51,231 bases of DNA from NCBI GenBank assembly GCA_001567085.1, contig LMZS01000101.1, positions 1-51,231 on the forward strand, in the 5' to 3' direction. A program made the translations under genes and the position numbers. Of this stretch, positions 1 through 51,231 are shown one piece after another (position 1 is the first letter of the stretch; each line of letters starts with the position of its first letter). Origin of the DNA: Chloroflexi bacterium OLB15 (lineage in GTDB: Bacteria > Chloroflexota > Anaerolineae > Aggregatilineales > Phototrophicaceae). The notes beneath the pieces are model-generated. The model worked only from the letters and a program-made list of their open reading frames with translations, made no database searches and was not told the origin of the DNA.

Positions 1-1650
1 CCAGAAATGACCAGCGACCATGTTGAAATGCTGCGCGATGTTTTCAACATTTCGCTAGGTGAAAACTCCGTATTTTTTGGGGCGAATGGCGGGCGCGAAG
101 CAGCCCAGTTTTATCTATTCTCGCTGCTGGCAAATGTGCCCGGACTGGGCATTAATTTCGATACCCTGAAACTGCTCACCGTCATTGAAGGCATTCTGAC
201 CATCCCTGTCATTTTCTTCATGGCAAGGGAGATTGTCGGGCGCGAACAAAAACAGCTTGCCACGCTGGTCGGGCTGACGGCAGCCGCGCTGGTTACGGTC
301 AGTTTCTGGCATATAGTCATCAGCCGGTTGGGCGAACGTATCGCGCTGATGCCGCTGTTCACCGCCCTATTCGCGCTGTATTTCGCGCGGGCGCTGCGCT
401 ACAACCGCCGCACAGACTTCCTATACGCCGGATTAGCGCTGGGCTTCGGGCTGTATACCTATCAGGCCTTCCGCATGATCCCGCTGGTAGTGGCCGTTGG
501 CGGCCTCATTGCCATTCTGTTTTCCATCGGCACGAAGAACACCCGGCGGTTGGTGCTGAACCTGATTGCCTTAGGCGTCGTCGCGTTCGTTATTTACCTG
601 CCTCTGTTCAGCTATTCGCTGCAATACCCTGAAGATTACTGGCGGCGCACTTCTGGCAGGCTGTTTGGCGACGAGATCACCCAAACCACTGATGAGAACG
701 GCGTGCTGGTCTATCGCGCGGCCACCTTGCAAGAGCGCCTGACCGCCTTTAATGAGAATATACCGGTGTTCTTGAGCAACATCCGGAATGCCCTGCTTAT
801 GTATAACTGGAAGGGGGATGTTGCATGGTTCAACAATGCCCCCAATGAACCCGCGTTCGACCCGATCAGCGGCGGGCTGCTGGTGGTTGGTGTGGCCGCC
901 TGGATCGGACGGATGATACGCCGGCGCGATGCCATGACCTGGCTGGTGCCGGTCTTCCTGATCATCATGATTCTTCCGTCAGCATTTTCCATCGCCTATC
1001 CGATTGAAAACCCTAGCGCTACGCGAATGAGCGGCACGCTGCCGATTGTGTATTTGCTTGCAGGATTGTCCTTCGCTCTGCTGCTGCGCGGCATCGCCAG
1101 GGTGATCAGCGGAACCATAGGCTGGATTGTGGCATTGATCGCGGCAGCAGCGCTAATCGCAGGAAGTTATGCTGTCAATAACGTGCGCTATTTTGATCAG
1201 TATGTAACCAGCTACCGAAACAGCTCGCTGCCTTACAGCGATGCCGCCGAAGTGCTGCGCGGCTTTGCCGAAAATGTGGGCGGATGGGGTAACGCCTTCG
1301 TGATCAATTATCCATATTGGTGGGATCATCGGGCGCTGGCTTACGCTGCCGGTATGCCCGCATTCCCCAATGGTATCCCATCTCTCAGCAATGTTCCCTC
1401 ATGGCTTGAAAACGCGCCGAATCAACCAGCGCCGTTTGCGCTGGATGTGAACCGCGATCTGCTGTTCTTCTATGCGGCGCAAGATGAGGTGACGCAAGAG
1501 TGGCTGCAAATGATCTTCCCAACCGGTACGTGGGTAGAGATGACGACTTCACATCCTGAAGATGTATATCGCATCTTTAGGGTTCCAGCGCTTGGCGAAG
1601 AAGGCTATCGCGCCTTTCTCGATCTGACATTGGACGAACCATCAGGGTAA
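1..1650 (+). CDS. GT39-like (GT-C) membrane glycosyltransferase, 5' end cut by window
   Basis: The frame is open to the first base, so the true start lies outside the window; the ATG at 7 is probably internal. About 547 residues are visible. The visible N-terminus (PEMTSDHVEML) resembles the segment after the first membrane helix in the GT39 family. It is followed by many hydrophobic helices up to about residue 390 and then a soluble, probably extracytoplasmic C-terminal domain. Proteins of this type transfer sugars from lipid-phosphate donors on the outer face of the membrane. The acidic catalytic loop expected in the missing part cannot be checked. It lies 140 bp upstream of another large GT-C protein on the same strand. 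The family call is fairly safe; donor and acceptor are unknown. Confidence 0.7.
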   Translation, partial: PEMTSDHVEMLRDVFNISLGENSVFFGANGGREAAQFYLFSLLANVPGLGINFDTLKLLTVIEGILTIPVIFFMAREIVGREQKQLATLVGLTAAALVTVSFWHIVISRLGERIALMPLFTALFALYFARALRYNRRTDFLYAGLALGFGLYTYQAFRMIPLVVAVGGLIAILFSIGTKNTRRLVLNLIALGVVAFVIYLPLFSYSLQYPEDYWRRTSGRLFGDEITQTTDENGVLVYRAATLQERLTAFNENIPVFLSNIRNALLMYNWKGDVAWFNNAPNEPAFDPISGGLLVVGVAAWIGRMIRRRDAMTWLVPVFLIIMILPSAFSIAYPIENPSATRMSGTLPIVYLLAGLSFALLLRGIARVISGTIGWIVALIAAAALIAGSYAVNNVRYFDQYVTSYRNSSLPYSDAAEVLRGFAENVGGWGNAFVINYPYWWDHRALAYAAGMPAFPNGIPSLSNVPSWLENAPNQPAPFALDVNRDLLFFYAAQDEVTQEWLQMIFPTGTWVEMTTSHPEDVYRIFRVPALGEEGYRAFLDLTLDEPSG

Positions 1651-1790
1651 ATTTGCGCTGGTTAGCAGAAGTCATTAAGGCTGATTTCTGTTCACATTTC
1701 TATACAACCGCACGCCTGCTGAGGAATTTTTGATGCGCGCGTGTAAAACAAGGGGTTAAACGCGCATTCCCCAGCGCGCTCAGGAAAAAC

Positions 1791-4700
1791 ATGCAAACAG
1801 CCGGAACCATTAACATCAATTCACAAACTGTCGGGGCAAGTGTGCCAACTCATACGCGCGCAGCTTCACGCGCTAACATGCTGGTCGCTATCCTGTTATT
1901 CGCCGCCATGATTGTCGGTGGTTACTTCCGCTTCGTCGGGCTGAACTGGGACGACTTTACCCATCTTCATCCTGATGAACGTTTTCTCACCGATGTGGCA
2001 CAGGGGTTGGGCTACCGGCTAAGCCCCAGCGATAGCGGCGCAGATGCGATCACACCTCAGGAACAGGTTGCGCTTTGCGTAGAGCGTTATCCGGCCACCG
2101 GCGGTCTGGGCAGCTACTTTGACGCCTTATGTTCGCCTTATAACCCGCATAACGCCAATCCCGGTCACGGCATGTATGTATATGGCACCCTGCCGCTGTT
2201 CATGGCAATTGGCACTGCTGAAGCGGTCATCCCCATTTCCGAATGGTGGGCGCATAACATCAGCGTGCAATCTGACCCCACCATGAGCGAATACACGGGC
2301 AGTCAGTGGCGCACCTACGACGGCATCCACTTGATCTGGCGATACCTGTCTGCGCTGGCTGAAACCGCGATTGTACTGGTGGCGTTTTGCATCGGCTTGC
2401 GCCTACACAACAAATGGGTTGGCTTAACTGCGGCATGGCTGTATGCCGCCACCGTGTTTTCGATTCAGTTGGGGCATTTTGCCACAACTGACGCGATCAG
2501 CAACATGTTTACGGCAGTCACAATCCTGTTCGCTGTGTGCGTGCAGCGGCAGGGAAAACTGCGAGACTATGTGCTTTTCGGCGTGTTCTTCGGTTTCGCG
2601 CTGGCAAGCCGCATCAACCTGCTGCCGCTGGTCGGGCTGATCTTCCTTGCCGCCATCCTTCAGGTGATTCCCGCGTTTGATCGCCATGCGCTGCCCGGCA
2701 TCCGCGAAAAGCTAATCTCAAAACACTTTTTCGGGCTGGTGCTGGCAGGTCTGGCGACGATCATCGCTTTCCGCCTCACGAATCCTTACGCCTTTATGGG
2801 GCCGGGCATTTTTGGCCTCACGCCAAACCCGCGTTTCCTGCAAGACCTTGCTACCGCACAAAGCCTCGTCAGCGGCCAGGCCGACAGCCCGCCAAACTTC
2901 CAGTGGGCATCCCGCACCTCATACGTGTTCCCGTGGTGGAACATGGTCATGTGGGGCATGGGTTTGCCGCTTGGTTTAACCGCATGGGCGGCTTTTGTGT
3001 GGGCGATCGTGCGCATTTTCCGGGGTAAAAAAGGCGCAACGCTGAACATCCTGCTGCTGGCATGGATCGCCGTTTATTTCGGGTACATGGGGCGCAATTG
3101 GGTCATGACCATGCGCTACTTCATCCCGCTCTATTCGTCGCTGGTGGTGCTCGCTGCGTGGGCTATGTATACCCTGATCCAGAACGCGCGGGTCAAAGCG
3201 CTGGCAAAAGGGATCACTGGGTTCACCCTGCGAAAAGGGGCGGCATGGGGACTGCTGGTAGGTGTAGTCGGCTTCACGCTGCTGTGGGCGGCCATGTACA
3301 CCAACGTGTATCGCAATTTGCTCACCCGCGTGCAAGCTGGTTGGTGGGTGTGGGACAACGTTCCCGGCGATTTTTCTATGCGTGTAGAAACGCCGGATGG
3401 CAATGGCGATGCGCTGGTGAGTATGAATCACGGGCAGTACGAAACCCGTGAGATTCCGCTGATCAATATTGATGTGCCTAACCGTTACGGCGCTGATCCG
3501 GACGATCTGGTCAATAAAGTAACGCGCTACGATGAAAGCTCGCCAACCTCAAGCGAGCGCTTCACCGCCCCTGCGACTGGCGTGATTCGCAGCATTTTCG
3601 CGCCGCATCTGGGCGATCCCCTCGACGATCCCGAAAATGAAGTGCTGCAAATTCAAATTACAACTACCGATGGTGAAGTAGTCGCTACTGCCACTATCAA
3701 TCAAAATCTGACCCGTGATACACACATCACTGGCGACCCGCTCGAAATCATGCTGGACGAGCCGTTAGAAGTTCAAGCAGGCGACGAATTTAACTTCAAT
3801 GTGGAATTGATCAGCGGCGGCCCGGTCATTAGCGGCGGCACCATTTTCACCTGGGAAGGCGCGTGGGATGACCCGGTTCCGGCGAAGGTGTGTACCCCGC
3901 CCGATGGCGTCACCCTTGCCGATGATCCACCGCCAGGCCTGATCAACGATGGTCGTTCCTGCGATGGACGCGATCCCTGGTGGGGCTTCGTCAACGGCTA
4001 CGAGCAGGATATTGTCTACGAGGATGGGCCAGAGAAGCTGGAAGCACTGCTGCGCTCTTTAGATGACAGCGACTATATCGCCATCAGCAGCAACCGCTTC
4101 TATGACACGCTAAATCGCAACACCCTGCGCTGGCCGCTAACCAACGAATATTATCGCGCGCTGTTTGCTGGCGAACTGGGCTACGATCTGGTAGCCACCT
4201 TCCAGGAAACTTACGAACTTGGCCCCTTGCGCGTCAGCGATCAGTATTTACCTACCTATAATGGCTATCGCGGCGGCGATCTGCTCAACGAGTTTGAATC
4301 TGAAGAAGCCTTCAGCGTATATGATCACCCGGTCGTCTTCATCTTCCAACGCGGAGAGAACTACGATCCAGCGCAGGTGCGGGAAATTCTTGGCGCGATT
4401 CCATTGGCGCGGGTGTACGATGCCAGCCCATACAACAGTTGCCCTGAAGACATGGATTTGTACTACTGCAATTTGCAGCTTGCCGGCATCCAAACCTGGA
4501 GCACAGAGGAAGCTGATGAAGCGCCCACCGCCCTGATGCTCACCCCTCAAGACCTGCAAACTCAGCAGCAGGGTGGCACCTGGTCAGAGCGTTTCGACAG
4601 TTCCAGCCTGATCAACACCAACATGATCGTTTCCGTCGCGGCGTGGTACGGCGCAATCTTCCTGTTCGGGCTGATCGCCTTCCCGCTGTTATTTGCCCTG

Positions 4701-7256
4701 TTCCCCCGGCTTTCTGATCGCGGCTATGCCTTCGCCAAATTCGCCGGCATTTTCATGGTCAGTTTCGTGGTCTGGGTGCTGGCAAGCCTGAAAATTCCGG
4801 TCTGGTCACAGACAGGGATCATCGGCGCAATGATCGCCTTAGCCCTGTTCAGCGTGTGGGTATGGTGGCGCAAACGCGCAGAATTCGGCACGTGGTTGAA
4901 AAGCCATTGGAAGCGGTTGGCGCTAATCGAGATCATCACGCTCGTTCTGTATCTGATCATGGTCGGTTATCGTCTTATCAATCCCGATCTCTGGCATGAC
5001 AGTTTCGGCGGCGAAAAGCCGATGGATTTCGCCTATTTCAACGCCGTTCTGCGCAGCACCGTGTTCCCCGCTTATGACCCCTGGTATGCAGGCGGTTTCA
5101 TCAACTATTACTACTATGGTTTCGTGATCGTGGGCACGCCAGTGCTGCTGCTCAAGATGCTGCCCTCGATTGCCTTCAATCTGATTTTGCCGACGCTTTT
5201 TGCGCTGACTGGCATCGGCGCATTCTCAGTTGCGTTCACCGCCGCCGAAGCCTTTGCCCATAAACTGCCTGATGGCCGAATTCGCAAGTTAGGCAGCCCA
5301 TGGCTGGCGGGCATCGCCGCGCTGGTGATGTGTGTATTCCTCGGCAACCTGGATACGCCGCGCGTCGCCTTAACCGCCCTCGCCAATGCTGGCGGCTATG
5401 CGCAACCACGCGGCTTGTCGCAGTTTCTTATTGACGAATATACTCGCCAGCATGACGGCACCCCGCCTGATGATGCCACCATGCTCACCCTGTTCGAGCA
5501 GGCAGACGCAAATAACCCACTCGACCGCCTTCGCTATGAACTTTCGGTGTTCGGCGATCAGGCATCCAGCGTCATCAACGGCATTGGTCGGGTCATTGGT
5601 GGGCAGGAACTTTATGTTAGCCCTGACCGCTGGTTCTGGGGGCCAAGCCGGGTCTTAGCCGAAACCCCCGGCGTTGAAGGCCAGGCTATCACAGAAATGC
5701 CCGCCTTCACCTTCATTTACGCCGATATGCACGCGCATATGATTTCGCTGCCCATGCAAATGCTGATCTTCGCATTTCTGCTCAATGAAGTGCTGCTGGC
5801 AGGGCGCGATACACGCCGCCGCAGAGTGCAATTTGCGGCGTTAGTACTAGGCGCAATCGTCGTTGGAATGCTGCGTGCCACCAATACGTGGGACTGGATC
5901 ACCTACATGGTGCTGTGCGTTGCTGGCTTGAGCTTTGCCTGGTGGCTGAAGTGGAAAAGCATCCGCCGCGCGTCAGTCAACGATTACATTGTACGCATTG
6001 GCGGCTTTGTGGCGATCACGTTTATCGCTACCCTACCCTATACCACCTGGTATTCCTCTACCTACAACAGCATTCGCCTGTGGACGGATGGCAAAACCCC
6101 GCTGTGGGCCTACTTCGATATTCATGGCCTGTTCCTGTTCCTGATTCTGTCATTTTTGGTGTGGGATACGGGGCGATGGCTGCACAGCGTCACCGTTAAA
6201 ATGCTGCGTGGCACGGGGGCGTTACTGATTGCCGCGCTCTTCATTATCGTTGCGATCATCGTCGGCGCGCTGCTTTTGGCCTCCGCCAGTTATCAGGTCA
6301 CGTTAGTTGCCCTACCCATGATCCTCTGGGTTGGTATGCTGTTCTTCAGGCAGGGTCAATCACGGATCATGCAGTTCTTGCTGGCGCTGGTCGGGTTGGC
6401 GTTGGCGCTAACTCTGGGTGTGGAATACATTGTGCTGGATGGCGATATTGGTCGCCAGAACACCGTCTTCAAATTCTACATTCAGGTCTGGCTGATGTTC
6501 AGCATCGTTGGCGGCGTGGCGTTATCCATACTCTGGACGGCTTCCGAACGCTGGCGCTGGTTTATTCGTGTTCCCTGGACGGTTATCCTCGTCGGCTTGA
6601 TTGCGATTGCCTCCCTGTTCCCGGTGATGGCTGCTCGTGGCAAAGCCACCTTCCGTATGGATACCGTCACCAATGCCGATGGCACGAAGGCCGAATATCC
6701 GCTCACACTAGATGGCATGGAATTTATGACGCTGGCACGACGCTATGAAGGCGACTCTGATGTCAGCGCTGTGCATCCTGACCGCATGCCATTCGAGCTT
6801 GCTGACGATTACGCCATGATCCGCTGGCTTCAGGAAAACGTACAGGGGTCGCCCACCATCATCGAAGGGCTTGGCGACGATACTCAATACCGCTGGAACA
6901 GCCGTATTTCGATATATACGGGCTTGCCTGCGGTGCAAGGCTGGAATTTCCACCAGCGACAACAGCGCACGCTTGATCCCTTCGGGCGCATGGTTGAATT
7001 TCGCAACGCCAACGTGAATGCATTCTATGAAACCGCGAATATTGCCGCTGCATGGCAGATTTTGCAGCACTATAACGTTGAGTATGTGATCGTCGGCAAC
7101 CTTGAACGCGCATACACTGGCGATGTAGGGCTGGCAAAATTCCCGGAAATGGTTGAGCTTGGGCTGCTAGAACCGGTATTTGAAAGTGGTGATTCCACCA
7201 TTTATCGCGTCAACCATGCCGCAGACTTTGACGCCGCACAACTGGATGTTGGCTAA
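1791..7256 (+). CDS. Giant two-module GT-C protein: GT39-like N-half plus DUF2298 (YYY) C-half
   Basis: This is an 1821-residue polytopic membrane protein. Module 1 (about residues 30-540) starts with a membrane helix and an acidic loop with HPDERF at 60-65, the usual place of GT39 catalytic acids. A soluble, beta-rich stretch follows (about 550-930). Module 2 (about 945-1821) is a DUF2298 unit with INYYYYGF near 1104, YADMHAHM near 1310 and NTVFKFY near 1557. An AGGAAAA Shine-Dalgarno a few bases before the ATG supports the start. It overlaps the next gene by one base (TAATG), so the two are probably translationally coupled. Module 2 is clearly paralogous to that next gene. A role in envelope or protein glycosylation is inferred from the family; no substrate can be read from the sequence. 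Confidence 0.8.
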   Translation: MQTAGTININSQTVGASVPTHTRAASRANMLVAILLFAAMIVGGYFRFVGLNWDDFTHLHPDERFLTDVAQGLGYRLSPSDSGADAITPQEQVALCVERYPATGGLGSYFDALCSPYNPHNANPGHGMYVYGTLPLFMAIGTAEAVIPISEWWAHNISVQSDPTMSEYTGSQWRTYDGIHLIWRYLSALAETAIVLVAFCIGLRLHNKWVGLTAAWLYAATVFSIQLGHFATTDAISNMFTAVTILFAVCVQRQGKLRDYVLFGVFFGFALASRINLLPLVGLIFLAAILQVIPAFDRHALPGIREKLISKHFFGLVLAGLATIIAFRLTNPYAFMGPGIFGLTPNPRFLQDLATAQSLVSGQADSPPNFQWASRTSYVFPWWNMVMWGMGLPLGLTAWAAFVWAIVRIFRGKKGATLNILLLAWIAVYFGYMGRNWVMTMRYFIPLYSSLVVLAAWAMYTLIQNARVKALAKGITGFTLRKGAAWGLLVGVVGFTLLWAAMYTNVYRNLLTRVQAGWWVWDNVPGDFSMRVETPDGNGDALVSMNHGQYETREIPLINIDVPNRYGADPDDLVNKVTRYDESSPTSSERFTAPATGVIRSIFAPHLGDPLDDPENEVLQIQITTTDGEVVATATINQNLTRDTHITGDPLEIMLDEPLEVQAGDEFNFNVELISGGPVISGGTIFTWEGAWDDPVPAKVCTPPDGVTLADDPPPGLINDGRSCDGRDPWWGFVNGYEQDIVYEDGPEKLEALLRSLDDSDYIAISSNRFYDTLNRNTLRWPLTNEYYRALFAGELGYDLVATFQETYELGPLRVSDQYLPTYNGYRGGDLLNEFESEEAFSVYDHPVVFIFQRGENYDPAQVREILGAIPLARVYDASPYNSCPEDMDLYYCNLQLAGIQTWSTEEADEAPTALMLTPQDLQTQQQGGTWSERFDSSSLINTNMIVSVAAWYGAIFLFGLIAFPLLFALFPRLSDRGYAFAKFAGIFMVSFVVWVLASLKIPVWSQTGIIGAMIALALFSVWVWWRKRAEFGTWLKSHWKRLALIEIITLVLYLIMVGYRLINPDLWHDSFGGEKPMDFAYFNAVLRSTVFPAYDPWYAGGFINYYYYGFVIVGTPVLLLKMLPSIAFNLILPTLFALTGIGAFSVAFTAAEAFAHKLPDGRIRKLGSPWLAGIAALVMCVFLGNLDTPRVALTALANAGGYAQPRGLSQFLIDEYTRQHDGTPPDDATMLTLFEQADANNPLDRLRYELSVFGDQASSVINGIGRVIGGQELYVSPDRWFWGPSRVLAETPGVEGQAITEMPAFTFIYADMHAHMISLPMQMLIFAFLLNEVLLAGRDTRRRRVQFAALVLGAIVVGMLRATNTWDWITYMVLCVAGLSFAWWLKWKSIRRASVNDYIVRIGGFVAITFIATLPYTTWYSSTYNSIRLWTDGKTPLWAYFDIHGLFLFLILSFLVWDTGRWLHSVTVKMLRGTGALLIAALFIIVAIIVGALLLASASYQVTLVALPMILWVGMLFFRQGQSRIMQFLLALVGLALALTLGVEYIVLDGDIGRQNTVFKFYIQVWLMFSIVGGVALSILWTASERWRWFIRVPWTVILVGLIAIASLFPVMAARGKATFRMDTVTNADGTKAEYPLTLDGMEFMTLARRYEGDSDVSAVHPDRMPFELADDYAMIRWLQENVQGSPTIIEGLGDDTQYRWNSRISIYTGLPAVQGWNFHQRQQRTLDPFGRMVEFRNANVNAFYETANIAAAWQILQHYNVEYVIVGNLERAYTGDVGLAKFPEMVELGLLEPVFESGDSTIYRVNHAADFDAAQLDVG

Positions 7257-9783
7257 TGATTGGTGATTGGCTCGCCCGCGAAGGCGGAATACTCATAAGC
7301 TGGTGGCTGCTGGTTACAGTGGCCGGGTTAGCAGCGCTCCCACTGTTAATGCGCTTACTCGGCAGTTTGCCCGATAAAGGCTACACCCTGTCGAAAGCGG
7401 CGGGCGTGCTGCTGGTCGCTTTTGTTTACTGGCTGCTGGGCATTCTCGGCTTTCTCAAAAACAGCACTGGCGGCATGTTATTGGCCTGGGCGATTGTGTT
7501 AGTGATCGGGTTGATCGCCTATTTTAGAGGGTCGAAAATTGACTTGCGCGCATGGTGGCGGGAAAACCGTTCTATCATCATCGCTGCCGAACTGTTGTTT
7601 ATCGGCCTGTTTTTCGCATGGGCGCTGGTTCGCGCACACCAAAACGGGCTGGTGGCAACCGAAAAACCGATGGAATTGGCGTTCATCAGCGCCACTATGC
7701 GCAGCGAAGCGTTCCCGCCTAACGATCCTTGGATGGCTGGTTACGCCATCAGCTACTACTATTTTGGCTATGTGATCGCGGCCATGCTTGCCATGTTGAG
7801 CGGCATCACCAGCACAATCGCCTTCAACCTGACGATTGCGCTGTTATTTGCGCTCACCGGTCTAACGGCCTTTGGTGTCGTCACAAATATGGTTCGCTCG
7901 GTAAAGCGTGAAGGGTTCACGTTCGCGGCAATTGGAACGGGGTTAGCCGCCGCCGCTTTCGTGATTCTGCTTGGCAACTATCAAGTGCCGCTCATCGAAT
8001 TTCCGTATGAAACAGATTCCAGTTCAGCCGCCTATTTAACCGCGATAGATGCCGAAGAACGGCAGCAACCGCGCAGTATCTCGGCAGAGAACCTTTCGGA
8101 CTGGGATTACTGGTGGTTCTTCCGCAGCGCGCGCGTCCTCAACGATCGTAATCTTGATGGCTCACGCAGCGAAGTCATTGATGAATTTCCTCAGTTCAGC
8201 TTTTTACTGGCAGATGTCCATCCTCATGTGCTGGCGCTGCCCTTTGCAACGCTCGCATTAGGGCTAGCGCTCAATGTCGCGCTGTCTAAAAAACGGCCAG
8301 ATGCCAGCCAGGTTGTATTTTATGCCATCTGTTTAGGTGGGCTAATCTTCCTGAACACGTGGGATGGGCCGATCTATATGGCGGTACTCATCGGCGCGGA
8401 TGGGATTCGGCGGTTGATCAACAACCCCAGCAGGCGGCTCTCTTTCAAAGATATTCGTGGCATGGCGCTGCTCGGGGTCATTATCGCCAGCCTTTCCATC
8501 TTGTTCTATTTCCCGTTCCTTGCATCGTTCCGCTCGCAGTTGGGCGGCGTTCTGCCCAACCTAATCCACCCCACCTCATTCGCTCAATTCTTCATCCATT
8601 TCGGGCCGCTGCTGCTGCTCATCACCGCGTATTTAGGGCTTGAAGCATGGCGCGCCGGAAGGCATATGAACTGGCGCTTTGGCTTCGAAAGCGCATTCAT
8701 CATCTTTTGGGTATTCATTATGGTGATGGTTGCCCTCTCGGTGATCGGCTGGTTAATCCCTGATATCCGCAGCGGAGTTCTTGCCTTTGTAGGGCAAAAC
8801 GGGGGTTGGGGGTCTGTTCTGCCAGAGCTGTTAAACAAGCGCGTCACGCATATCTTCACCTCGCTGCTGCTCACCCTGCTGCTGGCGCTAACCATCGGGC
8901 GGCTATTTCCCCGGCTGAAGCCCGCGGCAATCGCTCATAGAGGCACAGCGGCGACGGCGGAATCGGCTCATGCCTACCCCGCCGCAACCGGTTTTGCGCT
9001 GCTGCTGATCGGCGCGGGCATTTTCCTGACGCTTATGCCTGAATTCTTATATCTGCGCGATAACTTTGGCACGCGCATGAATACCGTCTTTAAGTTCTAC
9101 TATCAGGCATGGTTAATGTGGGCGCTCGCCTCCGCCTTCGGCATCTACGCTATTTTCGGCATCGTTCAGGAACGCCTTATCCCGCCGGTCGTTAAAGCCG
9201 CTTATGGCGCATTCGCGCTGTTAGCAGTATCGCTCGGTATGCTTTATCCGGTATTAGGTGTCGCATACCGCACGATGGATGAAACCGGGCGGCTTGATGG
9301 GGCAGAAACAGCGCTCACGCTTGATGGTGGGCCAAGTTCTGTGAACCCTGATGATTACGCGGTTGTGCTGTGTCTCGGCAATCTCGTTCAAGGCGATGAT
9401 GTCGTTGTCGCCTCCAGCGTGGGCGGCTCTTACGATGTCTTCAACCCGCCTTCTGGCCTCACCGGACGGCTGGTAGGCCTGCCGAATTTGTTAAACTGGC
9501 CGGGACACGAAGGCCAGTGGCGCGGCACAACCTACGCTGAAATTGCCGGCTCGCGCGATGCTGATCTAGATCGCCTGTTTGGCGAAGTAACCTGGCGTCC
9601 AGCGCAGGAAGTTATTGACTTTTACGGCATTGATTACATCATGTTTGGCGAAGCGAACGCGCTGCATATGGCGCGGAAGCCGAAAATAAATTCCGTGATC
9701 GTTTGCCGGTGGTTTGTGAATCTGGCAACAGTCGGATTTATCAGGCTTCGGTAAGCAATCCGTCTCAAGATATTGTAGGTTAA
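7256..9783 (+). CDS. DUF2298 (YYY-motif) membrane protein, frame broken near the C-terminus
   Basis: This polytopic protein of about 842 residues has the DUF2298 signature ISYYYFGY near residue 165, LADVHPHV near 318 and NTVFKFYYQAW near 608. It lines up with the second half of the preceding protein, including the N-terminal helix and the PDKGY/SDRGY segment after it. The uninterrupted frame stops at 9754 with an unlikely tail. Around 9666-9670 the other frame takes over and gives GAEAENKFRDRL onward to a stop at 9781-9783. One missing T in CATATGG (expected CATTATGG) repairs it. It starts on the stop codon of the previous gene. Function is inferred as a GT-C-type sugar transferase or accessory protein. 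Confidence 0.75.
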
Positions 9784-9820
9784 AAGCACAACCTTGCCTG
9801 TCACAAAGAGCACATGAACC

Positions 9821-11697
9821 ATGCAGGATGTCATTGAAACCCAATCACCAGCACAGCCGATCAGCATTCGTGGGATCACTTATGAATGGCTGCTGTACGC
9901 CTTCGTTTTGGGGCTGGCGGTGGTACTGCGTCTGGCAGATTTGAATGCAGTAGCGATTGGTGGTGGCGAAACCCATAACGCGCTGGCAGCATGGCGCGCC
10001 GCTGTTCCTAATGCGTCGGGAAGCGCGTTGGTTGCCAGCAGCCCGCTGCTGTTCATTTTGCAAACGTTCAGTTTTTCCACTCTGGGCGGCAGCGAATTTG
10101 TAGCGCGGTTGGCTATCGCCTTGCTCGGCGCCGGATTGGTAATTACCCCGCTGCTTTTCCGTCCGCTGCTCGGCAAGTCGCAAGCTGCAATTTTCGCGGT
10201 GCTGCTGGCCTTTTCACCATCGCTGCTGGCCGCTTCGCGCTTTAGCAGCCCGGTCATTATCTCGCTCTGGCTGGCGGTGCTTCTGCTGTGGTGCATCTAC
10301 CGCCTGTCAGCTACCCGGCATGGAGCATACGGCATCGGCGCGATCACGGCATCAGCCGCGCTGGTCTTCCTTGCGGAAGCGGGCGGCCCCGTCTTGTTGC
10401 TGCTGCTAGCAATTTCAGCTTTCGCGGCCATCCGCTGGGAACGCGCGGCCAGCACCCGAAGGTTTGACTTTGAGGAACCAGAAGCTGCCGAGCAGTCCAC
10501 GCCGTCACTCATCAGCGTCATACCATGGGGAGTTGCCGTCGCCATTGCTGCGCTGGTCGTCTTCCTCGTGGCAACCGTTTTTGTACTCTATCCAGCAGGG
10601 TTGAACGCGCTTGGCGAGCTTCTCACCGGCACGATCCAAGGCTTCTTAGGCCATGCGGGGCAGCCTGCTGCCTTCCCATTGTTTGTTTCTGTTTTCTATG
10701 AGCCATTCATCTGGATATTGGGCATCTCCGGCCTGATTGTGATCCTGCGTCAGGACAGGCTTACGCTTGTAGATCGCTTTCTGGCGCTCTGGTTCCTTAC
10801 CGGTACCGCGGCCTCAGCATTGTTTTCTGGCGGCACATCCGCCCATGCCCTGTGGACGGTCATTCCCCTAACCGGGCTTGCCGCCCGCCTGGCCGCTGAA
10901 TTGCTGCGTGTAGATACCGCCCCATCTCACTGGGACGTTCCGGTTTGGGCGCGCTTCGCCGTCGCCATGATCGCCTTAGCCCTGTTGGCGGTGTTCACGC
11001 TCGCGGTTCACGATGTTGCGCGCTCATTGATGTACAGCGCACCCGGACAAATCTGGACAGCGCCTATCGAGCCATCATCGCTGATCTTGCTGCTGGTCGT
11101 GATGCTGTTTAGCGCGGTTTCTGTTTTTCTGGCGTCCGGCCTCTGGAACGTAACGACAGTATTACGCGGCATCGGCCTGGCGCTGCTGTGCTTTGGCGCC
11201 GTCACCTCATTAGGCAGCGGTTGGCGGCTTGCCGTTCCCAATGCCGGAAACCCGCTTGAACCCTGGCATCTGAACGCTACCAACAATGATCTTTTCCTGT
11301 TGACGGAATCGCTTGATGAAGTCGCGGATCGCCAGTCTAACGGCTTTGATCTGATGCCGGTCAGCTTATTAACCGCACAGAACAGCCGGGTAGCATGGGC
11401 AGCCCGCCACTTTCAGAATGCTGTGTTCATTCGTGAACCCTCAGAAGCAGTGGGCGCCCCAGTGGTCGTTATTGACTCCAATATCATCCTGATCTGGGCG
11501 GGGCTTACGTCGGGCAAGATTTTTCAGTAGCCCACGAGTGGTCAATGAATTCGCTGTCCTTAACCGATTTGCTGTCATGGTGGACTAAAATGGAAGTGGG
11601 CGGAACCAGCAAGGACAGCCAGAGCATCCAAACTGCTTATCTATGGCTGAGGCAAGATGTCTGGCAGGGCAGCAATAACAGCAACCCTATTCCGTGA
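9821..11697 (+). CDS. GT39-like integral membrane protein, frame broken near the C-terminus
   Basis: This polytopic protein of about 625 residues has an N-terminal helix followed by a loop with GGGETHNALAAWR. That loop corresponds to the first loop of GT39-like proteins, but it carries a single Glu instead of the usual DE or HDE pair. About 10-12 hydrophobic helices follow. The continuous frame ends at 11530 in an implausible tail. A one-base shift around 11485-11490 gives DLGGAYVGQDFSVAHEW and continues to a stop at 11695-11697, which looks like the real C-terminus. It lies 37 bp after the preceding DUF2298 gene, in the same direction, so it probably belongs to the same transcript. The missing acidic residue means it may be a non-catalytic relative. 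Confidence 0.65.
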
Positions 11698-11757
11698 GGA
11701 ATCCGACATAATCTGTGTAAAAGGTAATGCGCCGCAAATGCGTGAAAGCAGCAATAT

Positions 11758-12366
11758 ATGAATCGCAGCACTCTGGATGCTGAACAGACGAAGCAACTTG
11801 TACAGCGCTGCCTGAAAGGGGATCAATCAGGCTTCGCTGCGCTTTATGATCTATTCGCGCCCGGCCTTTATCGCCTGTGCTATAGCTTGCTGCTGAACCG
11901 TGAAGATGCTGAAGATGTGACGCAAGAATCATTCGTCTACGCGTTCAAGAATTTGTACCGTTTCGATGCCAATCTTTCTTCCTTGAAAACATGGTTGTAT
12001 ACCATTGCCATTTGTCGCTGTCGTAACCTATACCGTAAACATAAAGTGCCGATGGTTGACTTGACGGTGCTGCTGAATATCGGCCTGCCTGCGCCGAGAA
12101 GCGAAACCCCGGAAGCAGCCCTCGCCCGCCAGCACGCTAAGGATGGGTTAGAAAAAGCGCTGGTCGAGTTGAACCCCCGCTTGCGCGAAGCGATAGTGCT
12201 GCGCTACGGTCACGGCCTTTCCTATCGCGAAATTGCTGAAGTCATGGGCTGCCCACAAAAGACCGCCGAAAGCCGTGTGCGCCTCGGTCATGAAACCCTG
12301 CGCGGAACTTTGGGCGTTCATGGTCATGGCCTGCTTGATGAATTACTGGTATGGAACGAAGAATAA
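11758..12366 (+). CDS. ECF-type RNA polymerase sigma factor
   Basis: At 202 residues it has the length of an ECF sigma factor. Region 2 spans about residues 18-85, with NREDAEDVTQESFV and the promoter-melting segment SSLKTWLYTIAICRCRN. Region 4 spans about 128-185, with a helix-turn-helix around YREIAEVMGCPQKTAESRV. No N- or C-terminal extension is present. The next gene starts inside its last codons (16-bp overlap) and encodes an anti-sigma-like protein, the usual pairing. The position between glycosyltransferase genes suggests it controls envelope functions, possibly this cluster. That is inference from position only; no target promoter motif was established. Confidence 0.9.
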   Translation: MNRSTLDAEQTKQLVQRCLKGDQSGFAALYDLFAPGLYRLCYSLLLNREDAEDVTQESFVYAFKNLYRFDANLSSLKTWLYTIAICRCRNLYRKHKVPMVDLTVLLNIGLPAPRSETPEAALARQHAKDGLEKALVELNPRLREAIVLRYGHGLSYREIAEVMGCPQKTAESRVRLGHETLRGTLGVHGHGLLDELLVWNEE

Positions 12367-12938
12367 TTGAAGTGAACGGAACGATGAAATCAAAATCTTC
12401 TCTCACTTGTGGTGAATGTCGCACGCTCTTACCCGGCTATATCGGGCGTGAACTTTCGCGTGAGGCGCGCGCGCGGGTTGCTTCTCATATTGATACCTGC
12501 GATGCTTGCTACGGCGTTTACCTACAGCAGCGCGCAGTAACCGGCGAATTACGCCAGCTTTTGCCCGCCATTGGTCAGGCCGAAACGCCGCGACTGGAAA
12601 GCATCTGGTCAGCAGTGCAAACCGGGTTAAGCCAGCCCCGCGTTTCGCCTTTGCAGAAAGACCCTACCCGCTTTGGCATCGCGGCGCTGATTATTGCCGC
12701 TGCCGTTTTACTGCCCTGGCTGATCAACCAGCAGCGCCTGGTGCTGTCGCTTCCTCTGCCGCCAACGCCGGTTGCTTTGGCTGTTCTGTCTCAGGAAACT
12801 GAAGCAGTCATCACCAGCGCCACCGCAGAAGGAAATTCTGTTTCAGTAAATACTGAGTATGTATCAATGGCGGCAACCCCGCCTGCACAACCAAATTATT
12901 CACCTGTTATCCAAATCGGCGCTACAGACGCGCCCTGA
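12351..12938 (+). CDS. Zinc-finger anti-sigma-like membrane protein
   Basis: This protein has about 195 residues. The N-terminus carries a zf-HC2-like zinc site: CGEC near residues 20-24 and HIDTCDAC near 46-53, matching the C-x2-C ... H-x3-C-x2-C layout of ZAS anti-sigma factors. One membrane helix follows (FGIAALIIAAAVLLPWLI, about 107-124) and then a roughly 65-residue Ser/Thr/Pro-rich tail likely outside the membrane. The start at 12351 overlaps the sigma gene; an internal ATG at 12384 is an alternative. The likely job is to hold the adjacent ECF sigma factor at the membrane until a surface signal releases it. No sensor domain is recognisable in the tail. Confidence 0.8.
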   Translation: MERRIIEVNGTMKSKSSLTCGECRTLLPGYIGRELSREARARVASHIDTCDACYGVYLQQRAVTGELRQLLPAIGQAETPRLESIWSAVQTGLSQPRVSPLQKDPTRFGIAALIIAAAVLLPWLINQQRLVLSLPLPPTPVALAVLSQETEAVITSATAEGNSVSVNTEYVSMAATPPAQPNYSPVIQIGATDAP

Positions 12939-12978
12939 AGCTGAATCAACCCGGAACCACTTGTAGAGGTAAACCCGA

Positions 12979-15900
12979 ATGGCAGCTACTTACACCCCGC
13001 CGCAGACGCAGCGTACTGACCTGATCAGCCGCTTGTTGTCCCGGCCCGTCATCATAAACTGGTATTTCATCGCTTATGTGGTGATTTTTATCGTCGCCAT
13101 CGCCACCCGCTTTGCCGGGTTAGGTGATCGCACGATGAGCCATGATGAGAGCTTGCACACCTATTATTCGTATTTGCTCTCGCAAAATGGCGATTTCCAG
13201 CATACACCGCTAATGCACGGGCCAATCCTATTCCACGTCACGGCGCTCATGTATTCGCTGTTTGGGGCGAACGACTACACTTCACGGTTGTATCCGGCAG
13301 TGCTCGGCGTAATGATGGTGCTGTTCCCGCTGCTTTTCCGGCGCTGGTTAGGGCGCACCGGGGCGCTGTTGGCCTCCATTCTGATCCTGATTTCACCGCT
13401 GCTGTTATTTCACCATCGCTATATACGTGAAGATACGCCCTCGATCTTTGCCACAATGGTCATGGTCTGGTGCACTTTCCAGTATGTAGATGGGGCAATA
13501 GGCGTCCGACGAAAAGCCCGCTGGCTTTATATTTTCGCCGCTGCCATGCTTTGGAGCCTCGGCTCTAAAGAAGTAGCGTTCATGTATATCGCCATTTTCG
13601 GCCTCTTCCTGACCGTTTATTGCGGCGTGCGGCTGTACCAGCACATTCGCAAACGCCCCGCGCGCACGCTTTTTTACCATTTAATGTTCCCGGCGCTTCT
13701 AGGCGGGGTGCTGGCGCTCATTTTTTATGCCCTGATTGCTATCGCGCTTAAAGGTTACGACACCATCGAAGCGCGTATTGAGTATTTACAAACCTCAATT
13801 CAAAACATCACCACCACAACGCCATCGCTTGGATTTTCGATGTTTGCCGGCTGGACTGTGGTTCTGGTGCTGGCATTGATTATCCTCGTGATCGGTACTG
13901 CCATCTGGGCGTTCCGGCGCACCCGCACGCGCATTCCATGGCCAGAAATTGTGCTGATGATTGTGTTAACGCTGGGCGTCACCACTGTCCTCATCGTTGG
14001 CGAAGAAGTCGCCAAAATGCCTTCTCGCAGCGAATCCTTACAGGCAGACCCCGACTACGACATCATTGATACGACTGCCGAAACCATGATGCCAGTTGTG
14101 ATCACATGGGTGATCTGCGGCGCGGTGGCAGCGGTGCTAGTCCTCAGCGTGATGCGTGGAACATGGAAAACGCTGCGCCGCTTTGCTGAGCTTGACATCA
14201 TGATCCTGATGGGTACGCTGGTTTTGCCCTGGCTAACCGCGCTGCCCATTTACTTAACCGGAGCTAGCCCAAGAGATACTTCGCCAGATGGGTATTTGCG
14301 CACCTTATTAGCGTTCATCCCCTTAATGGCCGTCTCGATCCTGTTTGGCTTGATCTGGAATTGGAAACGCTGGCTGATCAGCGCCGCCATTTTCTATTCC
14401 ATCTTCGCCTTCTTCTTCACCACCATGTTCACCAACCCCAACGGGCTGTTCACCGGCATGATCGGCAGCTTAGGCTACTGGCTCGATCAGCAAGGCGTTG
14501 AACGTGGAAGCCAGCCGCAGTATTACTATCAGCTTGTGATCATGCCGATCTACGAGTATTTCCCGATGATCGGCAGTTTCTTCGCGATGGTTGCCGGGGT
14601 AACCGGGTTCTGGGCGTTCCGCCGTGATCGCCTAACCGCTAAACGTGTGCGTGAAGCTCAATTGGATGCCGCTATTAGCGTCTCTCCAGAGCCGGGCGAA
14701 GTGCTGGAAGTGCCACTCGAAGAAGCACCCGATCCTGCGCCAGCCATCCAAACCATTGAAGAAATACGCCGCGCCGAATACTTCGGCCCAAACCGTCTGA
14801 GGCGCTTACCTTTCACCCTGTTCGTTTCATTCTGGGCAATCTATATCTTCATCGCCTATACGCTGGCTGGCGAGAAAATGCCCTGGTTGGCAACCCACCT
14901 GACGCTGCCGATGATCCTGATCACGGATGGTTCTTTGGTCGCATATTTGACCGCATCGAGTGGCAGCGTTTCCGTCAGGGCGGCTGGATTTTCCTGCTGC
15001 TGCTGCCGCCATTAGGGATCGTGCTGTTCCAGATTCTTTCGCCCTTCGTTTTTAATGAATGGCAGCCCCTCGTAAGTGGCCTCACGGTAGCTAACCAGCA
15101 AAATCGCAACCTCTGGCTAGCATTAATCGCAATTGGCGTCGTTCTGTGCGTATTGATTTATCAACTCGCCCGACGAGTTGGCTGGCGGCAGTTTAGATCA
15201 ATGCTGGCTTTAGGCCTATTCCTCGGTCTTTCTGTGATGACTGCTCGTACTGCATGGATGGCAGCTTTCATCAATTACGATTACGCGCTCGAATACATGG
15301 TTTATGCTCACGCCGCGCCGGGCATCAAGCTGATGATGAGCCAAATCGAAGATTTGAGCCGCCGCACCGCAGGCGAAATGAATTTGCGGTTTGCGTGGGG
15401 CGGTAATGCGTGGCCGGTCACCTGGTATTTCCGCGATTTAACCAATGCCACATTTTTTTGGCGATAACCCCACCCCTGACGCTTTACGCGATGTGGTCGC
15501 GGTATATGCCAGTCAGGATATTCGCTCCCGCGTTGAACCGCTTCTGGGAGACAACTACTACCGTTTTGAATACATGCGCATGTGGTGGCCTAGCTGGAAT
15601 TACTACAATCTGGATGCCGGTCGTATGCAAGGCGCGTGGGACTTCGCGCCAACGAATACCAACGCAGGGAACATCCGTCGCGGCCTGTGGGATATCTGGC
15701 TGAATCGCGACTTTACTGCCTATGGCAATGCCACTGGCGAAGATTTCAGCCTCAACAACTGGAATCCCGGCGAACGGCTGTATTTTTACGTGCGCAAGGA
15801 TATCGCCTCGCAAATCTGGAATCTCGGCGTTGGTGACGGCACAACTGTCACTTCAACCGGCCAGATTGGGCAAAACTTGTGTGTAGATAACTGGCAGGTG

Positions 15901-16971
15901 CTGACCGCCCATTATGCTTTTGGCGATCCGGCCAGCCAACCTGTGCCGCTGAACCACCCGCTGGATATCGCCGTTGCGCCAGATGGCGGCGTATACGTAG
16001 CTGATGAATTTAACAACCGCATCGCCGTCTACGATGCCGATGGCGCGTTTGCCGGCGAATTGACCGGTAGCAGCGATTCACTTCCCTTGAATCGCCCCAA
16101 TGGTATTGATTTTGATGCCAGCGGCAACCTGTGGGTCGCCGATACCTGGAATTACCGCATCGCCAATTTTGATCTGGCGACGCAGGCGCTGCTGGATGCA
16201 TGGGGTCAGCCCGGCCTTTTTGGCGCTGAAGCACAAACAGACCCAACCGATGGTCTGTGGGGCCCGCGTGACGTTGAAATCGGGCCAGATGGCAACGTAT
16301 ACGTTTCTGATACTGGCAATAAGCGCATTCGCGTCTATTCGCCGGCAGGTGAATGGATTCGCGATATCGGTTCTGCGGGCAGCAGTCTCGGTCAGTTAGA
16401 CGAGCCTGCGGGCATCGCGCTCGGCTCAGATCGGCTGTATGTTGCCGATACGTGGAACCAGCGCATTTCTGTTTTCGCGCTGGATGGCACGCCTTTGTAC
16501 AGCTTCGATGTGCGTGGTTGGTATGAAGATCAAGGCAACCGCCCCTACATTGCGCTGGATGAGCCGCGCGGGCTGCTCTACGTTGGCGATCCAGATTCGG
16601 GGCGCGTATTGGTCTACGATACTCAGGGCAACTGCGTGGGTTCGTTTGGTCAGCCCAGCGATCAGCCGCTAGACCTGAGCCAGATCAACGTCGTTGGGGG
16701 TATTGCCGTCGCAGATGATGGCAGCGTTTATGTCGTTGATACGGGCGCGAATCGGCTGCTTCGGTTCCCGCCGTTCCCCGCTGCGCCAGCGGTTTCGCTT
16801 GATCCGAATCTCGCTGAAGATGTTATCGGGGTTGAAGGCGACAACATTGATGAAAACGCGATCGATAGTGTGATCGAAGAAGCTTCTGGCGCAAACGGTT
16901 CAGAGGTGACAATTGAAGTACAGCCGATCACCGAATCAACGCCTGAAGTGACTATCGAGGCAGTAGGTTAA
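12979..16971 (+). CDS. Agl23-like (TIGR03663) GT-C protein fused to a six-blade NHL propeller; two frame breaks
   Basis: Three successive frames read as one protein of about 1330 residues. The N-terminus has a membrane helix and MSHDESLHTYYSYL (HDES at 55-58), the acidic first loop of the TIGR03663/Agl23-like family, and many helices follow. The first frame fails near 14926; a one-base loss there restores GWFFGRIFDRIEW running into the next frame. The second break is in a T7 run at about 15450-15456, where T6 gives TNATFFGDNPTPDAL. The C-terminal part (about 15950-16770) has six NHL-type repeats such as GGVYVADEFNNRIAVYD, GNLWVADTWNYRIANFD and GNVYVSDTGNKRIRVYS. Together they should form a six-bladed propeller outside the membrane, probably for sugar or protein binding. 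An acidic Thr/Glu-rich tail ends the protein. Confidence 0.75.
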
Positions 16972-16976
16972 AGTGC

Positions 16977-17525
16977 ATGGAATGGTTTAACCCGCCGCCA
17001 GAATGGCGCGCTGAAGACGATAAAATCTATGTCACCAGCGCGCCAAACACTGATTTCTGGCGTAAACAGCCAGAAGGCCCATACGCTGATAACGGCCACT
17101 TCTATTTTCAGAAGGCTGCTGGTGATTTCATCGCTGATGTGAGTTTCACGGGCCAATTCAGAGAGCAGTACGATCAAGCAGGCTTAATGATTCGGCTCGA
17201 CGAAGCGAACTGGGTCAAATGCGGCATCGAATTTTACAATGAAGTGCCGCATGTCAGCGCCGTAGTGACCAAAACCTATTCTGATTGGTCAATCCAGCCG
17301 CTTCCAGCAGCGCCAGATGATTTCTGGCTGCGGGTCACCCGTGAGGGCGCGATTATAGAAGTGTTCTACTCAACCGACGGCCACGAATATCACCTGATCC
17401 GTCAAGCGTATCTCACCAGCGAACCGCTATTGGATATTGGCATCATGGCTGCTGCGCCGCTCGGCTCAGGCTTCCCCGTTGTTTTTACCGGCTTTCGCCT
17501 CAAAGCGCCATCGCGGAGCAGCTAA
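16977..17525 (+). CDS. DUF1349 family protein (concanavalin-like fold)
   Basis: This 182-residue soluble protein has no signal peptide. The sequence follows the DUF1349 pattern: WFNPPPEW at the start, a central FTGQFREQYDQAGLMIRLD and a later EFYNEVPHVSAVVT, with a beta-rich jelly-roll composition. The family includes yeast Ree1-like and many bacterial proteins of unclear function that resemble carbohydrate-binding or lectin folds. It starts five bases after the stop of the NHL-fused protein and is probably co-transcribed with it. A role linked to sugars is suggested by the neighbourhood but cannot be shown. It is the last gene before the nusA promoter region. Confidence 0.8.
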   Translation: MEWFNPPPEWRAEDDKIYVTSAPNTDFWRKQPEGPYADNGHFYFQKAAGDFIADVSFTGQFREQYDQAGLMIRLDEANWVKCGIEFYNEVPHVSAVVTKTYSDWSIQPLPAAPDDFWLRVTREGAIIEVFYSTDGHEYHLIRQAYLTSEPLLDIGIMAAAPLGSGFPVVFTGFRLKAPSRSS

Positions 17526-17579
17526 CGACATTTCTCGCAAAATCTCTTCGGTTTTTATAACAATTTTGCGAGGCAGGTC

Positions 17580-17609
17580 TTGAATCCCTATCCTTACCCG
17601 TGATACAAT
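17580..17609 (+). promoter_or_regulatory. Candidate sigma-70 promoter of the nusA operon
   Basis: TTGAAT at 17580-17585 and TACAAT at 17604-17609 are separated by 18 bp. The -10 is preceded by TG at the extended -10 position (TGATACAAT). Transcription would begin near 17616, about 100 bases before nusA and just upstream of a strong hairpin. This was found by eye against the consensus; no start site is proven. Confidence 0.5.
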
Positions 17610-17624
17610 CCAAACATCTGTGCA

Positions 17625-17652
17625 GAAAAAGTGGGCTTTGACCCACTTTTTC
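17625..17652 (+). terminator. Terminator-like hairpin in the nusA leader
   Basis: GAAAAAGTGGG (17625-17635) and CCCACTTTTTC (17642-17652) form a perfect 11-bp stem with the six-base loop CTTTGA; the T5 run doubles as the terminator U-tract. It ends the upstream DUF1349 transcript, or it lies in the leader of nusA if the promoter at 17580-17609 is real, in which case it would act as an attenuator. The 3' arm can also pair with GAAAAGTG at 17721-17728, the first nusA codons. Confidence 0.7.
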
Positions 17653-17718
17653 GTTAGTTGGTAAGATTTACACACATTTCCACCGCCATAAGATGTCCGG
17701 GAGTTAGAGTAAAGTCCC

Positions 17719-19557
17719 ATGAAAAGTGAGTTTGAACTCGCGTTCAATGAAATCGCGGATATCCGCGCCCTGCCGCGTGATACCGTGTTGGAAGCGCTGC
17801 GCAATGCGCTTGTTTCTGCCTACCAGCGTGAAGCCGGGATCGGCAAATCTCAGCGTGTAGAGGCAGAGATCGACTCTAATGGCGCCCGCGCATCATGGTT
17901 GAAAAGGAAGTGGTGGATTCCATTCTGGACGATCGCACTGAGGTTGATCTGGAAACCGCCCGCTTTTACGAGCCGGAAGCCAATCTTGGCGATATGGTCA
18001 TGGTGCAGGTAGACCGCACCACGAAAAACTTTGGCCGTATTGCCGCCCAAACCGCCAAACAGGTCATTCTGCAAAAGATACGCGATGCTGAACGCAACAC
18101 CCTGTTTGACGAATTTAGCTCGCGCGAAGGCGACCTGATCAACGGTACGGTACAGGCCGTTAATCCGTCTATGATCACCGTCAGCTTGGGTCGTGCTGAA
18201 GCGGTATTGCCCCGCAACCAGCAAATCCCCGGCGAGCGCTATAAACCGCACGATAAACTGCGCGCCTATATTCTGGAAGTGAAGCGCTCCAATCGTGGCC
18301 CGCAAATCGTGCTAAGCCGCAGCCATCGCAATATGCTGCGTCGCTTGCTCGAACTGGAAGTGCCTGAAATTTATAACGGGCAAGTTGAGATCAAGAATAT
18401 CGCCCGCGAAGCCGGTTATCGCTCCAAAGTGGCTGTCGCCGCGTTACAGGATGGCATTGATCCGGTAGGCGCGTGCGTAGGCATGCGCGGCAACCGCATT
18501 CAGAACATCGTCAAGGAACTGCACGACGAGAAAATTGACGTGATCGAGTGGAACTCGAATCAGGAAATTTTCATCGCCAAAGCCTTAAGCCCGGCGCGTG
18601 TAAGCGGTGTCTATCTTGAAGATGACCCGGATACCGGGCGTACCGCTGTGGTCATTGTGCCTGAAGATCAACTTTCGCTGGCAATCGGCAAAGAAGGCCA
18701 GAACGCTCGCCTTGCCGCCAAGCTGACCAGTTGGCGCATTGATATCAAGAGTATCCCCGAAGCCGTCACTGAAGTGCTTGAAAACCTGGATATGCCGCAA
18801 TACGCGGAAATGCAAACGTTGGCCGCAGACCTGATCGCTGAAGCCCAGCGCATCATGGAAAAGAAAGCAGCAAACCGCGCCGTCATGCCAGAAGAATATC
18901 AGCAGTTAACGCGCTTTGCTGATCTTTCGCAGCGCCGCGCCTCGCCCACCGTGACGAAGCCCGTCGCGCTCGCGTGGAAGAAATCAACGCCCTTAAGCGC
19001 ACCCTGCCTGCTGCGGCCTTCAATATGCCGCTTGCCGAGCTGGGCATTCCTGACAATATGGTTGAGGCGTTGGAACCGTTGGGCAATATCGGCGAAGTTA
19101 TGCTGCGCTTCCTGATTGACGAACGCCGCGTCCATCATCTGCTTTCCGGCCAACCTCCGGAATCGCTGGATATTCTGAAGGCTGCGCTTGAAAAAGTGGT
19201 GATGCCTGAAGAAGTGGAAGAAGAACCTGTGGCTGCTGAAGCGCAGATCGTCGAAGCTCAACCCACTGAAGCTGCTCAACCAGCCGAAATAAGAGACGCC
19301 TTTACTGATCTGCCTGAACCGCCTGCGCCAGAAAAACCCGCAGGTCGCAAGACCTTTACGCCTACGCCAGCTATATCGAACCTGTCTATGAAGATGAAGA
19401 CAGCGATATAGATAGTAAAGGCAAAGGCAAGAAGAAAGACAAGAACAAGGGTCGCCAGCTTATTTACGACGAAAAACGCGGCGGCGTAGTGGTGAAGCGC
19501 CAGCGCAAGCAGCGCGGCACGCACGGCTGGAGCGAGTGGGATGATGAGGATGAGTAA
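17719..19557 (+). CDS. nusA: Transcription termination/antitermination factor NusA, read through three frame breaks
   Basis: Four frame segments together give a complete NusA of about 612 residues. Segment 1 (from ATG 17719) is the N-terminal domain (MKSEFELAFNEIADIRALP). Near 17890 the frame shifts to MVEKEVVDSILDDRTEVDL and continues with FGRIAAQTAKQVILQKIRDA, the S1 domain (GDLINGTVQAVNPSMITVSL) and KH domains (DPVGACVGMRGNRIQNIVKE). Near 18935-18970 it shifts again to a helix-hairpin-helix-like part (LAELGIPDNMVEALEPLGNI). Near 19340 it shifts to a Lys/Asp-rich tail (DLYAYASYIEPVYEDEDSD) ending at TAA 19555-19557. All three shifts act as one missing base. NusA binds RNA polymerase and RNA and is normally essential, so sequence errors are more likely than a dead gene. 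ylxR and infB, its usual partners, resume 6.3 kb downstream. Confidence 0.85.
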
Positions 19558-19648
19558 CCTCACCCTCTACCCATGCGTACAATTCTTGTGAAATAGGCGC
19601 GGCGAAAGCATTTGCCGATGCCCTGAACATACGAATCACTGGATAATC

Positions 19649-19689
19649 AATAAGCTGCTTCCGTAGATAGCATACAGGGGCAGCTTATT
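19649..19689. terminator. Bidirectional terminator between nusA and hutH
   Basis: AATAAGCTGC (19649-19658) and GCAGCTTATT (19680-19689) form a perfect 10-bp stem with a 21-base loop, followed on the + strand by TTTATTAC. It sits between two convergent genes (nusA stop 19557, hutH stop 19697) and can serve both. The large loop makes it weaker than a classic terminator. Confidence 0.6.
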
Positions 19690-19696
19690 TTATTAC

Positions 19697-21250
19697 TTAC
19701 ACGCCCTCTGCTGCGGCGCTGATTCGCCCGCTGGTGATCAACCTGCGAACCTGTTCCAGATAGCGATACAACACCGTGTCCTCTTCGATAAACGGCACAT
19801 ACTGGCGGATCAGCGCATAAACAGGCGCGGTGCCTCGCCCAAGCGATTTATCCCCGCCAATATCCTGACGGCGAAAGTCTATTCCCTGCGCCGCCGCCAT
19901 GAGTTCTATTGCTAACACCCGCTCTACGTTGGCCGCAACCATCCTCGCCTTCAACGCCGCCGTACAGCCCATACTGACATGATCTTCAACATTGGCCGAA
20001 GAAGGTATCGTATCTACGCTGGCAGGATGTGACAGAACTTTGTTCTCCGTTGCCATCGCCGCCGCAGTGTATTGCAAAATCATGAAGCCCGAATTTAGCC
20101 CGCCGTTATGGGTTAAAAACGCGGGAAGCGTATGGATGTTTGAGGCTTCATCTGTCAGCCGCATAATCCGGCGCTCTGAAATATTGCCTAATTCGCTAAG
20201 CGCAATTGCCAAATAATCCATTGTAAGCGCCAGCGGCTCGCCATGAAAATTACCCCCTGAAATCACGTTGATTTCATTCGTATCATCATCAATGAAGATT
20301 AGAGGGTTATCGGTAACCGCGTTCAGTTCAATTTCAAACGCCCAGCGCGCATAAGCTATTGCATCCCGAACCGCCCCATGTACTTGAGGGATACAGCGCA
20401 GGGTGTAAGCGTCCTGCACGTTGGTGGAGGTTTCTTCGCGGGTGAATTGGCTGCCTTCCAGCACCTTCCGCAAATAGGCGGCGCAGTCAATCTGGCGGGG
20501 AAACGGGCGTAATGCGTGAATTCGTGCATCAAACGCCAGCAGCGTGCCATTGAGCGCCTCAAGGCTTAAACACCCTGCAATATCGGCGGTATGGCTGATG
20601 CGTTCCGCGCGCACAGTTTCCAATACACCGATGGCGCACATTACGGTTGTCCCGTTGGTGAGCGCAAGCCCTTCTTTAGCGGCAAGGCTGACCGGCTTCA
20701 AGCCTGCGCGGGTTAAAGCCTCGTCGCCAGCCAGTATTTCACCCTGATATTCGGCTTCACCCTCCCCTATCAGCGGCAAGCTCATGTGTGCTAGCGGCGC
20801 TAAATCACCACTTGCGCCAAGCGAGCCTTTTTCAGGGATGATCGGGTGTACCCCCGCATTCAAAAGATCAATCAACAGTTGCAGCGTGCTTAGGCGAATA
20901 CCCGAATGCCCCCGCGCCAGCGTGTTGGCGCGAATTAGCATGATCGCGCGGGTAGTCGCCTTATCGAATGCATCCCCCACACCAACGGCATGGCTGACAA
21001 GAATGTTATGCTGTAGTTTTTCAACCTGTTCTGGCGCGATAACTTTATCTTTGAACGCGCCAAAGCCCGTCGTGATGCCATAAGCAATCGTGCCTTCCGC
21101 CAACAGCCGCTGTACCGCCTGTGCCGCCCATTCAACTTTCGCCTTTGCCGCTTCTGTCAGCGCCACGCGCGGCGCATCAGGCTCGCCATAGGCCACCGCG
21201 ATGACCTGCTCAATCGTTAAATGCTCTCCGTCCAGTAAAACTGCGTCCAT
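19697..21250 (-). CDS. hutH: Histidine ammonia-lyase
   Basis: This 517-residue enzyme deaminates L-histidine to urocanate and ammonia, the first step of histidine degradation, in the cytoplasm. The Ala-Ser-Gly triad that cyclises into the MIO cofactor is at 146-148 in GSLGASGDLAPLAH. The conserved YGITTGFG lies near 57-64, and SSANVEDHVSMG lies in the C-terminal part. Length matches the family. Its ATG shares one base with the hutI stop (TGATG), so it is the last gene of a tightly coupled operon. The hutU and hutI neighbours favour histidine over phenylalanine or tyrosine as substrate. Confidence 0.95.
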   Translation of the reverse strand: MDAVLLDGEHLTIEQVIAVAYGEPDAPRVALTEAAKAKVEWAAQAVQRLLAEGTIAYGITTGFGAFKDKVIAPEQVEKLQHNILVSHAVGVGDAFDKATTRAIMLIRANTLARGHSGIRLSTLQLLIDLLNAGVHPIIPEKGSLGASGDLAPLAHMSLPLIGEGEAEYQGEILAGDEALTRAGLKPVSLAAKEGLALTNGTTVMCAIGVLETVRAERISHTADIAGCLSLEALNGTLLAFDARIHALRPFPRQIDCAAYLRKVLEGSQFTREETSTNVQDAYTLRCIPQVHGAVRDAIAYARWAFEIELNAVTDNPLIFIDDDTNEINVISGGNFHGEPLALTMDYLAIALSELGNISERRIMRLTDEASNIHTLPAFLTHNGGLNSGFMILQYTAAAMATENKVLSHPASVDTIPSSANVEDHVSMGCTAALKARMVAANVERVLAIELMAAAQGIDFRRQDIGGDKSLGRGTAPVYALIRQYVPFIEEDTVLYRYLEQVRRLITSGRISAAAEGV

Positions 21251-22515
21251 CAGACCACATTCCCCCGCTTAATCACCTGTTTCACCAGGTTGCCACCAAA
21301 TTGATAGGCGAGATGGCGGTAATCAGGCGCATCAACAATCAGCAAATCTGCCTGCTTGCCCGCCTGTATTGAGCCAACTTTGTCGCCCATGCCAACGGCG
21401 TAAGCCGCGTTAAGCGTGCTGGCATTAAGCGCTTCTGAAGGCAGCAGCTTTTGATACCGGCAGGCAATCGCCATCACCAGCGGCATAGAGGGGCAAGGCG
21501 CAGATCCAGGGTTATAGTCAGTAGCCAGCGCCACCACTGCGCCCGCATCAATCATCCCGCGTATATCGGCAAAGTGAGTGCTGCCAAAATTGAAGTTCAC
21601 GGCGGGAATGATGACGCTCACCGTATCTGAATGGGCGAGATGTGCAACTTCAGACGCAGAAGTTACATCAAGGTGATCAATGCTCGCCGCCCCCAGATCA
21701 ATCGCCATCTTCGCCCCGCCCAGATTGACGAACTCATCAACATGAGCTTTTACAAGCATTCCGTGCGCCACGCCCGCCTCTAATATGCGGCGCGATTGAT
21801 CGAGATTAAAAGCATTTTGTTCACAAAATACATCAATGAAGAAGGCGATATTTTTTGCCGGAAACTGGGATGCACGATACCACTCGGCGGCAGCGGGAAT
21901 AAGCGTTTGAATGATATACTGCGTAAATTCATCACCGCGCCCTTGATATTCCGGCGGAATAGCGTGCGCGCCTAGAAACGTCGGAACGATATCCAGCGCG
22001 TGGCGCTCATCTAGCTGGGCAATCGCTTGCAACATCTTCAGTTCGCTATCTGCATCCAGCCCGTAGCCGGTCTTAATTTCTACAGTTGTTGTGCCCAGCG
22101 CCAGCATCATTTCAAGGCGCGCGCTGGTTTCATTCACTAACTGTTCAACCGGCGCGGCGCGTACACGGCGCATCGAGCTGAGGATGCCGCCGCCCGCCTC
22201 CATAATTTCTAAATAGGACGCGCCCTTAATCCGCAGTTCAAATTCGGCAGCCCGATCCCCTGCATAGACGATGTGCGTATGGGCATCAACAAATCCGGGG
22301 CAAATGACGCGCCCCCCGGCATCAATCATCTGATCCGCTGTGTAGCGCTGGCACAGGGTTTGGCTGTCGCCTACATCTACGATGAGTCCTTGATGAACTG
22401 CAACCGCGCCATCATTCACAATTCCAACATCGGCCATCGCCGCGCCGCGTTTCGGGGCATCAGCCGCGCACGTCGCCACCTGCGCCGCATGATGTATGAG
22501 CAAATCAATATGCAT
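21250..22515 (-). CDS. hutI: Imidazolonepropionase
   Basis: This 421-residue metal-dependent hydrolase opens 4-imidazolone-5-propionate to N-formimidoyl-L-glutamate, step three of the Hut pathway. The metal-binding HTH is at 79-81 (GFVDAHTHIVYAGDRAAEF). Other family segments are KTGYGLD, VDVFCEQNAF, VKAHVDEF, DHLDVTS and the late ATDYNPGSAPCPSMPLVM. Length and motifs are those of a complete enzyme. It lies two bases after the hutU stop and overlaps hutH by one base. Confidence 0.95.
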   Translation of the reverse strand: MHIDLLIHHAAQVATCAADAPKRGAAMADVGIVNDGAVAVHQGLIVDVGDSQTLCQRYTADQMIDAGGRVICPGFVDAHTHIVYAGDRAAEFELRIKGASYLEIMEAGGGILSSMRRVRAAPVEQLVNETSARLEMMLALGTTTVEIKTGYGLDADSELKMLQAIAQLDERHALDIVPTFLGAHAIPPEYQGRGDEFTQYIIQTLIPAAAEWYRASQFPAKNIAFFIDVFCEQNAFNLDQSRRILEAGVAHGMLVKAHVDEFVNLGGAKMAIDLGAASIDHLDVTSASEVAHLAHSDTVSVIIPAVNFNFGSTHFADIRGMIDAGAVVALATDYNPGSAPCPSMPLVMAIACRYQKLLPSEALNASTLNAAYAVGMGDKVGSIQAGKQADLLIVDAPDYRHLAYQFGGNLVKQVIKRGNVV

Positions 22516-22517
22516 GG

Positions 22518-24170
22518 CTACTTACCCATCATCGGTATCTTGATGCCGCTGCGTTTGGCGAAAGCAATCGCTTCCGGATACCCCGCATCCGCGTGACGTA
22601 CAACCCCCATCCCGGGATCAGTGGTGAGTACGCGCTCTAACCGCCTTGCGGCTTCCGGCGTGCCGTCTGCGACAATCACCTGCCCGGCATGAATGCTATA
22701 GCCGATGCCCACGCCGCCGCCATGATGCAGGCTCACCCATGTCGCGCCGCCAACAGCATTCACCATTGCGTTCAGCAGCGGCCAGTCGGCAATCGCATCT
22801 GAGCCATCGCGCATCGCTTCAGTTTCGCGGTTTGGGCTAGCCACCGAACCGCTGTCCAAATGATCGCGCCCGATGACGATTGGCGCGGAAATTTCGCCGC
22901 TTGCCACCATCTCATTGATACGCAAACCCGCTTTTAACCGGTCGCCATAGCCAAGCCAGCAGATACGCGCGGGCAGCCCTTGAAATTCCACCTGTTCCTG
23001 CGCCATCTTCAGCCAGCGGTTGAGATGGGCATCTTCAGGAAATAACGCCATCATTGCGCGATCTGTGGCGTAAATATCTTCGGGTTCGCCAGAGAGCGCC
23101 ACCCAGCGAAATGGGCCTTTACCCTCACAAAACAGCGGGCGAATATAAGCAGGCACAAATCCGGGATAATCAAACGCATTCTTCACCCCGTAGTCATAAG
23201 CACGCTGGCGCAGATTATTGCCATAATCAAAGACCACGCTGCCTTTTGCCTTGAAATCCAGCATCGCCTGAACGTGCGCTGCCATTGAAGCCATCGCCCG
23301 CTGTTGGTAGGCTTCAGGATCGCTCTCCCGCAAAGCAGTTGCCTCATCAAGCGTCATGCCTGCGGGAATATAGCCATACATCACATCATGCGCCGAAGTC
23401 TGATCAGTGACTACATCCGGCACAACGCCGCGCACGATCAGTTCAGGCAGAATCTCCGCCGCGTTGCCGATGAGCGCGATTGATTTCGGCTCGCCCTTCG
23501 CAATAGCCTCTTCAACCCATGTCATCGCTTCTTCAAGATGATCGCTAATCGCATCTACCTGTCGCAGCGAAAGCCGCCGTTCCGCGCGCCAGCGGTCAAC
23601 TTCCACCAGCAGCCCCACGCCTTCGTTCATGGTGATCGCCAAAGGCTGCGCGCCGCCCATCTCGCCCAAGCCTGCCGTGAGCACAAATTTCCCTTTAAGC
23701 GACCCCCATCCCATCTGTTGCGCCAGCGCGCCAAAGGTTTCGTATGTGCCTTGTAAAATGCCCTGTGTGCCGATGTAAATCCAACTGCCGGCGGTCATTT
23801 GCCCGTACATAATCAGGCCATCTTTTTCCCACTGATCGAAGTTCTCTTGCGTCGCCCATTTCGGGACGATATTTGAGTTCGCCAGCAGAACACGCGGCGC
23901 ATCTTCATGAGTCCGGAAAATAGCGACCGGCTTACCCGATTGAACGAGTAGGGTTTCATCAGGTTCAAGCTGGCGTAGCGATTCAAGGATCGCGTCAAAC
24001 GCTTCCCAGTTCCGCGCGGCTTTACCACGCCCGCCATAAACAATCAGGTTGTCTGGATCAAAGGCGACCTGTGGATCAAGGTTATTCTGCAACATACGAT
24101 AAGCAGCTTCGATGAGCCAGTTCTTGCAAGTGAGCGTTGTGCCGCGTGGAGATTGTATTTTTCGGGTCAT
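22518..24170 (-). CDS. hutU: Urocanate hydratase
   Basis: This 550-residue NAD-dependent enzyme hydrates urocanate to imidazolonepropionate, step two of the Hut pathway. Characteristic stretches are [15 protein letters not shown] near the N-terminus, [43 protein letters not shown] (holding the conserved active-site Cys) and [19 protein letters not shown] near the C-terminus. Length is normal. The start overlaps the end of the formimidoylglutamase gene by four bases (ATGA), implying translational coupling. Confidence 0.95.
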
Positions 24171-25096
24171 AATGCCTCTGTAAGAAAATGCCAGATCGCC
24201 GTCGCAGTCAGACGGCAGGTACGAAAATCAATATCGTAAGTTGGGTTCACTTCAGTGAATTCAAGGATACGGGTTCGCGGATCACGGGCGACCAGCGTCA
24301 CCAGTGAACAAAGCTCGCTGCCCGTTAGCCCAAGCGAGTTGGGGGCGCTGACGCCGGGAGCTTCATTGATATGCACCGAATCCATATCAATCCCCCAGAA
24401 AATACGATCTACCCCTTGCTGCGCCAAAATCTCTTGAAAGCTGTTTAAGAATCCTCTGCCCCGCAAATCTGCTAAGCTATGGGCAGTTGCGCCAATTTCC
24501 TTCAGGTAGCGCAGATGATGCTGCGAAACAGCAAACGGCTGATAAGCCATCTCGTAAAAATGCTGCGGCTTAACGATCCCCTCTTCTAATAACATGCGAT
24601 ACGGCGTGCCGCTGTGCCGTATCAGGCTTTCACGAACATCCAGATGCGCGTCAACATTGAATGCCAGCACATCCCCGCCCGATTGCGCCAAAGCAGCACA
24701 GTCCGGGTATGAGAGATCGTTGCCACCGCCCAGACTGATGATTATTTTGCCGTCGCTGATCAACTGACGAATAATCTGCTGCTGGATCGCATGCGTCGCT
24801 TCAAGCGTTGGCTGAATGATTGTGCTGCCAAGATCGAATAATTGAATGTTTTCAGGGGCGACAAGGCGGTACAGCCATCTACGGATAGCATCAGGGGCGG
24901 CAGCCGCGCCCACTCGCCCGCCGTTGCGGCGTACCCCTTCATCCTGCGGGCAGCCAAACAAAACAAATTTAGCATCAGGGTAATCAGCGGGCTGCCAGCG
25001 TACAATTTCGCCTAAGCGGGGATCACCAGCCTCGTCACGGCGGAAGAACAGCGTTTCATCAGGGCGATTAGTGAGCGTAAAAATATCCGTATTCAT
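24167..25096 (-). CDS. hutG: Arginase-family formimidoylglutamase
   Basis: This 309-residue member of the arginase/agmatinase/formiminoglutamase family completes the pathway, most likely converting N-formimidoyl-glutamate to glutamate and formamide. Metal ligands are visible at D149, H151 and D153 (NVDAHLD) and at D237 and D239 (GIDMDSVH). The first ligand position, usually His in GGxH, is Asn here (GGGND, N126). Asn or other residues occur there in some family branches, so this may change metal binding without loss of function. It overlaps both neighbours by four bases. The Hut assignment rests on context; agmatinase or another ureohydrolase is less likely. Confidence 0.85.
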
Positions 25097-25814
25097 AATG
25101 AGGATAAGAACTCCGCTTTAAACTGATAGTGATCGCCCCGGCAAACCGCGCGATACCATACGGCCGGGCGGATGCTGCCTTCATAAGTGGTATAGGTCAG
25201 GCGGTCTATGTAAAACGTTGGGCTGCCGATAGGGACTCCCAATTCTTCAGTGATCGCCGCTGAGGCGCTGCGCGCTTCAATAGTGTGCATAACGCGCACC
25301 AGCGGCAGTTTATATTTATGTACCAACAGCCAATGAAGGGGCTGCCGCTCTATATCCTCATCCACCAGCGCCGGGCATAAGAACTGCGGAAGCTGACGTT
25401 CTTCCGTCATGATCGGGATGCCGTTCAGCAGATGAAGCTGCTCAACGTGAATGATCGGCGCGCCAACCGCAAGCTCCAACCGCGCGGCGATCCGATCATC
25501 AGCGGCGCGCACTTCTAACGCTAGTTTGCGAGTCTGGGTGGCTTGATAGGCGCTTTCTGCCAGCGCGAACGTGCCCAACGTCAGCCTGGGGGCATTGACG
25601 AAATTCCCGCGCCCCTGCTCCCGGCGTATCAAGCTTCCTGCGCCAGCGCATCAAAAGCCTTTCGCACCGTTCCCCTGCTGAAATTGTAACGATGGCAGTA
25701 TTCTTCCTCAGTGGGCAGGCGGGCATTAACCGGCAGTTCGCCCCGCTCAATCTGCTGATGAATCATCTGATAAAGGCGATAGTATTTGGGGAGCGGCGGC
25801 TCATTTTGAAGCAT
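25093..25814 (-). CDS. hutC: GntR/HutC-family repressor, one frame break
   Basis: Two frames give one protein of about 240 residues. The winged-helix part (MLQNEPPLPKYYRLYQMIHQ, LPTEEEYCHRYNFSRGTVRK) ends in a stop at 25629-25631, directly after FDALAQEA. The next frame continues with LIRREQGRGNFVNAPRLTLG and a HutC/UTRA effector domain (HVEQLHLLNGIPIMTEERQL). Adding one G (GAAGCTTG to GAAGGCTTG near 25635) restores a standard GntR junction. It is the first gene of the hut operon and overlaps hutG by four bases. By family and position it probably represses the operon and responds to urocanate or histidine. It could instead be a true inactivated regulator. Confidence 0.8.
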
Positions 25815-25870
25815 AAGGAGATCGTCAGTCCTATAGTGTTGAAAATTCTACATAATAAATATTTCACGAA

Positions 25871-25890
25871 TTGTATAGTTGTCTAGATGA
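25871..25890. promoter_or_regulatory. Candidate HutC operator and hut promoter element
   Basis: On the - strand ATCTAGAC and AACTATAC lie side by side (+ strand 25881-25888 and 25873-25880). Each matches the right part (TAnAC) of the HutC-subfamily consensus GTnTAnAC. TAGACA, a 5/6 match to a -35 box, lies within it, with TATTTA 18 bp further as a weak -10. A repressor bound here would block transcription of hutC-hutG-hutU-hutI-hutH. This is a visual match only. Confidence 0.35.
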
Positions 25891-26192
25891 ATTTAGAAAA
25901 ATCAGCTTATTTTGTCAAGCAATTTGAGGGCAGCATTCAGGCGGAACCGCAGCCTTCCGAACGCGATATTGACATTCTTTACAAACAACATATCCTGAAG
26001 CTGCTGGTTGAAGCGATCCCAAAAGAGACTGAAACGGGTAAATTTCCCCTTGAAGGTAAAATCGAAGCAGCACTCTCATACTGGGCATGTTCCAGTACGT
26101 ACCTGCGTGATCTGCCGCGAAAAAGCCGGCAAGCGAACGCTCATACGTCTGGTGCGTACCGAACAGGGAATTGTCGTAGACCCTACCGGTAA
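25887..26192 (+). CDS. Uncertain ORF overlapping ylxR; possible 5' extension in another frame
   Basis: This frame of 101 codons begins at the hutC-ylxR divergent junction. The first 65 residues (MNLEKSAYFVKQFEGSIQ ...) look like a plausible helical protein, whereas the end after about residue 67 runs out of frame over ylxR and looks like a shadow. It could be a small separate gene whose real end is lost, an N-terminal extension of YlxR joined by a frame break near 26080, or noncoding sequence, since a promoter-like TTGACA lies inside it. No convincing ribosome binding site was found. No function is proposed. Confidence 0.25.
   Translation: MNLEKSAYFVKQFEGSIQAEPQPSERDIDILYKQHILKLLVEAIPKETETGKFPLEGKIEAALSYWACSSTYLRDLPRKSRQANAHTSGAYRTGNCRRPYR
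25969..25996 (+). promoter_or_regulatory. Candidate promoter for ylxR-infB
   Basis: TTGACA at 25969-25974 (perfect -35) is followed after 16 bp by TATCCT at 25991-25996 (4/6 -10). Transcription would start near 26003, just before ylxR. A local promoter would be needed because the hut operon separates these genes from the nusA promoter. Confidence 0.35.
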
Positions 26193-26373
26193 ATTAAACG
26201 GTCGCGGCGCTTATCTCTGTGATCAGGATAGCTGCTGGTCAAAGGCGGCAACTAGCGATATACTTGCACAAGCATTAAGAACTACTCTCACCGATAGTGA
26301 TCGTCAGTATTTGCAACAGCGACGGAAAGATGTTCATCCCGAACCCGATTCTCGCACAGATTTACGGCCATGA
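26050..26373 (+). CDS. ylxR: YlxR-family RNA-binding protein
   Basis: This is a small basic protein of about 107 residues. The family core is clear: HVPVRTCVICREKAGKR, then TLIRLVRTEQG, VVDPTGKLNGRGAYLCDQD and a helical C-terminus. YlxR (DUF448) proteins are encoded between nusA and infB in many bacteria and are associated with RNA metabolism. The start is uncertain. TTG at 26050 gives MKVKSKQHSHTGHVP, close to typical N-termini; TTG at 26008 in the same frame adds 14 residues; neither has a good Shine-Dalgarno. infB follows after 113 bp. The upstream partner nusA is 6.5 kb away because of the hut operon. Confidence 0.85.
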   Translation: MKVKSKQHSHTGHVPVRTCVICREKAGKRTLIRLVRTEQGIVVDPTGKLNGRGAYLCDQDSCWSKAATSDILAQALRTTLTDSDRQYLQQRRKDVHPEPDSRTDLRP

Positions 26374-26486
26374 AACCGCGTAGCGGCGCCCTGGCTTCTT
26401 TCTACTTCAAGATTCACATTTCAGCGGTGGGACGGACAGCCTAACCACACAGCTTTCCTGTCCATCGCCTCGCCACCGGAGGGATT

Positions 26487-28286
26487 ATGGCAGAAAAGCA
26501 AATCATTCTCGTTCCCGACTTTCTCACTGTACGCGAACTCGCCACTTTAATTGACGCCAGCCCGATTGACGTGATGAAGAAACTCATCGCAAACGGGATC
26601 ATGGCGTCTATCAATCAGCAAATTGACTTCGATACCGCCGCTATTGTCGTTGAAGATCTCGGCTTTGAAGCTCAAAGCGCCAGCGCCGCCGCCGCCCAGC
26701 AGGAACGGGAAGAACGCGCTGAAACCGCGCAAACATGGCGCAAAGGTTATGCCAAAGAGGCGCCAGGCTCATTGCAAGCCCGTCCGCCTATTGTCACCAT
26801 TCTTGGTCATGTCGATCACGGCAAGACCACGCTGCTTGACACTATTCGCAAGGCGCACGTCGCTGAAGGCGAAGCCGGCGGCATCACCCAGCATATCGGC
26901 GCATATCGCGTTAACCATAATGGTCGCCAGATTACCTTTCTGGATACGCCCGGTCACGAAGCCTTCACCGCGATGCGTGCGCGTGGGGCGCAGGGTGCAG
27001 ATATTGCCGTATTAGTGGTCGCCGCTGATGACGGCGTAATGCCCACTACGCGCGAAGCGCTCAACCACGCCCGCGCCGCCAATGTGCCGATTGTAGTTGC
27101 CCTCACCAAGGTTGATAAGCGCAACGCCAATCCTGAAAAGGTGAAACAGGAACTCGCCGAAATCGGGCTAACGCCGATGGATTGGGACGGCGAAACTTTC
27201 GTAGTGCCTGTTTCCGCAATCAAGGGAGACGGCATTGACGACCTGTTAGAAGCATTGGTACTCACCGCCGATGAGAACACGGAACAAATCGTCGCCAATC
27301 CGAACGGGGAACCTTTTGGCACGGTGCTGGAAGCGCGCGTTGATAAATTTCGCGGGGTCATTGCCACGCTGCTGGTCTTGAATGGTACCGTCAGCCCCGG
27401 CGATGTTGTCGTCGCTGGCTCAAGCTATGGGCGCATCAAAGCCATGTTTGATGAAACCGGAAAGCCGGTCAAATCTGCTGGCCCATCCACCCCCGTAGCC
27501 ATACTTGGCCTGCACGAAATGCCGCAAGCTGGCGATAGTTTTGAAATTGCCAAAAATGAGAAAGTTGCCCGCGCGCTTGTTGAAGAACGCCAGCAGCCCG
27601 ATACACAGGCCGCAGGCCGCGCCAGCGTTTCGCTGGAAGACTTCTTCAAGCAGTTCAGCGCCGGCGAATCCAAAGAGCTGCTGATCATCTTGAAAGTGGA
27701 CGTTCAAGGCTCGCTTCAACCGCTGGTAGATTCGCTTAGTCAGCTTTCTGAAGCCAATAAAGACGGCATCAAGGTACGCCTGCTCTCTTCTGATGTCGGC
27801 AATATCAATGAAAGCGATGTGATGCTGGCCAGCGCATCCGGCGCGATCATCCTCGGTTTCAATGTTGACGTAGATACCGCAGCGAAGCGCTCCGCCGACT
27901 CGCGCGGGGTAGAAATTCGGCTGTACTCGATCATCTATAAGCTGATCGAGGATGTCGAACTGGCGCTCAACGGTATGCTGGAGCCGGTCTATGAAGATAA
28001 GACCATCGGCACCGCCGAAGTGCGGCAGGTATTCCGCATCTCCAAAATCGGCACTATCGCTGGCTGCATGATCCGCGAAGGCGAAGCGCGCCGTAACGCC
28101 AAAGCCCGCGTGAAGCGCGGCGGGCAGATCATCATCAGCAATCAAAGTGTCTCATCGCTCAAGCGTATGCAGGAAGATGTGCGTGAAGTGCGTACAGGTT
28201 TTGAATGCGGTATCGGCCTGTCTGATTTTGAGAATTTTGAAGTCGGTGATTTAATCGAATTCTACGTTTCCGAGCGTGTCAGCTAA
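26487..28286 (+). CDS. infB: Translation initiation factor IF-2
   Basis: This 599-residue GTPase brings initiator fMet-tRNA to the 30S subunit. An IF2_N domain ([20 protein letters not shown]) is followed by a short linker. The G domain has G1 GHVDHGKT at 107-114, DTPGHEAF at 153-160 (G3) and TKVD at 207-210 (G4, with Thr for the more usual Asn). Domains II, 3 ([20 protein letters not shown] onward) and the C-terminal tRNA-binding domain follow. It is about 290 residues shorter than E. coli IF-2, as is usual in lineages lacking the long N-terminal region. The ATG is preceded by a GGAGG Shine-Dalgarno. Confidence 0.95.
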
Positions 28287-28380
28287 AGTCATCCGCATAT
28301 TTCGCCCAATACGTCAGGATGAGTCTGTGCTATCCATCTTAAGCAGCTATCCTGAAACCTGATCAGCTATTTCCTCTCAA

Positions 28381-28413
28381 CTGCCCAACCTCTCCCCTTC
28401 GGAGAGGGGGCAG
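28381..28413 (+). promoter_or_regulatory. Long stem-loop between infB and rbfA
   Basis: CTGCCC (28381-28386) pairs with GGGCAG (28408-28413). After an AA bulge, CCTCTCC (28389-28395) pairs with GGAGAGG (28401-28407) around the loop CCTTC. This gives 13 GC-rich pairs without a U-tract, 36 bases before rbfA. It could protect mRNA ends, tune rbfA expression or be a dispersed palindrome; the similar CT-rich hairpin at 48741-48765 fits the last view. Confidence 0.6.
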
Positions 28414-28435
28414 CGGAAAGGGCAATATTCCCAAC

Positions 28436-28448
28436 GGAGGCAACCTCC
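28436..28448 (+). promoter_or_regulatory. Hairpin sequestering the rbfA Shine-Dalgarno
   Basis: GGAGG (28436-28440), spaced eight bases from the ATG at 28449, is a near-ideal Shine-Dalgarno. It is perfectly complementary to CCTCC (28444-28448), which directly abuts the start codon, with a CAA loop. If the hairpin forms, it hides the ribosome binding site. Confidence 0.5.
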
Positions 28449-28835
28449 ATGAGTATCAAACAAGAGCGTATCGCCGGGCGCATCCGCCAGATTTTAAGTC
28501 AGCTTCTGCTGCGCGAAGTTTCTGATCCGCGCTTACAAGGGCTTACAGTGACCGAAGTTGACATTGATATTGAGCTAACCTTTGCCCGTGTTTATGTAAA
28601 CGCGCTGGGTGAAGAAGATCGCCAGCAGGAAATTTTGCAGGCTCTCGGTCACGCTAAAGGCTTTTTACGCCGTGAGGTAGGCAAGCGCCTGCAATTACGC
28701 ACCACCCCTGATCTCGCCTTTGTGTGGGATGGCCGCTTTGATCGCGCTGAGCACATTGAGCAGCTCATTGCGTCGCTGGATATTCCACCCGAAACCACCC
28801 CGGAAAAGACTAATGACGACACATTGGACGCCTAG
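28449..28835 (+). CDS. rbfA: 30S ribosome-binding factor A
   Basis: This 128-residue KH-like protein helps mature the 5' end of 16S rRNA and the 30S subunit; in E. coli it is cold-induced. The family pattern is visible: RIAGRIRQILSQLLLREVSD, DPRLQGLTVTEVDI, the conserved FARVYVNALG and LRTTPDLAFVWD near the C-terminus. It is complete and of usual length. The ATG follows the GGAGG described at 28436. The next gene starts 23 bases before its stop. Confidence 0.93.
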   Translation: MSIKQERIAGRIRQILSQLLLREVSDPRLQGLTVTEVDIDIELTFARVYVNALGEEDRQQEILQALGHAKGFLRREVGKRLQLRTTPDLAFVWDGRFDRAEHIEQLIASLDIPPETTPEKTNDDTLDA

Positions 28836-29820
28836 CACCATCCCTCAGCCGCAGTATCAAGCAGCATTTGAGGCGCTTGAGCAAGCGCAACGCATCGTCC
28901 TGATCACCCACTTCAAGCCCGATGGCGACGCCATTGGCTCATTGTTGGGCTTAGCCAACGCGCTGCGTGAACACGGCAAAAATGTGATTGCCGTTGTTGA
29001 TGAGGGCGTTCCGCCCTATCTGCGCTTCAATCCCGGCTCAGACACGGTGTTAAGCAAGCTGACTACGGGCGAATTTGACGTGTTCGTTTCGCTGGATTCC
29101 AGCGACGAAGAACGCACCGGCGAAGCAGGCATCTACGCTAGAGCGCACAGCAAACTAGTGATTAACGTTGATCATCACCCGACCAACACCGGCTTCGGGC
29201 AAATTTATGTTGTCGTGCCTTCCGCCGTTTCCACCACCGAAATTGTGTATGACTGGCTGAATCAAGTCGGCTTACCGATTACCCAAAATGTGGCGATTCC
29301 CCTGCTTACCGGGCTGGTCACAGATACGATGGGCTTCCGCATCAACAGCGTTAACGAACGCACGCTGCAAATTGCCTCAGCGTTGATGCACGCTGGCGCA
29401 CCGTTGAATGACATCATGGCACGAACTTTAGGCTCTATGAGCTGGAAAAGCCTGCAATTATGGAAGCTGGCGCTGCCGACGGTACAAATTGCAAACCGGG
29501 TCGTCTCCGCAGATATCACTCAGGAAATGCTTAAATCCGCAGGGTTGGGGCAGTCCACCGATACCGCCGGCCTCATCAGCTTCATGAATTCAGTTGACGA
29601 GTCACGGGTAGCCGTTATTTTCCGCGAGATTCCGGACGGCAAGATTGAGCTCGGTTTCCGCGCGAAGCCCGGCTATGATGTCGCCACTGTTGCCCTTAGT
29701 CTTGGCGGGGGCGGGCATCGCCTCGCCTCTGGCGCAACCATCAGCGGCACGCTGGAAGAAGTCAAAGCAAAGGTGCTTCCGCTGTTATATACCATTGCAT
29801 TGGCAGAACCACAGCTATAA
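28813..29820 (+). CDS. nrnA: DHH-family bifunctional oligoribonuclease/PAP phosphatase (NrnA-like)
   Basis: This 335-residue protein has a DHH phosphoesterase domain: THFKPDGDAIGS near residues 32-43, LDSSDEERTG near 95 and the signature VDHHPTNTG near 117. The C-terminal DHHA1 domain has LSLGGGGHRLASGATISG. NrnA-type enzymes degrade short RNA oligonucleotides and may dephosphorylate pAp. The frame is open further upstream, but the ATG at 28813, inside the rbfA end, gives the normal N-terminus. Its stop shares one base with the truB start. The place between rbfA and truB is conserved in Gram-positive-like operons. Confidence 0.88.
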   Translation: MTTHWTPSTIPQPQYQAAFEALEQAQRIVLITHFKPDGDAIGSLLGLANALREHGKNVIAVVDEGVPPYLRFNPGSDTVLSKLTTGEFDVFVSLDSSDEERTGEAGIYARAHSKLVINVDHHPTNTGFGQIYVVVPSAVSTTEIVYDWLNQVGLPITQNVAIPLLTGLVTDTMGFRINSVNERTLQIASALMHAGAPLNDIMARTLGSMSWKSLQLWKLALPTVQIANRVVSADITQEMLKSAGLGQSTDTAGLISFMNSVDESRVAVIFREIPDGKIELGFRAKPGYDVATVALSLGGGGHRLASGATISGTLEEVKAKVLPLLYTIALAEPQL

Positions 29821-30707
29821 TGCTTTCAACTGTCCCGCCGTCTGGCTTTCTCAATATTGATAAACCGGTCGGTATCACCAGCCATGATGTGGTCGCTCGC
29901 TGCCGCAAAATTCTAGGCACCAGGAAGATCGGTCACGCCGGAACGCTTGATCCTCAGGCTTCCGGCGTATTGATTCTATGCGTCGGCAGCGCTACCCGCC
30001 TCAGCGAATACGCAATGGCTTCAACCAAGCGTTATCGCGCCACCGTCCATCTGGGGCGCGAAACTACAACCTACGATACCGAAGGTGAAATCATCGCTGA
30101 GAATGCGATCAATCACCTTGATTTACCCTCTATTCAAGCTGCTTTGCAACCGTTATCCGGCGAAATCGCGCAGCGTCCGCCAGCCTTCAGCGCCATCAAG
30201 CAGGATGGGAAAAAGCTATATGAATTGGCGCGCGCCGGAAAAATTATTGATCCCGCGCCGCGCCGTGTGATCCTCCATGAAATTCAAGTGCTGGATTGGC
30301 AGCCGCCCTTCCTGACGCTTGACATTACCTGCGGCGCGGGCACTTATATCCGCAGCATCGCCCACGATCTCGGTGCGGCATTGGGCGTAGGCGGCTCACT
30401 TCGAGATTTGCGACGCACCTCAAGCGGCGCGTTTCAAGTCGAAAATGCGATCACGCTGGAAGCGCTGCAAACCGTTGAAAACCCCATGTTATGTATCATT
30501 CCCCCTGCCCTCGCCCTCTCAGACTGGAATCAATATCGCTTGGATCCAGAACAGATCGTGGCGCTGCGACAGGGAAAAACCATCCCTCGAACCTCGTCAG
30601 AGGCAGAAGGCGAATTGGCTTTGGGAATTGATGCGCAAGGGCAAACGATTGCCGTACTTCAGGCTGTATCAGGGAGATGGAAGCCCTATAAGGTGCTTTC
30701 CACTTAG
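29820..30707 (+). CDS. truB: tRNA pseudouridine(55) synthase
   Basis: This 295-residue enzyme makes pseudouridine 55 in the T-loop of tRNAs. Catalytic Asp44 is in GHAGTLDPQASGVL, preceded by LNIDKPVGITSHDVV. The family segments RPPAFSAIKQDGKKLYELAR and DITCGAGTYIRSIAHDLG are present, and a PUA-like C-terminal part follows. The start overlaps the previous stop (TAATG), which fixes it. Length is typical. Confidence 0.95.
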   Translation: MLSTVPPSGFLNIDKPVGITSHDVVARCRKILGTRKIGHAGTLDPQASGVLILCVGSATRLSEYAMASTKRYRATVHLGRETTTYDTEGEIIAENAINHLDLPSIQAALQPLSGEIAQRPPAFSAIKQDGKKLYELARAGKIIDPAPRRVILHEIQVLDWQPPFLTLDITCGAGTYIRSIAHDLGAALGVGGSLRDLRRTSSGAFQVENAITLEALQTVENPMLCIIPPALALSDWNQYRLDPEQIVALRQGKTIPRTSSEAEGELALGIDAQGQTIAVLQAVSGRWKPYKVLST

Positions 30708-30776
30708 GCAGCCTTTCGGTATGCTTAAGGCCAGGTGCCATTGTTATCTTTACCGGCGAATTGCAGAGATTTTTCT

Positions 30777-31703
30777 ATGACCCATATGCGCGACATGACC
30801 AGCGTGCATCTTGAAAAACAATCTATCGTCACCATCGGCGTTTTCGACGGGGTGCATCTCGGCCATCAAGCCCTGATCAAACATCTGGTTGCAGAAGCCC
30901 GCGCAACCAATCGCTATGCTGTCGTGATCACCTTTGATCCGCATCCCGATGTCCTCTTGCGCGGCCTTCAGGGGCGCTATTATCTGAACACGCCGGAAGA
31001 ACGCGCTGAACTCCTTATTTCACTCGGCATTGACTACGTGATCACGCTCACCTTCGATGATGCGCTGCGCCATATTCGTGCTGCCGAATTTGTTAATCAA
31101 CTGCGCGAACACCTGCAAATGACCTCGCTGTGGGTTGGCTCAGATTTTGCAATGGGTTATAAACGCGAAGGCAACGTCGCCTTTTTAGAAGCGCAGGGTG
31201 CTGAAAAGGGTTTCACCGTCCATACACTCGATTTAATCATGGCTGAAAATGCCACTATTTCCAGCACCGGCATTCGCGAAGCCTTGCTCAATGGCGACGT
31301 TACACAGGCCGCCGCGTGGCTGGGCAGAAGCTACAGCGTCACGGGTGAAGTCGTACATGGCTTGAAGCGTGGCCGCGCCATCGGTTTCCCCACCGCCAAC
31401 GTCGAAACCTGGGATGAACTCGTACTGCCTAAAAATGGGATTTATGCTGGCTGGGCGATGTTCGATGATCAGAAATATATGGCCGCCACCAATGTTGGCG
31501 TTCGCCCTCACTTTGACGGCGAAAATATTACGGTAGAGTCCTATCTACTGGATTTTGATGGCGATCTTTACGGAAAACAGCTTACCGTGACCTTTGAAAC
31601 CCATCTGCGTAACGAAATGCGTTTTGAAAGTTTGGAAGGTCTGATCACGCAAATCACCGCCGATGTGCGCGTGACCCGCGAATATCTGATGTTGAAGGCT
31701 TAG
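30777..31703 (+). CDS. ribF: Bifunctional riboflavin kinase/FMN adenylyltransferase
   Basis: This 308-residue enzyme converts riboflavin to FMN and FAD. The N-terminal nucleotidyltransferase motif GVFDGVHLGH is at 21-30, followed by TFDPHPDVLL and the SSTGIREALLNGDV segment. The C-terminal kinase domain has VVHGLKRGRAIGFPTANVE and ends with FESLEGLITQI. The frame is open upstream to a GTG at 30735, but ATG 30777 leaves the usual N-terminus. It is the end of the nusA-infB gene series; no FMN riboswitch was seen upstream. Confidence 0.93.
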   Translation: MTHMRDMTSVHLEKQSIVTIGVFDGVHLGHQALIKHLVAEARATNRYAVVITFDPHPDVLLRGLQGRYYLNTPEERAELLISLGIDYVITLTFDDALRHIRAAEFVNQLREHLQMTSLWVGSDFAMGYKREGNVAFLEAQGAEKGFTVHTLDLIMAENATISSTGIREALLNGDVTQAAAWLGRSYSVTGEVVHGLKRGRAIGFPTANVETWDELVLPKNGIYAGWAMFDDQKYMAATNVGVRPHFDGENITVESYLLDFDGDLYGKQLTVTFETHLRNEMRFESLEGLITQITADVRVTREYLMLKA

Positions 31704-31705
31704 CC

Positions 31706-31900
31706 ATGCAGCGCTACCGCAATCTCTCGCGCAATTCGCGCATCCTTTTCTGGGCGATCATCGCCGCGATGGTGGCGTTTGTACTGTATGCCATTTTCAG
31801 CACCAGCCTCGGGCAAACCGCGCTGCTGGTATGCTGCGGCGGGATTATCCTCATCGTGGTTATTGGGTTGATCAGTGAGCGTGGGATGAGGCGAACCTAA
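31706..31900 (+). CDS. Small two-helix membrane protein
   Basis: This 64-residue protein starts two bases after the ribF stop. A basic N-terminus (MQRYRNLSRNSR) is followed by helices at about 13-33 (ILFWAIIAAMVAFVLYAIF) and 38-56 (LLVCCGGIILIVVIGLI), then a short basic tail. No family was recognised. Close coupling to ribF and a clean hydrophobic pattern favour a real gene. The basic ends suggest both termini are cytoplasmic. Confidence 0.6.
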   Translation: MQRYRNLSRNSRILFWAIIAAMVAFVLYAIFSTSLGQTALLVCCGGIILIVVIGLISERGMRRT

Positions 31901-31955
31901 CAGAAAGCAATAATTTTTGAACTCAAACCCAAATAAATACACTGTAAAAGAATGG

Positions 31956-33176
31956 ATGTTTATGTCAGCCCTTGAAAATAAAACCGCTTCATCCCCTTAC
32001 CACCCGTTCACCGAAGAACATCAGCTTTTTCGTCGTTCCGTGCGCAGTTTTGTCGAGAAAGAGATCAACCCCCACGCTGACGAATGGGAAGCAGCAGGCA
32101 TGTGGCCTGCCCATGCTGTGCTCAAAAAGATGGGGCAGCTAGGTTTTCTCGGCCTCAGCTATGATGAAACCTACGGCGGCGCCAATGCCGATATCTGGTT
32201 CACCGTCGTACTGGCTGAAGAGCTTGGCCGCTGCGACTGCGCTGGCGTGCCGATGGGCATCACCGTTCACACCGATATGTGTACCCCCGCGCTCGCCAAG
32301 TACGGCAGTCATGCGCTTAAAGAGCGTTTTCTAGCGCCCGCGATTCGGGGCGATGTCGTCGGGGCAATCGGCGTCACTGAACCCGGCGCTGGCTCAGACG
32401 TTGCCGGGATCATCACTCGCGCCGAAGCTGATGGCGATGACTATGTGATCAACGGCAGTAAAATGTATATCACCAACGGCGCGCAGGCTGACTGGATTTG
32501 CCTGCTAGCGCGTACTTCGCCGGGTCAGGGCTATCGCGGCATGTCGCTGATCATGGTGCCTACCGATACGCCTGGCTTCATCGTCAGCAAAAAATTAGAC
32601 AAGCTCGGCAATTATTCCAGCGATACCGCCGTCCTCACTTTTGAAAATATGCGCGTGCCGCAAAGCAACCGCATCGGTGAAGAAGGCATGGGCTTTTATA
32701 TGCAAATGGAGCAGTTCCAGCGTGAACGCATGATCGGCGCGCTCACTGCTGTTTCCGGCATGGAAAAAGCCGTTCGCCAGACCATCCAATACTGCCGCGA
32801 GCGCAGCACCTTCGGCCAACCGCTGCTCAATAACCAGTGGATTCAGTTCAGGCTGTGCGAATTGCTCACCGAAATCGAAGCTCTGCGCCAATTGAATTAT
32901 TACTGCGCGGCGCTGATGAGCGAAGATGAAACTTCGCAGGAAGTGACCAAAATCGCCTCCATGTGCAAGTTGAAAGCCGGGCGACTGGCGCGCGAAGTGG
33001 CCGATACCTGCCTACAATTTTACGGCGGCATGGGCTATATGAATGAGACGCCGATCAGCCGCTACTTCCGCGATTCGCGGTTGATTTCCATCGGCGGCGG
33101 CGCTGATGAAATTATGCTCGGCATCATCGCCAAACTCGAAGACATGAACCCACCACGCGCAAAGAGCGGCCAATGA
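31956..33176 (+). CDS. Acyl-CoA dehydrogenase (LiuA/AtuD-like)
   Basis: This FAD enzyme of about 406 residues introduces a 2,3-double bond into an acyl-CoA and passes electrons to ETF. Family segments are GAIGVTEPGAGSDVAGIITR, KMYITNGAQADWICLLAR, RSTFGQPLLNNQWIQFRL and the C-terminal QFYGGMGYMNETPISRYFRD. The MCAD-type base position reads IGGGADEI, without Glu. The Glu of FQRERM aligns by eye with the base of isovaleryl-CoA dehydrogenase, suggesting a branched substrate. ATG 31956 or 31962 are both possible starts; an upstream TTG at 31917 is less likely. It overlaps the AtuA gene by four bases. Confidence 0.88.
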   Translation: MFMSALENKTASSPYHPFTEEHQLFRRSVRSFVEKEINPHADEWEAAGMWPAHAVLKKMGQLGFLGLSYDETYGGANADIWFTVVLAEELGRCDCAGVPMGITVHTDMCTPALAKYGSHALKERFLAPAIRGDVVGAIGVTEPGAGSDVAGIITRAEADGDDYVINGSKMYITNGAQADWICLLARTSPGQGYRGMSLIMVPTDTPGFIVSKKLDKLGNYSSDTAVLTFENMRVPQSNRIGEEGMGFYMQMEQFQRERMIGALTAVSGMEKAVRQTIQYCRERSTFGQPLLNNQWIQFRLCELLTEIEALRQLNYYCAALMSEDETSQEVTKIASMCKLKAGRLAREVADTCLQFYGGMGYMNETPISRYFRDSRLISIGGGADEIMLGIIAKLEDMNPPRAKSGQ

Positions 33177-34534
33177 CCTACCGCATCGGCTCTGCTCAAG
33201 GATTCTATGGCGACGATGTGACCAAAGCCCTGCCCATGATCACCGGCGGGCACGTGGATGTCGTGTGTTTCGAGGCGCTTTCTGAACTCACGCTCGCCAT
33301 TTTGCAGAAAGATCGTCTGGCAAACCCCGCGCGCGGCTACACCTTCGATCTGAGCATCATCGCCCGGCAAATTTTGCCAGAATCCTTCAAACGTAAAATC
33401 CCGTTAATCACCAATGGCGGCGGCCTAAATCCGGTTGCTGCTGCCGAAATGGTGCGTGAAACTGCGGCTAAACTCGGCCTGTCAGGCGTCAAAATCGCCG
33501 CCATCACTGGCGATGATCTGCTCGCCCGTCTGCCTGAATTACAGGCGGCAGGCGAAGCCTTGAGCAACATGGATACTGGCGAGAGGCTGGCAAACGCCAG
33601 CAATCAGCAGTTCGTGACCGCGAACGTCTATCTCGGCGCAGCGCCGATTGCTGAAGCCTTACAAGCAGGCGCTGACATGATCATCACCGGGCGCGTGGCC
33701 GATCCCTGCCTGTATCTCGCCCCGCTGATCGCCCACTACGGCTGGTCATGGGAAGATTGGGACAAACTGGCTTCGGGCATTGTCGCCGGGCATCTCTTGG
33801 AATGTACCGGACAAGTCGTTGGCGGTAACAGCCTTGCCGCGCTGCATGCGCTAGCGCCAACCGACCTGCCCTATCTTGCCTATCCGATAGCGGAAGTTGA
33901 AGCCAGCGGCACGTTTGTGATCACCAAAACGCCCAACACACCGGGACTGGTCAGCCTTGAAACGGTCAAAGAGCAGCTTTTATACGAAGTCCACGATCCC
34001 GCCAACTACCTCACGCCCGATGTCACCGCGAATTTCACCACGCTGCATTTAGAAGCCGCTGGCGAAAATCGCGTGCGCGTCAGCGGGGTGACAGGCAAGC
34101 TGCGTCCCGAAAAGCTAAAAGTGAATATCGCCCGCATGGAAGGCTATATGCGCGAGTTGATCTTCGCCGTTGGCTACCCCGAAGCATGGCTCAAGGTGGA
34201 ATGGCTCAAGGCGATGATCGCCGAAAGCTGGCGCGATCTGCCTATTCAGCGCCTTAGCTACAGCTACTTAGGCATGAACAGCCTGTTCGGTTCGCTCTCA
34301 GAACTGCCAGCAGATCCGCTGGAAGTGGTGGTACGGGTGATGTTCACCGCCAGCGATCAAGACACGCTCAAAACTGCCACCCGTCGGGTGATGTCCAACG
34401 GCCTGAGCTGCCCGCCGGGGATGAGCGTCAGCGGCTCTACCATTGGCAGCGATCCCCGCGCGATCGTCGGCTTGTGGCCGGCGCTGGTCGGGCGCGACAA
34501 GATCACGCCAGAAATCAGTTATTTAACGATTTAA
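33173..34534 (+). CDS. atuA: AtuA family (DUF1446) protein
   Basis: This 453-residue soluble protein belongs to the acyclic terpene utilisation AtuA family. Typical segments are RIGSAQGFYGDD at the start, LITNGGGLNPVAAAEMVRET, GVKIAAITGDDL, ADMIITGRVADPCLYLAPLI, GHLLECTGQVVGGN and DPRAIVGLWPALVGRD at the end. AtuA is required for citronellol/geraniol use in Pseudomonas, but its reaction is not established. The start overlaps the acyl-CoA dehydrogenase stop (ATGA). The roughly 100-residue C-terminal domain found in many AtuA proteins is encoded separately by the next gene. Confidence 0.88.
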   Translation: MTYRIGSAQGFYGDDVTKALPMITGGHVDVVCFEALSELTLAILQKDRLANPARGYTFDLSIIARQILPESFKRKIPLITNGGGLNPVAAAEMVRETAAKLGLSGVKIAAITGDDLLARLPELQAAGEALSNMDTGERLANASNQQFVTANVYLGAAPIAEALQAGADMIITGRVADPCLYLAPLIAHYGWSWEDWDKLASGIVAGHLLECTGQVVGGNSLAALHALAPTDLPYLAYPIAEVEASGTFVITKTPNTPGLVSLETVKEQLLYEVHDPANYLTPDVTANFTTLHLEAAGENRVRVSGVTGKLRPEKLKVNIARMEGYMRELIFAVGYPEAWLKVEWLKAMIAESWRDLPIQRLSYSYLGMNSLFGSLSELPADPLEVVVRVMFTASDQDTLKTATRRVMSNGLSCPPGMSVSGSTIGSDPRAIVGLWPALVGRDKITPEISYLTI

Positions 34535-34545
34535 CAGGGGGCGAA

Positions 34546-34854
34546 ATGCCACGCACACTGTACGATCTCGCTTATGGCCGCGCTGGCGATAAAGGCAACA
34601 TCGCCAATATCAGCGTGATCGCCCGCACGCCAGAAGCCTATCAGGATTTGAAAGCCCATCTAACCGTAGAGCGCGTCAAAGCTCATCTTGGTGATCTCGC
34701 GCCGGGGCGCGTCTTGCGCTACGAGCTGGACAACATCGAAGCGCTTAATTTTGTGCTGTACGACGCGCTGGACGGCGGGGCAACCCGTTCGCTGCGCATT
34801 GACGCGCTTGGCAAAGGGCTGACCGGCGCGCTGCTGTGTATGGAGTGGGATTAA
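34546..34854 (+). CDS. Separate AtuA C-terminal-like (ferredoxin-fold) protein
   Basis: This 102-residue protein starts at the ATG 11 bases after atuA, preceded by AGGGGGCG. It carries the AtuA C-terminal signature YGRAGDKGNIANISVIAR, then a helix (AYQDLKAHLTVERVKAHLGD), NFVLYDALDGG and SLRIDALGKGLTGALL. In many organisms this domain is fused to AtuA; here it is a split partner and probably binds the upstream protein. It is four bases upstream of the hydratase gene. A longer in-frame version from 34474 would overlap atuA and is unlikely. Confidence 0.85.
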   Translation: MPRTLYDLAYGRAGDKGNIANISVIARTPEAYQDLKAHLTVERVKAHLGDLAPGRVLRYELDNIEALNFVLYDALDGGATRSLRIDALGKGLTGALLCMEWD

Positions 34855-34857
34855 GCC

Positions 34858-35640
34858 ATGAATTTTCAAACCGTTTTGCTGCAAGACGCCGCCCCCTTCG
34901 CCGCTATCACCCTTAACCGCCCCGAACGGCGTAACGCCATGAACTTTCAAATGGTGGAAGAGCTGATCGCCGCTTTTGATGCCTTGAAAATACGCGAAGA
35001 TATTCGCGCTGTGGTGATCAGCGGCGCAGGCGATCATTTCTGCGTGGGTGGCGACGTGAACGATCTGCAAGCTGTGCAAAGCATGAGCGAAGCCGAACAA
35101 CAGGAAGCGGTCGCAGGCATTGATATCTTGCTGCGCCGGATCATCGAAGCGCCGCAGGTGGTGATCGCCAAAATTCACGGATCAGCTTTAGGCGGCGGCT
35201 TCGGGCTGGCCTGCGCCTGCGATATCGCCATCGGCGCGGCGGATGCAGCGTTTGGGCTGCCGGAGGCGCGTTTAGGCATCGCCCCGGCAATGATCACGCC
35301 CTATGTAGCACGCCGTGTTGGCTTAAGCCGCGCCGGAGTGATGATGCTCACTGGCGCGCGCTTCGATGGCATATCCGCCCACGAATACGGCGTGATCCAC
35401 GAAGTATGCCCGAAAGAAATACTGGATGAGTGTACTGACGCGATACTCAACGAGATTCGCCAGTGTAGCCCGGCCGCCTTACGCGCCTGCAAGCAGCTTT
35501 TGCAAACAGCAGATCAGGCCTTAGATGAGTCGCTGGCATTCCGGGCGCGCACGCTTAACACGCTGAGGGCTGGCGAAGACGGTCAAGAAGGGATGCAGGC
35601 TTTCATCCAGAAACGCCCGCCTAAATGGGCTTTAGAATAA
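34858..35640 (+). CDS. Enoyl-CoA hydratase/isomerase (LiuC/AtuE-like)
   Basis: This 260-residue crotonase-fold enzyme has the N-terminal RPERRNAMNFQMV, the oxyanion-hole loops AGDHFCVGGDV and HGSALGGGFGLACACDI, and LPEARLGIAPAMITPYVARR, whose Glu in LPE is the usual catalytic position. The APAxITPYV form resembles 3-methylglutaconyl-CoA and isohexenylglutaconyl-CoA hydratases more than general FadB-type hydratases. In this operon it would hydrate the product of the biotin-dependent carboxylase. It begins three bases after the previous stop. Confidence 0.87.
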   Translation: MNFQTVLLQDAAPFAAITLNRPERRNAMNFQMVEELIAAFDALKIREDIRAVVISGAGDHFCVGGDVNDLQAVQSMSEAEQQEAVAGIDILLRRIIEAPQVVIAKIHGSALGGGFGLACACDIAIGAADAAFGLPEARLGIAPAMITPYVARRVGLSRAGVMMLTGARFDGISAHEYGVIHEVCPKEILDECTDAILNEIRQCSPAALRACKQLLQTADQALDESLAFRARTLNTLRAGEDGQEGMQAFIQKRPPKWALE

Positions 35641-35676
35641 AAACAGCGCGCCATTCATCTATAAGGGTAAATCGCT

Positions 35677-37593
35677 TTGATCCGCAAACTGCTCATCGCC
35701 AATCGCGGTGAAATCGCCGCCCGCATTATCCGCACCTGCCGCAGCTTAGGCATCCGAAGCGTCGCGGTATACTCTGACGCCGATGCCCGCGCTGATTACG
35801 TTCTACAAGCAGACGAAGCTGTGCATATCGGCGCCGCGCCAGCCCCGCAAAGCTACCTGAACATTGACGCCATTTTACGCGCCGCCCGGCATACCCATGC
35901 CGACGCCATTCATCCCGGCTACGGCTTCCTCTCTGAACGCGCTCATTTCGCGCAAGCGGTCATTGATGCAGGTTTAACATGGATCGGCCCATCCCCGGAA
36001 GTGATCGCGCTGATGGGGGATAAACGCCGCGCAAAACTGGCGCTGAAAGCCATCCCCTTAGTGCCCGGCTACAACGGCGATGATCAGGAAAACGCGACAT
36101 TTCACGTAGAGGCCGAAGCTATCGGCTATCCGGTCATGGTCAAAGCCGCTGCGGGCGGCGGTGGTCGCGGTATGCGTATCGTCACTTCGGCATCTGCCCT
36201 TGAAGATGCGCTAGAAGGCGCGCGCCATGAAGCATTACAGGCTTTTGGCGATAGCACGCTGCTTCTGGAAAAGTACATTGAGCGCCCGCGCCACATTGAG
36301 GTGCAAATTCTAGGGGATGCCGCCGGTCATGTCGCCGCCTTAGGCGAACGCGAATGCTCCATTCAGCGCCGCCATCAGAAAATTATCGAAGAGACGCCCT
36401 CACCCGCGCTCACCTCAATCCAGCGAGAAGCCATCTGCGCCGCCGCCGTCAGCATTGGCCAGCAAATCGGCTACCTCAACGCCGGAACTGTTGAGTTCAT
36501 CCTCGATCAGGCTGGAAATTTCTATTTTCTGGAGATGAATACCCGCCTGCAAGTAGAGCATCCGGTCACCGAAGCGGCTTTTAATATTGATCTGGTCGAA
36601 TGGCAAATCCGTATCGCTGAAGGCGCGCAGCTGCCAGCGGATGGCTTTCCATCTCAGGCGCAGCGCCACGCCATTGAAGCCCGCCTGTACGCCGAAGACC
36701 CTTCAAGCGGATTTTTGCCATCCACCGGCGCGATTTTACGGGCAAAGCTTGGCGATACTGTGCGTATTGATGCCGGTTTAGGGGATGAAGTTTCTACCTA
36801 TTACGACCCGATGCTGGCAAAGCTGATCGCGTCCGCGCCCACCCGCGCCGAAGCGATTCGCAAACTGGATTATGCGCTCTCACAAATCACCCTGTTGGGC
36901 ATCCGCCATAATGCTGGCTTTTTACGGCGCGTCATCGCCTACTCTGATTTTCAATCCGGCAGCTTTGACACGGGTTTCATTGAGCGCCACGCTGATTTGC
37001 TGCCTGACCCACCGCCGCCGCCTCACATTTGGATTGCCGCCGCCATCGCTAAGTTGAAACTGGATGGCGCGGGGACATTCTGGCGCAATAACCCCTATCG
37101 CCCCATCCGCCAAACCTTCGCCTTCAATGCCCTTGAGCAGAGCGTATCACTAACCCCGCACACGCCCGATCAATTCAGCATCAGCATCGAAGATCAACAT
37201 TTCACCGTTCGCACATTTCCCGATCAGCCCGAATGGTTAGAGATCGACGCTGTTCGGCATCATCTGCCGGTGGCGAATCTAGATGATACGTGGTGGGTGC
37301 AACCGCCAGAAGCGATCTACGCCTTGAATTGGGTTTCCCCTCTGCCAGCAGGCATAAGCCAAAGCAGCAGTCAGGGTTCGCTGCTTTCGCCAATGCCCGG
37401 CCAGATCGTGAAAATTCTCGTCAAAACAGGGCAGCAGGTGAGCAAAGGCGATCTCTTATTAGTCATTGAAGCCATGAAAATGGAACACCGCATCACTGCG
37501 CCGTATGATGGTCAGGTCGCAGCGCTGCACTTTGAAGCCGGGCAACCTGTGCAATCCGGCGTAAAGCTGCTTGACCTAATGCCGTCAGAATGA
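35677..37593 (+). CDS. Biotin carboxylase/biotin carrier subunit (methylcrotonyl- or geranyl-CoA carboxylase-like)
   Basis: This 638-residue alpha subunit starts at TTG. The biotin carboxylase part begins KLLIANRGEIAARIIRTCRS, with HPGYGFLSERAHFAQAV, the ATP loop KAAAGGGGRGMRIV, EMNTRLQVEHPVTE and VPGYNGDDQ, a form seen in methylcrotonyl- and geranyl-CoA carboxylases. The C-terminal carrier domain carries the biotinylated Lys in VIEAMKMEHRITAP. It would carboxylate its own biotin and needs a carboxyltransferase beta subunit to modify an acyl-CoA, but none is encoded in this window. The LiuD/AtuF/AccA-type assignment depends on that partner. Confidence 0.9.
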   Translation: MIRKLLIANRGEIAARIIRTCRSLGIRSVAVYSDADARADYVLQADEAVHIGAAPAPQSYLNIDAILRAARHTHADAIHPGYGFLSERAHFAQAVIDAGLTWIGPSPEVIALMGDKRRAKLALKAIPLVPGYNGDDQENATFHVEAEAIGYPVMVKAAAGGGGRGMRIVTSASALEDALEGARHEALQAFGDSTLLLEKYIERPRHIEVQILGDAAGHVAALGERECSIQRRHQKIIEETPSPALTSIQREAICAAAVSIGQQIGYLNAGTVEFILDQAGNFYFLEMNTRLQVEHPVTEAAFNIDLVEWQIRIAEGAQLPADGFPSQAQRHAIEARLYAEDPSSGFLPSTGAILRAKLGDTVRIDAGLGDEVSTYYDPMLAKLIASAPTRAEAIRKLDYALSQITLLGIRHNAGFLRRVIAYSDFQSGSFDTGFIERHADLLPDPPPPPHIWIAAAIAKLKLDGAGTFWRNNPYRPIRQTFAFNALEQSVSLTPHTPDQFSISIEDQHFTVRTFPDQPEWLEIDAVRHHLPVANLDDTWWVQPPEAIYALNWVSPLPAGISQSSSQGSLLSPMPGQIVKILVKTGQQVSKGDLLLVIEAMKMEHRITAPYDGQVAALHFEAGQPVQSGVKLLDLMPSE

Positions 37594-37697
37594 GCGGCTC
37601 GCAATCTATTTCAGTTACAATACAGATTGAATGGAAACTGGTTTCACTGGATGTATGATCCCGATCATCCCTCTGGTTAAGGATATATAGATTCAAA

Positions 37698-37997
37698 ATG
37701 CCGCTTTACGATTACCGCTGCCAAAAATGCGAAACCGTCTTTGAAGCGCGCCACGCTTTCAGCGAATCTGCGCCGCCCTGCCCCGCCTGTGGAAGCGCTA
37801 ACGTTCAGCGCCTGATCACTTCCGCGCCCGCCCAGATGAAAGGGATGTCAGCCAATGCTGGTTCTAGCCGAAGCGCTTCTAAAGAAGAACTTCGGTCTAA
37901 ATGGTCAGAAGAAACGCCCAAACTGCGCGATCAACTGGTGAGCAAACTTGGCGAGGATACCGTTCGCAAAAACGCGCCTTCGTTGTTCTCTGAATGA
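37698..37997 (+). CDS. FmdB-family zinc-ribbon protein
   Basis: This is a 99-residue protein with the FmdB signature: MPLYDYRCQKCETVFEARH, then PPCPACGSANVQRLIT, two CxxC pairs forming a zinc ribbon, followed by a Ser/Lys-rich helical tail. FmdB proteins are widespread putative regulatory proteins of uncertain role. It is preceded by about 100 bp without a gene and overlaps the amidohydrolase gene by four bases. Confidence 0.85.
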   Translation: MPLYDYRCQKCETVFEARHAFSESAPPCPACGSANVQRLITSAPAQMKGMSANAGSSRSASKEELRSKWSEETPKLRDQLVSKLGEDTVRKNAPSLFSE

Positions 37998-39040
37998 TGT
38001 TCGGCGGCTACACCGTTTTCCCCCCGCTGATCAATGCCCATGATCATCTGGAACTGAACCATTACCCGCGCACCAAATTTCGAGATCGCTACGATAACGC
38101 CCATCAATGGGGTGAAGATGTAAACACGCGCCTCAATCAGCCCCCCTTTTTGGAGCTTCGCGCCTATCCGCTTCAAGATCGGCTGTTCATTGGCGGGCTG
38201 AAAAACCTGCTTTGCGGGGCGCTAATCGTCGCTCATCACAATCCGCCGCATCCACAATTATTCAAACGCGATTACCCTGTTCACGTAATTTCGCGCTACG
38301 GTTGGTCGCATTCGCTCAAATTTGCCGGCACATCCGAAATCCAAACTGCGTATCGCAAAACGCCAACCGCCGCCCCCTGGATCATTCATCTGGCGGAAGG
38401 CACAGATGATATTGCGCAGGCCGAGTATTCGCAGTTGAAGGCGCTAGGCTGTGCCAGCGAAAAGACCGTAATCGTGCATGGAGTCGGACTATCCCCGCAA
38501 GATCAGGCCGATGCAGCACGCCGAATACGTGGGCTGATCTGGTGCCCGACCACCAACGATTATTTGCTTGGGCATACTGCCAGCACGGGGACATGGCTAA
38601 GTAATGGCGGCAGGCTGGCTTTGGGCAGCGATTCGCGGCTTACTGCCGATGGCGACCTATTGGCTGAGATCAACACCGCGTGTAAGCTGCTCCCTCCCGA
38701 TTGTCTGCCGCGACTGAGCGCTTCATTAGATGCCGCCGTAATTTTAGGGATCGCCCCTCCCAACATATCATCAGGGGATTACTTCGTCGCGGCGCAATTT
38801 CCCAAATGCCGTTCAGAAATTGCGCTGATCGTGCGCCGCAACACGCCGCTCATTGGTGAACCTGACCTTTTCAGGAATTTTCCTGATGTGAAAACCGTTC
38901 CAGCGTTACTTGATGGTGTACCCAAAGCCATTAACCTAAAACTTGCGCGCCAGATTGCAGCCTGCTCATTGAAAGAACCCGGCTTAGAGATTGCTGAACT
39001 GCCGCGCTCCCGCCGCGCATGGTTTCCGAAAACACGCTAA
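37994..39040 (+). CDS. Amidohydrolase-superfamily metal-dependent hydrolase
   Basis: This 348-residue protein keeps the metal-site series of the chlorohydrolase/SsnA-like branch: INAHDHLEL (HxH) near residue 18, IVAHHNPPHP, IIHLAEGTDD, TVIVHGVGL and LGSDSRLTADGDLLAE with the catalytic Asp. The N-terminal beta-sandwich half is nearly absent, making it shorter than typical 430-470-residue members; this is seen in trimmed relatives that deaminate or hydrolyse small molecules. The substrate is unknown. The neighbours do not define a pathway. Confidence 0.75.
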   Translation: MMFGGYTVFPPLINAHDHLELNHYPRTKFRDRYDNAHQWGEDVNTRLNQPPFLELRAYPLQDRLFIGGLKNLLCGALIVAHHNPPHPQLFKRDYPVHVISRYGWSHSLKFAGTSEIQTAYRKTPTAAPWIIHLAEGTDDIAQAEYSQLKALGCASEKTVIVHGVGLSPQDQADAARRIRGLIWCPTTNDYLLGHTASTGTWLSNGGRLALGSDSRLTADGDLLAEINTACKLLPPDCLPRLSASLDAAVILGIAPPNISSGDYFVAAQFPKCRSEIALIVRRNTPLIGEPDLFRNFPDVKTVPALLDGVPKAINLKLARQIAACSLKEPGLEIAELPRSRRAWFPKTR

Positions 39041-39072
39041 ACTAAATTTGCATAGACGAAGGTTTCCGCCGA

Positions 39073-40581
39073 ATGGTAGACGTTCTCTTTGGGCAGTCAT
39101 ATTTTTTGCGATTTGACCCTAAATTATGGGACGCTATGCAGCCTTACCCCCCATTGGGAACGCTGTATGCCGCCTCAATAGTACGTGAGCAAGGCTATTC
39201 CGTCGCGCTGTTTGACGCCATGCTTTCCGAAGGCGTGGAAGCGTGGGCAGAACAGCTCATCAATCATCAGCCCCGCTACGCCGTCATCTTTGAAGACAAC
39301 TTCAATTACCTGAGCAAGATGAGCCTGCTGCGCATGCGCGAAGCTGCTTTCAAAATGATTGATGCAGCCAAAACGCAGGGTTGTATCATGATCGTGGCTG
39401 GCGCGGATATGACCGATCACACTGAACTATACCTTGAGCGTGGCGCTGATTATGTTCTGCCCGGCGAAGGCGATTACTCACTTTCCGACCTGCTCAACAC
39501 CCTTGAAGGCCGCAGCACCACCCTGCTTACCGAGCTTCGCGGCATCGCCTATCGTGATGTAAATGGAGAGCTCATCCGCACTCCGCCCCGCCCGGTTGCG
39601 ACCGACCTAAACGCGATTCCATTTCCAGCGTGGGATCTGGTTGATCGCGACAAGTACCGCAGCGTATGGATGCAAAATCACGGCTATTACTCTATGAATC
39701 TGGTCACCACGCGCGGCTGCCCGTTTCACTGTAACTGGTGCGCCAAACCGATCTGGGGGCAGCGTTATAATGTGCGCAGCGCCGCTAATGTGGTCGAAGA
39801 AATGGCGTGGCTCAAGGAACGCTTCAACCCTGATCACATCTGGTTCATGGATGACATCATGGGTATTCAGGATCGCTGGATTGAAGAATTTGCCGACGAG
39901 CTTGACCGCCGCAATTTACGCATCCCCTTCAAAAGCCTGAACCGCGTTGATCTGCTGCTGCGCGGTAAAACCATTCCGGCATTAGCCCGCGCGGGCGCGC
40001 AAATTGTATGGGTCGGCGCAGAAAGCGGCTCGCAGAAAATTCTGGACGCGATGGAAAAAGGTACGCGGGTTGAGCAAATTTACGAGGCAGCCCGCCAGCT
40101 TCACGCGCACGGCGTCAAAGTGGCCTTCTTCCTGCAATTCGGCTATCCCGGCGAGACCCGTGAAGATATTGAATTAACCTTAAAAATGGTGCGCGATTTG
40201 ATGCCGGATGACATCGGCATCTCAGTCAGCTACCCGCTGCCCGGCACTCGCTTCTACAACGCGGTCAAGCATGAGCTAGGCGAGCGTGCCAATTGGATTG
40301 ACAGCCAAGACCTGGCCATGCTCTATCGCGGCCCATTCCGCACCGAGTTTTACCGCCAGTTGCACACGGTTGTGCACAAGGAATACCGCTCGCGCAAAAT
40401 CATGAACGATTTGCGGGCATCACTGCGTGATCCGCGCCGCCTGCGTCCGCAGCACCTCCGGCAGGTAGCTTCAGCCATCTACCACATGGCAACCCTGTCC
40501 GGCGCGCGCTCAAAGCTGGATTCTTTGGCGCAGCTTCCGCATGAGCCAACGCGGGTGCCCAATGTCACGCTCTCCATTTAG
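39073..40581 (+). CDS. B12-binding-type radical SAM protein
   Basis: This 502-residue protein has an N-terminal cobalamin-binding-like domain (PYPPLGTLYAASIVREQGY) and the radical SAM cluster motif C216-x3-C220-x2-C223 (TTRGCPFHCNWCAKP). Downstream segments such as IWVGAESGSQKILDAMEKG and FFLQFGYPGETREDIELTLK are typical of this class. No DxHxxG cobalamin-ligand motif is visible in the N-terminal part. Such proteins methylate or rearrange diverse substrates; the substrate cannot be read here. Its stop codon directly abuts the stop of the convergent gene with no base between. Confidence 0.85.
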   Translation: MVDVLFGQSYFLRFDPKLWDAMQPYPPLGTLYAASIVREQGYSVALFDAMLSEGVEAWAEQLINHQPRYAVIFEDNFNYLSKMSLLRMREAAFKMIDAAKTQGCIMIVAGADMTDHTELYLERGADYVLPGEGDYSLSDLLNTLEGRSTTLLTELRGIAYRDVNGELIRTPPRPVATDLNAIPFPAWDLVDRDKYRSVWMQNHGYYSMNLVTTRGCPFHCNWCAKPIWGQRYNVRSAANVVEEMAWLKERFNPDHIWFMDDIMGIQDRWIEEFADELDRRNLRIPFKSLNRVDLLLRGKTIPALARAGAQIVWVGAESGSQKILDAMEKGTRVEQIYEAARQLHAHGVKVAFFLQFGYPGETREDIELTLKMVRDLMPDDIGISVSYPLPGTRFYNAVKHELGERANWIDSQDLAMLYRGPFRTEFYRQLHTVVHKEYRSRKIMNDLRASLRDPRRLRPQHLRQVASAIYHMATLSGARSKLDSLAQLPHEPTRVPNVTLSI

Positions 40582-41361
40582 TCAGGCGATGCTGATTTCC
40601 GTCACCTGCTGGCTGGTCAAATCTACCATCGCGCTGGCTATAAGCTGATCGCCGCTAAAAAACTCTACCCGCCATACCGATTGCATATCGCCATCTGTTG
40701 GTGCTGCCAGGGCATTCCATGCGCCCTGATCCCTTAGCGCGCCGGCAATATCTACCTGCTGAAAAGCCAGCATAATCGCCTGATTTTCGTTTTCTTCATA
40801 CCATTCGTCATAACTCAGCACGTTCGGGAAAGCGATATGGATCAGTTCAGGATCATCCAGCGTCCAGGGCATGCCGTCGCCAAACTGAACCGCTGCATAC
40901 AGCGAGTCGTAGCCGTCTTCAATCCAGACGTTCCATACACGCCCCCAGGGATCATAGTCAATCCAGGTATCCAGTTGATCCAGGTCAACGCCCAACGCCT
41001 CCAGTTCAGAATGTGTGCCTAAAAATGCACGTACAGCATCATATCCGGCTTGTTTTTCGGCTTCGGTGGCGTAGAACAACCCTTCGTAGTACATGATTGC
41101 CCCGCGCTGAGGGCTGACATCGGCATAACCAAGTTCTTCCCCGCTCGCATCCCAGAACTGCACTCGCCAGATTCCGTAGCGGTTCCGCGTGTTAAAAACC
41201 TCAATGCGCCATTCCGGATGCTCTTCCAACGCAACCGAATACGGATAGGTGGTCGTGACAATCGCCAGCACCTGTTCGGCGGTCGCGGTTTCCTGTGCTG
41301 AAACCGAAGCAGCAGCCAGCATCAACGCGGCAACAGCTATCCCAATCCATCGGAGTTTCAT
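40582..41361 (-). CDS. Unrecognised exported protein with three PepSY-like repeats
   Basis: This 259-residue protein has a clear signal peptide (MKLRWIGIAVAALMLAAASV, cleavage likely after SAQ near 23). No known family was recognised. Three copies of one pattern are visible: a helix, a 20-30 residue link, then W-R/N-V followed by a strand, an acidic or glycine turn and A-x-V. The copies centre on W65 (GIWRVQF), W143 (RVWNVWI) and W230 (SVWRVEF), 78 and 87 residues apart. This resembles tandem PepSY-type domains but is too divergent to be sure. It is the third gene of a - strand operon with DUF1800 and DUF1501 proteins, with only a 10-base gap. Confidence 0.7.
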   Translation of the reverse strand: MKLRWIGIAVAALMLAAASVSAQETATAEQVLAIVTTTYPYSVALEEHPEWRIEVFNTRNRYGIWRVQFWDASGEELGYADVSPQRGAIMYYEGLFYATEAEKQAGYDAVRAFLGTHSELEALGVDLDQLDTWIDYDPWGRVWNVWIEDGYDSLYAAVQFGDGMPWTLDDPELIHIAFPNVLSYDEWYEENENQAIMLAFQQVDIAGALRDQGAWNALAAPTDGDMQSVWRVEFFSGDQLIASAMVDLTSQQVTEISIA

Positions 41362-41371
41362 GATACTGCTC

Positions 41372-42658
41372 CTAACGCGCCTGAAAGATGTTTAGCGGAT
41401 TCATGCTGTAACCGGGAAAAACCTGATCAATGGCGGAATTACCTAACCGCTTGATCAAAATTTCGCTCAACACGTCCCGGTAATCGGTCGTCACCGCCAG
41501 CGCACTATCATCCAGCACATCGCTGCCAAGCCCTACCCAACGCCCATACATCCCGCTGGTTATGCCGCCGCCCATGACCATCATCACATTGCCATGACCG
41601 TGATCGGTTCCGGCGCTGGCATTTTCATCAACCCGGCGGCCAAATTCGCTCATCGTCACCACCGTCACGCCAGACATATAATCCTGCATATCGGTGTAGA
41701 AAGCGGCCAACCCCTGCCCAAGATCACTCAGCAGCGAGGCAAATTCACCTTCAGCGCCGCCCTGCGATTCGTGCGTATCCCAACCACCAATATCCACTGC
41801 CGCAACCTCAAGCCCGACATCCGCTTTGATCAACTGTGCAACTTGCTGAAGCCCTATCCCGAAAGCACTTTCGGGATAAGCCGCCCCATATGCCGGTGTA
41901 TAATCCAAGTTCGACATCTGGCTTAATAAATTCACGGTGTCAAAGACTTCGGAAGCCTGCGCGCTGAGCAAGTCTGCGGGCGCAGTGATGTTATACAAGC
42001 CGGCAATTGTGCGCGATACCGCCTCCAATTGATCATCCCTGCCCTGCAAATGGAAGTCAGCAATTGACTGTAAAGCCAATGCAGGCGCCATACCGCGCAG
42101 CGATCCCTGTACCATCGCGCCAATGCCCACCGCCCGGAACGGCGAGTCGTTCTGCCACGCCGCAGAAAGCAGATGGCGGTTAATCCAGCCTGCCGCTGTT
42201 GAGCGATCTCCCGGCGTCCCCCGTTCCATATACTCCATTGCGTCAAAATGCGAACGTGTTGGATCGGGCGATCCGGCGCCGTGTATCAACCCCAACGATC
42301 CCGCGTCCCACACATCTTTCAAGGGTCGCAGCGCAGGATGTAAGCCAAAATGCCCGTCAAGATCAATCGCCGCAAGCGCGCTGCCATCCGGTTCAGGAAT
42401 GGCAATCGTTGGGCGGCGATCATAGTACAAACTGCCCTCACCAAACGGAATCACCGCATTCAGGCCGTCCATACCGCCGCGCTGAAAGATAGCAACCAGC
42501 ACATCGCGTTGGCCGGGAGCATTATTCTGATAGCGTGGAGAAAATACCAATCGGGGCATCCAACCGGGGTAAAGCGTGCTGCTCACACCAACAATACCCA
42601 GATGGCCGAAGGAGCGCAGAAGCTCGCGCCTGGATTTTAAGGTTTGCAAATTCATCAT
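41372..42658 (-). CDS. DUF1501 exported protein
   Basis: This 428-residue protein has a twin-Arg-like N-terminus (SRRELLRSFGHLGIVG). DUF1501 features are AIFQRGGMDGLNAVIPFGEG, the FGLHPALRPLKDVWDAGSLG segment, GSPDPTRSHFDAMEYMERGT, DIGGWDTHESQ and TMSEFGRRVDENASAGTDHG, with the phosphatase-like metal residues of the sulfatase/alkaline phosphatase-related fold. Its partner DUF1800 is always or often next door in bacteria, and their joint role outside the membrane is not established. The gaps to both neighbours are 10-11 bases. Confidence 0.88.
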   Translation of the reverse strand: MMNLQTLKSRRELLRSFGHLGIVGVSSTLYPGWMPRLVFSPRYQNNAPGQRDVLVAIFQRGGMDGLNAVIPFGEGSLYYDRRPTIAIPEPDGSALAAIDLDGHFGLHPALRPLKDVWDAGSLGLIHGAGSPDPTRSHFDAMEYMERGTPGDRSTAAGWINRHLLSAAWQNDSPFRAVGIGAMVQGSLRGMAPALALQSIADFHLQGRDDQLEAVSRTIAGLYNITAPADLLSAQASEVFDTVNLLSQMSNLDYTPAYGAAYPESAFGIGLQQVAQLIKADVGLEVAAVDIGGWDTHESQGGAEGEFASLLSDLGQGLAAFYTDMQDYMSGVTVVTMSEFGRRVDENASAGTDHGHGNVMMVMGGGITSGMYGRWVGLGSDVLDDSALAVTTDYRDVLSEILIKRLGNSAIDQVFPGYSMNPLNIFQAR

Positions 42659-42669
42659 TTACGCTCCAA

Positions 42670-44178
42670 TCAATGCCACTGAAATTGTGGTGAAGCTAGC
42701 AGCAAGCCGACCAGTGTTGGCAGTTTATCTATCCGGGCTTCTTGCGAAAGCGGGGTGGTTGGGTTGCCATCATCCGCCACAAAAGCGGTCAACAGCTCAA
42801 TATCGTCCCGCGAAAGCCGTTCGGCTGTGCCGAGAATTGCGGATGCTGCGTTGCCCACGAGTTGAAGCGCGTTGGCAGCAGGCGGAACAATCGCGTTCAG
42901 ATCAAGCGAAATATCGTCCCACCAGCCTTCGCTGGCATACGGAAAGCCCAACGCCAGATTCCACCGGTTGAGCAGGCCGTTGGTATTCAACCACGCGCCC
43001 GCAGCATCCGGGAAACCATTCGGCGGATGCCAGTTGTATGGCAGTTGCCCCAGGTCTTCCAACGACCAAACCAGATACGGCCGCGCGCCAAATTCCAGAC
43101 CGGGACGCAGCGCCCGCAGCATCGCCACCATAAAATCAATCGGCCGGCGGAACTTTTGCCCTTGCGACGCTGCAAACTGCGGCGATGTCAAAATGTGGCG
43201 CATGGTTTCGCGTATATCACCCGCGCTGCCCAGAAAAGTTGCTGCCGCGCTCTCAATCAATTCTTGCGGCGGCTGATCGCTCACAAAGCGGCGCACCAGT
43301 TTCTGAGCGATAAATCGGGCGGTTGAGGGGTGCGTTGCCAGAATATCCAATACCTGTAGCCCGTCTTCTATCCCGCGTCCGGAAGGTAAAACGTGGCCTA
43401 AAACGTGCTTCTCATCGTAATCATGTACGCTGCCATCGAAGTAAAATGAGCCGGCGCCGTTTGCAGTATCCGCCACCGTCCAGCCTGTCAAAGCGCGGGC
43501 AACGGCGCGCACATCCTGTTCGGTGTAGCCGCCATTCACGCCCAGCGTATGCAGTTCCATCACTTCGCGGGCATAATTCTCATTCGGGTGTTCAGCTACG
43601 CTCTCAGCATTATTCAGGTAATAGAGCATGGCCGGGCTTTGGGCAGAGGCAAACAGCAGATCGCGAAAATTGCCCAGCGCGTGGCGGCGAATTACTTCGC
43701 GATCATCCACAATCTTTTCGCCCATGTTATCGCCAGCGGGCACATTAAAATGATCCGTCCAGAATTCGACCATTAATTCAAACAACTGGCGTTCGCTATA
43801 GGCAGCGCGATAGATTCGCTGCCAGGGAACGATGGTATAGACATAATCATCTTCGTATGCGCGGTTGTAAATTTCCCGCGCAGAGCCTGCCAGATAATCA
43901 AATTTGCTCAGCCACTCATCTACAAGCGGATCAGGAATGGTTTCAGGAGAAAGCTGCCAGTCAATATAGGCTTCCACGCCCATTTCCTGTATACGTTCAA
44001 CATCTGCGGCCATTGGCCCCCATGTGACACGGCTAAGCACATGCCAGCTTGGATCGCCCTGCGAGATACCTTCCTGGGCGCGTACTTTTGCCAACCAACC
44101 AACATTGCTGGCAGCTAAGGCGGCCAGCCCTGTAAGTTTGAGCATGTCCCGTCTGGAAAATTGTTGCATAAGTTCCAT
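42670..44178 (-). CDS. DUF1800 exported protein
   Basis: From ATG 44178 this is a 502-residue protein with a Tat-like signal (FSRRDMLKLTGLAALAASNV). ATG 44169 is an equal alternative; the frame is open to 44247, but those extra residues would precede the signal peptide. Family features are HVLSRVTWGPMAADVERIQ, the YFLELMVEFWTDHFNVP-like segment ELMVEFWTDHFNVPAGD, NYAREVMELHTLGVNGGYTE, HDYDEKHVLG and QFAASQGQKFRRPIDFMV. The role of DUF1800 is unknown; with DUF1501 it forms a very common bacterial pair. It is first in the operon. Confidence 0.88.
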   Translation of the reverse strand: MELMQQFSRRDMLKLTGLAALAASNVGWLAKVRAQEGISQGDPSWHVLSRVTWGPMAADVERIQEMGVEAYIDWQLSPETIPDPLVDEWLSKFDYLAGSAREIYNRAYEDDYVYTIVPWQRIYRAAYSERQLFELMVEFWTDHFNVPAGDNMGEKIVDDREVIRRHALGNFRDLLFASAQSPAMLYYLNNAESVAEHPNENYAREVMELHTLGVNGGYTEQDVRAVARALTGWTVADTANGAGSFYFDGSVHDYDEKHVLGHVLPSGRGIEDGLQVLDILATHPSTARFIAQKLVRRFVSDQPPQELIESAAATFLGSAGDIRETMRHILTSPQFAASQGQKFRRPIDFMVAMLRALRPGLEFGARPYLVWSLEDLGQLPYNWHPPNGFPDAAGAWLNTNGLLNRWNLALGFPYASEGWWDDISLDLNAIVPPAANALQLVGNAASAILGTAERLSRDDIELLTAFVADDGNPTTPLSQEARIDKLPTLVGLLLASPQFQWH

Positions 44179-44587
44179 CCCCGGTTTCTTCCACCCAGAT
44201 CGCACTATAGATCGAATTTCAAAGCGCGCAAGTACGCCAAAAGTCACCCTCTATTTTTAGATGCGTTGTTTTCTCTGGGTAAATCCCCGATCAACTTGAA
44301 ATCGCCCATACAGGCCGCGACGAACATGTTAATATCTCTACCGATCAGCAGGACGTGTTCCTGATCGCTCACAATCACGCGGATCGTTATCCTTGTTTTA
44401 TTATATGGGCTGTTCTGGCGTGGGGCTTATAATCCACATCACAGTCGAAAAGCTGTAAACATATTTTCCAGAGAGGTGTTCAACTTTAGCGAAGCAAAAA
44501 TCAAGCGAGCGTTTAGCGCTGTCGCCAGTTCAACATTGCTTATTCAGCATCAATATGAGCAACCGCCCCAAAACAGGAAGGCAGTTT
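44179..44587. other. Divergent intergenic region of DUF1800 and GH20 genes
   Basis: About 400 bp hold no convincing gene. On the - strand TATAGT (+ 44204-44209) with TTGCGC 16 bp upstream (+ 44226-44231) is a plausible DUF1800 promoter. On the + strand TATAAT at 44428-44433 lacks a good -35. A short palindrome AACATGTT lies at 44323-44330. Small frames here look like shadows. Confidence 0.35.
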
Positions 44588-46153
44588 ATGACTATCTCGA
44601 TAATTCCCCAACCTCAGCAGCTAACAGTTGGCGATGGGGCTTTCACCATCTGCGCTTCTACTTGCATCGTCTCGCCAGTCGCCAGCACAGCAGTCGCAGC
44701 GTACCTTGCTGACTGGATGCGCCGCGCCACCGGCTTTCCAATCCCCGTTCAATCCGCCCCAACGAATGCCGCTGACGCGATCTATCTTCAGATCGATCCA
44801 ACCGCCGATCAACATGGCGCAGAGAGTTACAGCCTGCGCGTCACTTCAGAGCGAATTGAGCTTCAAGCGCCTTCCGCCGCCGGCTTGTTCTACGGCGTAC
44901 AAACGCTGCGCCAGCTTTTACCGGCCTCACTGGAAGGGGCTTACCCCGCGCCGCAAGCATTACAGATACCAGTCGTCGAAATTGTCGATTGGCCGCGTTT
45001 TGCCTGGCGCGGACTGATGCTGGATACCTGCCGCCATTTCTTTCCAATGCCCTTCGTCAAAAAACTCTTAGACACGATGGCGCTCTACAAGTTCAACCGC
45101 CTGCATTTCCATCTCACTGAAGATCAAGGCTGGCGTATTGAAATCAAAGCCTATCCCCGCCTCACGGAGATCGGGTCGCGGCGTGCCGCATCTCAACAAC
45201 CATACCCCATCCAGGACTTGAGCGAATTCGATTACCATCGCGTGATCCTCGATGGCACGCCCTACGGCGGCTTCTACACTCAGGATGACATCCGCGAGAT
45301 CGTCGCTTACGCGCAGCAGCGCTTCATCATCGTTGTGCCAGAAATTGAAATGCCCGGTCATTCCGTCGCCGCTCTGGCAAGTTATCCGGAACTAGGCTGC
45401 GTAGGCTCAGGCTATCAGGTTCGCCCAGGTTGGGGTATCGCCGAAGATGTTCTCTGTGCGGGGCAAGAAAGTACATTCACCTTCGTCGAGCGCGTACTCA
45501 GTGAAGTCGTTGAGCTATTCCCCAGTGAATATATTCATATCGGCGGCGACGAATGCCCTAAAGTCCGCTGGCAGGCTTGCCCGCGCTGCCAGGCAGCCAT
45601 TCAGCGCGAAGGGCTGGCCGATGAGCATGAATTACAGAGCTATTTCATCCGCCGCGTTGAGAAGATTCTCGAAGCGAAAGGCCGCCGTCTGATCGGCTGG
45701 GATGAAATCCTTGAAGGGGGATTGGCGCCCAATGCCACAGTCATGAGCTGGCGCGGCGCGCAGGGCGGTATTGCCGCAGCCTCAGCAGGCCACGATGTCA
45801 TCATGACCCCTAACACGCATGTGTATCTGGATCATTATCAATCCAGCGATGTCGCCCACGAGCCTTTAGCTCAACCCGCCATCCTGCCGCTGGATCGCGC
45901 TTATGCCTTCAATCCAACAGAAGGCGTGCCAGCAGACAAAGCGGCGCATGTATTAGGCGGGCAAGGCAATATCTGGACGGAGTGGATTTCAACCGAATCG
46001 CACTTTGAATATATGGCCTTCCCCCGCGCCTTAGCGATAGCCGATGCCCTTTGGGCTGAACAACCGCGTATGCCTTATACAGATTTCATAACGCGCTTAC
46101 AGCCTCAGCTCAACCGCCTGGAGCAGCTCAACGTCAACTTTCGCAAGCCATGA
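44588..46153 (+). CDS. GH20 beta-N-acetylhexosaminidase
   Basis: This protein of 521 residues from ATG 44588 is chosen because AGGAAGG lies just upstream; the frame is open to 44555. An N-terminal GH20b-like domain (ADAIYLQIDPTADQHGAESY ... GLFYGVQTLRQLL) is followed by the barrel: DTCRHFFPMPFVKKLLDTMA, HFHLTEDQGWRIEIK, EIEMPGHSVAAL, the catalytic Asp-Glu pair in HIGGDECPK, and GWDEILEGGL. It removes terminal GlcNAc or GalNAc. No signal peptide is visible, so it probably acts in the cytoplasm on imported sugars. The ribokinase 157 bp downstream may be unrelated. Confidence 0.9.
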   Translation: MTISIIPQPQQLTVGDGAFTICASTCIVSPVASTAVAAYLADWMRRATGFPIPVQSAPTNAADAIYLQIDPTADQHGAESYSLRVTSERIELQAPSAAGLFYGVQTLRQLLPASLEGAYPAPQALQIPVVEIVDWPRFAWRGLMLDTCRHFFPMPFVKKLLDTMALYKFNRLHFHLTEDQGWRIEIKAYPRLTEIGSRRAASQQPYPIQDLSEFDYHRVILDGTPYGGFYTQDDIREIVAYAQQRFIIVVPEIEMPGHSVAALASYPELGCVGSGYQVRPGWGIAEDVLCAGQESTFTFVERVLSEVVELFPSEYIHIGGDECPKVRWQACPRCQAAIQREGLADEHELQSYFIRRVEKILEAKGRRLIGWDEILEGGLAPNATVMSWRGAQGGIAAASAGHDVIMTPNTHVYLDHYQSSDVAHEPLAQPAILPLDRAYAFNPTEGVPADKAAHVLGGQGNIWTEWISTESHFEYMAFPRALAIADALWAEQPRMPYTDFITRLQPQLNRLEQLNVNFRKP

Positions 46154-46310
46154 TCTGCTAGTGATATAGGCCTTAACTGTTGGCTAACACCTGGAAAGCC
46201 AGTCTCACCGCTATAACGCCGCCTGATTTGAGGATGTCCTCTCTCTGGATCATTTCTGAAATTGCGGGGTTTGGGTATATTTAGCAAGCTTCCGCGCTCT
46301 GGGGGAATGT

Positions 46311-47222
46311 ATGACTGCAAAAATTGTCGTCGTGGGCAGCTTCAATATGGATTTGACCAGTTACATGCCGCGTTTGCCGCGACCCGGTGAAACCTTGCAT
46401 GGCACCCGCTTTCAAACCGGCCCCGGCGGTAAAGGCTCAAATCAGGCGGTAGCGGCGGCACGTCTGGGCGCTGATGTCACTTTTGTTGGCCGTGTAGGTA
46501 CCGATATTTTTGCAGACAACGCCTTCCAAATCTGGAATAGCGAAAATATCAACACCCGCTACGTGATCCGCGATCCCGAAAACCCCACCGGAGTCGCCCC
46601 GATCTGGGTAGAAGAATCTACAGCCCAAAATGCAATTGTGGTGATTCTTGGGGCTAATGCCGCCTTAACCCGTCAGGATATTGATAACGCCGCCGAAGCG
46701 ATTGCCCGTGCAGATATTCTGGTCGCCCAACTTGAAACCGATCTTGACGCCACAGGTTACGCGCTCCGACTTGCCAAACAAAGTAACGTGCGTACCATTC
46801 TCAACCCCGCCCCTGCCGCCGCGCTTTCTGACGAAATGATCGCCAATGCGGATATCCTCACTCCAAATGAAACGGAATTGGAAATATTATCGCGGCAGAG
46901 TTTGGACAATATTGACGGTGCAGCGCGATCTTTGATACGCCGCGACGATCAAATTGTGATCGTTACGCTAGGGGCAGGCGGCGCGCAGATCATCACCGGA
47001 AGAAACAGCACCAACGTGCCAGCCATTCAGGTACAGCCTGTAGATACCACCGGCGCGGGCGATGCCTTTACCGGCGCGTTGGCGGTAGCCTTAGGTGAAG
47101 GCCAGGATCTGAGCGAAGCCGCCCGCTTTGCCAATACCGCTGCTGGCATTTGCGTCACCCGTCACGGCACCGCGCCAAGTATGCCATCCCGCGCAGAAGT
47201 AGATGCGCTGATTTCTAAATAG
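46311..47222 (+). CDS. rbsK: Ribokinase (PfkB family)
   Basis: This 303-residue sugar kinase starts VVGSFNMDLTSYMPRLPRPG, has GPGGKGSNQAVAAARLGAD and ends with the catalytic DTTGAGDAFTGALAV, the ATP-binding PfkB signature. FxQLE-type VAQLETDLD and NPAPAAALSDE are typical ribokinase stretches. It phosphorylates ribose at O5, or another sugar; no ribose transporter or RbsD is in the window. It is convergent with the aldehyde dehydrogenase gene. Confidence 0.85.
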   Translation: MTAKIVVVGSFNMDLTSYMPRLPRPGETLHGTRFQTGPGGKGSNQAVAAARLGADVTFVGRVGTDIFADNAFQIWNSENINTRYVIRDPENPTGVAPIWVEESTAQNAIVVILGANAALTRQDIDNAAEAIARADILVAQLETDLDATGYALRLAKQSNVRTILNPAPAAALSDEMIANADILTPNETELEILSRQSLDNIDGAARSLIRRDDQIVIVTLGAGGAQIITGRNSTNVPAIQVQPVDTTGAGDAFTGALAVALGEGQDLSEAARFANTAAGICVTRHGTAPSMPSRAEVDALISK

Positions 47223-47241
47223 TCAGCAGTCGCCTTTCCCA

Positions 47242-47277
47242 CGCAGACCTTCAGCTATTACATGGAGAAGGTCTGCG
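47242..47277. terminator. Bidirectional terminator between ribokinase and aldehyde dehydrogenase
   Basis: CGCAGACCTTC (47242-47252) and GAAGGTCTGCG (47267-47277) form a perfect 11-bp stem with a 14-base loop. It lies in the 63-bp gap between two convergent genes. No strong T-run follows on either side. Confidence 0.6.
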
Positions 47278-47285
47278 CAGCGTTA

Positions 47286-48668
47286 TTAGCTTTGCAGCAC
47301 AACCATTTTTAGAACGGTCATATCTTCTACTGCATAGCGTGGCCCTTCACGCCCCACGCCGCTGTTCTTATTACCGCCATACGGCATTTGATCTACGCGG
47401 AACATAGGCGACTCGTTGATCATGACGCCGCCAACATCCAACCGCTTCACCGCTTGCAGCGCGCGTTTAAGATCGCTGGTAAATACGCCCGCCTGCAAGC
47501 CAAATTCCGAATCGTTCACGGCATCCAGCGCCTGCTCGAAGCTGTCAAACGGAATCAGGTTGACCACTGGCCCAAAAATTTCGGCACACATCACCTTCAT
47601 GCGCGAATCAACCCCTTCCAGCACTGTCGGTTGAATAGTGCGGCCATTTCGCGTGCCGCCCGCCACCACCTGCGCCCCCGATAATTTTGCTTCTTCCAGC
47701 CACGAATGAATACGATCAGCCGCAGCATCATTGATCAGCGGCCCAAGCTCAGTGGCTTCGTCAAGCGGATCGCCTACAACTAACCGGCTTACCCTCTCCA
47801 CAAAGGCCTGTTTGAACGCCTCATATTGGTTTCGCTGCACATATATCCGCTGCACGCTGATGCACACTTGCCCGCTGTACGCGAACGCGCCAACGGCAGC
47901 CTTTTCAACCGCTGTCGCTAAATCAGCCGTCTCATCCACGATCATCGCGGCGTTACCGCCAAGCTCAAAGGTTGTGCGGCGGATGCCTGCATTCTTGCTG
48001 ATGGCATGTGCCACACCCACGCTGCCCGTGAAAGTGATCATAGCAACGCGCGAGTCAGTGGTGAGCCACTCGCCCACCTCCGCGCCGCCAATCACGACCT
48101 GAAATGCGCCGTCGGGCAGCCCTGCTTCTGCCAGTATTTCAGCGAGTCGCAGCGATGTTAGCGGCGTTTGCGGGTTTGGCTTCAGCACCATCGGGCAGCC
48201 TGCGGCAATTGCCGGAGCTATCTTATGTGCCACTAAATTTAACGGGAAATTGAAGGGAGTAATTGCGGCAATCACGCCGACAGGCACACGAACGTAGTAG
48301 CCGATCTTGCCTGAACCGGTCTGCGCGGCATCTAAAGGCACAGTTTCGCCATGTAACCGCCGCGCCTCGTCTGCCGCAAATCTGAAAGTTTCGACGGCGC
48401 GTTTCACTTCCCCCCGCGCATAACGCAGCGGCTTGCCGCTTTCCCGCGCCATTAGCAGCGCCAGTGCCTCCACCTGCGCGCCAATCAGGTCGCTGGCTTT
48501 GTCCAGAATCGCGCCCCGCTGATATGCGGTCATATCAGCCATCGCCCCGCGCACTCCGGCAGCATGGGCAATCGCACGTTCAACATCTTCACGTGAAGAC
48601 TCGGTCACTTCGCCAACCACGCTGTCATCATACGGGTTAAGCACGCGATAAGTATTCGGCTGAGGCAT
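47286..48668 (-). CDS. NAD(P)-dependent aldehyde dehydrogenase
   Basis: This 460-residue protein of the ALDH superfamily has catalytic Cys269 (SGQVCISVQRIYV), the general base Glu235 (ELGGNA), the cofactor Lys163 (VLKPNPQTP) and FTGSVGV near 213-219. Ending segments are EIFGPVVNLIPFDSFEQALD and INESPMFRVDQMPYGG. The overall look is that of lactaldehyde or GapN-like dehydrogenases; the substrate is unknown. It is transcribed away from the upstream kinase operon's end, from a gap of about 110 bp. Confidence 0.88.
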   Translation of the reverse strand: MPQPNTYRVLNPYDDSVVGEVTESSREDVERAIAHAAGVRGAMADMTAYQRGAILDKASDLIGAQVEALALLMARESGKPLRYARGEVKRAVETFRFAADEARRLHGETVPLDAAQTGSGKIGYYVRVPVGVIAAITPFNFPLNLVAHKIAPAIAAGCPMVLKPNPQTPLTSLRLAEILAEAGLPDGAFQVVIGGAEVGEWLTTDSRVAMITFTGSVGVAHAISKNAGIRRTTFELGGNAAMIVDETADLATAVEKAAVGAFAYSGQVCISVQRIYVQRNQYEAFKQAFVERVSRLVVGDPLDEATELGPLINDAAADRIHSWLEEAKLSGAQVVAGGTRNGRTIQPTVLEGVDSRMKVMCAEIFGPVVNLIPFDSFEQALDAVNDSEFGLQAGVFTSDLKRALQAVKRLDVGGVMINESPMFRVDQMPYGGNKNSGVGREGPRYAVEDMTVLKMVVLQS

Positions 48669-48740
48669 AACATTGACCTTTATGAATGTGGGTTATAGAC
48701 GAAATAGCAATTTTTGAGCGATCATCAACGAAAGAAACAG

Positions 48741-48765
48741 CCCCTCCCCACGCGGTGAAGAGGGG
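48741..48765 (-). terminator. Terminator-like hairpin after the kinase gene
   Basis: CCCCTC (48741-48746) pairs with GAGGGG (48760-48765), with an inner CAC/GTG stem. Read on the - strand it is followed by CTGTTTCTTT, a T-rich stretch, which suits termination of the FHA-kinase transcript ending at 48782. Confidence 0.5.
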
Positions 48766-48781
48766 TTTCACGCAAGAAACT

Positions 48782-50566
48782 TCAACCGAATCTGACAGTT
48801 CCGGTCAGCACCAGCACGCCAAACACGAGCGCAGCGAAAAAGACCAGCATCGTAAGCAGAATGATAATCCGCACAATCACGGGTGGCTGCTTACGCTTCT
48901 TTTGAACAGGTTGCGCCGCTTGCTGTTGGTAAACCTGAGCGCTGTTGAATTCCATCATCGTGAAATTACCTGCGCCCTGCTGATAATTTTGCTGCGGCGC
49001 CTGCATTTCCATCATCGTAAAGCTGTCCGGCTGGTAAGCCGCAGGGCGTGACGGCGCTTGCATCTCCATCATCGTAAAATCTGCCCCACCGCCCGCCGGT
49101 GTTGGTGGCGGCGGGTACGCCGGGCGCATCGGTTGGGGCGGCGCATTTTGAGCCGGCGGAGCCACGCTGTTGAACTCCATCAACGTGTAATTCGGGTCTG
49201 GAGTCGGCGCTTGCGCTGGCGTTGGTGGGCGCGGTGCCGCTGGTTGGGCAGGCATCGGCGGCGTTGACGGGAAAGAAAATTCCAACTCCGTCTTATTTCC
49301 GGCCGATTGTGCTGGCGCGGAACTTACGGGCGTTTGCGACGACGTATCAAAGTTGAAGTCGAGTTCAGTTTTATCTGGTATTGGTGCGTTGGGATGCTGG
49401 CCACGATTCGCCAGCGAATCATAAGGCACCGTTTTCACATCAATCTCAAGCTCGGTATGCTGCCCTACAGGTGCCTGAGGCGGCGGCTGCGGAGGAAATG
49501 CAACTGGCGCAGGTGGCTGCGCAGCAGAAGCAGCAGGCAGTACTGTGGTTGGCGCATCCAGTGGCGCTGAAGCAGCAGGCGGGGATGGTACAGGTGCTGG
49601 CTTTGGTTCAGGGGCAGGCGTCGGAATCGGCGGCGTAGATTTCATCCGCTCTTGCACATCTGCCACTGAAAGCATCATCGTCGGCACGTAATCATCATCT
49701 GCCGTGCTGGTTGAGGTTGGATAAACAGCCGCCCGCAGGTCACGAACAAAGTCCCGCAGGTCGCCATATCGGGTTTCACGTTCGCCAATCGCCTTTGAGA
49801 ATACGCGATCCATCTCTTGTAAATTCGCGGAGCGCAAATCAGCAGGCAGTTCATTTGGCGGAATTTTTGACGGCCAGCGCCACTTCCCTGTTGTAATCCG
49901 TTCGTAGGCAATGTACTGGTTATAAATCTGATCGGTTGGATTCCAGATGGCATGCCTGCCGAAAACAATTTCGTAGGCAACCAGCGCAAACCCAAAGTTA
50001 TCCGCGAGCAAATCAGCCTGACCATCTGGGGACATATACAGCGTAGTGCCGATAAAGCGCTGGGTTGCTTCGGCTTCACGCTGATCCAGCGAAATGCTGA
50101 AATCCAGTAAATACGGATTTTCGATGCCCGTGATATTTGAGGGTTTCAAATCACGGTGAATCACCCCCGCCTCATGCGCCGCTTGCAGCGCAGACGCCAG
50201 TTCCCGTACCAGATCCATGCGCCGTTCCAGCGGGATGCGCAGCATCTCTCCGTTGGCGATCAGCTTATCATAGGTATCACCACCCACATAACGCATCACG
50301 ATATAGGGGCGTGCATAATCAAGATCGTAGTCGTAAAGCGCGGGGATATTCGGATGCTGTAGCTTTTGCATCGCCTCGACCTCGCGCAGCATACGTTCGC
50401 GGTGTTTCGCAACGTTAGCGCTGGTCATCAGCGTTTCGTTCATAAATTTAATGGCGACAGTTTTGAAGGGATCGTAAGCCTTCCAAACTTCTCCTGATGC
50501 GCCGCGACCAAGTTGTCGCTCCAGCGTGTAGTTTTTGATTTTTACGCCGGGTTGTAGATCAACCAT
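48782..50566 (-). CDS. Tail-anchored Ser/Thr protein kinase with repeated T-x-x-E/D motifs
   Basis: This 594-residue protein has a kinase domain at about 12-280: glycine loop GRGASGEV (20-27), Lys40 (AIKF), HRDLKPSN (137-144) and Asp155 in DFS rather than the usual DFG, with GTTLYMSPD as the activation segment end. A Pro/Ala-rich linker (about 310-555) follows, holding seven T-x-x-E/D motifs at T371, T400, T426, T461, T498, T517 and T536. KKRK precedes a single membrane helix (about 562-588), and only VRFG-like residues remain outside. There are no PASTA or other sensor domains. It is 27 bp downstream of an FHA protein gene. It probably autophosphorylates and recruits that protein; this is inference. 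Confidence 0.88.
   Translation of the reverse strand: MVDLQPGVKIKNYTLERQLGRGASGEVWKAYDPFKTVAIKFMNETLMTSANVAKHRERMLREVEAMQKLQHPNIPALYDYDLDYARPYIVMRYVGGDTYDKLIANGEMLRIPLERRMDLVRELASALQAAHEAGVIHRDLKPSNITGIENPYLLDFSISLDQREAEATQRFIGTTLYMSPDGQADLLADNFGFALVAYEIVFGRHAIWNPTDQIYNQYIAYERITTGKWRWPSKIPPNELPADLRSANLQEMDRVFSKAIGERETRYGDLRDFVRDLRAAVYPTSTSTADDDYVPTMMLSVADVQERMKSTPPIPTPAPEPKPAPVPSPPAASAPLDAPTTVLPAASAAQPPAPVAFPPQPPPQAPVGQHTELEIDVKTVPYDSLANRGQHPNAPIPDKTELDFNFDTSSQTPVSSAPAQSAGNKTELEFSFPSTPPMPAQPAAPRPPTPAQAPTPDPNYTLMEFNSVAPPAQNAPPQPMRPAYPPPPTPAGGGADFTMMEMQAPSRPAAYQPDSFTMMEMQAPQQNYQQGAGNFTMMEFNSAQVYQQQAAQPVQKKRKQPPVIVRIIILLTMLVFFAALVFGVLVLTGTVRFG
48947..49456 (-). repeat. Seven T-x-x-E/D motif repeats in the kinase linker
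   Basis: Residues 371-540 of the kinase hold TELEI, TELDF, TELEF, TLMEF, TMMEM, TMMEM and TMMEF, separated by 19-37-residue Pro/Ala/Gln-rich spacers. The last four copies also share near-identical DNA (CATCATCGT on the + strand within a longer repeat). The first three (TEL[ED][IF]) and last four (T[LM]ME[FM]) form two subtypes. Confidence 0.8.
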
Positions 50567-50593
50567 CCTTCTTCCTTCATGCCTACGTGAACA

Positions 50594-51211
50594 CTAAAGC
50601 TGTGTAACGGATGAGCGCGCCTCGCAAGGCAAGATGAACCGTGCGCGTACTCCATTACCGAATTGAACAATATCGCCGTTATACAGGCGCTCCTCGCGGT
50701 TCGGCTGCAAGCGAGTAACCATGCCATCAGGCATCACTAACGATGTGCCGAACGAGCTGCCAAGATCGGAAATATAGAACTCACGTGTTGCCGGGTTAGC
50801 GCGAAACTGGGCATGACGGCGTGACACGCTCTTTTCGTCCATGCCAATCTGAATATTCTGCTCAGGGGCATAAAACCGCCCCAACAAAAACATATTGCCC
50901 GGCAGCGGGTATTCCTGTAGCGCAGGCAGCCCGGAAATAATCGCCATGCGCGCGATGCCGTCAGCAGGTGGCATAATCGGCGCATAAGCGGGCGCAGCGG
51001 GCATCGGCGGCGGCGCGGCATACGCAGGCATTGGCGGCGGCGCAGAAACTGGTGCAGGCGCAGACATTACCGGCGCAGATGACGCGCGCGATGTAGTGGT
51101 CTGTTCATGATTACGAACGGGAAGAATTGTAAGCAAAATCCACCACAGCAGCAGCAAAATACAGATCGCTGCTGGAACTGCGGGAATGATCCAGATCATA
51201 GATGGATCCAT
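50594..51211 (-). CDS. Membrane-anchored FHA-domain protein
   Basis: This 205-residue protein has an N-terminal membrane helix (about 6-30), a Pro/Ala-rich linker (45-85) and a C-terminal FHA domain (about 100-195). FHA contact residues are present: G111-R112 (LLGRF), S130-RR-H133 (SVSRRHAQF) and LGSSFGT at 150-156, where Phe replaces the Asn of the common NGT. FHA domains bind phosphothreonine peptides. The basic residue after the helix suggests N-out, with the FHA domain in the cytoplasm. It is the first visible gene of the unit and ends 27 bp before the kinase start. Upstream sequence is cut by the window edge. Confidence 0.88.
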   Translation of the reverse strand: MDPSMIWIIPAVPAAICILLLLWWILLTILPVRNHEQTTTSRASSAPVMSAPAPVSAPPPMPAYAAPPPMPAAPAYAPIMPPADGIARMAIISGLPALQEYPLPGNMFLLGRFYAPEQNIQIGMDEKSVSRRHAQFRANPATREFYISDLGSSFGTSLVMPDGMVTRLQPNREERLYNGDIVQFGNGVRARFILPCEARSSVTQL

Positions 51212-51231
51212 CTGCTTTTCATCCTTGCGTT

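Follow-up and report, generated by a model that had tools for sequence, protein, structure and literature searches.

A multisite threonine-motif kinase tail encoded with FHA proteins and an eCIS-lineage contractile injection system: a candidate TPP-like switch in Chloroflexota

Control of a contractile injection machine by threonine phosphorylation is known from type VI secretion, where the TPP pathway (PpkA/PppA/Fha) has an FHA protein dock on phosphorylated TssL at the membrane, via TssL-pT14 in Agrobacterium (PMC5995506). Docking of an FHA domain onto many sites of a kinase has been described for the eukaryotic MST1/2 proteins, whose linker carries seven autophosphorylated T-M motifs; several of these bind the FHA domain of SLMAP redundantly, and SLMAP is itself tied to a phosphatase (PMC5663475). 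For contractile injection systems (CIS) of the eCIS lineage, CisA in Streptomyces is a recent case of how particles inside cells reach the membrane: CisA recruits the cytoplasmic CIS to it (PMC12237407). The tCIS of Anabaena, in turn, is anchored at the thylakoid (PMC8894136). In their main text, PMC12237407 and PMC8894136 name neither a kinase nor FHA. A survey of eCIS mentions histidine kinases and GerE regulators, with FHA absent, and a search of the open-access literature for CIS together with forkhead-associated or FHA returned no relevant paper. Here, we describe a kinase/FHA gene pair of a Chloroflexi bacterium that combines features of these systems.

The kinase/FHA gene pair and its threonine array

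The window, meaning the whole stretch of 51,231 nucleotides analysed here, is the complete contig G000:C101, and its end falls just 20 bp before the start of the FHA gene. An earlier note had pointed to a kinase gene paired with an FHA gene at this place; both open reading frames are found there, on the minus strand with a gap of 27 bp (Table 1), and both products score above the Pfam cut-offs (Pkinase, 1.4e-30 and 107 bits; FHA, PF00498, 1.2e-11 and 45.2 bits against a cut-off of 20.7). A second pair of adjacent genes at window positions 41372-44247, which we take to resemble a DUF1501/DUF1800 pair, stays near the kinase/FHA locus in the sister genome G010 and in G011.

In its structure model, the FHA partner has an N-terminal transmembrane (TM) helix, then a linker that is disordered and an FHA domain modelled with confidence, in agreement with its description as a membrane-anchored protein. 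Its fold matches the FHA domains of MDC1, OdhI and DgcB among structural neighbours. By sequence, the best PDB match of the family is SLMAP (6e-9), a similarity at the level of the FHA domain only, and the score against the OdhI model NF041660 is 26, with a cut-off of 200. The GR (111-112) and SxxH (130-133) signatures of the FHA domain, noted earlier as intact, are present, and the phosphothreonine-pocket residues G111, R112, S130 and H133 are invariant in 22 orthologues. In the S-x-N-G-T loop, the orthologues of the partner have Phe or Tyr (SSFGT, SSYGT) in place of Asn; this loop Asn is usual in FHA domains rather than universal, NBS1 being a binder with Tyr at that position.

The kinase scores 130 bits against the PknB/Stk1 PASTA-kinase model NF033483, below its cut-off of 450, and the match ends at residue 309; with PASTA repeats absent, membership in the PASTA kinases is ruled out. 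Beyond the catalytic domain, residues 287 to 559 have pLDDT values mostly below 50 in the AF2 model and are thus predicted to be disordered, and a predicted TM helix follows, in keeping with the docking tail that had been supposed. Within it lie seven copies of T-x-[LM]-[ED]-[FMI], at residues 371, 400, 426, 461, 498, 517 and 536, exactly the array that the earlier note had read (Table 1). Composition-shuffled tails hold a mean of 0.19 copies, and none of 5000 shuffles reaches seven. Two further conserved threonine motifs of the tail, KTVPYDS and TMMLSVAD, differ in pattern from the array.

Table 1. Position of the gene pair and of its domains and motifs in the window
Feature	Position	Strand	Basis
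Ser/Thr kinase of 594 aa, with catalytic domain, disordered tail rich in Pro and Ala, and TM helix at the C-terminus	48782..50566	-	ORF, Pfam, structure model
C-terminal TM helix of kinase, residues 563-587	48806..48880	-	structure model
Motif copy 7, TMMEF	48947..48961	-	motif scan and sister comparison
Motif copy 6, TMMEM	49004..49018	-	motif scan, DNA pattern and sister comparison
Motif copy 5, TMMEM	49061..49075	-	motif scan, DNA pattern and sister comparison
Motif copy 4, TLMEF	49172..49186	-	motif scan and sister comparison
Motif copy 3, TELEF	49277..49291	-	motif scan and sister comparison
Motif copy 2, TELDF	49355..49369	-	motif scan and sister comparison
KTVPYDS, another conserved motif of the tail, immediately following copy 1	49415..49435	-	in 5/5 array orthologues
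Motif copy 1, TELEI	49442..49456	-	motif scan and sister comparison
Degenerate copy TMMLS (in DYVPTMMLSVAD)	49667..49681	-	kept in G010, G011 (TQMLSVAD) and G008 (TMMMEAV)
Pkinase domain, residues 13-235	49862..50530	-	Pfam; has HRDLKPSN and the Lys of VAIK, with DFS in place of DFG
Membrane FHA protein, 205 aa	50594..51211	-	ORF, Pfam, structure model
C-terminal T-Q-L-COOH of FHA protein (ends V-T-Q-L)	50597..50605	-	T-x-[LFM]-COOH in 16/22 orthologues
FHA domain, residues 88-193	50633..50950	-	Pfam and confident model
N-terminal TM helix of FHA protein, residues 5-29	51125..51199	-	structure model

Selection on the array and its distribution

Comparison with G010 separates the motifs from the sequence around them. 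Amino-acid change is nearly as slow in the motif codons (pN 0.046, pS 0.83) as it is in the kinase domain (pN 0.043, pS 0.59), whereas the tail spacers (pN 0.287, pS 0.50) change some six times faster than the motif codons; these values are simple counts, with synonymous sites partly saturated. All seven array threonines are conserved in G010. The motif is kept while the spacers drift, the contrast that the earlier note had proposed to look for in homologues. Slippage is able to make motif copies, as seen in the orthologous kinase of G008, where a recent 66-nt tandem duplication is present in 2.7 copies, and this would be the source of the array if it were a neutral low-complexity expansion that resembles FHA ligands by chance. 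We consider such an origin highly improbable, because the motif codons have accepted many synonymous changes and yet evolve as slowly as the kinase domain, because copy number and spacing vary among orthologues around a constant motif, and because no tandem repeat at the DNA level was found in the array stretch of the window. With no DNA repeat behind it, the likeness of the copies is due to selection and not to a duplication in the recent past. On these sequence comparisons, the array is a real, selectively maintained feature.

The array is also specific to this kinase. None of the genome's other kinases (about 22 in all) has a comparable tail, which rules out a motif general to the kinases of this genome, and a search with the DNA pattern for [FY]-T-[ML]-[ML]-E-[FM] returns this kinase as the sole match in four of five array genomes; in the fifth, G011, the pattern also matches a PAS sensor protein and a protein resembling lysyl-tRNA synthetase, which we take as chance. 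The five array orthologues together hold 35 copies (7, 7, 5, 7 and 9), including one copy in G008 with Gln at +3, with the consensus [ND]-[FYKR]-T-[ME]-[ML]-[ED]-[FMI] and a spacing of 17 to 86 residues. At position 0, the 34 acidic copies have Thr without exception and never Ser, with the two residues about equally common in the array tails (84 Ser, 79 Thr); the binomial p of 2e-11 for this rule is indicative only, since the copies of one genome, like those of related genomes, share a history. FHA domains are specific for phosphothreonine, and a Thr-only position is what would be expected if such domains read the array.

Within the GTDB family of this bacterium, 22 of 98 genomes have a member of the FHA-partner family, and none was found in the rest of the order or in a class sample of 396 genomes. 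Among the 22 pairs, which were collected by searching for the FHA protein and then examining the adjacent kinase, five have the array, one a looser array, six one or two copies, nine none, and one is truncated. The five array kinases form one clade (support 99/98). The looser array belongs to G022, of the sister group (kinase at L041:4646-7129), with six T-x-[VIL]-[ED] copies (TPVD, TPLE, TIVE, TPVE, TLIE, TVLE), and is perhaps a related or a parallel array. Short tails with one or two T-x-L-E-like copies are found in G034, G019, G085, G086, G078 and G035; single [FY]-T-x-L-E copies persist in the short kinase tails of other genera, and such forms are more widespread than the array. Most of these genomes are draft MAGs, and absences as well as linkage are accordingly data of lower quality. 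The FHA partner is retained in all 22 pairs, array or not, and hence the array is not its universal ligand. The proposal of a docking tail has fared unevenly: it is supported by an array that is under selection and Thr-only, by a tail predicted to be disordered and by a membrane-anchored partner, but the role of the array as the ligand of this particular FHA partner is weakened, most pairs having zero to two copies and nine of 22 keeping the partner with no motif at all, the very situation that had been named as speaking against it.

A contractile injection system with several FHA proteins

The gene order beyond the contig end can be followed in the genome itself and in its relatives. Contig C126 of the same genome, 3 kb long, shares an exact overlap of 46 bp with the end of the window. 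On it lie a divergently oriented gene for a PP2C phosphatase and the larger part of a vWA-TM-FHA gene, the vWA label coming from reading the sequence and not from a Pfam match. This copy of the vWA-FHA gene (L144, G000:C126, 3-1723) is distributed over two overlapping frames, perhaps through misassembly or a frameshift. In the relatives, the divergent genes encode, in order, PP2C, vWA-TM-FHA, a double-FHA protein, an AAA+ ATPase with a WHD domain (PF22977) and the CIS. By Pfam, the latter comprises sheath, gp19 tube, CIS_tube, spike, Baseplate_J, FHA-Tail_P2_I, eCIS_core and a second FHA kinase; this eCIS-lineage gene set is present at L136 of G004, and a homologous cluster lies on contig C96 of our genome, with the AAA+ gene at its end. 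A type VI secretion system was considered and rejected: the sheath is of PF04984/PF17482, eCIS_core and CIS_tube are in the cluster, and no Tss membrane complex was found among the cluster proteins scanned.

Among the 98 family genomes, the FHA partner is present in 21 of the 24 with an orthologous sheath and in one of the 74 without (Fisher p 3e-17, uncorrected for phylogeny). In G004, G010, G011, G022, G027, G071 and G086, a distance of about 8 to 13 kb on a single contig separates the FHA gene from the sheath; in G089 it is about 27 kb, and in G070 the two are on different large contigs. A Ser/Thr kinase, a PP2C phosphatase and an FHA protein thus share a cluster with the machine, a gene content like that of TPP, and the kinase/FHA pair belongs to a putative CIS control module that also includes the phosphatase and a minimum of three further FHA proteins, any one of which might read the array. 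The array is dispensable for the module as such, since the nine pairs without any motif in the kinase tail keep both the FHA partner and the CIS.

One of these FHA domains is fused N-terminally to the Tail_P2_I baseplate wedge protein (L136:13062-14393, L143:1065-2468, L173-L177). If found with arrays only, it could have been named as their reader; this was rejected, as the fusion occurs in all CIS of the group examined, with and without arrays, and in other Chloroflexota families too, so that co-occurrence singles out no reader. At the end of the CIS cluster stands the second kinase with an FHA domain (L136:15403-18477, L139:13690-16617, L135:1-1626); its G004 copy also has TSP3 repeats and an SH3 domain, and its G011 copy has a single FTQLE near the FHA domain.

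A proposed phosphothreonine switch and its relation to known systems

The array is not the only place where the module presents a threonine in this context. The C-termini of the FHA-partner family include VTQL, MTRL and ATRF, and the vWA-TM-FHA protein ends in [KR]-T-[NDQ]-[LF]-COOH in 12 of 12 cases (for example at L032:9139-11310, L036:9689-11890 and L041:9128-11371). A T-x-[LFM] end is found in 22 of the 333 non-overlapping ORFs in these regions, of which 21 encode the FHA partner or vWA-TM-FHA. We infer that T-x-[LFM]-COOH is equivalent to the internal T-x-[LM]-[ED], with the terminal carboxylate replacing the acidic side chain, which suggests a threonine code shared by the C-terminal and internal motifs. 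Elsewhere in the genome, the zinc-ribbon FHA proteins L057, L060 and L063 carry TRQL, TRAL and TVLL, which likewise follow T-x-hydrophobic, between the ribbon and the FHA domain.

These ends bear on two other explanations. In the first, the tail sites form an autophosphorylation cluster that tunes the kinase or its conformation as a charge switch, the array has no FHA reader, and the FHA partner binds another phosphothreonine in the manner of GarA/OdhI, for instance its own T-x-L end or that of vWA-FHA. The T-x-[LFM]-COOH ends are indeed more universal than the array, the partner is kept without the array in most pairs, and self-ligand cases (OdhI, the DgcB tail complex and MDC1-pT4) are among the structural neighbours; still, we regard this explanation as rather unlikely, since a charge switch would tolerate Ser (34:0 in favour of Thr) and needs no tight pattern of +2 [LM], +3 [ED] and +4 [FMI] such as that of the 35 copies. 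In the second, the motif is read unphosphorylated, a PDZ-type protein collecting both the T-x-[LFM]-COOH ends and the internal T-x-hydrophobic-[DE] mimics, which would explain why one pattern covers the internal copies and two membrane-protein C-termini. T-x-[LFM]-COOH is the pattern of class I PDZ ligands, which accept Ser or Thr. Ser, however, is absent from the motif position in array tails and intact C-terminal motifs alike, no PDZ domain was found among the cluster proteins scanned, and the neighbouring kinase and phosphatase favour a phospho-switch, all of which makes a PDZ-type reader quite improbable.

The TPP-like gene content and the MST2/SLMAP precedent lead us to propose self-phosphorylation of the tail, multivalent docking and erasure by PP2C. 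The membrane-anchored kinase would phosphorylate the T-x-[LM]-[ED] sites of its own disordered tail, and probably also both membrane FHA proteins, at their T-x-L-COOH ends. The phosphothreonines would then dock an FHA domain of the module, be it that of the membrane partner, of vWA-TM-FHA, of the double-FHA protein or of the baseplate wedge, and the divergently encoded PP2C phosphatase would erase these marks. With seven copies, docking could be multivalent and the tail could act as a graded membrane assembly platform, the output being a CIS that is licensed or localised, assembled or released at the membrane. The genes, the array with its selection and its Thr-only rule, the linkage to the CIS and the FHA and PP2C content are seen directly; phosphorylation, the FHA that reads the array and an effect on the CIS are inferred, and docking of the array onto an FHA domain is plausible. 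As a whole, a TPP-like switch of an eCIS-lineage CIS, with a multisite phospho-docking kinase tail as a graded membrane platform, is the reading to which we give an even chance. We can also envision, tentatively and with doubt, that the phosphorylated tail is a membrane landing pad, where the FHA domains of the baseplate-wedge ring and of the partner bind the array, the balance of kinase and phosphatase sets whether a cytoplasmic eCIS-type particle stays at the membrane and fires, and the T-x-L-COOH ends compete or prime as ligands. The switch predicts a small threonine code across the kinase tail and the C-termini of two membrane proteins.

Among known systems, GarA and OdhI likewise join an FHA domain to a conserved Thr in the protein's own tail; here, the Thr stands at the very C-terminus, as T-x-L-COOH, and an N-terminal TM helix is added. 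The CisA and tCIS systems likewise have a particle of the eCIS lineage that is presumed to depend on attachment to a membrane, which is achieved there by CisA or by tail fibre and baseplate extensions. MST2/SLMAP (PDB 6AR0/6AR2) is closest in logic to a multisite phospho-docking tail, with repeated Thr sites in a kinase linker and a membrane-associated FHA protein; it is eukaryotic and probably of unrelated ancestry as a system, and SLMAP prefers E/D-G-pT-M-x-R/K whereas the residue at +3 is acidic here, such that the likeness would be a functional analogy and not membership, the array forming a bacterial parallel to the same logic. Like our locus, TPP of type VI secretion has the genes of a Ser/Thr kinase, a phosphatase and FHA proteins alongside those of a contractile injection machine. 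Our locus differs in that its machine is of eCIS type, with an FHA domain on the baseplate wedge and a kinase with a multisite tail. Taken together, the locus is best placed as TPP-type control attached to an eCIS-lineage machine, of which we found no description for this lineage in the open-access literature, and would extend the control of contractile machines by threonine phosphorylation beyond type VI secretion.
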